Position numbers and translations under genes: made by a program. A stretch of DNA of 64,000 nucleotides from Gautieria morchelliformis (lineage: Eukaryota > Basidiomycota > Agaricomycetes > Gomphales > Gomphaceae): the NCBI GenBank assembly GCA_015179125.1, contig WHVA01000024.1:372001-436000 (forward strand), written 5' to 3'. Below, one piece after another: positions 1-64,000 of the stretch. Numbering within the stretch: position 1 is the stretch's first letter; every line of letters starts with the position of its first letter. The notes below the pieces were generated by a model, which saw nothing but the letters and a program-made list of their open reading frames with translations, was not told the origin of the DNA and made no database searches.

Positions 1-1948
1 TGGTAACTGTCCTGCATTCTTTGTTTTTCAGGAAATACACTTTGATGTATCTAGTGGTGTGATCGATCCAGATGACGAAATATTTGAAACCGCCGACTGA
101 GGTTTCGAAGGGGCCGCATAGATCTGAGGAGACGACATCCCCAATTGATTCTGGAAGATCTTCGATGTTTTTGAATGGTAAGCGGGTCTGTTTTCCGAAG
201 GGACAATCAGTGCAGGGACTCAGCTCCTGTCCTACACTTAGTTCTGGTAACCCGATCCCAATCTGCCTCTTTGACATCTTCTCGATTATCAAGATTCCGG
301 TATGTGCTAGTCTTCGGTGCCACAGATGCATCGGGTCATGTTCCTTTGAATAAACGGCAGCTTCTGGTTCCGGTTTCATGGACGGCTGTGCAATGTAGGC
401 ATACAGATCGTTTATTCTTGTACCTTTAGCGATCATCTCGTCGCCTAGCAGTAGTGACGTGTCGGATTTACTGAATATAACATCCACGTTGGTGTTCGTC
501 ATCCTTGCGACCGATAGTAGGTTTGCATTGAGTTTTGGAACATATATGACGTCCTTTAGAGTCAATGCGAGCGGGGATAGCTGTGCATGTGAGTCGTTCT
601 GTATCGTGATGTGGATCGTACCACGTTGATCCGCATTGAATGAGTCCCCGCTGGACGTTTCTATTGAGATAGGGGGTGTGGGGTGTATCTCTTCGAACAG
701 CTCGAGGGTTCCGCATAGGTGACTAGACGCCCTGGAATCGATCAACCAGATATGGACGTTATCTTGTATTGCAGATAGGGCTGTCGAGTTAGCTGTCAAC
801 GTGATGTTATTTGAATCAGATTGTTTCTCAATGATTTGTGCCAACATAACAATGTTTTTCTTTGGTATATTGGCGAATCGAGCTATGTCGGGATTTGCCG
901 ACTGATGACGCTGTGGGGGTGGGGCTGCTCTGATGATGTCATTTCGATCGTTGCCGGTGAGACCTCCTCCCTGAGCGCTATTTCGTCCCTGAGTGCCACC
1001 TCCTCCCTGCGCACCTCCTCCTCCCTGCACGCCTCCTCCTCCCTGTGCTCCATACCCTCATTTCCACGGCTCGTGGCCTGCCAATCCTCCACCAGGTGCA
1101 TAGCACCTCGCTGCAGAGTGGTTCGGCTTACCACAATTATTGCAGAAGAACACTGGCGTTCCGTTGTTGACTTGTTGTGGAACACGATTTGGGTAGGCAT
1201 AGGTGAGATTATTGTTCGTTCTTGGCGTTGGGTTATTGAATCGTCTTTGTGTCCTGCCCTGTGCTATGAACGCCGTAGCCGCTTGTGTCGACATCTCCAC
1301 CACGTTGAGATCCGCCTCATGTGCCTCCAACCTTTCCTCAATTTCGTCCAGCACCCTCGTGATCATTCTTATGGTCTGCGCTATGGGTCTCCATGACTCG
1401 GGGACGTTCCTAAGTATGGTTGCCGCGTGAGTAGAATCTGCGATTACTTCACCCATTTTGGCGAGCTGATTCCTGAATTCCTTCATCACGGTGAGGTACG
1501 CCGAGACCGACTTCCCCTCGATCATATGGTAGTTTTCGTATTTCGTCCTGATTATACTGATTTTGCTAGGATCAGTGGATTCGAACTTCCTAGTCAGTAT
1601 GTTCCATGCCTCTGTGCATTGATCTGTCGTGTCAATTGCGGTCTGTAGTTCGGGGGAAATGCATAAAAGGATCTGACTGTAAGCGGCGTTGTTTCTATTG
1701 TCCCATTCGTCCTGAAGCTGGGTTAGAGCTGTGCTGCCAACCATGTTAATTCCGGCGACGACGGTGATCTGTTGGTTAGTTATGACGGGGTAGGGATCCA
1801 CACCGGTGATCGTTTTGAATATCCCTCTGTCCCTCATCATTGCTAATAGTTCCCTCTTCCACGACATCCAGTTCTCTTTGTCCAGTTTGGGTTTGATATC
1901 GCGGAATTTGTGTATATCGTGTTTCGGGTGTACTGTGGTTTGAGCCAT
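1..1948 (-). pseudogene. Ty1/copia retrotransposon Gag-Pol, 5' part, decayed
   Basis: The frame opens with an ATG at 1948 and runs leftwards off the window. The first 296 residues are a copia-type Gag ending in a zinc knuckle, CNNCGKPNHSAARC. An in-frame TGA at 1058-1060 then interrupts a Gly-rich linker; the same frame stays open beyond it to base 1. It continues into the aspartic protease (LIDSRASSH at about 740-715), the GAG-pre-integrase zinc region (LWHRRLAH, then CTDCPFGKQ) and the start of the integrase core (SSDLCGP, then FKYFVIWIDHTTRY). In copia proteases the active site is normally D-S-G; here codon 731-733 reads AGG, giving D-S-R, so the protease is probably dead. TGA 1058 sits where CGA is plausible. 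The rest of integrase, RT and RNase H lie outside the window. The family assignment is firm. Confidence 0.9.
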
Positions 1949-2820
1949 GGTGAGTGCCGTGAGACTCTTAATCTGATAAGAGATACTCTGTATGTGTTTG
2001 GGTTTCGTATAGAGATGTGATTCAAGCTTCGAGGGAAGCTGAATCGAATAGAGGCCTGATTGCTGAGAGAAGTACGTATACTAGGGTAACTGTTTTGGTT
2101 GGAAATGTCGAGACGATGGGGAGGTAAAACTATTGTTATTCATGCTTAACAATTACATTCGTCAGTACTATTTAACTACTGGGAAAAGACTCGGCGTTGA
2201 CGCGATACGTGTGATTCATGATGCAGGAATATAGGGGGATGTGGTGTGGAGTCTGGGGCGAACCCTCAAGTGAATGGTACAAGGGAATACTAAGAGTTTG
2301 TTGTACATAAGGCGGTGGTGTGGAGGGACATGTGCGTGATATATAAGAGAAATCATAGAGCTGCGGTCGAAGCCGCTCAGGAACGATCAAATACATGTCG
2401 TGTCTTGATTGGGATTGAATAGGTACCTAAGCGGGGATCTGTGTCTCGGGTTGGTCCCTCGATCGAGATTGATGTGATCGATGTATGAAATGTGATGACG
2501 ACCGGCTTGGCATGCCCTGTACGCATGCGTGGCAATGTATTGGTCCGGCGTCGTGTGTATGCGAGTCAGGGGGTTCGGGGATATCTTTATGTGTCTGAGT
2601 GTGGATGCGGGCATGGGTTTTGGGAAGCGTGTGGTTCGGTTTCATCAGCATGTTTTAGATGTAGATCTGGGTGATGTCATTACTATCTTTACTCGATTAT
2701 CACAACAAAAAACACCTTTGAAGAATTAACAGTCCCTGTATGCTGTTAATAAAACTGGGGAAGGCTTTTCAAACATTCCTCTAGTTATCCTATATTTTTC
2801 CTTATTTTTCCGAAGCCTCC
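1949..2820. other. Leader and presumed 5' LTR zone of the copia element; no gene
   Basis: This is the upstream side of the minus-strand copia element, so its 5' LTR should lie here. On the minus strand TGTTAAGCATG starts at 2151 and TGTTAATTCTTC at about 2729; either could be an LTR start. No matching 3' LTR is in the window, so the boundaries cannot be proved. The stretch has only short chance frames. No tRNA-like primer site is convincing. Confidence 0.3.
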
Positions 2821-3299
2821 ATGGCTCAAACTACCATTTTTCTGTCATTACAGAGTTGTGGATCCTCTAGCACCCACAACTCTGTTCCGGGCGTTCTATT
2901 TAAAACTCCGCCGGGCACCTCGGCAGTGGCTTTTTCGGACTTATGGTCACCCAAGCACCCACAAGTCCGGCAGGTTGGCTCTCTCAGTATTTCCAGCTGA
3001 GTCCCAAACAATTGCTATATGCAGCTATAGCCTGTTTGGCTTCACCAAACAGTGGGGATCTTGGTCAGTCATGACAAAAAGGCTGTACCAGGCTATGCTC
3101 AGCTGTGCTAAGCAGTGCTCTTAGTAATTATGGCTACAGAGCCCTAATTGGCTCAGAACTGCTTACTCAGCTTCTGAGTGCCAAAAACATAGTTATCTGG
3201 AGATACAGCCTCAATGATTCAACCAAACCAGGCACACCTTGGTGAGTCATTCCTGACAAATCAAGCTCTGATTGGTAGGAATCATAGTAGAGTCACCTG

Positions 3300-3939
3300 T
3301 AGGGCTGCACACCATGCCGTACAACCATGGCTGTACGGTGCCATGTTACGGCCACGGCACCCATACCGTCAAGGGTCTGTGTACTCTGCCGACTGTACCA
3401 TATAGGGTACGATTTGATGCCATATGATACTGTAAAAATACGGTCATATACGGGTATACGGTATGCCATCCGGAAAAACCCAAAAACCTTGTAGCCGAGC
3501 CCAAAAATACATCGGCTGACGGGCACTACTGCTGCAGATCATTGTAATATGTAATATAATCGATGATTCGAGCATTGGTATAAGTAGAAAAGTTGGAATC
3601 CTCAATTCGGACGTAGCTCCGTAGCTATTATCCATCCTAGACTGAAAGGAAATAATCACTGTAGCCTCGAATACACCAACTAATACGAGGTAAGTGTCCT
3701 GGGTGATTTACCACCGGTCGCCTGCAGTAAGGAATTCTCATATCTGCCGGTGAGTGATCTAAGTTTAGGCCAAGCTATAATAGATCAGCCATATCCATAC
3801 TACGGACAGTATGGTACCCGTACCATACCATCAGAGGGGTGAGGTGTTGATCATACGAACGGTATACAGTTCTGCCGTATCCGTCAACTTGCCGTACACT
3901 ATACGGCCATAGCCGTAATATGGACGGTGTGCAGCCCTA
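3300..3939. mobile_element. hAT-type non-autonomous element (MITE), 640 bp
   Basis: The ends are perfect 14-bp inverted repeats, TAGGGCTGCACACC at 3300-3313 and its complement at 3926-3939. They are flanked by the direct repeat GTCACCTG at 3292-3299 and 3940-3947. An 8-bp target duplication with short TIRs is the hAT signature. The subterminal 100 bp on both sides are crowded with TACGG/CCGTA motifs, the usual layout of hAT transposase binding sites. There is no transposase frame, so it depends on a partner elsewhere. Confidence 0.88.
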
Positions 3940-4057
3940 GTCACCTGGAAGCAGCCAGTGCCTTCCAACACTTTCTTCCATCTTCCTCATGCTTCTTGCC
4001 CCATTCCATTAATAGATAGAAGGTTCTACCTACTTACTAAGCCCATGTACATTACAA

Positions 4058-4123
4058 TATAAAAGGAGGCCCTTTGCCTGCCTTTTGAGCAATCAATCAA
4101 CCCATCTTCTATCCTACACAGCT
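4058..4123 (+). repeat. 66-bp segment with TATA box, paralogue of 56090-56155
   Basis: The segment begins TATAAAAGGAGGCCC and matches 56090-56155 with a few substitutions; similarity stops after CACAGCT. At 4057/4058 the sequence reads A then T, an ordinary continuous site. In the copy at 56090 the same T is preceded directly by a Helitron CTAG end. This copy therefore represents the unoccupied form of that Helitron target. Confidence 0.75.
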
Positions 4124-4388
4124 TGTGTGACTTGCACATCTTACCTAAGTTCCTAACCCGAACTAGAATACTACTCTTGCTTAGAGTAACTGTTCTTAGT
4201 TAAGTAGTTGCTTTACTGCTTAGCCACTTAGCCTAACCTGCTGAGTGAAACTCTACAGAGTGAGGTTGGCAATCGATTTTCTTGTCAATTAGCACTGCAA
4301 TAGGCAATATTAGTTTGGAATATATATTAGTTGCGGACTACACCGAACTCCTAATCCTATCCTACAAGCGCGTGAGAAAATATTATCA

Positions 4389-5598
4389 ATGTCGCGTCCA
4401 CTCCAGCCCACACCCACGCGTCCATTCCAGCCCACCACCGCGTTGCATGTGAGTATGCAGCCAATCCCGCCCGCTGTCTTTTATAGCACCCCTAGCACTC
4501 CGATCACGTCACAAGCAGGTGGGATTGAGGAAAGGCTCGGTCCCGCCCTTTTCTCTAACTCTACTAATGCACCCCATCCACCGGCTGTTGCCCCCTCGCT
4601 TGTTACCTCTGTCGCTGCACCCCCTAGCACACCTGACGAGTCTTCGAACAACGGGTTGGACACGTCGTCTAAGGGTCTTGGCTCACAACCCATATCTTCA
4701 CGCAAGGCGCGTGAAGCCTTTTCTTTGCATGACCTCGACCAACTCCTCCGCGCTGTGACTGAGGTCAACCCGTACATGGCACCACGTGCGAAGCTTGGTG
4801 AACATTGGAAAGAAGTGGCCAGGCACGTGCAAGAGAGTGGGTGTTGCCTGAACCATGAGTCAGACACACTCAAGAACAAGGTGGCATCACTGCTCACTTG
4901 GGTGGAGGTGCGTCCTAGCATTTTTATTTTATCTATCGTTGCACGCTGACTAGAAGAGAGTAGGGGGGGAAAAAGAAGACTCCCCGGTCTGCCCTTGGTA
5001 AAGAGTGGGAGCGCGACCCTGCCCTGTTCGCGTCGCTCTCAGGGAAGCTGGATGCCGTGCAGCATCTCAAGCTGGAGGCGAAAGGGACCAAGGAGGAACA
5101 GAAGGAGCATGAAAAACAGGTAAGTGAAGGGCTTTGTTCATGATATATATTGTCTATTAACTATTTATTCAACAGGTCCAGAATGCGGCAAATGATGCGG
5201 GTGAGTCTATGCGAGACGCCATGGTGATATGCCAGCGACCTAAGAAGAAGCGAGGACGCTCCCCATCTCCTTCAGTCGGGATTTCCGAGAAGGAGAATGA
5301 CGGCAGTCAATTGGCAAGCATATCTGGGACAGATACGCATGAGAGCCTCGGACGGAAGCGATCTTGTGTGGGAGGGAGGCGGAGGACTGAAAGTAGACGA
5401 CTGGTTGAGCTCCTGGAGGAAGCACGTGCAGAGGCATGCAAGATGCGTGAGGCAGACCGCGAGATGCATGAGGCGCAACTTGAGGAGGAGAGGAAGGCAC
5501 GCCAGGCTCTCCTTGAGGAGACATGTCGTGCGAATGACCAGCAGGAGAGGACAAGCACAGCGCTCCTGGATATCTTGCGGCAGGGGCTCCTTAATTAG
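4389..5598 (+). CDS. Protein of unknown function, Pro/Ser-rich N-terminus, C-terminal coiled coil
   Basis: Three exons join in phase 0: 4389-4907, 4964-5119 and 5176-5598. The introns are 56 bp each (GTGCGT to AG, and GTAAGT to CAG). The 365-residue product has a disordered Pro/Ser/Thr-rich N-terminus (about residues 1-115). A conserved-looking segment around 117-173 follows (LHDLDQLLRAV, GEHWKEVARHVQ) that recalls SANT/Myb-like fungal proteins of mobile elements. Then come a basic patch (RPKKKRGR) that could be a nuclear signal and a long Glu/Arg coiled coil at the C-terminus. There is no catalytic motif. Its upstream region is LTR-like, so it may belong to a transposon rather than to the host. 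A DNA-binding role is inferred only. Confidence 0.6.
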
Positions 5599-5836
5599 TT
5601 TGACATGTCTCACTTGCAAAGTATTGTTTTCTTGACCAAATTGACAAATTATTTTTTCCTTGGCAAAAAAAAAAGGTTTTCTTGAAAAAAAAAAAAAATA
5701 GTTTGAGATGTCTCACTTGCAAAATATTGTTTTCTTGGCCCAAAAATTTGTTTTCTTGACAAATTTGACAAAATAGTTTCTTCTTGACAAAAAAAAAGGT
5801 TTTCTTAAAAAAAAAAAGGCCTAAAAATTGTTTGTT
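5599..5836. repeat. Low-complexity poly(A) tract with a short repeated motif
   Basis: Runs of 8-13 A residues alternate with partial copies of a unit containing TTGACATGTCTCACTTG and TGTTTTCTTG. It follows directly on the stop codon of the preceding gene. It may be a degenerate 3' region or simple-repeat expansion; no coding potential. Confidence 0.6.
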
Positions 5837-6733
5837 GGCTCTACAAACAGGGACAGGGGTGGCATACATGCATAAACTGCTAGAGAACATGACTATTCAT
5901 GGAATTATTGTTGGAGGAAAGGGGGAGGACATGAATAACGAAGAGAAGTCTGATTTTTCTAATTGGTGTGAACCTGGATTCACACCCAACACCAATTACC
6001 AGTCTATTTCCACATCTTTGTTGATGTCTACACAAGCTGAGTGAATTTGCCAGGCACACACATGTGTTGAAAGGGTCCATGTACACATGGACCCTTTCGA
6101 CATCTGCATGGGCATCCAGGAATCTTGCCAACTCACATGTCTTATACAGAGGTGTCAGTCTGGATGGCTGTCAGCCATGATGCGAATACGAGTGTCATCA
6201 ACACCCCGTATTTTCTTTACAGTTCGCCCGCTCCCCATCATCCCTCACGCACTTTGGCCATGCTCACTGCATCTACATGGTGTGTAGTATTCCTCATGAT
6301 ACACCTACTGGTATTCTCTTTTATGATTAAATATCAGATAATATGCCTTGATAAAAATTCCTGTTGCTTAGCGGCTGAACTGCTATATTCATCCCGTCGC
6401 TTTGTGCTGACTAAGCTCGGCGAGGCACGTCCATCACTGATGGATGGTGGTCACATGACTGCGTCGATGAAGAAATGGTCTCGATCTAGAGGACAGATGT
6501 CTCAAAAGGCGTCACTTTTGAGATAGTTTAGAGTAGACAGTGATAATAGACTCTCAACGAAGAATTGGAGAAAACTATCAAGATTTAAGTTCTGTAGCTA
6601 TCAAACAAGACTACAGGTACTTCCGGGGGTGAAACAGTAGATTCTGGATGATCAGTTCATACATTTGTGGTAGATATTTATACTATACTAGTGATAACTA
6701 CCAGTGTTCGAGATAGTGGGTAAATGGGTCGAA
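5837..6733. other. Gene-free stretch left of the gypsy element
   Basis: I see no gene. A perfect hairpin (GAAAGGGTCCATGT and its complement) lies at 6069-6098, and an imperfect hairpin GGTGTGAA..TTCACACC at about 5964-5983. The last five bases, TCGAA (6729-6733), are the left target duplication of the retrotransposon that follows. Confidence 0.4.
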
Positions 6734-6942
6734 TGTAAGATTGTGAATCTTATTGCCTTGTGTCACAAGGGCAAGCGGAACTCGACCAATGAGTGGTAAT
6801 TCCGTGTGCTACGTAGTGACAGTTGTAAGGTAAGATCTGGGGAGCCGCCACATGGTTCCATGCAAGAACTATACAGTGATTATCTAAGCAATCCAGTAGC
6901 GCGCATTGCCTTAAGGGCAATGTGGTAAATAGCGTATTTACA
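6734..6942 (-). repeat. 3' LTR of the gypsy element
   Basis: This 209-bp LTR starts TGTAAATACG on the minus strand and ends CTTACA. It aligns over its whole length with 19572-19782. It is preceded on the minus strand by a purine run that marks it as the 3' LTR, and followed by the target duplication TCGAA. Confidence 0.9.
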
Positions 6943-6954
6943 CCCTCCCCCTCT
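6943..6954 (-). promoter_or_regulatory. Polypurine tract of the gypsy element
   Basis: On the minus strand AGAGGGGGAGGG lies directly against the first TG of the 3' LTR. This is the standard position of the plus-strand primer used in reverse transcription. It also fixes the orientation of the element. Confidence 0.75.
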
Positions 6955-6963
6955 ATGGACAAC

Positions 6964-9475
6964 TCAAACCTCCTCATAAATGGACCTGGTGAGGTCCTCA
7001 GAGTCCGCATCCGACATTGGTATGTCGGTGTATGGGGCCGGCGGTGGATGCGGGTCCATCGGGAGCTCTGCGTCGCCGGTGGGCGGGGAGTCGATACCCA
7101 TGTCTTGCCGAAAGGTCACTTCTGCGACCGGATCGGCGACCGGCGAGGGGCCGCGTGTAACAGCTAGTTCTTGGTCTAGCTGTGCGCAAGCGGCAGCCGA
7201 TGCTTCTTCGGCCATGAGCGCCGCCATCCGCAGTCTCTTCTGCCCTATTTGGGCAGGCGCACTAAACGTCATCCCGGATAGTTCGCGCTGAACAAACTCC
7301 TCGATCCTGGGCGCGCTGTCCCGATTTACGCTGCCATACCTGGCGAGCCAGCGGGTGACCTCATCCAGGGAGGGGGATGTCCCAGGGTGACCGCCCTCGG
7401 ATGGGGAACACCCCTGTGATCGACACCCTTAGGGTGTCGCCGACGGCATACCAGACCTCTCTGGCTGGGACGAGGTCCTTCCATTGGCCAGTGATGCGGA
7501 ATAGTTCATATATCCGCATCCTGAGGGGAGAGGGAGGCTTTGGGCTTTTGGGCGCAAGCATCCTCAGCCACATCCATACATCCACATCGTGGATGTTTAG
7601 GCTGCGATCCGGCTCATTGTGGATGGCTGATGGAATGCCTTCAGGGTTGCATAGCCAACCCTGGAGAACAACTTGAATGTCATCGGCGGTTCCTTCGCCG
7701 ATGAGGAAGTAGCTGGCCCAATGGCTATTTGCTCGGGCCTCCTCCCGGGCTTGTCTCATCACGGTCACCATCCCATGTGTGTGAGAGCCCGTTGTGTCTC
7801 CCTGGCCTCCTTTAGGAGGTCCTGAAACCTCTCCTCTGTGGTTTTGCAGAGGTCGAACCATTCGGCTTGCAACAGCGTCCTTTTCCTGAGGGGCCGCGGC
7901 AAGCGGCCCATCACGGCAAATGGAGGGTCCCTGAGGGGCATGAGCTCCCCTTCCCCCGGGAGAGGGTTGGGAACTGTCCCCACTGGCGGGGGCAACGACA
8001 CTGATGGCGCAGGCCTCAGGACCATTCGTCGGGCCCTTTCTTGCTCGGCCGCGAGGTACTCGTTCTGAGCCGTGGCCAGGGCCAGCCCCAGCGCCGGGTC
8101 GTCTGTGCTACAACCCGGTGCCTGCGCCAGGTAGTCATCGGTGACGCGCTTGTGCAGGTCACCAATGGGGTCGTATGTAACAATGGCGCATCTCTTCTTT
8201 GAGACGTGCCATGAGCAGTCCGGATCGTAGTGTAGTAACTCGGTTTGGGCAAGTAGGAAGTTATATGCCAGATATGAACGATGGGACTTGCAGGAGATTA
8301 ATAAACTATTTAATGTTCTCCTCAGTGATAGTCAACACTAGTAATATAAAGGAATGCTACCTATTTAATGTTCTACATGTTTTTTCAGTTTCATACTATG
8401 AAAGTACACTATTAAACTCACCTCCTCAGTGATAGTCAACACTGAGGAGGGGAGGCTGTGCATGGGCTTGTTTCACTCGCATCTACGAAGTTCCGGCACT
8501 TAAGCGCCCTTGAGGCATGGTGTGCCGTGCTAAGCGCCCATAGAACGTAACACGTTAGTGAACAGTCGCAGCTCAAAAAGGAAACTTGTCCACAACCACC
8601 CACAAAGGGTCGGTTGGACAGAACATAAAAAGGAGTAGTAATATAGCCTCGAAAAAATCAAAGAAAATTGTGAAAGGCATAGAATGAATGTCAGCATAGT
8701 TTCAGGTCGAAATCAAAAGAAATAACAACAGAAATGTTAGGTTTGGAGCCTGGTGCACATATGCACCCAACACGTAGCGCTCAAGATTCAGGTCGTCTGA
8801 GTAGAAGCCCTCGGGGATGTCGACTGACGATGCCGGGGGCTTTCTGGGGCCCATGAATGACAGGCTGGGTGGGCTGGTGATTCACGCCTTAAGGCCTGGT
8901 GCGGGTTGACCCGGGTTGGGGTTAGGGCCGGCGATTAGATCCGCCAACCCGGTTTTAGCGCGCGACGGCAATGGGGCCGTCGCGCGAGATGATGAGCCCA
9001 CCACTGGTCATGGTGCGGGCTCTGCTCGCTTCGTTTTCGCGAGCTTGCGCTGTAGGTCCTGGACTAGTTTGCCCAGGTCCCGTGTTTTGCTGCACTCGGT
9101 CTCGAGCACGCTGTCAAGGGCCCTGATATCATCTTTCAGGGCACCAATCTCGTCCCGCAGGTCACATGTCAACGACTGTGCCTTCTTGGCAGCGTAGCGT
9201 TCAACTTTGTCGACCCACATTGGCCACGCCGTGTATATGGCGGTGCCGACATCCTTTTCCGCCAACTGGACGCGGTTGGCGTCAGTGGTGGTTTTCAGGT
9301 GTGCTGCGAGCGACGCGCAGTTGTCACACCCATTGGGGTGGACGATGGCCAGGCCATTCCTCCATCCCATGATCGTCCAGTGCTCCTCCGTTGTGGTCGG
9401 AGCACTGAGGATTGCTGCGGCCCCTTGCTTGGGGGCCACGGGCGGCGTTGTGGACATCGAGTGATCGACATCCAT
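6964..9475 (-). pseudogene. Third reading frame of the gypsy element, downstream of pol, function unknown
   Basis: Coding sequence starts with MDVDHSMSTT at 9475, 57 bp after the pol stop, and ends at 6964. The first part (9475 to about 8740) has a coiled-coil-like region and two in-frame TGA codons (9008-9010, 8882-8884), both where CGA fits. About 480 bp without coding follow. The frame resumes near 8222 (KKRCAIVTYDPIGDLH), shifts near 7780 into ARANSHWASYFLIGEGTADD, and shifts again near 7378 into DEVTRWLARYGSVNRD, ending IYEEV. The best-preserved block (HDVDVWMWLRMLAPKSP, MRIYELFR) shows no fold I can name and no protease, polymerase or envelope motif. Its place between pol and the 3' LTR is where an accessory gene would sit. 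It is inside the LTRs and so moved with the element. Confidence 0.65.
8421..8450. repeat. Hairpin within the interrupted third frame
   Basis: CCTCCTCAGTG and its complement flank an 8-base loop, and part of the same motif (CTCCTCAGTGATAGTCAACA) recurs at about 8318. It lies in the noncoding gap of the third gypsy frame and may be the footprint of a small insertion. Confidence 0.45.
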
Positions 9476-9531
9476 TGATGGTGGTTGCTTCTCAAGAAGT
9501 GATGCGCCTCGAAAAGATCCGAGGCGAAAAT

Positions 9532-12500
9532 TTAAGCTACGCCATCGGCAGGGTCCGGCGTCTCACGTGATCTGCATGTGACGTATGCGACCTGGTGTCT
9601 TTTAGGCAGGTCGCGTGGTTTATTCATGCCTCGGAGCTCTAGGTAGTGATCTAGAGCTTCCAAGTCCTTGCACGCTGACATGGGCTCCCATGTCACGTCA
9701 CCCAGGGTCCATTGGACCTGAAGTTCCAGGTCCTTGGAATTTATCCATCTATGGGATAAACTTTCGTCGACCAGCCACTCCTCTTCGTCGTTCGTGCCGA
9801 AGTTGTAGAACGACTTTGCTTCTCGACGGGGGAATAGGTCGTCATTGTTGGCCTCGTACCATCATACGAGGCTGGTGTGGAAGATGGACGTGACACACCT
9901 GTTCTTCAATTTGTCTGGTAGCTCGAGAGTTACAGTCGAGGCCTTGTTGTGGGCCTCGATCACGTGATATGGTCCAATGTATCGCGGCACCAGTTTCCTG
10001 GCTCTTCCTTTGGGCAATGTCAGGTTCTGAGTGGATAGGTACACGCGGTCGCCGGCCGCGTACGTGTCACTATCCCGGTGTTTCTTATTTGCGTGAAATG
10101 CCTGCGACACTCGATGCTCCAGTATGGCATCGTGCGCCAACATCAGGTTCCAGCGAGCTTGTTGTGCGAACCAGGACACTCCATTGAATGGGGTGTCCGT
10201 TGTCATGGGCATGTCTATCCTCGGCATGTACCCGTGGTTCAGCTCGAAGGGAGAGAACCCCGTTGTGGCGCTGACATTACTGTTGATGGCCACTTCGACC
10301 ATCGGGCACTTGTGTGCCCAGTCCTTCTGGCCATCCCTGACGACCGTCCGTAGGATCTGTCCAATCGAGCGGTTGGCCCGCTTGGTGGCTCCATCCATTT
10401 GCAGATGGAAGGCGGTCGCCATGAGGAGTTCAGTCCCCATGAGCCGCTGAAGTTCATGCCAGAAGATTGACGTGAACTTTGAGTCTCGATCCGAGACAAT
10501 GGAGTCGGGGACTCCATGGAGCCTGATGACTTCCTTGAGGAATAGCCAGCCTACTTCCTTCGCTGTGACCCTCGTCGTTGTTGGGACGAGGTGGGCGTGC
10601 GAAGTTAGCCTGTCTATGATTACCATGAGGTAATCACAGCCGTCTGAATTGGGCATCAGTCCCATGAAGTTGATTCCGATCGACTGCCACGGCCTGTCTG
10701 GGATGGGCAGGCTGTGTAGCAGGCCCTTGGGCTTTTGGGTGCCAGTTTTGTTCATCTGGCACCTTGCGCACGAGACGCAAAATGTCTCGATGTTGGGGGC
10801 CATGCCTTGCCACCAGTATGCTCTTCGAATATAATTCGAAGTCTTCATGTGGCCATAGTGGCCCATGGTTCTGTGTGCGTGATCGATTATGATTTCGATC
10901 AGCCTCCTTCCCCCATGAAAAACAGTCTGGGGGACGGCAATGACATCACGCTTGAGCTGATTCTTTGTCCATATCAGCCCGTTCTTGATGCTGAACCTTG
11001 GGTGGGCATCCAGGGGCACCATATTTTCGAGAACATGGTGTCTTCGTGGTATGCGTCGCGCAGGACCTTCGGCAGGTCCATGTCACTTTCGACGCTCATG
11101 CGCAGAGGCATACCATCATTGCCTGCGGCGATGGCGCGGACATCGTCATCGGTTTCCGGTGCGACGTCCCTCTTTGGGTCCCGCTCGGGACCCCCATGCA
11201 GGGTGGCGGCCTCTGCCGTCCGTGCCTCCGTCTTCTCTGTGAGACGGGTTGACCGTCTCACGGCTGCTGCCCGCACTTCGATGTATCGATCCATGTGCAG
11301 TAGCTCACCATCTGGATCGAGGCGTTTGTCTGCATTGACGAACACATGTTCCGGATGTCTATCATCACTCATGTCACTCTCGTAGTATCGAGAGAGACAG
11401 TCTGCGACTTTGTTCTTGACACCATCAACATGTACGGTTTTGAAGTTGAAACGGGAGAGGAACTCCCACCATCTGACCTGCCAGTCAGATAGGTTTTTCT
11501 GGGTCTCGAAATATTCGAGACCCTTGTGGTCAGTCACGAGGGTGAACTTTCACCCTAGGAGCTTGTCCTCCCATTTCATCAGAGCCTCGAGCACAGCGAT
11601 AGTCTCGTGCTCGTGGGTCCTGTAGTGCTGTTGGGCCACGCTGAACTTCTTTGACAAGAAGCCCGCTGGCCAGCACGTCTTCCAGTCGGGGCCCTGGCCG
11701 TACACGGCACTGACACCCGACTTTGAACCATCTGTGATGACCCAGATAGGGTCTTGCTTCTGGGGTCTACCGGCCGCAGGATGGGGGCCTTGCAGGCCAG
11801 TGCCTTTATGCTTTGTAGGCACTTGTCCAGCAGCAGCGTCCATTCGAACGGTCGGTTATTGCAGACGCACCCTGATAACGGGGTGGTGTATGCACTCAGA
11901 TCTGGCATGTAGTGTTCCAGGTATTGTATGAGTCCGAGGAAGTGCTGGACGTCATTGAACGTCCTGGGCCTCCTCCATTCGTGGATGCATTGCATTTTGT
12001 CCACATCCGCGTGCATGCCTTGGCCATCTATGATGTGGCCAAGGCACTCCATACGTTCTCAGTAGAGATCAACCTTCTTCTTACTCAAGAAGAGGTGATT
12101 CTTGTGTAGTCTGTTGAAGACTATGCCGAGGTGTTCTTCATGCTCCTTTATGGAGTGTGAGAAGATAAATATGTCATCCATATATACGTGGATGAAGCGA
12201 CCTATGCAGTTGCGGAAGATTGCAGTCATCAGATGTTGGAACATCGATGGCGCATTGCAATCTCCCATCTGAATAAATTGACTTCGGAATGTGCCAAGTA
12301 TCGTTGCGAACGCCGTCTTCGTGACGTCTTCAGGACGAATCCGGATCTGCTCGTATGCTTCTGACATATCGAGTTTCGTCCGGTATCGGCAGCGCGCTAT
12401 GTTGCTGCGGATAACATCCTGGTCAGGGAAGGGCATAACGTCCTTCACTGTATTTTCGTTCTGCTGTCGCAGATCGAAGACCGTACAGAGTGTGCTGTTT

Positions 12501-13406
12501 TTCTTTGGCATGCAGAGCATGGGCACCGCTTGGTGTGCCACTGCTGGTATCCACCACCCTGCGGTGGTGTATCTTTCCAGTTTCACGGAAAGCTCTTTGT
12601 GGAAATGCTCTGGGCATTTCGGCAATCGATACCGCATTCACTTGGTGGGATCAATGAGATTGATCTCGTGGTTGACCTCTGGCAGGGGCGGGAGCTCAAG
12701 TGGAATACCACTGACAAGGTCAGTGATCTTTTCCATCCATTCCTCGCGCAGGCGAGGAATGTCATTGTCTGTTAGGACAATGTCAGCAGAACAAGATGCC
12801 ATTAAGCGCCTTGTGCGTCTATTCGGTCCCGCAGGGCGTGGGAGCGCTTTCTTCTTCCCCAACGCCTTCATCGTCAGATGGGCGCATCTCTCCCTGCATG
12901 TATAGGGAGAGCTTGAGGATGAGTCGTTTCGCGACTCGTCCTCCTGGCTTCAATGGGCTTGGGTGGACCGTGGTCCGGAGGTGCGCCTGCTCACCTTCGG
13001 CATCTGGTCCTCTTTTGACGAGTCTTTGTTGAAAGAGACTTTGCCGGTGGGGATCTTTTCGTCTCCTATACGAATCGTCCCTGGGCTAGAGAAGTCCAGG
13101 GTGACGCCTAGCTTCCTCAGGAAAGGTGTTCCGAGGATCGTGTCATAATATTCGACATTAGCTATGTTGAAATACTCATTGTGGAGTTTATGACCGAATT
13201 TAATGGTCGTATTTGTCCCATAGTTGATTGTGGAATGACACCCGATGCATGCCAATTGCAGCGCAATTGGCTGTTCTAGGGTAAATGTCTTCATGCCCGT
13301 GGCCCGCGTGAACTCAGGGGAGATCAACACCCCTTCGCTCCCCCTATCGAGGAGACAGTGGGCCTTCACGCCATTGATTTCCCAGTACCCCGAGAGGGTA
13401 CGGTTC
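9532..13406 (-). pseudogene. pol: Gypsy Pol: protease, RT, RNase H, integrase, chromodomain
   Basis: Domains follow in normal order. Protease: HCLLDRGSEGVLIS near 13350, where family members have D-S/T-G, so the active site reads D-R-G. RT: about 12640-12060 with YMDD near 12175. RNase H: about 11790-11450 (VITDGSKSG, HEHETIAVLEAL, LVTDHKGLEYF). Integrase: zinc HHCC (HRTMGHYGHMKTSN, CVSCARC) and the core with DRLT and SDRDSKF. The expected third catalytic Glu is Lys (QMDGATKRAN, codon 10381-10383). After an in-frame TGA at 9862-9864 the same frame gives a chromodomain (EEEWLVDESLSHRW, VQWTLGDVTWEP), stopping at 9532. Further TGA codons lie at 12638, 12057 and 11550, and a frameshift near 11780. 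The chromodomain places it among the chromoviruses. Confidence 0.92.
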
Positions 13407-13417
13407 TCATGTCATGG

Positions 13418-15426
13418 TCACGCAGGGGGGAATCGCTGCTTGCTCCGATGGTGGTACATCAGCTCGGCCGCCTTGTCAGGGGCGGCCGCTGTGCAAGCTG
13501 ACATTACTTTGGTGGCCCCTTCGCTGTCCGGCGTGACCCTAATCGTGCTAGATCTGTAAGCGGTCTGGTTGTCCGCTGTGTCCTTGTCCCAGTCGTAATA
13601 CTGGGATGGCTCGGTCTCCCATTCGTCTGCGGGAGCCTCTGCTTCTCCCTGATCCTCATCATTTTGAGGCTCACCCTCCCCCTCTTCATCGATTTGCGGA
13701 AGTGGGGTGTGGTCGGGATCTGTGTCCGGATCCTCGTCATCGCCATGTCTTGCGGCTGCTGTCCGTATGCCGGACTTGAGCTGTGGACACTCAGCTTTCC
13801 TGTGCCCTGGTTGGCCACATTCAAAACATGTGATGCTGCTTGGAGCATTGCCTGCCGGGTCGATCTGGTGGTCGACCTGCTGGTTTTGGGGGGAAGTTCG
13901 GTTTCGACGAGCTCCCCGATGCCTGAGGCTGTGTAGTCTCAGGATGCCGTCCTGCTGGGGCAGGACAGGGTGGCAGTGGACGTTGGGACGTCCCGCTCCT
14001 CTGGAAGGGGGCAGGCCTGCTCGGACCTGCCTGCGATGCCAGTTTGCTTTGCACAAACCGTGACACTGTGGCTGTTGCGGCTGCGCTCTCTGCCTGATGC
14101 ATCCCCATGTTGTAGTGGGAAGCTTCCTCGATCATGTGGGCCGCTTCGAAGAGCTGCTTTCTGTGTTGTAGGCCTTCTTGAGGACCTCATTGCGCAGTGT
14201 TTCGCGCAATGCGGATACGAACCGTCTCCAGAACGTATAGTCATTGGGCAGGTGTATCATGCAAGCCGCATACTTCATGAGATCGTTCAGCATTTCCTGA
14301 ACGGTATTCGTACCCTGCATGACCGCGTCGAACAAATTCGACGCGTGGTGGTATGTCAGGGTGTGCAGGAACCGCTTCTGCAGGCCCTGCCCTGCATTAC
14401 CGTCTCTAAGGTCCAATCGCAGACCTGGCGGTCGAAACGTTCGATGTTTCGAAGAAACCACTCTTGGGTCTCACCAGTGAGACGAGTGCCCACGTACCTG
14501 ACCTGCATATCAATGCTGGTCGGTCCCAACAGGCAGTTCATCTTGAGCCATCTCAAGATTGCCGCGACGAAGACCTCGAGCTCTTCGAGGTCTGACCCTC
14601 CCGTGTATGGCTTGGCATGGGCGAGCTTTACCCCAGCCTTTGCCAGCGTGGACTTTTCAGGGTCCATGTCTATGGCGTCGGCCATCGCGATGCGTATCAT
14701 TCGTGTGATACTGCCATATGGCTCTTGCACGCTTTCTGGCTGGTCCTGTATGCCCTGGCCCTCGGTTGAGGCCATGGATCGATTGCGCGGCTGTGATGTC
14801 ACGTGGGCCATGTCTGTGTAGGCTCTTATCGGGCCCAGGGCCGGGTCTGGCTCTGGTCCGGGCGCCTCAGGTGCAGGGGTCTCTGGCGGGGGGGCATGAC
14901 ATGTGTCACCCGTCAGTCCGGTGTTGCGCAGGCGCAGCCTGCTATTGTAGGCTGCGCGCGCTTGTCGTGCATCCTGTACAGCGCGCGTGAGCAGTTCGTC
15001 TGGCTGCCAGGCAGTGTGGCCTTGTGCCATGGCGGCTGCAGTGTTCTGCGCTAACAGCTCGAGAGCCCGTGTGTGGCGATGTGCTGCACTGGCTTCCTTT
15101 CTTTGCCAGTGCTCGGCCTTGAGCTCCAGGCTCTCCATCGTGGGCTCTGAGACAACTTGTTCCCTGACGATCTGTTGAATCATCTTGCGGCTGCTCGTTG
15201 GCGCCGCATGTGGTTCACTTCTGAATTGTACGTCTTTCTTGACAGGGGTGGCCGGCGGCGGCATGCGTTGTGAGTCATGCTCCTGTGGTTGTTGTCCATC
15301 GGGGGGGAGAGCTTGGTTGCTCGCCGCGGTGCGGGGTGCACTTCTGATGGACGCTATGGGCCCTTTGTGTGATTGAAGGTATTCTTGTATAGTCTCTGGT
15401 TTGAGTATGTCAGCACAGTTGAACAT
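13418..15426 (-). pseudogene. gag: Gypsy Gag, frameshifted
   Basis: The frame begins MFNCADILKPETIQ at 15426. It reads through a capsid-like segment (WFLRNIERFDRQVCDW) and shifts near 14390 to TLTYHHASNLFDAVMQG. It shifts again near 14150 to MIEEASHYNMGMHQAES and reaches the zinc knuckle CFECGQPGHRKAEC near 13830. An acidic tail ends at 13418, just before the protease. At least three frame changes make it non-functional. Just before the ATG the minus strand reads VWGIQ in the same frame, so the original protein may have started further upstream, beyond the insertion at 15473. Confidence 0.85.
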
Positions 15427-15696
15427 CTGAATACCCCAGACTGAACCAGAATCCGAATGAACGTCGGTACTTGGGCCAGTGGATCGCAGTGAGAATCCCC
15501 AATGAGGTCAGTCGTCTAAATATCTCTAAATATCTCTAAATTAGCCAAGCACTTATCACAGATCAGTCTTCGAACACCCCATAATAACATAACATTGCTG
15601 CGAGCACATATATTCATCCTAAAGCAACACCATGCCCTTCCAAGGGCTTATATGCCTGCAACATATAGAACAAAGTTTTAATACAGTAAGCTAAGT

Positions 15697-16010
15697 ACTA
15701 GTATTCTCTGAAGTCCTTTCGGATCCCGACCTTATGTAATTAGAGTACACTCATTCTTCCTCTCTCACCACCACCACCATGACCGTGATGTGTTCGCCCC
15801 ATGTGGGCCAGTAGCACTGGGCGGACACATCACGGTCATGGACATGTCTGCTTTTCGCTTTTCGTGCCCCGCAGCGCGCACGCACCACACGGCCCTCCAC
15901 GAACCATGGTGCGTGGGGAACGGCGAGAGCGGCGACAGTGTAGGGAAGGGCGCAGGTGCGTGCATGTGCAGGGCCGTGTGCGTGTGCACCACTGTGTCCG
16001 GGTTTGGGTG
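15697..16010 (+). repeat. Dispersed repeat, copy 1 (partner at 59926-60225)
   Basis: The two copies begin at TTCTCTGAAGTCCTTTCGG and stay alignable for about 300 bp. They include an imperfect inverted repeat around the phrase TGACCGTGATGTGTTCGCC (15779) and its complement (15820-15838). Several short frames on both strands cross it but none is preserved between the copies. The repeat ties this insertion to the right-hand element carrying Dml1. Confidence 0.75.
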
Positions 16011-16619
16011 CATGTGCCCATGGCGACAGCGCGGACAGCACAGGGGCTGCGTGCTGCACCTGCTTGTGCGGGAAGCAGTCGCAGTTCCCACCAGGCCTCT
16101 GACGTGGAGGGCCCTGCACCTGCTGCACCTGAGTCTATTGAGTCTGCATCTTCCCCTGTTCCACTCACGCAGTCTGTTAAAATCTTATACCGCCTCTCGC
16201 AGCCTTTCTTCTCCTCCCTGCCCCTCCTGCTCTCCCCCATCGACGTCCCCGTCCACTGCACACATCCACGACCTTTCCACACGCTCCCACTTGCCCTCCT
16301 CAGCACTTCCACTGCAGGGTCGCGCGGCGCGAAGCAGCACACGCCGTGCGCAAGGTGGTACTTGAGCCCATGTAAGTGCCATGTCATCATGTTTCTCGGA
16401 CTCAGTCTGTTGACTATATGCGCATTGTTACACAGCATTCAGTCCATGACTCTGATCTCGGGGCGTCCATTTATAAAGCCAGTCTGTAAGTGTATTTCAA
16501 TTAAATTATGGCCTACATTGGGACTTAGTATCGGCTGATTTTGAGCTCTTAGCGGTCTTAGCCGAAGCTGACTAAGAGAGGAGATAACAAGTGCGTCATA
16601 ATAAGTTCATTGGATCATA
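16011..16619. other. Gene-free part of the insertion
   Basis: GC-rich to about 16380, with overlapping frames on both strands that share no domain; then AT-richer. A strip of C/T-rich sequence lies at 16195-16290. I see no supportable gene. Confidence 0.35.
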
Positions 16620-17934
16620 AGATAGAGGACGCTCTAATGGGGCACCCTTATGTAATCTCTAACCCTAACCCTAAAAGTGGCCAAAATCCTGAAGTCGAGT
16701 TTGAAAAAAATAAACTACTCATCAGATTTCACATCAAGGATGCCTCACCACTCATAGTCCATGTATTGTAATGTATCAAGTACCTCCAGATCAATAATCG
16801 AGTGCTATGCATGGGCACCCTTTGCTTTCTCAGCCATCCAAGGGGGTAAAGTCTGGTGTCCATGATACCTTTGGTTTCAGTTTCCCCAGGCAGCCATTGA
16901 GCCAGCAAAGCCTTGTGAGTATGCTGAAATGAATATTGCAGATTGATTTGCATAGCTACTCCAAAAAAAAAAACAATGAGTAATCCATATTCAGATGATG
17001 GAGTTGGAAACCACTGACCATTGAATTTGGATCAATGGGATATTGTCAAGACAAGCAATCACATTGCACTCCATGGCATCCATATCTGTCATTTGTGCAC
17101 TTGACCTGTATTGGAACTTAACTGCACCCCAGTATTGCTCAATAAAGTTGAGCTCACAATGAAATTTGGATAAAATGTAGCGGTTCTGTGCAGTAGCTAT
17201 AGACAGACAAGCTCAGTGAATGGGGAGTTCACTGAGGTGTATAGTATTACTGTACCTATAGACAGACAAGCTACAAGACATGTGAGCATGGTCTGCCTAG
17301 TTCTAGAGAAGGGTATACGCACCTCAGTGAATGGGGAGTTCACTGAGGTGTGTGTAGCTACTTGTCTGTATCATATACTACCTCAGTCATGTATGACTGA
17401 GGCTATTCTGGTCTTTGTTACTGGTTGTCCAGTGCGTCCGACGCACCGGCTGCGTTCCCGCTTACTCATCCCAACATAAAAGTCATTCAGGGCACCTTTT
17501 CTCAGGTTTTCGAGGCATGCTAATCATGCTTTAGACTTCCAGCCCATGCTGGATGCTCTAGGTATAGAGATGTGGTTGGTTCAGCCAGCTTTTCTTAAAT
17601 TTTCACACTCCGCTGAGGTCACATGATTGATTACATAAGCGGCCAAATGTCCTTTGTCGTCCTTGCCCAAAAATTTTCTGAGCATATCCTTGCATCATAC
17701 AAGTGATTTCCTGCACATTTGTAAAATTCAAGTTTTTTGTCTATATACAGCTCAATTGTTATTCAAATAATATTCTGTTTCCTGGGACTCATTTCTAGAG
17801 GTTATTTGCATGGATTGTAGGGGGCAAAGTGGTGAAAAAGTGACTGTGTGAACATCTAGTGAACATCTATTGAGCTCAAAATATTGGGCTAAAGTAGATT
17901 ATGTAAGGGTGCCCCATTAGAGCGCCCTCTATCT
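16620..17934. mobile_element. Non-autonomous TIR element, TA target site, 1.3 kb
   Basis: The left end AGATAGAGGACGCTCTAATG and the right end are inverted copies over about 40 bp with two or three mismatches. Both are flanked by TA (16618-16619 and 17935-17936). A TA duplication with long TIRs points to the Tc1/mariner/pogo group. Inside, an inverted motif around CTCAGTGAAT..AGTTCACTGAG occurs twice (17213-17239 and 17325-17351). No transposase frame is present. A short CTAACCCTAACCC run at 16656 resembles fungal telomere repeats but is too short to mean much. Confidence 0.75.
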
Positions 17935-19112
17935 TATGTCACTTACCAGATACACTAGTGGGCTTAGAAGGGACGGGCTTCGTACTCGTGGTTTCTTCCT
18001 CCACTGGGCGGTGTGGGGTACTTTATTCGGAAGTTCTCAGAAGCTTAGAGCTGATTAGGTTGCAACCACTCTCGGACTCGGTTTCAGAGTGTTGGGTGCA
18101 TTTATGCTCCTGCACCAAAATCAAGCATAATATATTCAATTTGTTGTATGGTTTTTCAATCTCTTCTCACATTGTTCTTGTACCATGCATCCATTTCTTT
18201 GATTATTTTCGAAGTTTTCCAGTCACTCCCTACCTCTCCATTTCATTTTGTTATTTCTACTTTCACAAGCGGCTGCACCCAGCGGAGTCTGAAATGACTT
18301 CGACGCGCGAGCTCTTGGGCGCTAAAGGGCCGGGTAGTAGTACATGCACAGTGAGACAGATTTCCCCCTCTCTCAGTGACAACTAAATTCACTGAGAGAG
18401 GCAAGTAAATTAGTCTAGTGTTCTTTCGATTTATTGACCTAGAAATTCTCTGTAGTGAATTAATTTCTAGGTAGTGTATAATATATTTATAGTGACAACT
18501 AAATTCACTGAGAGAGTGAATTAATTTCTAGTCTTCTTTTGAGCACCAAGTCCGAACCTACTGCCTATAATTCCTGTCCTCTACACAGAGCTCTTCAGGG
18601 ATGGTGGCGGCTGCCCGTATGGGTCGGGTGGGAAGGGATGGCTCGCCCGCATGAGCTCTAGTGGCGGTGGTGCAGGTGCAGTGCAAGGTGAAGGATTAAT
18701 TTCTTGTGGACGTGTTTTTCTTTTTTTTTTGGATGATGCAGCGCATTTATATTATATCGCGTGTGTATGTATGCAAGAATTTGTACTCTAATTAGTACAT
18801 GAGCTTTCAATAGCATGAGCACATTCTGACTATGATGAAAATGGTTGTGTATATGTGTACTGTGGCAATTGTATTGTGAGTATAATGTTTGCATGTATAG
18901 GTTTGCTGTAACTTGGATCTGAATAGGTGTATGGCCCATAGGATGAGGAGTTCATGAATTCATACCATAAAATATATATATAATTTGGAGTGACAATCAA
19001 AATCATATTTATTTGTGCATCCGCAGACTAATCCAAACTGCATGCGTTAGAGGCATCAGTTTACCCGCCATTGTTGAACTCAGAATACTCCCGAATGCCT
19101 GCAGTAACTGAG
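17935..19112. other. Gene-free part of the insertion with small direct repeats
   Basis: GTGACAACTAAATTCACTGA occurs at 18376 and again at 18491, and TGAATTAATTTCTAG at about 18456 and 18517. The rest is AT-rich (for example 18720-18990). The region fills the space to the CACCG-type right end at 19160. No gene seen. Confidence 0.4.
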
Positions 19113-19430
19113 CTATTTGCACATATTCGGACTACAAATACTAACCCGTAAAACACGGTGCTTGTCTCGGGGCCAGGGGGAGCACAGGGGGGAGACTGGG
19201 TTGTTGTCTATCAGTGTCCCCTCTTCAGCCACGCTAGGTGACATGTGGTCGGGTCCTTGCTTGTCCTCGATTGGGGTGACGAGTGCGGTGAGATCTACGA
19301 TATCTCCTTCTTCTGGCATCCTGGACTCCTGGTCCAGGGTAGTGTCAGCCGTTGTGTCGCTAGGCTGCACCTGGGGAGTTGTCCGCGAGCTAGAGGCTCG
19401 CGTTCTTCTTCGACTGCGTGGAATCATCAC
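19113..19430 (-). pseudogene. Leader frame of the gypsy element, probable Gag N-terminus
   Basis: The frame starts MMIPRSRRRTRASSS at 19430, 142 bp inside the 5' LTR. It is basic at first, then acidic (EEGDIVDLTALVTP). The last true residues are about PWPRDK; beyond 19160 the frame reads into the inserted element and stops. It would continue to the gag frame at 15426 if the insertion were absent, though a one-base shift seems to be needed. No domain is recognised. Confidence 0.5.
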
Positions 19431-19571
19431 ACTCGCAGTCGACAGTAGGGGGGCCTACTGGATGATGTTCGATGGTAAACAGCCGTCGACGTTGCGATCT
19501 TTTTCAAGGTTGCACGGATTTCCACAATTCAGTTGTTCGCTTGGCAAACAACTGCAGGAAGTTCAAAAAGG

Positions 19572-19782
19572 TGTAAGATTGTGAATCTTATTGCCTTTTG
19601 TCACAAGGGCAAGTGGAACTCGACCAATGAGTGGTAATTCCGTGTGCTACGTAGTGACAGTTGTAAGGTAAGATCTGGGGAACTGCCACACAGTTCCCAC
19701 GCAAGAACTATACAGTGATTATCTAAGCAATCCAGTAGCGTGCATTGCCTTAAGGGCAATGTGGGTAAATAGTGTATTTACA
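19572..19782 (-). repeat. 5' LTR of the gypsy element
   Basis: This 211-bp LTR matches 6734-6942 end to end with about ten differences, mostly C/T and G/A. It is followed on the plus strand by TCGAA, the same five bases that precede the other LTR. The primer site downstream is not clear. Confidence 0.9.
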
Positions 19783-19989
19783 TCGAAAAACTACGTGTAA
19801 CTAAATGGGTGACTATTTGTAGTCATAAAGCCATGAAAAGGATGTGGATAATGGCAGGGGTGTTAGTCTTTGGAATAGGGTCTTGTGCCTATTATACAAA
19901 GCCCCTGTCTACATGATGTTAAGATAGTAATCAGCTGGTCGTGTCATGGAGCTCAATAGAAAGTAGAAATTAAGTATATAAAGGCAGTT
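19783..19989. other. Short gene-free stretch between gypsy element and Helitron array
   Basis: It starts with the target duplication TCGAA. Nothing codes. A TATAAAGG box at 19977 precedes the Helitron-type leader and lines up with TATAAAGG at 23160 and 49577 in the related elements. The stretch is therefore probably the divergent 5' part of the first Helitron, into which the gypsy element inserted. Confidence 0.4.
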
Positions 19990-20032
19990 CGGTAGGATGG
20001 AATGCCAGGAATCTGCCCGACCGGCAATTCCT

Positions 20033-20155
20033 CTCTCTGCTGTCTGCTCTGTCTGCTGTGTGCTCTCTGCTGTGTCTGCTCTCTGCTCTCTGCTCTGTCT
20101 GCTGTCTGCTGTGATATCTGCTGTCTGCTGTGCTATCTGCTGTCTGCTGAGCTCT
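20033..20155 (+). repeat. TCTGCTG/CTCTGTCTG simple repeat in Helitron leader
   Basis: An imperfect run of CTGTCTGCTCTG units. Similar runs stand at 23213-23352 and 49630-49765 at the same place in the related elements, with a looser GGATCTGTCTGCTGCT form at 52790-52975. Confidence 0.8.
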
Positions 20156-21043
20156 CTGGTGTCTCCTCCTTTAGCTGGCTGGCTGTCTATTGCTTTGGTT
20201 GGCTTGCTTTGGTTGGCTTGCTATCTATTGGCTTGGCTGGCTGTCTATTGGTAGGTAATATCTCTTTTTTAATGCATTCCCATGTATTTTATTTTATTTG
20301 TGTTTGTAATTTTATTGGTTCCATTTTTTTTTTTTTCATCATATTGTATTGTCACATGTGCTTTATATTTTTGTGAATTTTTTCGAAAATACATTTAAAT
20401 AAAATCCCAAGACTGCTGAAAAAAAGCATTTTTATATATATATTTTTCAGGTTTTTTTCGAAAATTGACATCAATAAGTTTCCTCTAAAATTAATGACAA
20501 TAGGTTCCACTTTTAAATGTGGTTTGTTTTGTTGTTTTATTTACTGTAAAGCTGCCAGGCACTCCTTCTCTGGCTATACTGGTGGCTGGCTTACTATGGC
20601 TTTGGCTGGGCTCTGGGTTTCTCTGTCAGTCTCTGGGCTTCTCTGGCTTGGGCTGGGCATTAATAACAGCTTCTGCTTCAATGTACCTTTTTTGGCATTT
20701 TTTCACAAATAGATGTCAATAAATTATCCTGACTTTGTAAAAATTGACAACAGCTCCATACAGTGCAGTTTTTGACATTTTTCGAAAAATAGATAATCTT
20801 GACTCTGCTAAAATTAATAATAACTTCAGCTTAAATGTACTGGACATTTGTTTTGACATTTTTCAAAAAATAGATAATCCTGACTTTGCTAAAATTAATG
20901 ACAGCAGCTGCTTAAATATGGCTTCCTTTACTATTTTATTTATATCTGTATGTCACAAAATAGATATTGATACATGTCCCTGAGTTTGCTAAAAGTTAAT
21001 GAAAAGACAGCCTCTGCTTGCTTCATTTTGAGGCCCTTGGGAT

Positions 21044-22010
21044 ATGCTACACATGCCATTGGGACATGCTATGCATGCTATACTTGAGGGGCATGCTACA
21101 CACACTATGCATGGGGACATGCACACTATGCATGGAGACACATATGTTATGCATGGAGACATGCATGTTAGGCGTGGAGACATGCATGTTGTGCATGGGG
21201 ACAGGCATGCTATGCTTGGGGACATGCATGTTATGCGTGGGGACAGACACGCTATGCTTGGGGACACACATGCTATGCATGGGGACATGCACCCTATGCT
21301 TGGGGACATGTATGCTATGCATGGGGACATGCATGCCACATGTGGGGACACACTATCCTTGGGGACAGACATGCTATGCATGGGGACAGACTTGCTATGC
21401 GTGGAGACACGCATGTTATGCGTGGGGACAAGCATGCTATGCATGGGGACACACACGCTATGCTTGGGGACACCCATGTTATGCGTGGAGACACGCATGT
21501 TATGCATGGGGATGTGCACACTATATGTGGGGACACACTATGCTTGGGGGACACGGTACAAACAAGGGACATTCTACACATGCTATACTTGGGGGACACA
21601 CTACAAACAAAGGACATGCTATGTACACTATACTTGGGGGACATGTTATGCATTGGGGACACACTTTGCACACTATACTTGAGGGAGATGCTACACACAC
21701 TACATGTAGGGACATGCTACATGTGTGGACATGCTATGCATGGGGGACACGCATGCTATAAATTAGGGACACGCTACGTTTGGGGACATGCTACAAACCA
21801 GGGACATGCTATGCATGTGGGACACGCTATGCACACTGTACTTGGGGACACACTACATGTGGAGACACACTATGCATGGAGGACATCCTATGCACACTAT
21901 ACTTGGGGACATGTTACAAACCAGGGACACAATAAGCATGCTATATTTGAGGGACACACTATGCATGGAGGACATGCTATGCACACTATACTTGGGCACA
22001 TGCAGACATG
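21044..22010 (+). repeat. Minisatellite of GGGGACATGCATGCTATG-type units
   Basis: Imperfect 16-22 bp units built from GGGGACA, CATGCTATGCATG and ACACTATACTTG. They are internally near-palindromic, so all six frames give Met/Cys/His-rich repeats that should not be read as proteins. Related arrays are at 24180-25190, 50584-51690 and 55380-55580. Confidence 0.9.
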
Positions 22011-22886
22011 TGTAGAGACATTACTATCTTGATGTGTTACTTATAGCTACTTTCAATTGCAATGAGATGTGTTTTACTTATCCCAAGTTTGATTTACCCA
22101 ATGTGTTTGACCTACACCCCAGTGTGAAGCATGGGTATCCACCTAGAGGTAAGGGTTCAAGGATCGAGTTAAGTTGGATATCAGAAATCAAGTTGGAAGG
22201 CAGAGGTCAGAGAGACAGAGGCCTTGCAAGTACTTGCTGTGGTAAGAACAGGAAACAGTGCAAAGGGAGTCACATATCAAAGTCAATTGTCTGATTGCAG
22301 AACAGAGGCACACATGACTGGGTTTTATACAAAGAGCTGAGACAACATGTCAGAAGGTAGAGGTAAGCAATTCTGGTGTGAGCAAAAGTAACTAGGATGA
22401 ATGAAGTAAGTAACTAATATGGAACAAGAGGAACTACAAGGGGGTGCTGTGTATAACTAAGAGCAATAGGCATGTAGGTCTAATTGATAGTGGAACAAAT
22501 GGAACTCCTGATGCTCCAGACTTGCTATGCTAAGGGTTAAGTAGGGAGGGCTGGTGAATAGAGTCAAAAGGGGAAGTATGTGAATAGTAAAGAACAAGGG
22601 GATCAAAAGGTCAAAGTGCAGATGTTGTGGAATAGAGTCGGCGGAGGTGCAGAGGTACCGGAGTTGGTCAAGCAGCATGGTCATAACACTACCTACCTTG
22701 ATGTGTTACTTAGAGCTGCTTTGAATCAATAAGATGTGTTTTACTTATCTGAAGGAAACTTTATTATCTGAATGTGTTTGACTTATCCCAAGTTTGATTG
22801 ACCGAAGGTGTTTGACCTTGCTGATGCGTTTGACCTTACCGAGGCATTTGACTTGCACCCCCACGCTTCGCGCGGGTATCCACCTA

Positions 22887-25800
22887 TTACACTATATGAA
22901 AACAGCTCGGTGGGTTGTGGGCGTCGAGCTTATGTCAGGTTTTAGGTCAGCCTTAGTCAGCTGGCCAATCGGACGCGAGCGGCGCAGCCGCGAGCCAAGA
23001 ACGCTGCGCAGCATGGTCACGTGACCCTTTGCGTTCCAAATTAGGTCAGCCGCGAGCGGCGCAGCCGCGAGCATAGAACGCTGCGCAGCGGTCACGTGAC
23101 CCGTTCGCGACCAGAGCGCGCATACACGAGCGTGGTCCGTGCACGACACGCACGCGCGGTATAAAGGCCGAACGGTAAGGAGGGAACGCCAGGAACCTGC
23201 CCAACCGGCAATTCCTCTGTCTGCTGTCTGCTATGTGCTCTGTCTGCTATGTGCTCTGTCTGCTCTGTGCTCTGTCTGCTCTGTGCTCTGTGCTCTGTCA
23301 GCTGTCTGCTCTGTGCTCTGGGTGCTGTCTGCTGTCTGCTCTGTCTGCTGTCTCCTCCTTTAGCTGGCTGCCTGTCTATTGCTTGGCTGGCTTTCTATTG
23401 GTAGGTAATATCTTTTGTTTAATGCATTGCGATGTATTTTATTTTATTTGTGTTTGTAATTTTATTAGTTCTTTTTTTTCATCATAGTATTGTCACATGT
23501 GCGTTATATTTTGGTGATTTTTTTCGAAAATAGATTTAAATAACATCTAAAGACTGCTGAAAAAAATGTATTTTAATATCAATATTTTTCAGGTTTTTTT
23601 CGAAAATAGACATCAATAAGTTCCCTCTAAAATTAATGAGATTCTGCTTTTAAAGGTGGTTTGTTTTATTGTTTTATTTACTGTAAAGCCACTTACCAGC
23701 CACTCCTCTCTGGCTATACTGGTGGCTGGCTTACTATGGCTTTGGCTGGGCTCTGGGTTTCTCTGTCAGGCTCAGGGCTTCTCTGGCTTTGGCTGGGGAT
23801 TAATAACAGCCTCTGCTTCAATGTACTGTACTTTTTTGACATTTTTTCGCAGATAGATGTCAATAAATTATCCTGACTTTGTGAAAATTGTCAGCTTAAA
23901 TGTACAGTGCATTTTTTTGACATTTTTCAAAAATAGATAATCTTGACTCTGCTAAAATTAATAACAACTTCAGCTTAAATGTACTGGACATTCATTTTGA
24001 CATTTTTTGAAAAATAGATAATCCTGACTTTGCTAAAATTAATGACAGCAGCTGCTTAAATATGGCTTCCTTTACTATTTGTCTGTATATGTCACAAAAT
24101 AGATATTGATACATGTCCCTGAGTTTGTGAAAAGTAAATGATAAGTAACAGCCTCTGCTTGCTTCACTTTGAAGCCCTTGGGGATATGCTACACATGCCA
24201 TTGGGACATGCTATGCATGCTATACTTGAGGGGCATGCTACACACACTATGCATGGGGACACGCACGTTATGCATGGAGACATGGGGACACACCCGCTAT
24301 GCATGGGGATGTGCACACTATATGTGGGGACACACTATGCTTGGGGGACACGGTAAGAACAAGGACACACTACAGGGGAAAACACTACAAACAAGGGACA
24401 TTATACACATGCTATACTTGGGGGACAAGCTACAAACAAAGGACATGCTATGCACACTATACTTGAGGCAGATGCTACACACACTACATGTAGGGACATG
24501 CTATGCATGGGGGACACACATGCTATAATTTAGGGACATGCTACGTTTGGGGACATGCTACAAACCAGGGACACGCTACACACAAAATACTTGAGGGATA
24601 TGTTATGCATGTGGGACATGCCACACACACTGTACTTGGGGACATGCTGCATGTGGGGACACACTATGCTTGGGGGACATGGTACGAACAAGGGACGCAC
24701 TACAGGGGAAAACACTACAAACAAGGGACATTCTACCCATGCTATACTTGGGGGACACGCTACAAACAAAGGACATGCTATGCACACTATACTCGGGGGA
24801 CATGTTATGCATTGGGGACACACTTTGCACACTATACTTGAGGGGGATGCTACACACACTATATGTAGGGACATGCTACACATGGGGGACACACATGCTA
24901 TAATTTCAGGACATGCTACACACAAAATACTTGAGGGACATGTTATGCATGTGGGACATGCCATGCACACTGTACTGCATGTGGGGACACACTACATATG
25001 GAGACATGCTACATGTGGAGACACACTATGCACACTATACTTGGGGACACACTACATGTGGGGACATGCCACATGTGAGGACATGCTACATGTGAGGATG
25101 CAATACGTGTGAGGACAGATAAAGTGTGAGTACACACTACAGGCAAGGACACACTACATGTGAGGACATGCTACATGTGAGGTAGGGGACATGAGACATG
25201 GGAGAAATGTGTAGAGTCATTACCTGTTATGTATCAGGTTTGGATCTAAAAGGACTGCAGCTTCAACTTATATGTTGCACCCCCAACTATCATCCTAAGT
25301 ATTTTGGAGATCTGAGATTGGAAGTTGGAAGAGGCTGAGTATTGTAACTGAAGTAGTAAGGGTTCAAGAATTGAGTTAAGTTGGATATGGAGAAATCAAG
25401 TTGGAAGACGGAGGTCAGAGAGACAGAGGCCTTGCAGGTCTAAGAACTGGAGACAGTGCAAAGGGAGTCACGTATCAAAGTCGATTATCTGATTGCTGAA
25501 CAGAGGCACACATGACTGGGTTTTATACAAAGAGCTGAGACAACATGTCAGAAGGTAGAGGTAAGCAATTCCAGTGCAAGCAAAAGTAACTAGGATAAAT
25601 GGAGAAAGTAACTAATACGGAACAAGAGGAACTACAAGGGGGTGCCGGGTAGAACTAAGGACAATCAATAGGCAAAAGAACAAGGGGAATGTGGGTCTAA
25701 TTGATAGTGGAACAAATGGATCTCCTGATGCTCCGGACTTGCTATGCTAAGGGTCAAGTAGGGAAGGATGGTGAATAGAGTCAAAAGGGGAAGTATGTGA

Positions 25801-26104
25801 ATAGTAAAGAACAAGGGGATGAAAAGGTCAAAGTGTGGACGTTGCGGAATTGAGCCAGAGGAGGCATGGAGGTACCAGAGTTGGTCAAGCAGCATGGTCA
25901 TAACATTACCTGCCTTGATGTGTTACTTAGAGCTACTTTCAATCAATAAGGTGAGTTTTACTTATCTGAAAGAAGTTTTCTTATCCGAATATGTTTGACT
26001 TATCCCAAGTTTTATTTACCCAAGGCGTTTGACCTTGCTGGTGCGTTTGACCTTACCGAGGCGTTTGACTTGCACCCCCGCGCGAAGCGCGGGTATCCAC
26101 CTAG
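22887..26104 (+). mobile_element. Non-autonomous Helitron, copy 2
   Basis: The element begins directly after the CTA of the previous one with TTACACTATATGAAAACAG and CTCGGTGGGTTGTGGG, the 5' pattern shared with the 49320 copy. It contains GAGCGGCGCAGCCGCGAGC boxes, a TATAAAGG box, the TCTGCTG run (23213-23352), a minisatellite (24180-25190) and helicase-tail codons at 25916. It ends with the hairpin CCCGCGCGAAGCGCGGG and CTAG at 26101-26104. No transposition protein is encoded. Confidence 0.8.
24180..25190 (+). repeat. Minisatellite array in Helitron copy 2
   Basis: Same unit family as 21044-22010, interrupted by short internal duplications such as ACTACAGGGGAAAACACTAC (24368, 24700). All frames are repeat artefacts. 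Confidence 0.88.
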
Positions 26105-26433
26105 TTCCTATAGGTGAAAGCAGCACGGTGGGAGGTTGTGGGCGCGCTGACCAATGCTGACCAATGCTTGGTCATTAGTTTGTCAGCGGAGCGCGCGAGC
26201 CCCACCAGCAGTTTGCGCCACTCTTCCGGCTCCAGCGCTGCGCAGCGTTCTGGAGCGTGCGAGCGGCGCAGCCGCGAGCGGTTTAGGCCGGTCTGCCGGC
26301 TCAGGCGCTCAAAGCAGTGCTGTGCTGGCAGATCGCTGCGCAGCCAGCCGCTTTGTGCACTCCACCACCACCCTCCTCTCCTCTCCTCTCTGCCCACTAC
26401 TAGATAGAATAAAAATTGCGTGAGAGTGAATTA

Positions 26434-26733
26434 CACCTGTTTGCAGTACGTAAGGCGCGCGTCAAATTTGACTCCATTTTAGCGCGCAAAACTCGAACAA
26501 GGATTTCTCACTAGCTTCTGCTCGGATTGCCTTGAGATTTTGTACATGAACATATGTTGATCATAGCTAGGGCACAGATGTATGAAATCCAAGTAAGACA
26601 AACTTTTGAGTTTTTGCATTTTTGGCCACTAGGCTGGGTGGTCAAACACCCTTTTGTGAGTATCCAAAGGTTTGCATCACTGTAATAAATAACTACATAT
26701 TCTTCATAGGTACCAGTCTAGATAGAATAATGG
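26434..26733. repeat. Left terminal inverted repeat of the giant mariner
   Basis: About 300 bp alignable with the complement of 36350-36641, with scattered substitutions and small indels. Similarity starts at the TA target site and ends at GATAGAATAATGG, which contains the ATG that opens the transposase frame on the other side. Confidence 0.9.
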
Positions 26734-26979
26734 CTAGTTGTTGACCCGCTACCGCCACGTCCATAAGCCCCAAGAGAAGACTGTTCGACCTACTACCAAG
26801 GATAGCAGACGCACATCCGCCGCCTCATGCTCGAATGTGCCTCTCCTGCATGATAAATACCGGGTTTAAGGTGACTCTACACCAGTAACTAGTAATGCGC
26901 TCCGCGCTACCAGATGTCACATATATAATACTCCTTACTCTAGGCAGTACTCGTACTCGTACTACGACCGCTCGACTGG

Positions 26980-27590
26980 CTCGCTCGGAGGTCTTCAATC
27001 CTCGCGGCCCGGGTAAACTCGTGGATCACATGCACAAATATTCCCCGAGTGGGCCTGGACCGCGCAGTATATCGATCGTAACAGCGTGCCTTAGAAGCAA
27101 CTCGCCTTTTGTTAGAGTGCCCATCGGCGCCCCGGGCTGTCCCGCCCTCGCCCTGGACGACGCCGCCTCCGCCGCGCCCTTCGACACCTTCGCGTGGCCC
27201 CCCGCGTGCCTCGCCGCCGTGCACCGCATCCTCGCGCTCGCGCCCCGCCTCGCGCGCCTCGCCCTTGTCAACGTGCCCCCCGCGCACTGGCCCGCCCTCG
27301 CCGCGCGCCTCCCGCCACGCCTCAGCACGCTCACCGTCGGCCCCGCGTGCGCCTCCTCCGCGTCAGCGTCAGGCCACACGCCGCGCGCTCTGCTGCGTCG
27401 ATGCCGTCCTCCCCAGCGCGGAGCTCGCGTGCGCTGCCGTCGAGCCGGTGATCGCGAACTGCGCGCTGCACATGGTCTGCACCGTGAAGAAGAGGGACAT
27501 CCCCGCGCAGGAGAGGAGGAAGAGGCGGCGGTGCCCGGTGCGGTCGCAGAGGAACGACCGCCCAGGCGGGTGTCACGGGAATTAAGGGGT
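26980..27590 (+). pseudogene. GC-rich fragment, F-box/LRR-like host gene piece
   Basis: Base composition jumps to very high GC with Ala/Arg/Pro/Leu-rich frames. The plus frame has leucine-rich spacing (LARLALVNVPPAHWPALAARL, then PPRLSTLTVGP), as in basidiomycete F-box-like proteins. The frame shifts near 27390 to VDAVLPSAELACAAVEPV and stops at 27583. No F-box motif, start or splice pattern is clear, so the family is a guess from leucine periodicity. It is cargo of the surrounding transposon. Confidence 0.4.
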
Positions 27591-28099
27591 CGGCATGGAA
27601 GACCGTATGATGTATTAGACAATTCTTCAGGATGATTGTATCCTTGTGAATGATGATCTTGGTGATCATAATGCGGGCAAACAGGTATAGGTGAAATCTA
27701 AGATTATAATATGATTGCTGGCAATGCGTGTCACATCGTAAAGAATGCGCACCTTAGCTTTGGGCCGGGAATTGCCAATAGACCTAAGCTGGCCCAAACG
27801 CTCTGACTGGCGCAGGGGGCCTTCCATTATTTTGCACAGGACTTGCTATTTTACTTGAAAAAAAGATAGAAACAAGCCTGCGACAAGCACTCCAGAGAGC
27901 ACAATGCAACAAAGCACAGATCCAGTCAGCATCATGAATGTAGATTCAAAGAAGGAAAAATTACCTCCACTGTGTCTGCAGGTGCGCTAAGATATAATGT
28001 CAGAGTAGAAGGAACGAGCGAGCGTGAAGTACGTTACTCACACGTAAAAATGAGTCGGCGTTATCCGACCCGATTCGACTTGCTGTAGCCGCTGCAACG

Positions 28100-29743
28100 A
28101 TGGGGAATGGTAAGAACAAAAGGAAGCCTTCTAAGTCTGGTAGAGATAATATGGTCAATGAATCATTGGAAAGAACATTACCTGGTCAGTATGTTATAAT
28201 AATGGAATTTCATCAAAAACTGACAAAATGATCTACCAGCTGATGAAACCGGCACTTCTCGACCGAAGCGTCAGGCAGCAAAAAAGGTCCAATTCGCTGA
28301 CATGATGGAACCGGCCTCAGATCAAGAAGAGTTTCGACCGGAAACCGTATCCGAGGCCGAGTCCAACGAGCTACCGGACGGCTCAGAATCTGAGGAGCCA
28401 GTAGATGTCGTTCATAAACAGGTAAAGGATGAGCCTAGTATGTATTTTAATATTTTTATTATATATATGCTCATGCTTTATCTAGACATTGTCTTGCGTG
28501 TTCCGGATTGTACCGAACCGGAAGGATTTATTGAACGTGTCAAAATCCCAGCTAGTGCGCACTTCAATGACGTGGAGGAGCGTGTTTTCAAAGCCATTGG
28601 GTGCTACAAAAATGTGAAAAAAATGCCCCAGCTAGCTTACCGCCTCAAAGGAGTGCGCGACAAGCATCTCTCGAAGCTTGCCAAGGAAGATGACTGGGCC
28701 ACTCTCAAGGATGATGTGAAGAGCGCTCAGGTAAAGAAGAAAAAGCGTGATGCGAGTGGGGTAGAAGTAGAGATCGTCCTGGATGAAGATGTAAGTGTGC
28801 ATATGGATCGTCATGGCAGCCGTATCTGATATTGTAGTATTTTAGTACATGGCATCACTTCGGCACGCACTTTCTGGCAAAAAAGGAAAAACGGTGGCAA
28901 ATAATGGTGGCAGGGGCAGAAAGAAGAGAGAAGCTCGGATCCACGATTTGAACGCTGATTCTGATGCCAATTCAGGGTCTGACATCGAAGAGCGTGGCCA
29001 GTTGACAAAACGGGAAAAGGATTACATGGAGGCGTTGAAGGCGGAATATTCTAACTGCGGCAAGAGCACTTGCGTTGCAAAGGTTTGCAAGCTAACCAAG
29101 AATGGAGAGCATGCACATTTGTCCTGGAACCAACTGCAATCCTGGGTGGTGGCCTTGGTATGTACATACACTGTATCCATGCTACTCACTGCTAATAATG
29201 CACAAATAGGTTTCTGAGATGCATGGTGTCACTCTGAAAACTCCACCAAACAATTCACATTTCCGAGACTTCCATTACCGTAAAGAAGAAAATGCGGTTC
29301 CAAAAGAAAAGTCTGAAGAGGTGCCGATGCAGAACATACCCGGTCATGCCCCACTCGGCGTTCAAGGCTCTTTTCCCGTCATGCAGTTTCCTGGCTTCTT
29401 CCCACAATACGACTATCGAGCACTTGCTCAAAACATTTATCCCGTCCATCCCGCCACTCCACCCAACTCTCGAAAGAGTGAGCCCATTCCTACAACACCT
29501 GGGAACATTGATTTTCCTAGCATCAATGACTTTCTTGAGGAGGTTCGTACCTGGCCCGAAGCCAGAGGCCGAAACATCGATTCCCTCAAAGAAAGATTTG
29601 AAACCAACCAGGTGTATTTTCTAAACGAACTAAAGGACATAGCGGTAGATACTATCATGGCAAACATTGGATTGTCATGGGGTGACGCTAACTTTATCAC
29701 ACGGGCTGTCAGGAAAGCTATTAGGAATCTTGTCAGGGAATAG
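28100..29743 (+). CDS. Five-exon gene of unknown function, cargo of the giant mariner
   Basis: Exons 28100-28184, 28240-28437, 28486-28790, 28846-29157 and 29210-29743 join in frame across introns of 48-55 bp with good donors (GTCAGT, GTATGT, GTAAGT, GTATGT). The product is 477 residues without a stop. It has a basic N-terminus (GKNKRKPSK), an acidic stretch, and a central part with LAYRLKGVRDKHLSKL. Next comes a nuclear-signal-like patch GRGRKKREAR, and a Lys/Cys segment (KREKDYMEALKAEYSNCGKS). The C-terminal 70 residues (PSINDFLEEVRTW to RKAIRNLVRE) resemble a SAM-like helical domain. No enzyme motif. It is the best-preserved cargo gene. Such proteins are common in basidiomycetes, but I cannot assign a role. 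Confidence 0.75.
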
Positions 29744-29944
29744 GTGGGAGACGGTCATGGATCATTATGAGGATCAGTAGAACACGAGTCATTGCTATAG
29801 ATTTAGCGCATGCGTTGTTGACGAACATCAGTCTAAATATAATGTTCTTCGTTATATGGAGCTCGAGACGTTAAAAAAAAATTTATTTATTTTTAATATT
29901 TTTAATCCTACTCAGAACAATATTGTAAAAGCCAACAATAAAAT

Positions 29945-30515
29945 TTAAAAATAATTTGAGCTTTTGCCACCAATGCCAACGAAAATTTCCTGCCATTCGC
30001 GCAGGTCTGCGTTTTGAATGATGTCCGTGAGGTCATTGGTCACGATCGACTGATATAGACGAAGGTATGGTAGAATAGTCGTCTGGCGTTCGAAATAGGC
30101 CTGCGTATTTTGCAAGAGCTCCACGACTCCTTTGACTGCAAGTAAAATCGCGTCTGCGAAATGGTCGGAGGCAATGCAGAGTGATACACGGACTCGAAGC
30201 CATGGCCGCATCTCGATTTCTACGCTGCGAAAGAAAACTCCATTGAAGATCATCAAAGTTACCCCAAGATAATATCGTACCGTTTGTCAAATTCACCAAC
30301 TGCTCAACAACGGGTTTTGAGAGCGTCTCACAGTTGAGAGCATCGAAAAGGGCATCCAGTCGTCATTCCATGTCATCAACCATACGCTTTTGCTGTGGCT
30401 AAATCAACAGGTCAGGAATGGGCAACTAACATAATAATCGTGCGTACGGGGGAAATTTGCCTTAAACATCTCAGCTCCTCTGAGAGGACGCTATACGCAG
30501 GCTTAGACGACTCTG
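29945..30515 (-). pseudogene. Sec31-like coat protein fragments, rearranged
   Basis: Minus-strand exons lie near 30515-30447, 30398-30281 and 30224-29945. The second reads QQKRMVDDME, stop, RLDALFDALNCETLSKPVVE, close in pattern to the SRA1-like C-terminal domain of fungal Sec31 (COPII outer coat). The third ends with TILPYLRLYQSIVTNDLTDI and IQNADLREWQEIFV, which resembles the alpha-solenoid region that lies N-terminal in Sec31. The order here is reversed relative to the normal protein. A TGA (30363-30365) replaces an expected basic residue. The assignment rests on remembered family patterns. Confidence 0.5.
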
Positions 30516-31194
30516 GTATGTGACTACGATCTCCGGGAGCTATTCAGTAACCAAAGAATGTCAGCATGATACTACCAAGAATATAAGTGACTCTTTGGAC
30601 GTACGGTGTTTTACAGAGGGCGCTACGTCTTTGGGTGGAGGAGTGGGAGTGATTGGAGGTGAGCGCCGGGCACATAGGTATTCTGTGATGAAGGATATGA
30701 GCACCGGATGCTACTACCGTATAAGCGCTTGTGGAATTTGTAAGCCGATACACGCTCAGAGCCCTATAATGTGCAGGCAGGCTTGGGGCTGCCAATTATT
30801 ATGTTATAGTCGTTTCAAACCATCATAATCATCGAATAAGCATCATGGAGGCTCTGTAAGTACTGTCCAAGGGATTCACCTACTTACAAGCTTGAAGTAT
30901 CCGTTCCAGCTCTCTCATCGATATCATGTTAGCACCATCACGGTGTGGTAGCTCACACAGCATATCCTTCGCCACCATCTCCATCCTCATCCTCATCATC
31001 TTCCTTGTATCCTCGTCATCTTCGCTGTCTGATACGCCTTCGAACTCATCAGACTCTGGTTCAAAGAGGTGAGTGAACTTAAGGTTCACATCAAGAACCT
31101 TCAAAGGAAGGGTGGCAGCGGAAGGGATGGACAGATCCGCAAGCAACAGGTGCGTACCACCTGTGATAGACCGAATATATTCGCTTCACCGTAG
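30516..31194. other. Cargo stretch without a clear gene
   Basis: One minus-strand frame, 31146-30880, gives 88 residues with an acidic run (EPESDEFEGVSDSEDDED) and a C-terminus GANMISMRELERILQACK. It has the look of a gene fragment but I do not recognise it. The rest holds nothing supportable. Confidence 0.3.
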
Positions 31195-31608
31195 ATGGAA
31201 AATGCAGATGGGCTTGGTGAAGCAGAAGTTCGTCGAGGCCATTCAAAACTATCAACAGGTGGAACAGCAGTACCGGGCTAAGTACAAACAACGCATGGAG
31301 CAGCAATTCAAGATTGGTAGTCAATAGTCACCTGTCGATGCCCTCAAGCTGATTTCTGTCTAGTCAAGCCTGATGCTACCCCCAATGAAGTCAAGGTGGT
31401 AGTCAACGACGACCAGGGCGGACAGATCTTCGCTCAAGCTGTAAGGTTCATTCCTTTTGTGCTTCGTTTATCTCATCCCGCGTAATAGCTTCAATCTTCC
31501 GATCGCTACGGCGAGTCGCGCGCGGCCTATCGTGATGTCCAAGAGCGCCACGAAGACATTAAATGAATTGAGCGTACTCTGGGCGAGCTGGCGCAGCTCT
31601 TCAGTGAT
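31195..31608 (+). pseudogene. Plasma-membrane syntaxin (Sso1-type) fragment, middle exons
   Basis: Exons 31195-31316, 31364-31440 and 31489-31608 give KQKFVEAIQNYQQVEQQYRA, VKPDATPNEVKVVVNDDQGG and RYGESRAAYRDVQERHEDIK. After a TGA (31564-31566) the frame continues IERTLGELAQLFSD. This is the region between the Habc domain and the SNARE helix of exocytic t-SNAREs. Family members have Arg at the stop position, so TGA probably came from CGA. The exon junctions are clean, so genomic DNA was copied, not mRNA. The next syntaxin exon appears 2.6 kb further on, after a Tom1 fragment. Confidence 0.82.
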
Positions 31609-31658
31609 GTAAGTCCTTAGCAGACCTTCGCAGGGCGCTGTGATGTCATCCCTATTAG

Positions 31659-34244
31659 ATGAGTTCCTCGAGGGCCTGTTCCAACATACTCCACGCTGTC
31701 GCGATTTTATCACCAAAACAGATGGCCTTGATCGCTTGGGTAGGATCGTGACACTTCCGTGCATCCCCTACAATTATGCAAGCTCCCCTGGATCCGACGC
31801 GCTGGTTCAGGTTTTACGTGCCATGACAGATGTAGCACCTACCCAGACCATAAGCAAGGTCTTGGGCCAAGTCCGGGCTTCATTAGACGAAACTCGCGAA
31901 TTCTGGGGCACCATGGACAGCAAGTCCAAATTGTTGTGCTACGTGGACATCTCGAGTGAGTTCGAGTTCGTTTGTGCCTTCTTTGTCTTAACCGTAGATT
32001 CTCAGCGGACGAACAACTACTTGAGGGTAACCTAAAATTCCGCAAGCTTATCGCCCTTCATACTCGTGTCACTCTCATGGCCGATATATTTTCGTCATCG
32101 ACTTATACGCATGGGAGAGCCTCGCTGTCGTTGCTGTCAGGCCTTACAGGAACTGACGCTTCGGATATCCTTCCGGATATTGGTGCTCTTCACCGTGCAT
32201 GCATTTGGGAAAATATAGTCTTGAAAAGTGCTTTGTCAGCACGAGGTGTCAATGTCAGCCGTAGTAATCCAGGCGTCCCCTCAGATGGTATCTCGTTGGC
32301 CGGTCAGGCAACTGACCTATCAAATGAGGTTGAAGTTGGATCGGCTCTCCCAGAATCGGAGCAATCACTTGACGAAGGAAAATCAAAGGAAGGTGTAAAA
32401 AAGGATGGCCCGTGGGAACGCACTGCAAAGGCGTTGAAACATATTGCGACCCAGATTCCTACCTCTCTCACACCTTTCTTTCAAGGTATGCCCGGTGGCA
32501 GCAACCCTATCCTCTGTGCATGACCCATTTGTCATAGCCGTTGTGAAGTTACCTTCGTTGCATAGGCGGAGCCCGGACGCTGGACAGAAGCGTCAGGCTA
32601 TTACGATCGGAAGCCATGTTGCGAAGGTCGCCTTATGTCATCTTGAGTGGGAAGGATCTGGTATGCTGTTGTTGCATGTTAGTCGACCTTAACTAAGATG
32701 TGCTCTGAAGACGACATACTGGCATCTTATGCTTATTGGACAGTGATGATGGGCCTAATTACGGTCCTACTGTTTGAGGGTATGTGCAATTAGAGCCACA
32801 ATTTCACGGGTTATTAATGGACAATTGCAGAGCGCAGCAACATCCACATGATGCTCATCGTGGCCTTCCGCAGGGTTGGAGGCCTAGACACACTGTTGGC
32901 CATCTGTCGCCGATATGCCGCCGCCGTGGATCGTATTGTTCAGATCAAGACTGCTGACGGCAGCGAAGATGACAAGCAGCAACCTGTTCACGTCTTTGGC
33001 GGTCTGAAGGTCGCACTCCATCTGTTGCACTCGCTGGTGTCATCAAAGCCATTATTTGAGTCGCTGCAAACGCTCTTGCTCGTGACCAGGGATATGAAAG
33101 ACACAGACCCCGAATACTTCGAGCCTCAAGACTTTCTTGTCAAATTGAGATCGGCTGTGTTGCCCTTTGTGCGCGAACTATGGGAGTCGCCGTGGTTGGT
33201 TCAGGCGCCACTGAGCGTCTGCAAATCTGTTGTCCTGACCATGCTAGAGCTCATGGCTGGCGAGAACGAGGAGCCCAAAGGCGAGTCTGCTCCCGATGTC
33301 TTGCCTACGTCAGTGGGGGGTTCCAATGTCCTTCACCGCCATGTTGGGCCGGATGAAAACGGTATACAACAGTTGTGCGACATGGGCTTTCCACGCGCTG
33401 CCGCGGAACGTGCATTGGTTCAAATGCGCAATAATGTCACCGCTGCCGCCGAGTACCTTCTAGCACAACCATTGCCATTCCCACCTGACGTGGATCCAGA
33501 TGACGCCAACTCCAAAGATGTTGCTCTCGACCCTCCGGCTTCAAACGAACCTTTAGGTGTCGAAGCAGAGCCTGTGGTCAGCATCTGTGACACCCCAACT
33601 GATACCGAGATGACTGCAGTAGTTGACACTAACGTGGCATCAACTCGTGTCGAACCTGAGGACACGGCACCTGAGGTAACCGTTGCGAAGACCTCAGAGC
33701 AATGGCGAATAGGACTTGGCGAGCAATGAGAATCAGTCAAGGAAGATGTCGGTCGAGGCGCTCTTCGTCTTCTAGACGAACATCCGTCGCTTATTTTCGA
33801 CGTCAAGAACGCATTCATTGGGCCTTTAGATGGATACTCATCACGAACTCTACCTCTCATTATTCAAGATATCAAAGATTTCTCGCCGGGTGCATATGAG
33901 ATCCACGAGCAACCCCTTGCTGTTCATTGCCGCTTGCTGGCGCTAGTTCTCAATGAGGTTGGATCATTGGAGACCCGACTGCCTGCCAACGCCTCCAAGG
34001 AACTGATGGACGTTTTTCTTGCTCTGCTGCTAGCGCATCCTTTTAACGCTGACAATGAGACCTCCGTCGTCCCCAAATGGTTAGCACCTCATCTCTTAGT
34101 TCCGGAGGCACTCCTTGTCATGGGGGATGAACCTCACACCATTACCATTCCACAGGAAGATGAGGAAATTTCTCAACAGGCCATTACAGATGAACCATCA
34201 TATCCCGCGGCTCGACAAAATATCTTCCAGTTTTGCTTGAAGCT
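31659..34244 (+). pseudogene. Tom1/HUWE1-type HECT ubiquitin ligase, N-terminal fragment
   Basis: The fragment begins DEFLEGLFQHTPRCRDFITK and continues over several short introns. It includes DIGALHRACIWENIVLKSAL, IPTSLTPFFQ, a block AVVKLPSLHRRSPDAGQKRQ and HIHMMLIVAFRRVGGLDTLL, all typical of the armadillo-like DUF908/DUF913 part of Tom1. A UBA domain follows (IQQLCDMGFPRAAAERALVQ, about 33361-33465). The last part reads LIIQDIKDFSPGAYEIHEQP and ARQNIFQFCLKLL. One in-frame TGA lies at 33727-33729; otherwise the splice sites and frames look sound. The HECT catalytic domain, thousands of residues further on, is absent. It cannot be an active ligase. Confidence 0.82.
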
Positions 34245-34827
34245 CCTTTCGTTGAGCAGCAAGATGAAACCATCGAGACTATCCAGATGGCAGCCATGAA
34301 TGTCGAGAAGGACACGGAAGTCGGGTACGTCCTTGGCTTCTACGAGTCGATGCCTGTCTGTCTATGACTGGCTGACATGCTACAGGTTACTCGCCGATCT
34401 CTGGCGTATGTCACAACACAGGTGAGAAAAGGCCTGACAATCGCTGGTTACCGTTGATCTGGTCTCTACCTCACCCAGACCCGATTCGCGTTATCCTCGG
34501 AGGAGACGAATAAAAAGATCGGCCGTTCATTCGATAACACCCAGTTTTTCTGGCACTGGTGAAGTTTTTAGAAGACCCGGATTTTGAGGAAGAGGTACAG
34601 GAACTGCTGCACTGGTGGAATAGGTATGCCATTTCTGCAAGATGAACGTCACTAACACTCACCAATTGCAGTCGCCTTTTCCCAAACAAAGAAGAATTGA
34701 GGGACAAGGAGGACATGATGGACTCAATAGCATTGCTGAAAGCTCAGAAGGCAGTAAAACGTGTAGCTCTCCAGAGTGCTATGAACCATTTAACAACGCT
34801 GTAGTCCCCCTTGAGGAATTTGATTGA
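34245..34827 (+). pseudogene. Syntaxin SNARE-helix exon joined to DUF6698-like exons
   Basis: From about 34245 to 34328 the sequence reads VEQQDETIETIQMAAMNVEK DTEVG, the start of the syntaxin SNARE helix that should follow the exon ending at 31608. A donor (GTACGT) follows. The next acceptor (CTACAG, near 34386) leads not into syntaxin but into VTRRSLAYVTTQ, then TRFALSSEETNKKIGRSF, LEDPDFEEEVQELLHWWN and RLFPNKEELRDKEDMMDS. That pattern fits the C-terminal part of a basidiomycete DUF6698-type protein of unknown function. The transmembrane tail of syntaxin is missing. Confidence 0.6.
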
Positions 34828-35059
34828 TGGCTTACTGTATACTGTTATTTGAGGTTTCTTGAATATCCATGTACTATGTTGGATAGCAAATGCAAGGTTT
34901 CGAGGAGTTTGGATATGAACGATCATATCCCTCACAGGATGTGAAACACTAATGACACCAAAACTCGTCATATACTGCTCAGGTAACGTGAGCTACAACA
35001 AAAATCAAGTACACTGCAGTTACAGACTCATGCTTCCCACAGTAGCATATCCTCCAGTC
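34828..35059. other. Short spacer, no gene
   Basis: AT-rich sequence between the last cargo exon and the 3' end of the transposase gene; possibly their two 3' untranslated regions. Confidence 0.4.
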
Positions 35060-36263
35060 CTACAGATAACCCGAGTCCTTCATCCATCCTTGCGCATGTC
35101 TCGACGTAATCTGATCCAGTGCCTCATACAGAAACATGAATGGTCGGGCCTTCTCTTACTTGCAACGCAGGCGCGGAACTCAGCACCGTGACGTCTGAGG
35201 TGAGCTTTGATAAACGAAAATGATTCTTCTATGGGGTTGAGATCGGGCGAGTATGGCGGAAGATATACTAGTTTGACTCCTCTGCAAACATACAACATTA
35301 TTAGACACTGCTTGCGCAAACAGACAGTCGGTAAGATACCTTTTGGCACACAGGACCTTGACCTCAGGTACGTGATGTATGGCGCAATTATCCATGACGA
35401 GAACACTTCGAGGTGCCGGATAAGGGTTCATGACCTCTAACAGACCTTCAAGAAACGCAAGAAACGCGTCGCCATCGTATGCGCCCAACTTGATGTCACT
35501 ATATATAATGCCATCTTGGGATAGTGCCGGAAGGATTGAAAACCTAAATCAACGTCAGTGATACATAAAAGAGAATTATATACAGACCGTCACCTCTCGC
35601 CTCTTTGGAAGCGTGCCCGAACACGAGGTCTGCAGCCCTTAGAAGCCCATCCCATTAGCCTGTAAGTCGTACGAAGATCTATCGCACTTTCGTCTGTAAA
35701 AACTAGGCGTTCGGGTGGCTCAGCACCGATGTATAACTGGAAAGCTGTCCGTGAACCTTCACAGCGCTCTGCTGCTGCCCGGGAAAGCTGGATTGGAAGC
35801 AATAAGGATTGTGTGCTCCTGCAGGATTTAACAACTCACCTTTTTTCTTTGCAAACCAAGATTATGGAGTGTCCTCCATACAGTTGAAATACTTACTGTA
35901 ACGCCATGCTGTACTTCTAGCTCTTCAACGAGTTCATCAAGGTAAAGGTCAGGTGAGCGTTCAAGAAGCGCGAGAAGAAACTATTATAAAATAAGTGATA
36001 GCTAAACCCAGGTACAAACAGCTTACTTCAATCTGAGTTGGCGACATCTTTGAACCACGAGAGAGCCGTCTTGGCTCTGTTACAACATCTCCGATATCGC
36101 GCCAGAGCTTGATTGTGCGCTGAACAACGCGCAATGACATGTCAAGATCAATGGCAATCTGAGTTGATGTCTTTTGAAGCTTGAATTTCTGGTGTATAAC
36201 CCGATCCCGCAAGTCCTTGCTGTAATGGCGGCGAACAGGATGAGGGTTGAGAGGGCGAGGCAT
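35060..36263 (-). CDS. Tc1/mariner transposase, DD34E
   Basis: Exons on the minus strand: 36263-36027, 35980-35840, 35787-35594, 35543-35340 and 35281-35160, with a last part to 35060. The N-terminus has helix-turn-helix DNA-binding sequence ([35 protein letters not shown]). The catalytic residues are Asp in VFTDESAID, Asp in [10 protein letters not shown] and Glu in [12 protein letters not shown], with 34 residues between the last two. Introns have GTAAGC, GTGAGT, GTGACG and GTATCT donors. Near 35140 either a poor intron or a one-base shift separates ACVAS from [16 protein letters not shown], so the C-terminus may be damaged. A further upstream ATG (36353) lies in the TIR. It is the likely motor of the 10.2-kb element. 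Confidence 0.82.
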
Positions 36264-36349
36264 ACGGATGACGTACAGTGTTTCCGGAAGTTCCCGAAAC
36301 AAAGACTTCGACTTCAAAGTCTTAGCTAAGTATCGACAACAATGACTAT

Positions 36350-36641
36350 CCATTATTCTATCTAGAGGTACATGAAGAATATGTAGTTATTCATTGTAAT
36401 GCAAACCTTTGGATGCTCACAGAAGGGTGTTTGACCACCCAGCCTAGTGGCCAAAAATCCAAAACTCAAAAGTTTGTTTTACTTGGATTTCATACTTCTG
36501 TGCCCTAGCTATGGTCAACTTATGTTCAGGTACAAAATCTCAAGGCAATCCGAGCAGAAACTAGCGAGAAATCGTTGTTCGAGTCTTGCGCGCTAAAACG
36601 GAGGCAAACCTGACGCGCGCCTTGCGTACTGCAAACAGGTG
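36350..36641. repeat. Right terminal inverted repeat of the giant mariner
   Basis: Inverted copy of 26434-26733. The outer end CAGGTG is followed by TA (36642-36643). The inner end contains the ATG at 36353 that opens the transposase frame. Confidence 0.9.
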
Positions 36642-37239
36642 TAATAGATAGCCTATATAGTGTAGTACACAAAAGATCTCTTCCCAGGGAGATCTCTGCA
36701 GTGAACTATTGGGGTTGACCTCTTCAGTGGGGCAGCTTTTTCTCTGCTAAGGAGCCAGGTAGTCATCCCAGGCTGCCTTAGAGGGAGCCACAATTGCATT
36801 GCAGTTCTTTCAGTGTTGACTTGCACTACTGGTGGCTGAAGAAGACATCTCCCCAGGACCAGGACCAGGACCAGGACCTTTTACTGGAATTATTCCAGTT
36901 GGATAGCCGAAGAAGACTTGGATATTTTCATCAAAAAAATTTCCCATCCCTTCCTTGGTACATATATTTCTCTGTGGTCTGGTGTGAGCCATCTGACATT
37001 TTTTTATTTTATTTTTTTAAATAGAAATTAATAAATTCCCTGACTTTGCCTAACAAACAGACTCCCTGTCCCTTCCTTGGTATGTATGTATTTCTCTGTG
37101 GTCTGGTGTGAGCTGTCTGACATTGATTTAATTAGAAATTAATAAATTCCCCTGACTTTGCCCAAGAAAAATTAACAACAGCAGCATCTGCTTGCAAATG
37201 TAAGTTGAAGTGGGGTAGCTTGATTGTTCCTCTAAGCTT

Positions 37240-40200
37240 ATGCCTGCATTTCTCAGGGATCCTTCTACTCCAGAGAGAAATCGTCAGCAGGAGCGTGAAA
37301 GGGCGAGGGAGGAGCAGGAGGGTCGTATGACGTCGCCTACTGATCGGAGAGCGCGCGCCCTTGCTGTGGCAGCTGCCAGAGCTCGGAACCAGCCACCCCC
37401 TCCACCACCTCCTTTTGCCATCCCTCACCCTCCTCCTAGAAGCAATGTGGCTGATCCTTTTCAACAACCTGCTGCAGAGCCATTACGTCCTCCTGATCCC
37501 AGTCCTGGACAGCAGGTGGCAGCCCTTCGTGCTCAGTTAGCAGCAATCCCAGCAGCACAGCCCTTGAGAAGATACAGGCAGGAGCCGATACAGCCACCTC
37601 CTAATCTTCCTGTGGTTGGTTCTGCAGGAATTGCACAGTTGCGTGCTCAGGCTGCTGAGCCAGCACAGCCCTTGAGAAGATACAGGCAGGAGCCAATACA
37701 GCCACCTCCCAATCTTCCTGTGGTTGGTTCTGCAGGAATTGCACAGTTGCGTGCTCAGGCTGCTGAGCAGTCTGCTATATTGCAGCAATTGGGAAGGGGT
37801 AGACAGGCAGCTAATCCTCCTGTAGTAGGTTCTGCAGGAGTGGCAGCATTGCGTGCTCAGGCCAATGCAATAAGACCAATGCCGCCGCTACTCCCTGCGC
37901 TTTTGCGGCCTCTTCAGCGACTCCCTGCACCTCCTCAGCTGCTCCCTGCACCTCCGCAGCCTCCGCAGCCACTCCCTGAACCTCCTCAGCCGCTCCCTGC
38001 ACCTCCTCAGCCGCTCCCTGCACCTCCTCAGCCGCTCCCTGCACCTCCTCAGCTGCTCCCTGCACCTCCTCAGCCGCTCCCTGCACCTCCTCAGCCGCTC
38101 CCTGTACCTCGGCAGCGTCCTCAGCGACCTCCTCCTCCTCTTCCACTGGGTCGCTCTAGAATAATTGAGGCAGATGTGCAGCGTCATGATTTGGGTCCCA
38201 TGGTTATTCCCTGCCCTGACTGTGGAGCATTACACTGGAGGGCAGAACGTCTGCAGAAATCCTCAAATGTGCGGCCCAGGTTTGGTGATTGCTGTATGGA
38301 AGGAAAGGTGCAGCTGGAAGACCTGCCAGAGCCCCCTCAGCCATTGAAACAGCTCTTAGAAGGCCAGGACCCTGAGGCAAAAGGATTTCGCCAGAATATC
38401 AGGCAGTATAATGCTGCGTTTGCATTCATTTCTGTGGGGGCCGACTTTGACCAAGATTTGCTTCGGGAGGGTCGTGGTCCATATGTGCTCAAGCTACAGG
38501 GTGAACTGTATCATCTCCATGGCTCTCTCCTCCCTGACAATGAAGACGATCCAAAGTATGCCCAGCTTTACATATATGATCCTGCACTGGCTTTGGCAAA
38601 GAGAAAAAATCGTAATGAGCGTCTGTCTCCAACTATCATGGGAGACTTGCAGGAAATGCTCCTGCTATGCAATCCTCATGTGCGCACATATAAACAAGCA
38701 GCTGAGAGGCTCAGAGCTCAAGAACAGAATGGTGACATCCAGGCAAGGCTCACGTACAGGGCACACAGGGATCCTAGGAGATATAATGTCCCAACTGCAG
38801 ATGAGATTGCAGTCGTTCTTCCTGGAGATGGCATCGACCCTGGACCTAGGGATATTATTGTCCAGCTCAGAGGTGGACCTTTCAGAAGGGTATTGGATAC
38901 CAATGCAAACTATGCCTCGCTGCACTATGTCTTGCTCTTTCCCAAGGGAGAGTTGGGATGGGAACCAGGTATTCCTTATCATGAGCCAGAGCGTGCTCGG
39001 CAGGCCAATCCCAATCCAAACAGACGGACACAGGTCACCCAAATACAGTACCATGCATATCGTCTGTTCCAGAGAGCGAGAGAACCTACAACACTCCTGC
39101 GTGGTGGCAAATTGTTCCAGCAGTACATTGTAGACTCCTGGGCTGCTGCAGAGCAAAGCAGACTGAGGTGGATCAGGGCCAATCAACACACTCTGCGTGC
39201 TGAGCAGTATAACCAGATGGTAGATTCATATGGAGGCTTGGACAATGACATTGGAGATGCAAACAGCTTGGGCATAAAAGTCATTCTGCCTGCGACATTT
39301 CAAGGAAGTACACGGGACATGAATCAAAACTGCCAGAACTCCCTGGCCATTGCAACAAAGAAGGGTCCCCCTGATTTATTTATTACCATGACTGCCAATC
39401 CAAAGTGGGATGAGATAGTGGCCGAGTTGCTCCCTGGACAAACTGCTCAGGACAGACCTGACCTGGTGTCGCGGGTGTTTCACCTCAAAAAGAAATACCT
39501 CATTGACTTGATCGTCAAGGACAAGATCTTTGGAGAAACCGTCGCTCGCGTTCACACTATTGAATTCCAGAAGAGGGGGCTCCCACACATGCACCTGCTT
39601 ACCTGGTTCGATAGGGAGTCCAAGGTCAAACATCCACATGAGGTGGATTCTATGATTTCAGCAGAGTTCCCTGATCCAGAGACACATCCTGTCCTCTACC
39701 AGTTGGTCTGTGAGCTGATGACACATGGTCCCTGTGGACAAATGAATCCAAAGGCACCCTGCATGGAAAATGGCAAGTGCAAGAAAGGCTTCCCAAAGCC
39801 ATTCTGTGAGGAGACCGTTGTGAATGTAGATGGATATCCAAAATATCGTCGTCGCAATGATGGAAGGCTGCACAATGTCAGAGGTGACATGCTGGACAAC
39901 AGATGGGTTGTGCCATACTCTCCTCTGCTCTTACTCAAACTCCGGTGTCACATCAACCTTGAATTCACCTTCAGTGTGAGGTGCGTCAAGTATATCCACA
40001 AGTATCTATACAAGGGCCACGATCGGACCACGATGGAGTTTGGTGTCGACCACGATGAGATAAAGAAGTACCTGGACGCTCGCTATGTCAGTGCTCATGA
40101 GGCCTGTTGGAGGTTGCTGGAGCGGGAAATCCACACCCAGGTGCCTGCAGTCATGGCACTGCCAGTCCATGAAAAAGACCAGCAATCAGTCGTTTTCAAT

Positions 40201-42335
40201 CCTGATGCTGATCCGCTCACCATCATGAACAGGGTTGAGGGGTCAAAGACAGCGCTCATGGCTTACTTTGAGGCCAATGCTGCCTACCCTCATGCACGCG
40301 ATGTGCTCTATGTGGATTTTCCTGAGCATTTTACCTGGCAAAAAGAGGGAAGGGTATGGACACCACGTCAAAGGGGATATAGCATTGGACGCCTTCACTT
40401 TGCAAGCCCAAAATCAGGAGAGAGATTTTATTTGCGCACTCTCCTCACGGTGGTCAAGGGGCCAGATCCTTTGAGGAGCTTAGGACAGTGGATGGCATAC
40501 AATGTGCTACTTACAAGGAGGCCTGTCTTGCCAGGGGACTTCTGGAGGATGATCAGGAGTGGAGGTTGTGTCTCCAGGAAGCCAGTGGCATGAAAACAGG
40601 TGCTCAGCTCAGACATCTCTTTGCCACCATCCTTGGTCATTGCATTCCCTCACAGCCTGACAGACTATGGGACGCCTTCAAGGAGCACATATGTGATGAT
40701 CTCAGACATCGGCTCCAAGTCAGACACAATATCCAGGAGCCACGGGATGATCAGGTCTATGATTTTGGCCTCTTTCTCTTGGATAAACTCCTTCAGCGTA
40801 ATGGAATGTCCTTGAGCAGCTTTAAAGATATGCCTCGGGTGGCAGGCGAGTGGGAGGTCCTGATTGGAAACAGGTTCATAGCTGAGCAGAGGGACTATGA
40901 CCCTGTTCAAGAGAGGCAGATGGCTGATGAGGAGGTTCCCAAGCTGAATGAGGGGCAAAGGTCTGCGCATGATCAGATATTACGGTCGGCACTGGACATA
41001 GATGCTCAGGGGAAACCTAATGGACAAATGTTTTTCGTCACTGGATCAGGGGGCGCTGGGAAATCATTCACATGGAACACCCTAATCCACTCCTGTAGAG
41101 CGGAGAGTCTCATTGTGCTTGCTGTAGCCTCATCTGCAATGGCTGCACTTATCCTCACTAATGGGACAACCTCTCACAGCATGCTTGGAATTCCAATTCC
41201 TGTCCATGAGGGCTCTCTCTCCTCCATCAAAAAGAACTCTGACCAGGCTGATATGCTGAGACTGGCCAGGCTCATCATTTGGGATGAGGCTGCAATGCAG
41301 CATCGCCATGCCGTAGAGGCCATTGACAGGACACTGAGGGATTTCCTTGACCAGCCTGACAGACCCTTTGGTGGCATCACGGTCGCCTTTGGAGGTGACT
41401 TTCAGCAGACTCTCCCAATTGTCCCTAAAGGCTCCAAGGAGGATATCGTGGGAGCTACCCTTCAGAAGTCATATCTGTGGCCAAGGATCAAGGTCCTCCA
41501 TCTGACAGAGAACATGCGGGTGAGAAATGACCCTGACAGAGCCAGGTTTGCAGAATGGCTGCAGAATGTGGGTCAGGGAAAGGATCTCCCACTAGATCAT
41601 ACATTCTCACTGCCTCCTCACATGGTTTGTGGCCCTGGAATTGCAGAGCTGATCCAGGAAATATACCCTGGCATTGGCAATGCAATCCCTGCCCAGGACA
41701 ATTATTTTTTAGAGCGGGCCATCCTCTGTCCCAGAAATATTGAGGTCAATGAGATCAATTCCATGGTGTTGAGGCAGTTTCCAGGTGATGCTCAGGTCTT
41801 CCACTGTGCAGATTCTGTCAAGGAAACCGACTTTGCAGAGCAGTATCCTGTTGAGTATCTGAATTCCATAGAGATGGGCAGTCTTCCTCCTGCTCACTTG
41901 GAAGTCAAGCCTGGAGTGCCTCTGATGATGTTGCGCAATTTGGATAAGAAGCAAGGACTATGCAATGGGACAAGGTTGCGGTTGGTGAGGATGAGGAATA
42001 GAGTGTTGGAGGTCAGGATCATCTCAGGTCCACGTGCAGGAAATACTGCTTTCATCCCCAGGATCACTATTTCACCATCAGAGGGAGAATTACCATTTGT
42101 GCTGCAGAGGAGACAGTTTCCAGTGCGTGTGGCATTTGCAATGACCATCAACAAGTCCCAGGGACAGTCTTTGGGTACGGTTGGGCTGGACCTGAGATAT
42201 CCAGTGTTTGGACATGGCCAGTTGTATGTTGGTGTTTCAAGGGGAACAAGCTGGAACAAAGTGAAGGTCTTGCTTGAGGAGGGTTTGAACACAACCAACA
42301 TTGTATATAAAGATGTATTACTTAGAGCTCCTTGA
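37240..42335 (+). pseudogene. Helitron Rep-helicase, copy A (single frameshift)
   Basis: The protein starts MPAFLRDPSTPE. Residues about 80-310 are Pro/Gln-rich with peptide repeats. A Cys cluster CPDCGALHW..FGDCC follows near residue 320. The rolling-circle Rep domain has the two-His motif RGLPHMH (about residues 779-784) and KYIHKYLYKG. The helicase of the PIF1 type has GSGGAGKS, IIWDEAAM, FGGDFQQTLP, ENMRV and INKSQGQS..YVGVSR. Relative to copy B one G is missing from the run at 40458-40461, shifting the frame in mid-protein; otherwise it is open to DVLLRAP and the stop at 42335. The Met codon follows TTTCTCAG-like sequence, so an upstream leader exon is possible. Confidence 0.93.
37900..38110 (+). 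repeat. Coding minisatellite of 21-bp units (CCTGCACCTCCTCAG core)
   Basis: About nine units encode PPQPLPA-type repeats in the N-terminal part of Rep. The antisense strand stays open as an Ala/Glu-rich frame, a by-product of the repeat. A second repeat, PLRRYRQEPIQPPPNLPVVG, occurs twice just upstream (37560-37770). Confidence 0.85.
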
Positions 42336-42486
42336 TTTCTGATATCTACTTGATGCAAATTGATTACTTTGATTTTCCTCAATGCACTTGACCTTACTGA
42401 TATGTTAGACTTACTGATGCGTTAGACTTACTGATGCATTAGACTTACTGATGCGTTTGACCTTACCGAGGCGTTTGACTTGCACC

Positions 42487-42514
42487 CCCGCGCGAAGCGC
42501 GGGTATCCACCTAG
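42487..42514 (+). promoter_or_regulatory. 3' terminal hairpin and CTAG end of Helitron A
   Basis: CCCGCGC-GAA-GCGCGGG forms a 7-bp stem, with TATCCACCTAG after it. Helitrons need such a hairpin about 10 bases before a CTRR end for termination of strand transfer. Equivalent ends: 26078-26104, 49290-49319, 22862-22886, 52524-52551, and decayed forms at 22120-22146 and 51797-51825. Confidence 0.88.
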
Positions 42515-42779
42515 TCTAAGAGTTAAACGAGCACGGTGGGTGGTTGTAGGCCCGCTGACAAATAATGTTACCAATAATGTTACGTAAGAATTAGGTCAGC
42601 AGAGCGAGCGGCGCAGCCGCAAGCCCAGACCGACCGGTCTCTGGTGCTTGCCAGTACAGCGCTGGGTGACCTGGGAGACGCTGCGCAGCTGGTCCCCTCT
42701 GCCCTCCTTCTACCATCATCCCATCCCATCCCATCCCATCCCTCCCACCACCTGCTTCATTTCCATTAACATCCTATCT

Positions 42780-43700
42780 AGGTTCTTTCTGGTGAGTTTG
42801 ATGCTACTGAAACTGCCTTTTTTTATGTTTGTTATTTATAATTTCGCTTTTTTGGCTTTTTTTATGCACTTTTCAAGTGATATTTGTCCTGTCACTGTTG
42901 CACTGGGTACCTGGGTGTTTCTGGTGAGTGTTATGGTATTGTACCTACCTTTTCTTGATGCTTATTATGTTGTTATTTGCTTTAATTTCGCTTTTTTGGC
43001 TTTTTTTAGTCACTTTTCAAGTGATATTTGTCCTGTCACTGCTGCACTGGGTACCTGGGTGTTTCTGGTGAGTGTTATGGTATTGTACCTACCTTTTCTT
43101 GATGCTTATTATGTTGTTATTTGCTATAATTTCGCTTTTTTGGCTTTTTTTAGGCACTTTTCAAGTGACATTCTTCCTGTCACTGCTGCACCTGCTACCT
43201 GGCTGTTTCTGGTGAGTGTTATGGTATTGTACCTGCCTTTTCCTGATGCTTATTATCTTCTTATTTGCCATAATTTCGCTTTTTTGGCTTTTTTTAGGCA
43301 CTTTTCAAGTCACATTCTTTCTGTCACTGCTGCACTTGCTACCTGGCTGTTTCTGGTGAGTGTTATGGTATTGTACCTGCCTTTTCTTGATGCTTATTAT
43401 CTTCTTATTTGCCATAATTTCGCTTTTTTTGGCTTTTTTTAGACACTTTTCATGTGACATTCGTTCTGTCACTGCTGCACTTGCTACTTGGCTGTTTCTG
43501 GTGAGTGTTATGCTATTGTATCTGCCTTTTCTTGATGCTTATTATGTTGTTATTTGCTATAACTTTGCTTTTTTGGCATTTTGTGCCACTTTTCAAGTGC
43601 ATTTGTCCTGTCACTACTGCATACCCTACCTGGGTATTATCCCCTTTCTGGTAAGTTTTTGTAACTGTATCTGCTGTTTGCAGTATTTATATTAGGATCA
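42780..43700 (+). repeat. Tandem array of about 145-bp modules with 5' and 3' splice-site signals
   Basis: GGTGAGT occurs at 42791, 42922, 43067, 43211, 43354 and 43500, and GGTAAGT at 43649. After each comes about 85 bp ending, in the middle units, in CGCTTTTTTGGCTTTTTTTAG. About 60 bp of exon-like sequence then starts with CACTTTTCAAGT. Each unit is thus a mini-exon plus a mini-intron. Plus-strand frames across it are products of the repetition. Confidence 0.8.
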
Positions 43701-43811
43701 GTGGCTTTGCAATCCATCTGAGATACCCGCACAGCCTGTTTTCCCTGAGTTTGCCTTATTCTGCTTGCGATGTAAGTCTGATATTGATGTCTTTATTCTC
43801 TCTCTACTCTT

Positions 43812-46800
43812 ATGCCTGCATTTCTCAGGGATCCATCTACCCCAGAGAGCATCCGTTGGCAGGTGCGTCAAAGTGCAAGGGAGGGGCAGGAGGTAATGAC
43901 ACCACCCAGTCATCGGAGAGCGCGTCAGAGAGCGCATATTGGAGCTCAGAACCAGCCACCCCCTCCACCACCGCCTTTTGCCATCCCTCACCCTCCTTCT
44001 AGAAGCAGTGCAGCCGATCCTTTTCAACAACCTGTGGCAGGGCCATCACGTCCACCAATGCCTGCAGGGCCATCACTTGCTCCTGATCCCAGTCCTACAG
44101 AGCAGGTGGCAGCCCTTCATGCTCAGTTAGCAGTTATCACACCATGGCAGCCCCTGAGAAGACATAGGCCAGACCCTGTACAGCCAGCTCCATTGCGCCC
44201 TCCTACGCTTGCGGGGCCATCATATCCACCTGATCCCAGTCCTGGAGAGCAGGTGGCAGCCCTTCGTGCACAGTTAGCAGCTATCCCACGATTACAGCCC
44301 CTCAGAAGAAATAGGCCTGATGCTGGACAGCCAGCTCCTGTAGTAGGTTCTGCAGCAATTGCTCAGTTGTGTGCTCAGGCGGCTGGAATTGGACAACCTG
44401 TAGTAGGCTCTACAGCGGTGGCAGATTTGCGTGCTCATGCTGCTGGGTTACAGCCTATCCCAGCACAGCCCTTGGGAAGACACAGGCAGGCACCTTTACA
44501 ACCAGCTCCTAGACCTCCTGTAGTAGGTTCTGCAGCAATTGCTCAGTTGCATGCTCAGGCGGCTGGAATTGGACAACCTGTAGTAGGCTCTACAGCGGTG
44601 GCAGATTTGCATGCTCACACTGCTGGTATACAGCCTATCCCAGCACAGCCCTTGGGAAGACCCAGGCAGGCACCTTTACAACCAGCTCCTAGACCTCCTG
44701 TAGTAGGTTCTGCAGGAGTGGCAGCATTGCGTGCTCAGGCCAATGCAATAAGACCAATGCCTCAGCTACTCCCTGCACTTCTGCGGCCTCTTCAGCGACT
44801 CCCTGCACCTCCTCAGCCTCCTCAGCCACTCCCTGCTCCTCCTCAGCCTCCTCAGCCACTCCCTGCACCTCCACAGCCTCTTCAGCCACTCCCTGCACCT
44901 CCTCGGCCTCCTCAGCCACTCCTTGTACCTCGGCAGCGTCCTCAGCGACCTCCTCCTCCTATTCCACTTGGTCGCTCTAGAATAATTGAGGCAGATGTGC
45001 AGCGTCATGATCTGGGTCCCATGGTTATTCCCTGCCCTGACTGTGGAGCATTACACTGGATGGCAGAACGCCTGCTGAAATCCTCAAATCGGCGGCCCAG
45101 ATTTGGTGATTGCTGTTTAGAAGGAAAGGTGCAGCTTCCAGAGCTGCCAGTGCTCCCTCAGCCATTGAGACGGCTCTTAGAGGGCCAGGACCCTGAGGCC
45201 AAACAGTTTCGCAAGAACATCAGGCAGTACAACGCTGCATTTGCATTCACTTCCTTGGGAGCCGACTTTGATCTAGATTTGCTTCAGGAGGGTCGTGGTC
45301 CATATGTCCTCAAGCTACAGGGCGAACTGTATCATATTCATGGCTCTCTCATCCCTAACCCTGGGAGGCAGATACAGTATGCCCAACTTTATATCTATGA
45401 TCCAGCATTGGCTTTGGCACAGAGGAACACGCGTAACCCAGGTCTGTCTCCAACTATCATGGGAGACTTGCAGGAAATGCTCCTCCTATGCAATCCTCAG
45501 TTCCCATATATAGACAAGCGGCTGAGAGGCTCAGAGCTCAGGGACAGAATGGTGAGATCCGGGCTAGGCTCACATACAGGGAACACAGGGATCCTAGGAG
45601 GTATAATATCCCTACTGCGGATGAGATTGCGGTGGTTCTTCCTGGAGATGGCATCAACCCTGAACCTAGGGATGTTATTGTCCAGCTCAAAGGTGGACGC
45701 TTTCGAAGGGTATCTGATATGAGTCCAAACTATTCCTCTCTTCACTATGTCTTGCTCTTTCCCAGGGGAGAGTTGGGGTGGCAACCTGGTATTCGCTATC
45801 GCCAATTACCAGGCGGGCATGAGCGACGTGGGCGTGTCACCCAAATTCAGTACCATTCCTATCGTCTCTTCCAGAGAACAGAAGAACCTACAACACTCCT
45901 GCGTGCTGGCAAATTATTCCAGCAGTACATTGTAGACTCTTGGGCCGCTGCAGAGCAAAGCAGGCTGTGGTGGATCAGGACAAATCAACACACTCTCCGT
46001 GCTGAGATGTATAACCAGATGATGGATGCCTTTCATCGCAATGACAATGACAGAGATCCAAACAACTTGGGGACAAGATACATTCTGCCTGCCACATTTC
46101 AGGGGGGGACACAGGACATGCAGGAAAACCTGCAGAACTCTCTGGCCATTTCAAGGAAGCATGGTGTGGCAGATCTCTTTATTACCATGACTGCCAATCC
46201 CAACTGGCAGGAGGTATTGGATGCATTGTTGCCTGGACAAACTCCTCAGGACAGGCCTGACCTGGTGTCGCGGGTGTTCCAGCTCAAAAAGAAATACCTC
46301 ATTGACTTGATCGTCAAGGAAAAGATTTTTGGGGAAACCATCGCTCACGTCCACACCATTGAATTCCAGAAAAGGGGACTCCCACACATGCATATTCTTA
46401 TCTGGTTTGAAAGAGATTCCAAGATCAGACATCCACATGAGGTGGATTCAATGATTTCGGCAGAGTTCCCTGATCCAGAGACTCATCCTGTCCTCTACCG
46501 GTTGGTCTGTGAGCTGCTGACACATGGTCCCTGTGGAGAAATGAATCGAAACGCACCCTGCATGGAAAATGGCAAGTGCAAGAAAAAATTCCCAAAGCCA
46601 TTCTGTGAGGAAACCAGTCTGAATGAGGATGGATATCCAAAATATCGTCGTCGCAATGATGGAAGGCTGCACAATGTCAGAGGTGACGTGCTGGACAACA
46701 GATGGGTTGTGCCATACTCTGCTCTGCTCTTGCTCAAATTCTGGTGTCACATCAACCCTGAACTCACCATCAATGTGAGGTGTATCAAGTATATCCACAA

Positions 46801-49117
46801 GTATCTCTACAAGGGCCATGATTGGACCACCATGGAGTTTGGTCGCACCCAGGATGAAATTAAGCAGTACCTGGACGCTCGCTATGTCAGTGCTCATGAG
46901 GCCTGTTGGAGGTTGCTGGAGCGGGAAATCCACACCCAGGTGCCTGCAGTCATGGCACTGCCAGTCCATGAAAAGGACCATCACACAATCATCTTTGATC
47001 CCAACCAGGATGTGGACAACATCCTGGAAAGGGCTGAGGCGAAAAAGACACCGCTCATGGCTTACTTTGAGGCCAATGATATCTACCCTGAAGCACGTGA
47101 TCTGCTCTATGTGGAGTTTCCTGAGCATTTTACATGGCACTCACAGGAAAAGGTATGGACACCACGCCAAGGAGGTTATAGCATCGGTCGCCTTCACTTT
47201 GCAAACCCTAAATCAGGAGAGAGATTTTTTGTGCGCACTCTCCTCACAGTGGTCAAGGGGGCCAGATCCTTTGAGGAGCTTAGGTCGGTGGATGGCATAC
47301 AATATGCTACTTACAAGGAGGCCTGTCGTGCAAGGGGACTTCTGGATGATGATCAGGAGTTGAGGTTGTGTCTCCAGGAAGCCAGTGGCATGAAAACAGG
47401 TGCTCAGCTCAGACATCTCTTTGCCACCATCCTTGGCCATGGCAGACTATGGGATGGCTTCAGGGAGCACATATGTGATGATCTCAGACATCAGCTCCAA
47501 ATCAGACATGGTATGCAGGATCCACAGGATGATCAGGTTTATGATTTTGGCCTCTTTCTCTTGGAAAAAATCCTCCAGCAGGGTGGAATGTCCTTGAGCA
47601 GCTTTGATGATATGCCTCGGGTGGCAGGCGAGTGGGAGGCCCTCATTGGAAACAGGTCCATAGCTGAGCAGAGGGACTATGACCCTGTTGAAGAGAGGCA
47701 GAAGGCTGATGAGGAGGTTCCTAAGCTGAATGAGGGGCAAAGGTCTGCCCATGATCAGATATTACGGTCGGCACTGACCAGAGATGCTCATGGGAAACCT
47801 GATGGACAAATGTTTTTTGTCACTGGCTCAGGTGGTGCTGGGAAATCATTCACTTGGAACACTCTAATCCACTCCTGTAGACCAGAGAGCCTCATTGTGA
47901 TTGCAGTAGCCTCATCTGCAATGGCTGCACTTATCCTCACTAAGGGTACAACCTCTCATAGCATGCTTGGAATTCCCATTCCTGTCCATGAGCGCTCTCT
48001 CTCCTCCATCAAAAAGAACTCTGACAAGGCTGACATGCTGAGACAGGCCAGTCTCCTCATCTGGGATGAGGCTGCAATGCAGCATCGCCATGCCATAGAG
48101 GCCATTGACAGGACACTGAGGGATTTCCTTGACCAGCCTGACAGACCCTTTGGTGGCATCACAGTCACCTTTGGAGGTGACTTTCAGCAGACTCTCCCAA
48201 TTGTCCCTAAAGGCTCCAAGGAGGATATCATGGGAGCTACCCTTCAGAAGTCATATCTGTGGCCAAAGATCAAGGTCATCCATCTGACAGAGAACATGCG
48301 GGTGAGAAATGACCCTGACAGAGCCAGGTTTGCAGAATGGCTGTAGAATGTGGGCCAGGGAAAGGATCTCCCACTAGATCATACGTTCTCACTGCCTCCT
48401 CACATGGTGTGTGGCCCTGGAATTGAAGATCTGATCCAGGAAATATACCCTGGCATTGGCAATCAAGTCCCTGCCCAGGACAATTACTTTTTGGAGCGTG
48501 CCATCCTCTGTGCCAGAAACACTGAGGTCAATGAGATCAATTCCATGGTGTTTAGGGAGTTTCCAGGTGATGCTCAGGTCTTGCACTGTGCAAATTCCAT
48601 TGAAGAATCCGACGATGCAGATCGGTATCCTGTGGAGTATCTGAATTCCATAGAGATGGGCTGTCTTCCTCCTGCTCACTTGGAAGTCAAGCCTGGAGTG
48701 CCTCTGATGCTGTTGCGCAATTTGGATCAGAAGCAAGGATTATGCAATGGGACAAGGTTGCGGTTGGTGAGGATAAGCATTAGAGTGTTGGAGGTCAGGA
48801 TCATCTCAGGTCCATGTGCAGGAAATATTGCTTTCATCCCCAGGATCATCATTAAGCCATCAGAGGGAGAGTTGCCATTTGTGCTGCAAAGGAGGCAGTT
48901 TCCAGTGCGTTTGGCATTTGCAATGACCATCAACAAGTCTCAGGGACAGTCTTTGGGTACGGTTGGGCTGGACCTGAGATATCCAGTGTTTGGACATGGT
49001 CAGTTGTATGTTGGTGTATCAAGAGGGACCAATTGGAACAGAGTCAAGGTCTTGCTTGAGGAGGGTTTGGACACAACCAACATAGTATATAAAGATGTAT
49101 TACTTAGAGCTCCTTGA
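43812..49117 (+). pseudogene. Helitron Rep-helicase, copy B (one frameshift, one stop)
   Basis: Same domain order as copy A: Pro/Gln-rich N-terminus with repeats of PVVGSAAIAQL, Cys cluster CPDCGALHW, Rep motif RGLPHMH, KYIHKYLYKG, helicase GSGGAGKS, LIWDEAAM, FGGDFQQTLP, INKSQGQS and YVGVSR, ending DVLLRAP. One base is missing near 45500 compared with copy A, and CAG has become TAG at 48344-48346. It keeps the G run (47257-47261) that is shortened in copy A. Its lesions are therefore different from those of copy A, and both copies were intact not long ago. Confidence 0.93.
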
Positions 49118-49319
49118 TTTTTTAATATCCACTTCTCTTGATATGGTTTATGTGTTTGACTTCATTTTACTTGATGCAAATTGATTACTTTGGTTTTCCC
49201 CAACCTACTTGACCTTACTGATATGTTAGACTTACCAATGTGTTAGACTTACTGATGCATTTGACCTTACCGAGGCGCTTGACCTACACCCCCGCGCGAA
49301 GCGCGGGTACCCCCACCTA

Positions 49320-52300
49320 TTACACTATATGAAAGCGCCTCGGTGGGTTGTGGGCGTCGAGCTTATGTCAGGTTTTAGGTCAACCTTAGTCAGCTGGCCA
49401 ATCGGATGCGAGCGGCGCAGCCGCGAGCCAAGAACGCCGTGCAGCATGGTCACGTGACCGTTTGCGTTCCAAATTAGGTCAGCCGCGAGCATAGAACGCT
49501 GCGCAGCGGTCATGTGACCCGTTCACGACCAGAGCGCGCATACGCGAGTGTGGTCCGTGCATGACACGCGCGCGCGGTATAAAGGCCGAACGGTAAGGAG
49601 GGAACGCCAGGAACCTGCCAACCGCCGATTCCTCTCTCTGCTGTCTGCTCTGTCTGCTGTCTGCTGTCTGCTCTGTCTGCTTTGTCTGCTGTCTGCTTTG
49701 TCTGCTGTCTGCTTTGTCTGCTGTCTGCTCTGTCTGCTGTCTGCTGGCTCCTCTGTCTGCTGTCTCCTCCTTTAGCTGGCTGGCTATTGGTAGGTAATAT
49801 CTTTTTTTTAATGCATTGCCATGTATTTTATTATATTTGTGTTGGTAATTTTATTGGCTCCTTTTTTTTTCATCATATAGTTGTCACATGTGCATTATAT
49901 TTTTGTGATTTTTTTCGAAAATAGATTTAAATAACATCCAAAGACTGCTGAAAAAAAATGTTTTAATATCAATATTTTTCAGGTTTTTTTCGAAAATTGA
50001 CATCAATAAGTTTCCTCTAAAATTAATGACAATATGTTCTACATTTAAATGTGGTTTGTTTTATTGTTTTATTTACTGTAAAGCTGCTTACCAGCCACTC
50101 CTCTCTGGCTATACTGGTGGCTGGCTTACTATGGCTTTGGCTGGGCTCTGGGTTTCTCTGTCAGTCTCTGGGCTTCTCTGGCTTTGGCTGGGCATTAATC
50201 ACAGCTTCTGCTTCAATGTAGAGTACTTTTTTGACATTTTTTCGCAAATAGATATCAATAAATTATCCTGACTTTGTGAAGATTGACAACAGCTCCAGGT
50301 TAAATGTACAGTGCATTTTTTTGACATTTTTCGAAAAATAGATAATCCTAACTTTGCTAAAATTAATAACAGCTTCAGCTTACATGTACTGGACATTTTC
50401 TTGACATTTTTTCACAAAATAGATAATCCTGACTTTGCTAAAAATTAATGACAGCAGCTGCTTAAATATGGTTTCCTTGACTATTTTATTTATGTCTGTA
50501 TATAAAATAGATATTGATACATGTCCCTGAGCTTGCTAAAAGCTAATAAGTAGTAACAGCCTCTGCTTGCTTCACTTTGAGGCCCTTGGGGACATGCTAC
50601 ACATGCCATTGGGACATGCTATGCATGCTATACTTGAGGGGCATGCTACACACACTATGCTTGGGGACACGCATGCTATGTGTGGAGACACTCATGGTAT
50701 GCATGGAGACACAAATGTTATGCGTGGGCTATGCTTGGGGACATGCACGCTATGCTTGGGGACACGCATGCTATGCATGTCTCCATGCATGTTATGCGTG
50801 GGGACACGCATGCTATGCTTGGGGACATGCATACTATGTGTGGAGACACTCATGGTATGCATGGAGACACGAATGTTATGCGTGGGGACACGCACGCCAT
50901 GCTTGGGGACATGCACGCTATGCTTGGGGACACGCATGCTATGCATGGAGACACGCACGCTATGCTTGGGGACACCCATGTTATGCGTGGAGACACGCAT
51001 GTTATGCATGGGCACACGCACGCTATGCATGGGGATGTGCACACTATATGTGGGGACACACTATGCTTGGGGGACATGGTACAAACAAGGGACACACTAC
51101 AGGGGAAAACACTACAAACAAGGGACATTCTACACATGCTATACTTGGGGACACACTACAAACAAAGGGCATGCTATGCACACTATACTTGGGGGACATG
51201 TTATGCATTGGGGACACACTTTGCACACTATACTTGAGGGAGATGCTACACACACTACATGTAGGGACATGCTACACATGTGGACATGCTATGCATGGGG
51301 GACACACATGCTATAATTTAGGGACACGCTACGTTTGGGGACATGCTACAAACCAGGGACATGCTATGCATGTGGGACATGCTATGCATGTGGGACATGC
51401 TATGCATGTGGGACATGCTATGCATGTGGGACTGCTATGCATGTGGGACATGCTATGCATGTGGGACATGCTATGCATGTGGGACATGCTATGCATGTGG
51501 GACATGCTATGCATGTGGGACATGCTATGCATGTGGGACAAGCTATGCATGTGGGACATGCTATGCATGTGGGACACGCTACGCACACTGTACTTGGGGA
51601 CATGCTACATGTGGGGACACACTACATGTGAAGACACACTATGGATGGAGGACATGCTATGCACACTACTTGGGCACATGCAGCCATGTGTAGAGACATT
51701 ACCTATCTTGATGTGTTACTTATAGCTACTTTCAATTGCAATGAGATGTGTTTTACTTATCCCAAGTTTGATTTACCCAATGCGTTTGACCTACACCCCC
51801 ATGTGAAGCATGGGTATCCACCTAGAGGTAAGGGTTCAAGAATCGAGTTAAGTTGGATATCAGAAATCGAGTTGGAAGGCAGAGGTCAGAGAGACAGAGG
51901 CCTTGCAAGTACTTGCTGTGGTAAGAACAGGAAACAGTGCAAAAGAGTCACATATCAAAGTCAATTATCTGATTGCAGAACAGAGGCACACATGACTGGG
52001 TTTTATACAAAGAGCTGAGACAACATGTCAGAAGGTAGAGGTAAGCAATTCCAGTGCAAGCAAAAGTAACTAGGATAAATGGAGTAAGTAACTAATATGG
52101 AACAAGAGGAACTACAAGGGGGTGCCAGGTAGAACTAAGAACAATCAATAGGCAAAAGAACAAGGGGAATGTGGGTCTAATTGATAGTGGAACAAATGGA
52201 TCACCTGATGCTCTGGACTTGCTATGCTAAGGGTCAAGTAGGGAAGGACGGTGAATAGAGCCAAAAGGGGAAGTATGTGAATAGTAATGAACAAGGGGAT

Positions 52301-52551
52301 CAAAAGGTCAAAGTGTGGATGTTGCGGAATAGAGCCAGAGGAGGCATCGAGGTACTAGAGTTGGTCAAGCAGCATGGTCATAACATTACCTACCTTGATG
52401 TGTTTTACTTATCTGAAAGAAATTTTCTTATCCAAATGTGTTTGACTTATCCCAAGTTTGATTTACCCAAGGTGTTTGACCTTGCTGATGCGTTTGACCT
52501 TACCGAGGCGTTTGACTTGCACCCCTGCGCTTTGCGCGGGTATCCACCTAG
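49320..52551 (+). mobile_element. Non-autonomous Helitron, copy 3
   Basis: It starts TTACACTATATGAAAGCG next to the end of Helitron B and closely follows copy 2: GC boxes, TATAAAGG (49577), TCTGCTG run (49630-49765), AT-rich spacer and minisatellite (50584-51690). It also has the helicase-tail relic (51708), a decayed end CTAG at 51822-51825, the common tail, and the terminal hairpin with CTAG at 52548-52551. The internal decayed end suggests it arose by fusion of two elements or read-through of an old terminator. Confidence 0.82.
50584..51690 (+). repeat. Minisatellite array in Helitron copy 3
   Basis: Same family as 21044-22010. Within it, 51356-51575 is a nearly perfect tandem of the 18-bp unit GGGACATGCTATGCATGT, about 12 copies, one with a 2-base deletion. 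The uniformity shows recent expansion or homogenisation. Confidence 0.92.
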
Positions 52552-52992
52552 TCAATAGTATAAAGTTGCTGGGAGGGTGGTTGTGGGTTTTACATAATAA
52601 TGTTATCTAATTTGCTGAGTTTGAATGCGAGCGGCGCAGCCGCGAGCGACCGAGCAGTGTGTCTGGTCACATGACCAGTTCGCGTCCACCGCTACTGCGC
52701 GCGCACCCACCTTCCCTCAATCCTCCTGTTGGAATTTCCTCTGGCTCAACTGCTGGCCCCCTCTGGCTCTCCTGCCCACTGTCTCTGTGCCTGCTGGATC
52801 TGTCTGTCTGCTGCTGGATCTGTTCTGCTGCTGGATCTCTGTCTGCTGCTGGATCTCTCTGTCTGCTGCTGGATCTTTGTGTCTGCTGCTGGCTCTCTGT
52901 GTCTGCTACTAGCTCTCTCTGTGTCTGGCTCTCTCTGTGTCTGGCTCTCTCTGTGTCTGTTACTGGGCTGTCTGTCTCTCTACAGCCCCCTC

Positions 52993-54330
52993 AGGTAAAT
53001 ATTGTTAATATTTCGCTTTTTTATCCTCTTTTGACTTCTTTCAGCCTAGGCTGCTCCTCTCATTGCCTTCCACCTTTCTGGATGGTAATTAATGGCTCTG
53101 GTGTGTTTTTTCTATCATACCTATCATTTCTTCCAATAATTTCGCTTTTTTATCCTCTTTTTGTCTTCTTTTCAGCCCCCTCTCTCAATGCCTCCCACCT
53201 TGCCTGTCTGATATTGCTGCATCTGGTGTGTGTTTGCTATCATGGTTTGATATTTATTAGAATCAGCTGCTCTCCATGGTAAATATTGCTATTTCTTGCT
53301 ATAATTTTCGCTTTTTTAATCTCTTTTTGACTTATTTTCAGCTTAGGTTGCTCCTCTCATTGCCTCCACCTTTCTTGGTCATCACTCCTGCCTCCTGTGT
53401 GTTCTTTCCTCATCATATTTCTTCCACTAATTTTCGCTTTTTTATCCTCTTTTTGCCATCTTTTCAGCCCAGGTTCCTCCTCTCAGTGCTTCCCACCTTT
53501 CCTGTCTGCCATTGCTGCATCTGATGTGTGTCTTGCTATCATATTTGTTTTGTTTTGACATTTATTAGAATCAGCTTCTCTCCATGGTAAATATTTCTAT
53601 TTCTTGCTATAATTTTCGCTTTTTTTAATCTCTGTTTGACTCCTTTTCAGCCTATTTTCCTCCTCTCATTGCCTCCCACCTTTCTTGATGGTCATTACTG
53701 GCTCTGGTGTGTTTTTTCCTATCATATCTATCATTTATTCCAATAATTTTCGCTTTTTTATACCCTTTTTGCCTTCTTTTCAGCCCATGTTACTCCCCTC
53801 AGTGCCTCCCACTTGCCTATCTGTCATTGCTGCATCTGGTGTGTTTCTTCCTATCATATTTATGTTGTTTTGATATTTATTATGATCAGCTTCTCTCCCT
53901 GGTATTTCTTGCAATAATTTTCGCTTTTTTAACCTCTTTTTGACTGCTTTTCAGCCTATGTTGCTCCTCTCATTGCCTCCCACCTTTCCTGGCCATCATT
54001 ACTGCCTCTGGTGTTTTTTTTTTCCTTATCATATCTGTCATTTCTTCCAATAATTTTCGCTTTTTTATTCTCTTTTGGCCTTCTTTTCAGCCCAGGTTCC
54101 TCTCAGTGCCTCCCACCTTGCCTATCTGCCATTTCTGCATCTGGTGTGTCTCTTGCTATCATATTTATGTTGTTTTGATATTTATTAGGATCAGCTTCTA
54201 TCTGTGGTGTTTCTTCCTGTAATTTTCGCTTTTTTGACCTCTTTTTGACTTCTTTTCAGCCCAGGTTGCTCCTCTCATTGCCTCCACCTTTCCTGCTCAT
54301 CATTACTGCATCTGGTGTGTTTTTTTCTGT
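52993..54330 (+). repeat. Tandem splice-site modules in the leader of Helitron D
   Basis: At least nine blocks carry TTTCGCTTTTTT or TTTTCGCTTTTTT, then CTCTTTTTGAC or a variant and CTTTTCAG. About 45-50 bp of CCTCTCATTGCCTCCCACC-type sequence and a GGTAA or GGTGTG donor-like site follow. Two unit types alternate. The CGCTTTTTT motif is shared with the array at 42780-43700. Confidence 0.78.
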
Positions 54331-54336
54331 CATTTC

Positions 54337-55121
54337 TGTCGCGAGGAGAGACTTAGCAGCTACGGACTTTCATTTCACATGATCTAATTCATGACTTCAT
54401 GCACACGACTAATGATTCACAATGTTCACTAGAACGACTTCTATTCATGACTACTCTAACAACCTATCACTTACTATCCACATTCAATCCCATTTTGAGC
54501 ACTGCGAGACACATGCATACACACCCGAACCATCAAGACATGAGTCAACAACACAAACACATACTGACACTCACTGAGTTGAGCCAAGCGCAATACGCCA
54601 CTACCGAGTACCTAGACCCATACAATGAGTTGAGTTGAGACACAAGCACAATCGACGTGCCGATTACCAGGGTGAACCAAGTCGATCCCATCTCACGATC
54701 AGGACGCATGACATACATTCTCTCCACCATACTCGAGTCACATCTATTCTACCTATTCCATTCCACCTACCTTCCCGCCTCATCCCTCGAGTCATCAAAT
54801 GAGTACGCACCTTTCTATCCTATGTCCAGGCGAGACCGAGCAGGCGAGCTGCCGTGCTGATATACAGTGTCGGCAGAACACATGCACCCATTGTACAACC
54901 ATCTCCTATCATCTCTGTTGTCTGTTCTACGTGTCGAGACCCCTATCCGAGTTGTTATAAGTAGTATGAGATGTACAACTGAAAATAATCATGAACTTGT
55001 GATACTTCTTCAACTTCGAGATACTAAGTCAACCTCAAGCTTCTCGCAATCTCATCGCACTCAGCCTCGAGCTTAAGGCCACAATCACCTATTATATTCG
55101 AGTCAACCTACATCTCTGTCA
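54337..55121. mobile_element. Solo LTR, 785 bp
   Basis: The insert starts TGTCGCGAGG and ends CTCTGTCA, and ATTTC stands on both sides (54332-54336 and 55122-55126). It breaks the module array of Helitron D exactly, with array sequence resuming at 55122. A 5-bp duplication with TG..CA ends is the mark of an LTR left by recombination between two LTRs. No internal gene. Confidence 0.72.
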
Positions 55122-55854
55122 ATTTCTTGCAATAATTCTTTCTTTTTATCCCTTTTTGTATTTTATTTTATATGTATATACATATATCCTGTATAATTTA
55201 AAACATTGATATCAATAGATTTCTCGGAATTGGCTAAAAATTGAGGACAACAGCCCTGCCTGAAAATATGAGTCTATTTCTCTGTTATCCATTGTACAAC
55301 CTTCTGCCATTTATTTATTTTCACTTGCTCCTACAATAATTTCTTTCACTTTTATGCTCTTGCAGATACATTATAAACAAGTGACATGCAACAAACAAGG
55401 GAAATGCTACTTGGGGGACATGCTATGTATGGGGGGCATGCTATGCATGGGGGCCACACTATGCATGGGGGGCACGCTACGCATGGGGGCATGCTATGCA
55501 CACTATACTTGGGAGACATGCTACACTCAGGGAACACATGCCATACATGGGGACATGCTACACATGATTGGCACACAGACATGGGAGAAATGTGTGGAGA
55601 CAGGGTACCCAGATGTGTTACTTAGAGCTACTTTCAATCATGACAAGATGTGTTTGACCTAAGTTTCATCTACCCAATGTATTTGACCTAACCCCTGGGC
55701 AAAGCACAGGTATCATCCACCCTGGCAGTGGTCCCAGCACATCCAGGCTTATCCCACAGGTCCCTAGCAGTCTCAGGTCATCCAGGCTCATCCCACGTGT
55801 CCCCAGCAGTCCCTACCCAGTGCTGTGCCACACCCAGGCATATCCTGATGTGCA

Positions 55855-55985
55855 GCACAGGGGCATGGTAGGAGTAGACTTGCAGTATGCAGTATTTTCC
55901 CATGGGCAGTTTTACGCTGCACTAATTGGAACAAGTCCATGTTCTTTAATGTTGTATACAAAGAGGTATTGCTAAAGCCTGATTA
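55855..55985 (+). pseudogene. Relic of a third Helitron helicase C-terminus
   Basis: GVDLQYAVFSHGQFYA matches by pattern the LDLRYPVFGHGQLYVG segment of copies A and B. NVVYKEVLLKP at about 55943-55979, in another frame, matches NIVYKDVLLRAP. Sequence between is partly deleted. It lies 100 bp before the distinct 3' hairpin ending at 56089. Confidence 0.65.
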
Positions 55986-56089
55986 AATATGTAGTTTCAT
56001 TCCACCAAATAATTCTTTAATACTATTAACTACCCCTGTGCAATGTTAGCCTTAACTAACCCGGTGCAAAGCACGGGTCAATTGGCTAG

Positions 56090-56155
56090 TATAAAAGGAG
56101 GCCCTTTGCCTGCCCTTTGAGTAATCAATCTACCCATCTTCTATCCTACACAGCT
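56090..56155 (+). repeat. Helitron target flank, paralogue of 4058-4123
   Basis: TATAAAAGGAGGCCC follows the Helitron CTAG without a gap. The paralogue at 4058 is preceded by ordinary sequence ending CAA. The Helitron thus joined at an A/T dinucleotide, as known for these elements. Confidence 0.78.
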
Positions 56156-56541
56156 ACAAATATTAAATTATTTCCAGAGTTGTGCTGCTGCATTGAACTG
56201 GTATTCTACTAGTCGTGTAAACGACACGTTCTGATAGACAGAGGCGTTAGCAATAACACCAAAGTCTTGAAGGGTTCCAAAACACCAACCCATCCCCTGT
56301 GTCTGACCCATGGAAGGCTCCCCTGCACCCACCTGCCCCTTTTTGCTCTCTTTTCCTTCTCCATCCGCTGGAAACAATGCCACCCAAGGCACCCTCCATG
56401 GCTGATGTCCCTTCCACTCCGGCTCTGCCACAATGTGACAGTTTCACCTCTTAATCACCTCATCCAGGAAAAAATTGAAGTGGACTGCAGTCATCTCATG
56501 CAATATACCCAGGAACCCCCCCAAACCACACATTCGTCTGC

Positions 56542-57087
56542 TCAGCAATCAATCAGTTTTTTATTTATTTTTACCTGGTCGTTCGGAAAGAGGTCTCCGA
56601 CAATTGCGAAGTAGATGCTGCATGTGTTGAAGAATGCGCATCCCTTTTCCCGATCTCCATCAAAGTCCGCCGGAGTTGCGGGTTTGACCTTTGCCAACTT
56701 CGTGGACATCCTCTCTTCCGCCAGTTCCGCTTTTCCGAAATCCGGCTCATCCAGCATTGCATTTCCACCACCTTGTGGAATATCTAACTTAGCCAAAATC
56801 GTTTGTAAGGCTGTTTCAATCGCGTCGGTCTTCATCCGGTTCCACGTCAATTCCTCCTCCATATTCCGAAGGCGATCATCTGGATCCATGTCAGAAGGGG
56901 AAATATGGGACGGGAATTCCGGGGTTGGGAGCTCGACATAAGAAGAGGGGCTGTCGTATACCGTGTGTGCGGAAGAGGTTGCGATCTCCGAGTCGCTGTC
57001 TCCAATTCCAAACGCACCTACGCCGAATGCAATGCGCAGTACAACTGCCGGTCCTCTAGGGGAGAGACTTTTCTGCTGTAAGGGCAA
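56542..57087 (-). pseudogene. Ty3/gypsy Gag, N-terminal fragment of another element
   Basis: The minus frame has a coiled-coil part (DPDDRLRNMEEELTWNRMK), then KVKPATPADFDGDREKGCAF and YFAIVGDLFPNDQVKI. This is the typical start of the capsid region in basidiomycete gypsy elements. Similarity ends abruptly at about 56575, where AT-rich sequence begins, so the element was truncated. No LTR could be placed. It is not closely similar to the gag at 13418-15426. Confidence 0.7.
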
Positions 57088-57737
57088 CCCTGGCTGGTTG
57101 TGGAGATCACACTACCACACAACTGACAAGGGGAAATCCAAAGTATGTATAAATGAACAGAGTATACAAGAGAGGGGATTCTCACCTGACAGCGCTTATT
57201 TATATTCACACACCCATGTACTTACAGCAGCGTTTCCCAGCATGAAAGGAAAGATAGGCGGGAGTCGGACTCGCCAGAGTTAGTAAGGTAGCCACTGGTT
57301 CTTATTGTCATGTAAAAGGAACTGCCTTATTGTCCCGAGATGGGCTTCTGTACTGCTAGGATATTTCATATTCCAAAACTCAGTGCTCAGCATTGGATTC
57401 TGGATTGTGACTCGACGAATAAGTACACATGCCAACCGGGCCGCCTCATGTTTGCTTTCACGAAGGCCGCCATCGATTCACTGAGAGGTGGATGTACGGA
57501 ATCAGCTATACAGTACATGAAAGGAGAGATTGATGGATCGCAAACCAGAGCCGGACAAGCTAACTGTACTTCCATGTCGTTTGCACACCATCGTTAAAAT
57601 CATAATGTGTGAAGATGCCCGGGTCTGCACCAGTGCTTGCCCTCTTCCCTCTTTTCTTCTCTAGCTTCGGTTCATGGGGCCACCCTTGCACCACCCCGAC
57701 CACAGGATCCCTGGACTTTTCCGAGATGCTGGGCATT
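57088..57737. other. Gene-free stretch between gag fragment and first CACTA-like element
   Basis: Possibly leader of the gag fragment. A motif CATGAAAGGA(A/G)AGAT(A/T)G recurs at 57241 and 57517. The last three bases, ATT, are the left target duplication of the next element. No gene is supported. Confidence 0.35.
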
Positions 57738-58254
57738 CACCGCGTTTTAAGGGTTGGTAATTGTAGTCTGAGAACCTGAAAATTAGTCAGTTTATGTTGG
57801 TGCTCGGCAAAAGAGTAGGTGAGGTACGCAGATCTCCAAATAGGTCTGACCAACCCTAGGATGCGTGCACATTAGATACGCACGTCATTGATCGTGTATC
57901 TGAGTGCATCACCTATTCAGATGTGTAAATACCCTAGTGAATTATATTATAAGTGAGCCTCATTGTCAGATGCCGACCTTGCAGGAACGGCCTCGCGCAT
58001 ATAGTCTACTTGGAGCGCAGTGACCTACAGGCACACCTGCTTGTAACAGGTAATTGTATTCCAAACCAGTATGAGATAATTTAACCCACAGACATATATT
58101 AAAATATACAGAGATAATATTATTTGAAACCAATACAAAAAACAGTCACACACATTCTCGACAGCGTCCCCACTCCCCCTTGTCTCTATATCCCATATAT
58201 GCGTCATCTGTGCGCGCACGTCAGCATCAGCGTCCACGTCATAGCAGCACCTCA

Positions 58255-58725
58255 CCTTATTCCAGGACCAGACATGATAAGCTGCCCGTCGCCGGAAAAG
58301 TCAAGCGAATAGATTTCCTCCTGGTGCCCCTCGAACACGGTGTGCATGGGCTTCTTTGTGACATGCTAGACCTGCGAAAGCAGAAAAAAAAGAGGCAAAG
58401 TCAGCACCCATCACCGCACCCCGCCCGCTCCCCCGCCCTCACGAACACGTCGCGCCACTCATGCGTATCTGTTTATCCTCGGCACCCATCATGAGGAGCT
58501 TCCGGCCGGGGCTAAACCGCATGCTGCGGATATACAGGTCCCCGAGCTTCGCGCTGCGGTGTCGTCCACCAGCATCTCGAGCGAGGCGACAAAAACCAAA
58601 AAACGAATATGAATCTGACCAACACCGCATCAGCCCAACCACACAGAAAGAGAGACACAAAACTGTGGCACACCCTTGTTCCGCACCACGTCTTTGCACC
58701 CGTCTTCGAGTTGTGTGATGCGCGG
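58255..58725 (-). pseudogene. Tup1-type WD40 corepressor fragment
   Basis: On the minus strand three exon pieces are seen. NSKTGAKTW is near 58700. AKLGDLYIRSMRFSPGRKLL and GAEDKQIRM lie at about 58549-58450. KKPMHTVFEGHQEEIYSLDF and SGDGQLIMSG lie at 58362-58268. These follow the order of WD40 repeats 1-2 in Tup1, a general transcription corepressor. Several conserved residues are altered (FSPGRK for the usual FSPDGK, SGPGIR for SGSGDR-like sequence). The remaining five repeats and the N-terminal tetramer helix are absent. It is a dead fragment. Confidence 0.72.
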
Positions 58726-58749
58726 CGTGTGCGTGTGCGCGTAACACCC

Positions 58750-59370
58750 TGTGGGTCAGTCAGCATGCGGCGTGGGAGGGCGAGGGACGCACCCTTCACT
58801 CGGTTGCCCCCCTGTTCTCGCGTTGTCACAAGCCTATGGTATCAATTGCCAACGCAGAGTACCGATTGTTGAGCTGACTGACTCTGAGGCAGGGATCAAC
58901 AGTCGAGAAGGATGTTATTATAGCCGCCAGAGGCACACCGCGAGTGGGTTGTGGTGGTAGGAGTGAAAGTGACGGAGTCTGAAACAAAATGAACTTACAA
59001 GTACAAGTAGTACTAGTACTTAGTACTATTAGTATATTAGTACGAGCATCGGCGCTGTTACATAAAAATATTTTCTAAGTTCATTTGGTGAATGTATAGC
59101 TCCCCAGATGCATTCTGGGTTGACCTCACATGGTCAAAGCACGTTTGAGAGCAATTGCTAGCAAGCACTCAACCAATTGGCACTAAAGCTTGTCATCGAG
59201 GATGGAGGGTGACCAGAATCCGATACCTTCGAGGTAGGACACATGGTCGATTAGATTTGATGTCACTCCCGGGTATTTGGACGTTCACCTTGCCGGGATC
59301 ATCGTGGAATCTGGTTACTAACTAGTACCTTGCTTTATGTAGCCCTGTCTCAAACCATATCGGATCAGGA
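58750..59370. other. Gene-free right half of CACTA-like element 1
   Basis: AT-rich sequence with runs of AGTACTAGTACT (about 59000-59040). I see no coding region and no known repeat. Confidence 0.35.
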
Positions 59371-59925
59371 TATGTATTCCGACCACAAACACCAAGCCCT
59401 AAAATGCGGTGATTGTCATTTTCAGTGTAAGAGCTGCTGACTGTGCCTATCATCGTAAGCAGCAATGTAGACATCCCACTGATGCGGGTCAATATGGGTG
59501 GGCGCATTAAATATTAACTCCCAATCCAATCACCGCGTTTTAGGGCTTGGTAATCGTGGTCGGAATATGTAGGCTAGTCTGATATAGAAGCGCCAACTCC
59601 TAGACATTAGTGAGTACTCGTGATCTACGATGATGTCGGCGCCGCGGACGTCTAAATACCTGGGGCTGGGTTCAATCTTCTGCAACCCCATGTCCTCAAT
59701 CTTCAACATAGGATCACGAGTACCCAGGGTAACCCCACAACCTCGGTTGTCGGATTCTGTCATAGTACGGCTAAATCAGACCGACGCTTGATCCCAATCA
59801 GACTTCAGCCATGTGTGGCCACGCGGCAACACATGCAAGGGCATATGATTGCTCGTTCCCGGGCTGAACTTGGAAAAATTTGGAGAGCAACAACTTAACA
59901 ATATATTAGTCACTACTAGTACTAG

Positions 59926-60225
59926 TAGAATTCTCTGAAGTCCTTTCGGATCCCAACCTTATGTAATTAGAATACACTCGTTCTTCCTCTCTCACCGCCA
60001 CCACCATGACCGTGATGTGTTCGCCCCGTGTGGGCCAGTAGCACTGGGCGGGCACATCGCGGTCATGGACATGTCTGCTTTTTGCTTTTCGTGCCCCACA
60101 GCGTGCGCACACCACACCTCACGGACCACGGTGCGTGGGGGAACGGCGAGAGCGGCGACGGCACAGGGAAGGGCGCGGGCGGGTGAATGTGCGGGGCCAT
60201 GTGCGTGTGCGCCGCCGGGTCCAAC
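59926..60225 (+). repeat. Dispersed repeat, copy 2 (partner at 15697-16010)
   Basis: Starts TTCTCTGAAGTCCTTTCGG and aligns with 15697-16010 for about 300 bp, then the two diverge: here the Dml1 fragment begins at about 60228. The break marks a junction where host sequence was joined to an older backbone. Confidence 0.75.
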
Positions 60226-60227
60226 GT

Positions 60228-61911
60228 GTCATTCAGAGAGGGTCTTGCGCCAGATGTATGTCAGCGACTACCACCGCCATTCTTACCGATTCCGACGTCC
60301 CCCAGGGCTCTACGACCTTCTGTCCTCGCCTCCTCTTGATCGATTACAAGAGTAAATCCAACAGTGCATATAAGTATGTCTTAACCATCTCAAACGCCAT
60401 ATAGGCAAATTTGGCTCTTTATCCCATATCAATGCTCTCAATGTTGGTGAAGAAGATGCCCCGGTCGATTTGACGTGGTCAGCTCCATTTTTGACATTCG
60501 CTCTTCATTTCCAATCTAGAAAACCTCAGGACAGGGCCTGTTTCGGAGCATCTCCAGGACCCCATCCCGCAGAGCTCATATCACGCCCGCCTTGATGCTG
60601 GGGAGGATGAAGAGGATGAAGATGACTTAGATGTGGAAATGGACAAAGGCGAGCACGATTCTGTCCCCGATCTCACTTCCTCCATTCGCTTTTGGTCCGA
60701 CTATTCACGCATGTTCTACCATCCTCGCAGTCTCCACCGCATCCCGGACCCCTGCAGAGTGGAAGCGCGAAGCCGGATGGCCACAGGTGTCGAGAGGTTC
60801 CACGCGTACAACACGGTGAGTTCACTTGACTACCCATATGGAAAAATTCCATGAGACTGACAAGGGATGCATATACCCAGAATCAGGCTGTGCTGGAAGA
60901 CTCCTTCAGACTATTTGCAGAAGAGTGCCACTTGTTACAGGTACGTCTTCTGCCGCAGGCCGCTTGTGCTCATCGCTTAATCGGACACGTCCTTAGGGTG
61001 TCCAGCTGTGCATGGACGCGCCGTCTTTCGGCTCCTTTACAGTGTCACTTCTTTCCCGGTTCCGTGACGAGTACCCCAAACTCCCTGTCCTCAGCTTCTG
61101 TTCGCTCTCGCGGCATGATCCTGCTGAAGTCAATTTAGAGAATGTGGGTTGCATGTCTCTTATAGCCAGTTCCGCTCTGATTGATACTACGAACATATTA
61201 GACACCAGGTTGCGTGAATGCCTTGAATGATGCATTAACACTCAATGAATTGGCGGCGTTATTGACACTGGTCGTGCCCTTACAATCTCCCACCACATGG
61301 CGTCGCAGACCGTGGAGTGAACATCTAAAGGTCGATGTGTGTGTTTGTAGCCATCTTATTTACCTAGGCTTAATCCCGCTTGAGACAGTTCACGCATCCC
61401 TACACACCTCCGCTCTCCTTGCGGCCCACATTGAAAGTTCCACGCTTCCCCTCCGGTACGTCAGAATCCATGCACAAAACCCCGTATACCTAAACACCGT
61501 CTCGCCTCAGGTTAAACGCTTCAGTGCCCTCCTTTACAGACCTTGCATCCCTCTGCGCACAGCTTAACTGCGCGGTAACACACCTTTCGTCGCGTTATCC
61601 GGTGCATTTCCTGTAACCCCATCTCCTCCCGCTCTCGAAATACTCATTCGACTATTCACACCCTGCCTCACTGCCCAAGGTACATACTTTCTGATGGTTC
61701 TGTCATAGTTGCTGATACGTGTGAAAGGACAAGAGTTCAGTGCCGTTTGCACAGCGGGATGTGTACCGGGGCCTAGACGCACGAGAGAAGGCGGCTGTCC
61801 AGAGCTGGGTTGTGGATGCAGAGTTGGCGGTGGGTTCGGATATGGGTCGCTCGGGTCGTGGTGAACAACCGCATGTTTTCAGGGTGCGGGGAAGGCAGTG
61901 GAAGGGCTCTT
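60228..61911 (+). pseudogene. Dml1/Misato tubulin-like protein, 5'-truncated
   Basis: Exon pieces read in order VPQGSTTFCPRLLLIDYK, KFGSLSHINALNVGEEDAPV, SSIRFWSDYSRMFYHPRSLH and VLEDSFRLFAEECHLLQ. Then come GVQLCMDAPSFGSFTVSLLS, RFRDEYPKLPVLSF, CLNDALTLNELAAL and SSTLPLRYVRIHA, ending VYRGLDAREKAAVQSWV and HVFRVRGRQWKGS near 61911. This succession is that of Dml1/Misato, a tubulin-related protein needed for mitochondrial distribution and inheritance. The N-terminal tubulin-like start is missing at the repeat junction. TAA at 61565-61567 interrupts the frame (PLRTA, stop, LRGNTPF). Introns are kept, so the copy came from genomic DNA. Confidence 0.75.
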
Positions 61912-62959
61912 AAGGTAGAAAAGAAAATTCTATGGGGCGGTGTGGACGCGATGTAGCTATGACGCATCGCGTTGAGGTGCTACCTATTAGAGTAATGGAA
62001 CTACTTTTATCTCCACCCATCTGCCTGGTTTCGAGGGGCTCAAGTATAATCAGATTAGGACTACTTGCGAGGCTTAAACATGGATGTAGGTAATAGCATC
62101 GCAAATACACGATATGCGCGGGCACAATTTGACAAGTTCATAAAAACTTGTGCTCAGAGGAGGCGGGTTGGTCAGGCTGTGATGAGCTCACATGTTATGA
62201 TGCTGAATACCTATATTGTTTGGACCTACGAACGAGGACTAACATCTATGAAGGTATCTAAACTGAACGCAAGGCACGCCATATTCATGATCCGAGTACC
62301 CCGACTGATCAGAGCCCGAGCACCCACTATAACCCCGCTAGATCTCACCTACTCGTGAGAATTCCCACCACGATTACGAACCCCTAAAACGCGGTGAATG
62401 GTTGCGGCAATGGGTGTCGCGATCAAGCAGCCCCGAGCCCCAAACTACCAAAACTGGGTAAAGTATAATCTGCATACTTCCTCGCTAGCACTGCTCACTG
62501 TCTGTTTCCCACATTGAATTTCAAAATGTTGATAATGTTTACCATTTGTCGGTACGATCGATCGGTACGTAGTTTCTAATACGAGCTTGTTTCTATAGGC
62601 TAACTTCACAAGCCTTCGTATCCCATCAAGTACCCGTTGCGGATTTCAGCTTAATACGCTCGGGGTTGACACGCCCACCTCCATGGACTCCTGTATCTGG
62701 TAGCAAGGCTCTCCCTTACAGATAGAATCCCGACTCTCCTGCAATGGCCGTCAGTCTCTACCATATTATTTATATAAATCTCAGCAAGTAAACTCAGCAT
62801 TGTACACATACTCATCTATCATAGAAGCGCGTCGTATGCTCCAACCCACTCGAGATGAAATAATAATAAACCGAACGCAATTGTCCTGCTCCGAAAAAGT
62901 GAGTACGAAAAACGCACACGCGCGGCGGACGCCATGTAGTAATAGACGTTAGACGCACC
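61912..62959. other. Gene-free stretch across the right end of CACTA-like element 2
   Basis: A plus-strand frame of 97 residues (62065-62358) has no recognisable feature and runs into the terminal repeat, so I treat it as chance. The right TIR lies at about 62360-62396. Beyond it the sequence may be the 3' region of the minus-strand gene that follows. Confidence 0.35.
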
Positions 62960-63480
62960 TCACTTCGGCCTCTGCCTGAAGTTCTGGAACCAAAAGTACT
63001 CCCCACCATACAGCAGCATCGCGCCAAATGTCGCCCCATTCAGCGCGAGCCCCAACGGGTGTCGCTGCCACACGCGCACCTTCGGCACGGAGTCGCCCCT
63101 TAGCTTCCGCATCTCCTTGCGCAGCGCGTTCAGCACGAAATAGCTCGCCGCCCATGCTGCAAAGCAAAGCAAACCAGACACCGCCAGTGAGCCCTCCACG
63201 CGCGGCCAGCCCGAGAAGAACTTGAACGCTTACACGTGGCGACTGCGCTGCCGTTCTCGACGTCGCCCGTCGATAGGACGTACCCCGCCCCCGCAAACAC
63301 GAGGCCAAACCCGAAGCGCACGGCGAACGGCGGGAGGGTGGGGCTCGTCACCGCGACAGGCGATGTCCCGAGAACTAAGGAATAGGCATAGGCATGAAAT
63401 TGTTCACCGGTCAAAAGGCATGTTGCGGTGTGTGACGGCGTGGACACGTACAGAGAGCGGAAAGAGACCATACCGGCCAC
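62960..63480 (-). CDS. Small membrane protein resembling mitochondrial Aim19
   Basis: The upstream exon gives FAVRFGFGLVFAGAGYVLST and GDVENGSAVAT; the downstream exon gives AWAASYFVLNALRKEMRKLR and LALNGATFGAMLLYGGEYFW, stop at 62960. Two or three hydrophobic segments and the GD..NGS motif fit the Aim19 family (altered inheritance of mitochondria). The intron between them (donor GTGTAA near 63235, acceptor TTTGCAG near 63160) does not join in a clean frame by my reading, so either the model is imperfect or the gene is damaged. The start at 63480 is uncertain; an upstream exon (GLNVLLKLPILRLGG) may exist. It lies outside every element I could define, so it may be resident host DNA. Confidence 0.45.
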
Positions 63481-64000
63481 CTAAGCGCAAAATGGGCAGT
63501 TTGAGCAGAACGTTTAGCCCCGGGTTTGTGGAGGGCTCACGGCGAGTGGGAGTAAGGAGAGATTAGCTTTGCCAGAGACTGAGTCCCAGGGTCAGGATAG
63601 GCCTGTTCAGGTGGGGACCGTGCGTTGATATCGGGCATTCCGACTAGCTTTCGGTAACTTGAGCACTGAAATCGAGAAGTTGGGAGGTGCCGAATAAACG
63701 GCGGCCAGTTAGACGCTCTGACATCAGGGCACGTCACAGCTTGTCACGTCTCAAGATTCACCGCACACGCCCAAGTACTTCGTGTGGGGTAATCTTATGT
63801 AGCACTGTACATTGCCATGATGTTCTATAGACGTCTACGTGTGGTCTCCGAGCCAAATATCAAAATACTAATAAAGTAGACGGTTATCGGACGACTGCTG
63901 GAAACAGACGTCCTGTTACCTGTATGACTGAACATTGAGGACAATAAAAGAACAAATGACCTCACATAATGAAACGTTTTTGACATGTAGTGCCATCAAT
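63481..64000. other. Upstream region of the Aim19-like gene, nothing further seen
   Basis: The first 60 bp may hold a coding exon of the minus-strand gene. No other gene, repeat or element end is visible to the right edge of the window. Confidence 0.35.

Follow-up and report, generated by a model that had tools for sequence, protein, structure and literature searches.

The transposable elements of the Tc1/mariner type are usually 1-2.5 kb long and are commonly seen as small single-gene parasites. Gene capture by such elements has already been published for plants and, in one case, for a fungus, and the closest systems are compared here on the basis of the available parts of the papers cited. 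In Pyrenophora tritici-repentis, an open reading frame (ORF) is apparently sequestered between the terminal inverted repeats (TIRs) of a Tc1/Mariner family of 46 members (Manning et al. 2013, PMC3538342), so the original prediction for the locus reported below, that such an element is not described for fungi, was too strong. That family is likewise fungal and multi-copy with a non-transposase ORF between its TIRs, but it holds one ORF, 31 of the 46 members are almost identical, and the available part of the account mentions neither nesting of captures nor donor loci nor a range of sizes. The Pack-Mariner elements of rice (PMC8903248) share mariner-superfamily ends, host gene fragments and TA duplications with the present element, but are non-autonomous, with an example of hundreds of base pairs, and capture by fusion of neighbours. 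The animal Pack-TIRs, for which gap filling and FoSTeST are discussed (PMC8277862), also show capture with microhomology (median 2 bp; 67.6% have it at one or more breakpoints), and the multi-copy ones were then transposed; however, these are animal elements, and the single-copy ones mostly formed without transposition.

The TBE elements of Oxytricha (PMC4724952) are also of the Tc1/mariner type, and purifying selection acts on their accessory genes (dN/dS 0.1-0.3), of which one is reversed and one has a kinase domain; unlike the present element, they have three ORFs and telomere-bearing ends, and the available text describes no cargo. Pleurotus ostreatus TIR_1 (PMC4905642) is a basidiomycete Tc1-mariner with a DDE_3 transposase, but it is 1.6 kb long and carries no cargo in the part of the description available. 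The element of PMC2572040 is, according to the text available, a Harbinger element and not a mariner, and the main text of PMC7550596, which pairs "Gautieria morchelliformis" with "transposable elements", does not contain the word "mariner". In the literature covered, outside which most subscription papers and preprints lie, no description was found of nested capture in a two-gene Tc1/mariner element of up to 26 kb.

The element reported here was found in Gautieria morchelliformis, a false truffle, in a window (the whole stretch of DNA analysed, 64,000 nucleotides) on contig C271 of the 122-Mb assembly. Positions 26434-36641 constitute a single Tc1/mariner-type element of 10,208 bp (Table 1), in agreement with the original prediction, which had placed inverted repeats of about 300 bp at its ends and TA on both sides. 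The aligned inverted arms (26430-26743 and 36340-36645) are 90.9% identical in 309 columns, and the bordering TA dinucleotides are at 26432-26433 and 36642-36643. The terminal 33-mer has at least 32 exact matches in the genome and at least 133 with up to three mismatches, including the ends of a sister family, B, while its reversed control has none; therefore the ends are not a product of chance. As expected of the IS630/Tc1/mariner superfamily, terminal inverted repeats are present, and both ends with TA on each side were seen in 13 of the 14 elements of the window's own family (A) that were read; the exception, C604, is missing the 16 outermost bases at one end. The only family-B element read also has TA on both sides. 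A Helitron, which has neither TIRs nor target duplication, was considered and rejected, because the window element has both TIRs and the TA duplication. No DUF3435 tyrosine recombinase of the Starship captain type occurs among the ORFs scanned for domains, a scan not dedicated to captains.

Table 1. Features of the element and its surroundings in the window.
Feature	Positions	Strand	Basis or matching loci
Left flank	26283..26433	none	part of a repeat with an element-free copy in C722
Whole element	26434..36641	none	TA on both sides; copies in C1 and C425; sites without the element
Left TIR, about 300 bp	26434..26743	+	inverted-arm alignment
Left arm, GC-rich	26744..27990	none	97-99%, common to four 4.7-kb family members
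ORF2, 477 aa	28100..29743	+	predicted exons 28100-28184, 28240-28437, 28486-28790, 28846-29157, 29210-29743
SEC31 C-terminal piece	30199..30700	-	C659, C36, C550; 88-90%
Syntaxin gene piece, first part, introns included	31075..31663	+	C281, 96.6%
TOM1-type E3 ligase piece inside syntaxin piece	31662..34251	+	C286, 97.2%
Syntaxin gene piece, second part	34249..34368	+	95.8%
Piece of multi-copy sequence	34366..34913	none	C226, 87%; other loci 69-97%
Tc1/mariner transposase, DD34E	35185..36263	-	predicted exons 36263-36027, 35980-35840, 35787-35594, 35543-35340, 35281-
Right TIR, about 300 bp, 91% identical to left TIR	36340..36641	-	inverted-arm alignment
Right flank	36642..36900	none	same C722-type repeat as left flank

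Most probably, these IS630/Tc1/mariner elements are built for autonomy, have a pair of core genes and captured host DNA between the two by break repair, after which everything moved as a unit. The transposase and ORF2 face each other across a variable middle, and the transposase would bind the TIRs and mobilise all the DNA between them. A break inside the element would be repaired by copying another locus, with rejoining at a few matching bases; the copied host DNA would keep its introns and stay in the middle, and a capture could sometimes land within an earlier captured piece. Since the ends would be untouched, the enlarged element would still move as a unit, and the following transposition would spread the enlarged form. 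A large Tc1/mariner element with a once-selected second gene would thus collect and redistribute host-gene pieces, adding a fungal source of shuffled gene parts, and ORF2 offers a way to trace relatives in other genomes. A donor, the pre- and post-capture states of the acceptor and element-free sites are all present in one genome, which opens the capture step, and the upper size at which mariners can transpose, to direct testing.

The search for the same ends around different cargo, proposed with the original prediction, was productive: the 14 family-A elements measure 3.0, 4.7 (four elements), 5.5, 7.5, 10.2 (three), 10.8, 14.3, about 21.6 and 26.0 kb, and their interiors differ. C604 contains an N-terminal piece of PRP8 (PRO8NT, E=1.9e-58) and copia-type elements, C14 contains DUF6532 pieces, and C437 a tandem LTR-like unit resembling that of C604. 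This unit in the 26-kb element (C437; L048-L050) is about 5 kb long, with 499-bp repeats, in several tandem copies. The family-A transposase (at least 89% identity) occurs at 29 places, among which are the 14 elements read, and further paired ends outside the 14 and the one family-B element are found in C316, C981, C141 and more. A pair of ends 23.8 kb apart in C763 was left out of the count of elements, because some 7 kb separate its transposase from the end. Family B has its own 33-mer, with at least 122 matches at up to one mismatch and none for the reversed control. In the family-B element, the inverted ends match along 676 bp, and a long minisatellite-like stretch (L060, 7500-8400) lies beside one TIR. 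Within family A, the elements of the window, C1, C164, C1004 and C714 are 96-99% identical to the 4.7-kb subgroup in the left arm and 89-92% in the transposase arm; by these identities they are a mosaic of two subgroups, so arms have been exchanged.

The predicted host-gene pieces on both strands proved real for SEC31, syntaxin and TOM1, and captured host gene fragments thus lie between TIRs as in Pack-TYPE elements. The donor-side protein of the SEC31 piece matches PF07304 (E=9e-9), and its best solved structures are SRA1 (2.7e-5) and then SEC31 (7.7e-4). For the syntaxin piece, matches of 96-97% were found at three loci (C281:31331, C281:139726 and C560:638); as each of these two pieces matches three loci, their exact donors are uncertain. 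The two syntaxin loci on C281 are 108 kb apart and possibly represent a segmental duplication or uncollapsed haplotypes.

The TOM1 piece, of the ubiquitin ligase type and 2.59 kb long, shows the capture most directly. It is absent from C164 and C1004, where the two syntaxin halves meet, and these two elements are the pre-capture state. The donor, C286, has an open frame of 835 residues, which continues for 1,062 bases beyond the capture edge and matches TOM1 there. At the joints, read by eye, acceptor and donor share AG on the left and TCG on the right, and 5 acceptor bases were lost with no duplication. Among random joins, 16% would share 2 bp or more and 5% would share 3 bp or more; the joints therefore fit template-switching repair without proving it, and their microhomology of 2 and 3 bp was counted as weak support; we infer that repair copying is the capture step. 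Compared with C286, the piece has one stop absent from the donor and a dN/dS of 0.51-0.79 in three frames, a ratio based on few changes which also takes in change on the donor side. When 31662-34251 is aligned with C286, 61 positions differ; at 25 of them a C of the donor is a T in the copy or a G of the donor is an A, a pattern perhaps due to cytosine deamination.

The pieces could alternatively have been acquired as in the plant Pack-TYPE model, in which neighbouring elements with compatible ends move together with the DNA between them. That model is published with Pack-Mariner examples in rice (PMC8903248, available part), and the mosaic character of family A would suit it, since the left arm of the window element is 98-99% identical to the 4.7-kb elements and the right arm about 92%. 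However, a scan of 15 elements found no TIR remnants in their interiors beyond the end zones, and the TOM1 piece sits inside the syntaxin piece while the TOM1-free copies have the syntaxin halves meeting, so that for the TOM1 step in particular the clean acceptor state speaks against it. Composite capture is therefore considered improbable, and capture by repair within an existing element is preferred.

The transposase begins with an ATG at 36263 on the minus strand, at the inner edge of the right TIR. Its catalytic residues are spaced by 83 residues (D-D) and 34 residues (D-E), as foreseen in the original prediction of a DD34E transposase starting there. The spliced protein matches PF13358 DDE_3 (E=2.6e-29) and has N-terminal HTH domains, in keeping with the superfamily, and its best database match, with 59% identity, is a protein of Sphaerobolus named Tc1-like transposase. 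Near the C-terminus, past the last catalytic residue, the window frame diverges from that of the family-B copy C156. Transposase sequence is present in all 14 family-A elements and in the one family-B element read, although it is truncated in C604 and interrupted in C1004; with such sequence in 15 of 15 elements, the label of Pack-type, that is, non-autonomous and without a transposase, does not suit them. Between the window copy and one family-B copy, dN is 0.089 and dS 1.01 (ratio 0.09), while inside family A the ratio rises to 0.82. The enzyme probably is or was active.

ORF2, the intact-looking gene of the original prediction, is indeed intact in the window copy, with 5 predicted exons, but we favour reading it as a second core gene rather than cargo. 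It is found in both families, and between the window copy and five family-B copies dN is 0.223-0.231 and dS 1.10-1.15 (ratio 0.20-0.21), which indicates purifying selection between families A and B on a gene apparently as old as the transposase. The similar dS of ORF2 (about 1.1) and the transposase (about 1.0) suggests that both genes have travelled together since the two families split. An accessory gene thus appears to be selected along with the transposase between the families, more weakly within them: the ORF2 ratio is 0.10-0.33 in 10 pairs among the five family-B copies and up to 0.86 inside family A. Such high family-A ratios (0.86, and 0.82 for the transposase) are expected if many copies are dead, so that constraint would be visible only between families. 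In-frame stops occur in 4 of 8 family-A copies of ORF2; of the 5 family-B copies, 4 have a stop or a slipped frame.

The other explanation of ORF2 is that it is one more captured host gene, still intact by chance in the window copy. Such a gene would agree with the lack of a credible match to described proteins, with its absence from 8 of the 14 family-A elements, the four of 4.7 kb and the 26-kb element among them, and with its many broken copies. This explanation nevertheless seems improbable in view of the presence of ORF2 in A and B, its synonymous divergence equal to that of the transposase and its constraint between families. Furthermore, of 19 places with B-type ORF2, 8 have a transposase within 10 kb, and the two genes face each other in 8 of 8, 40 of 172 transposase candidates having been scored; 2 others have a transposase farther off, and 9 are on contigs outside the scored transposase list. 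The preferred reading of ORF2 as a core gene has to allow that it is dispensable in cis, since 8 family-A elements do without it.

Protein and profile searches with ORF2 gave the same 6 proteins, all of Gautieria morchelliformis; both searches need shared 5-residue words, so distant relatives could be missed. Nothing credible was found among solved structures or in Pfam (best E 0.021). Structure prediction from the 6 sequences gave a mean pLDDT of 37.5 and a pTM of 0.20, too poor for a fold search. That ORF2 helps transposition is a guess from its conservation. It is conceivable, though tentatively proposed, that ORF2 is a trans-acting accessory factor letting the transposase move units of 10-26 kb and that the gap between the two genes is a reused capture site.

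The piece between the two core genes of family B makes a useful comparison. It is a kinase piece of the FunK1 type (PF17667, E 1.1e-5, with a second match at E 4.5e-4, under the curated cut-off) and was matched at all 40 scored candidates of 144. In 10 pairs among five family-B copies its dN/dS is 0.63-1.62, and 4 of the 5 have stops; it drifts as if neutral, unlike the accessory genes of Oxytricha TBE in the available part of PMC4724952. By lesions, family-B ORF2 is no better than the kinase piece, since 4 of 5 copies are broken in the one and 4 of 5 have stops in the other; the two are separated by the substitution ratio only, in different copies with few changes.

The enlarged element has spread as one unit, which bears out the predicted single, giant, cargo-carrying Tc1/mariner-type element. 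The window copy and that in C1 are 99.64% identical in 10,217 columns, with the match ending at the ends of the element, and C1 and C425 are 99.61% identical across the 8,002 columns compared; the copies in C1 and C425 are 10,205 and 10,209 bp long, and the flanks differ in all three. Sites without the element, which are paralogous repeats and not alleles, were found for each. When the window flanks are joined with one TA, 375 of 405 positions match a repeat copy in C722, which is uninterrupted at the insertion point and has a single TA at the joint, the empty site that the original prediction had proposed to look for. For C1, the joined flanks gave 771 candidates, and all 40 matches scored cover 317-318 of the 318 bases, most with the same length as the query, judged by match extents. 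For C425, the joined flanks match 6 places, of which 2 are its own flanks and 4 cross the joint (91, 90, 81 and 75%); the best two are slightly shorter than the query, again judged by match extents. Host DNA flanked by two unrelated mariners that had inserted in opposite orientations, the case that would have undone the original prediction, might be suspected from TIRs only 91% identical and arms resembling different subgroups, but this is excluded for practical purposes by three copies with the same ends and interior in different surroundings and by element-free sites for all three.

Two observations concern the surroundings of other copies. The repeat that holds the window element (window 36642-37130) has, in its C722 copy, another family-A element, inserted at a site about 490 bp distant. 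In C1083 and C347, both with 4.7-kb elements, the right flanks are 99.4% alike over 625 bp and the left flanks are unrelated, a pattern that could be due to rearrangement or to a one-sided event.
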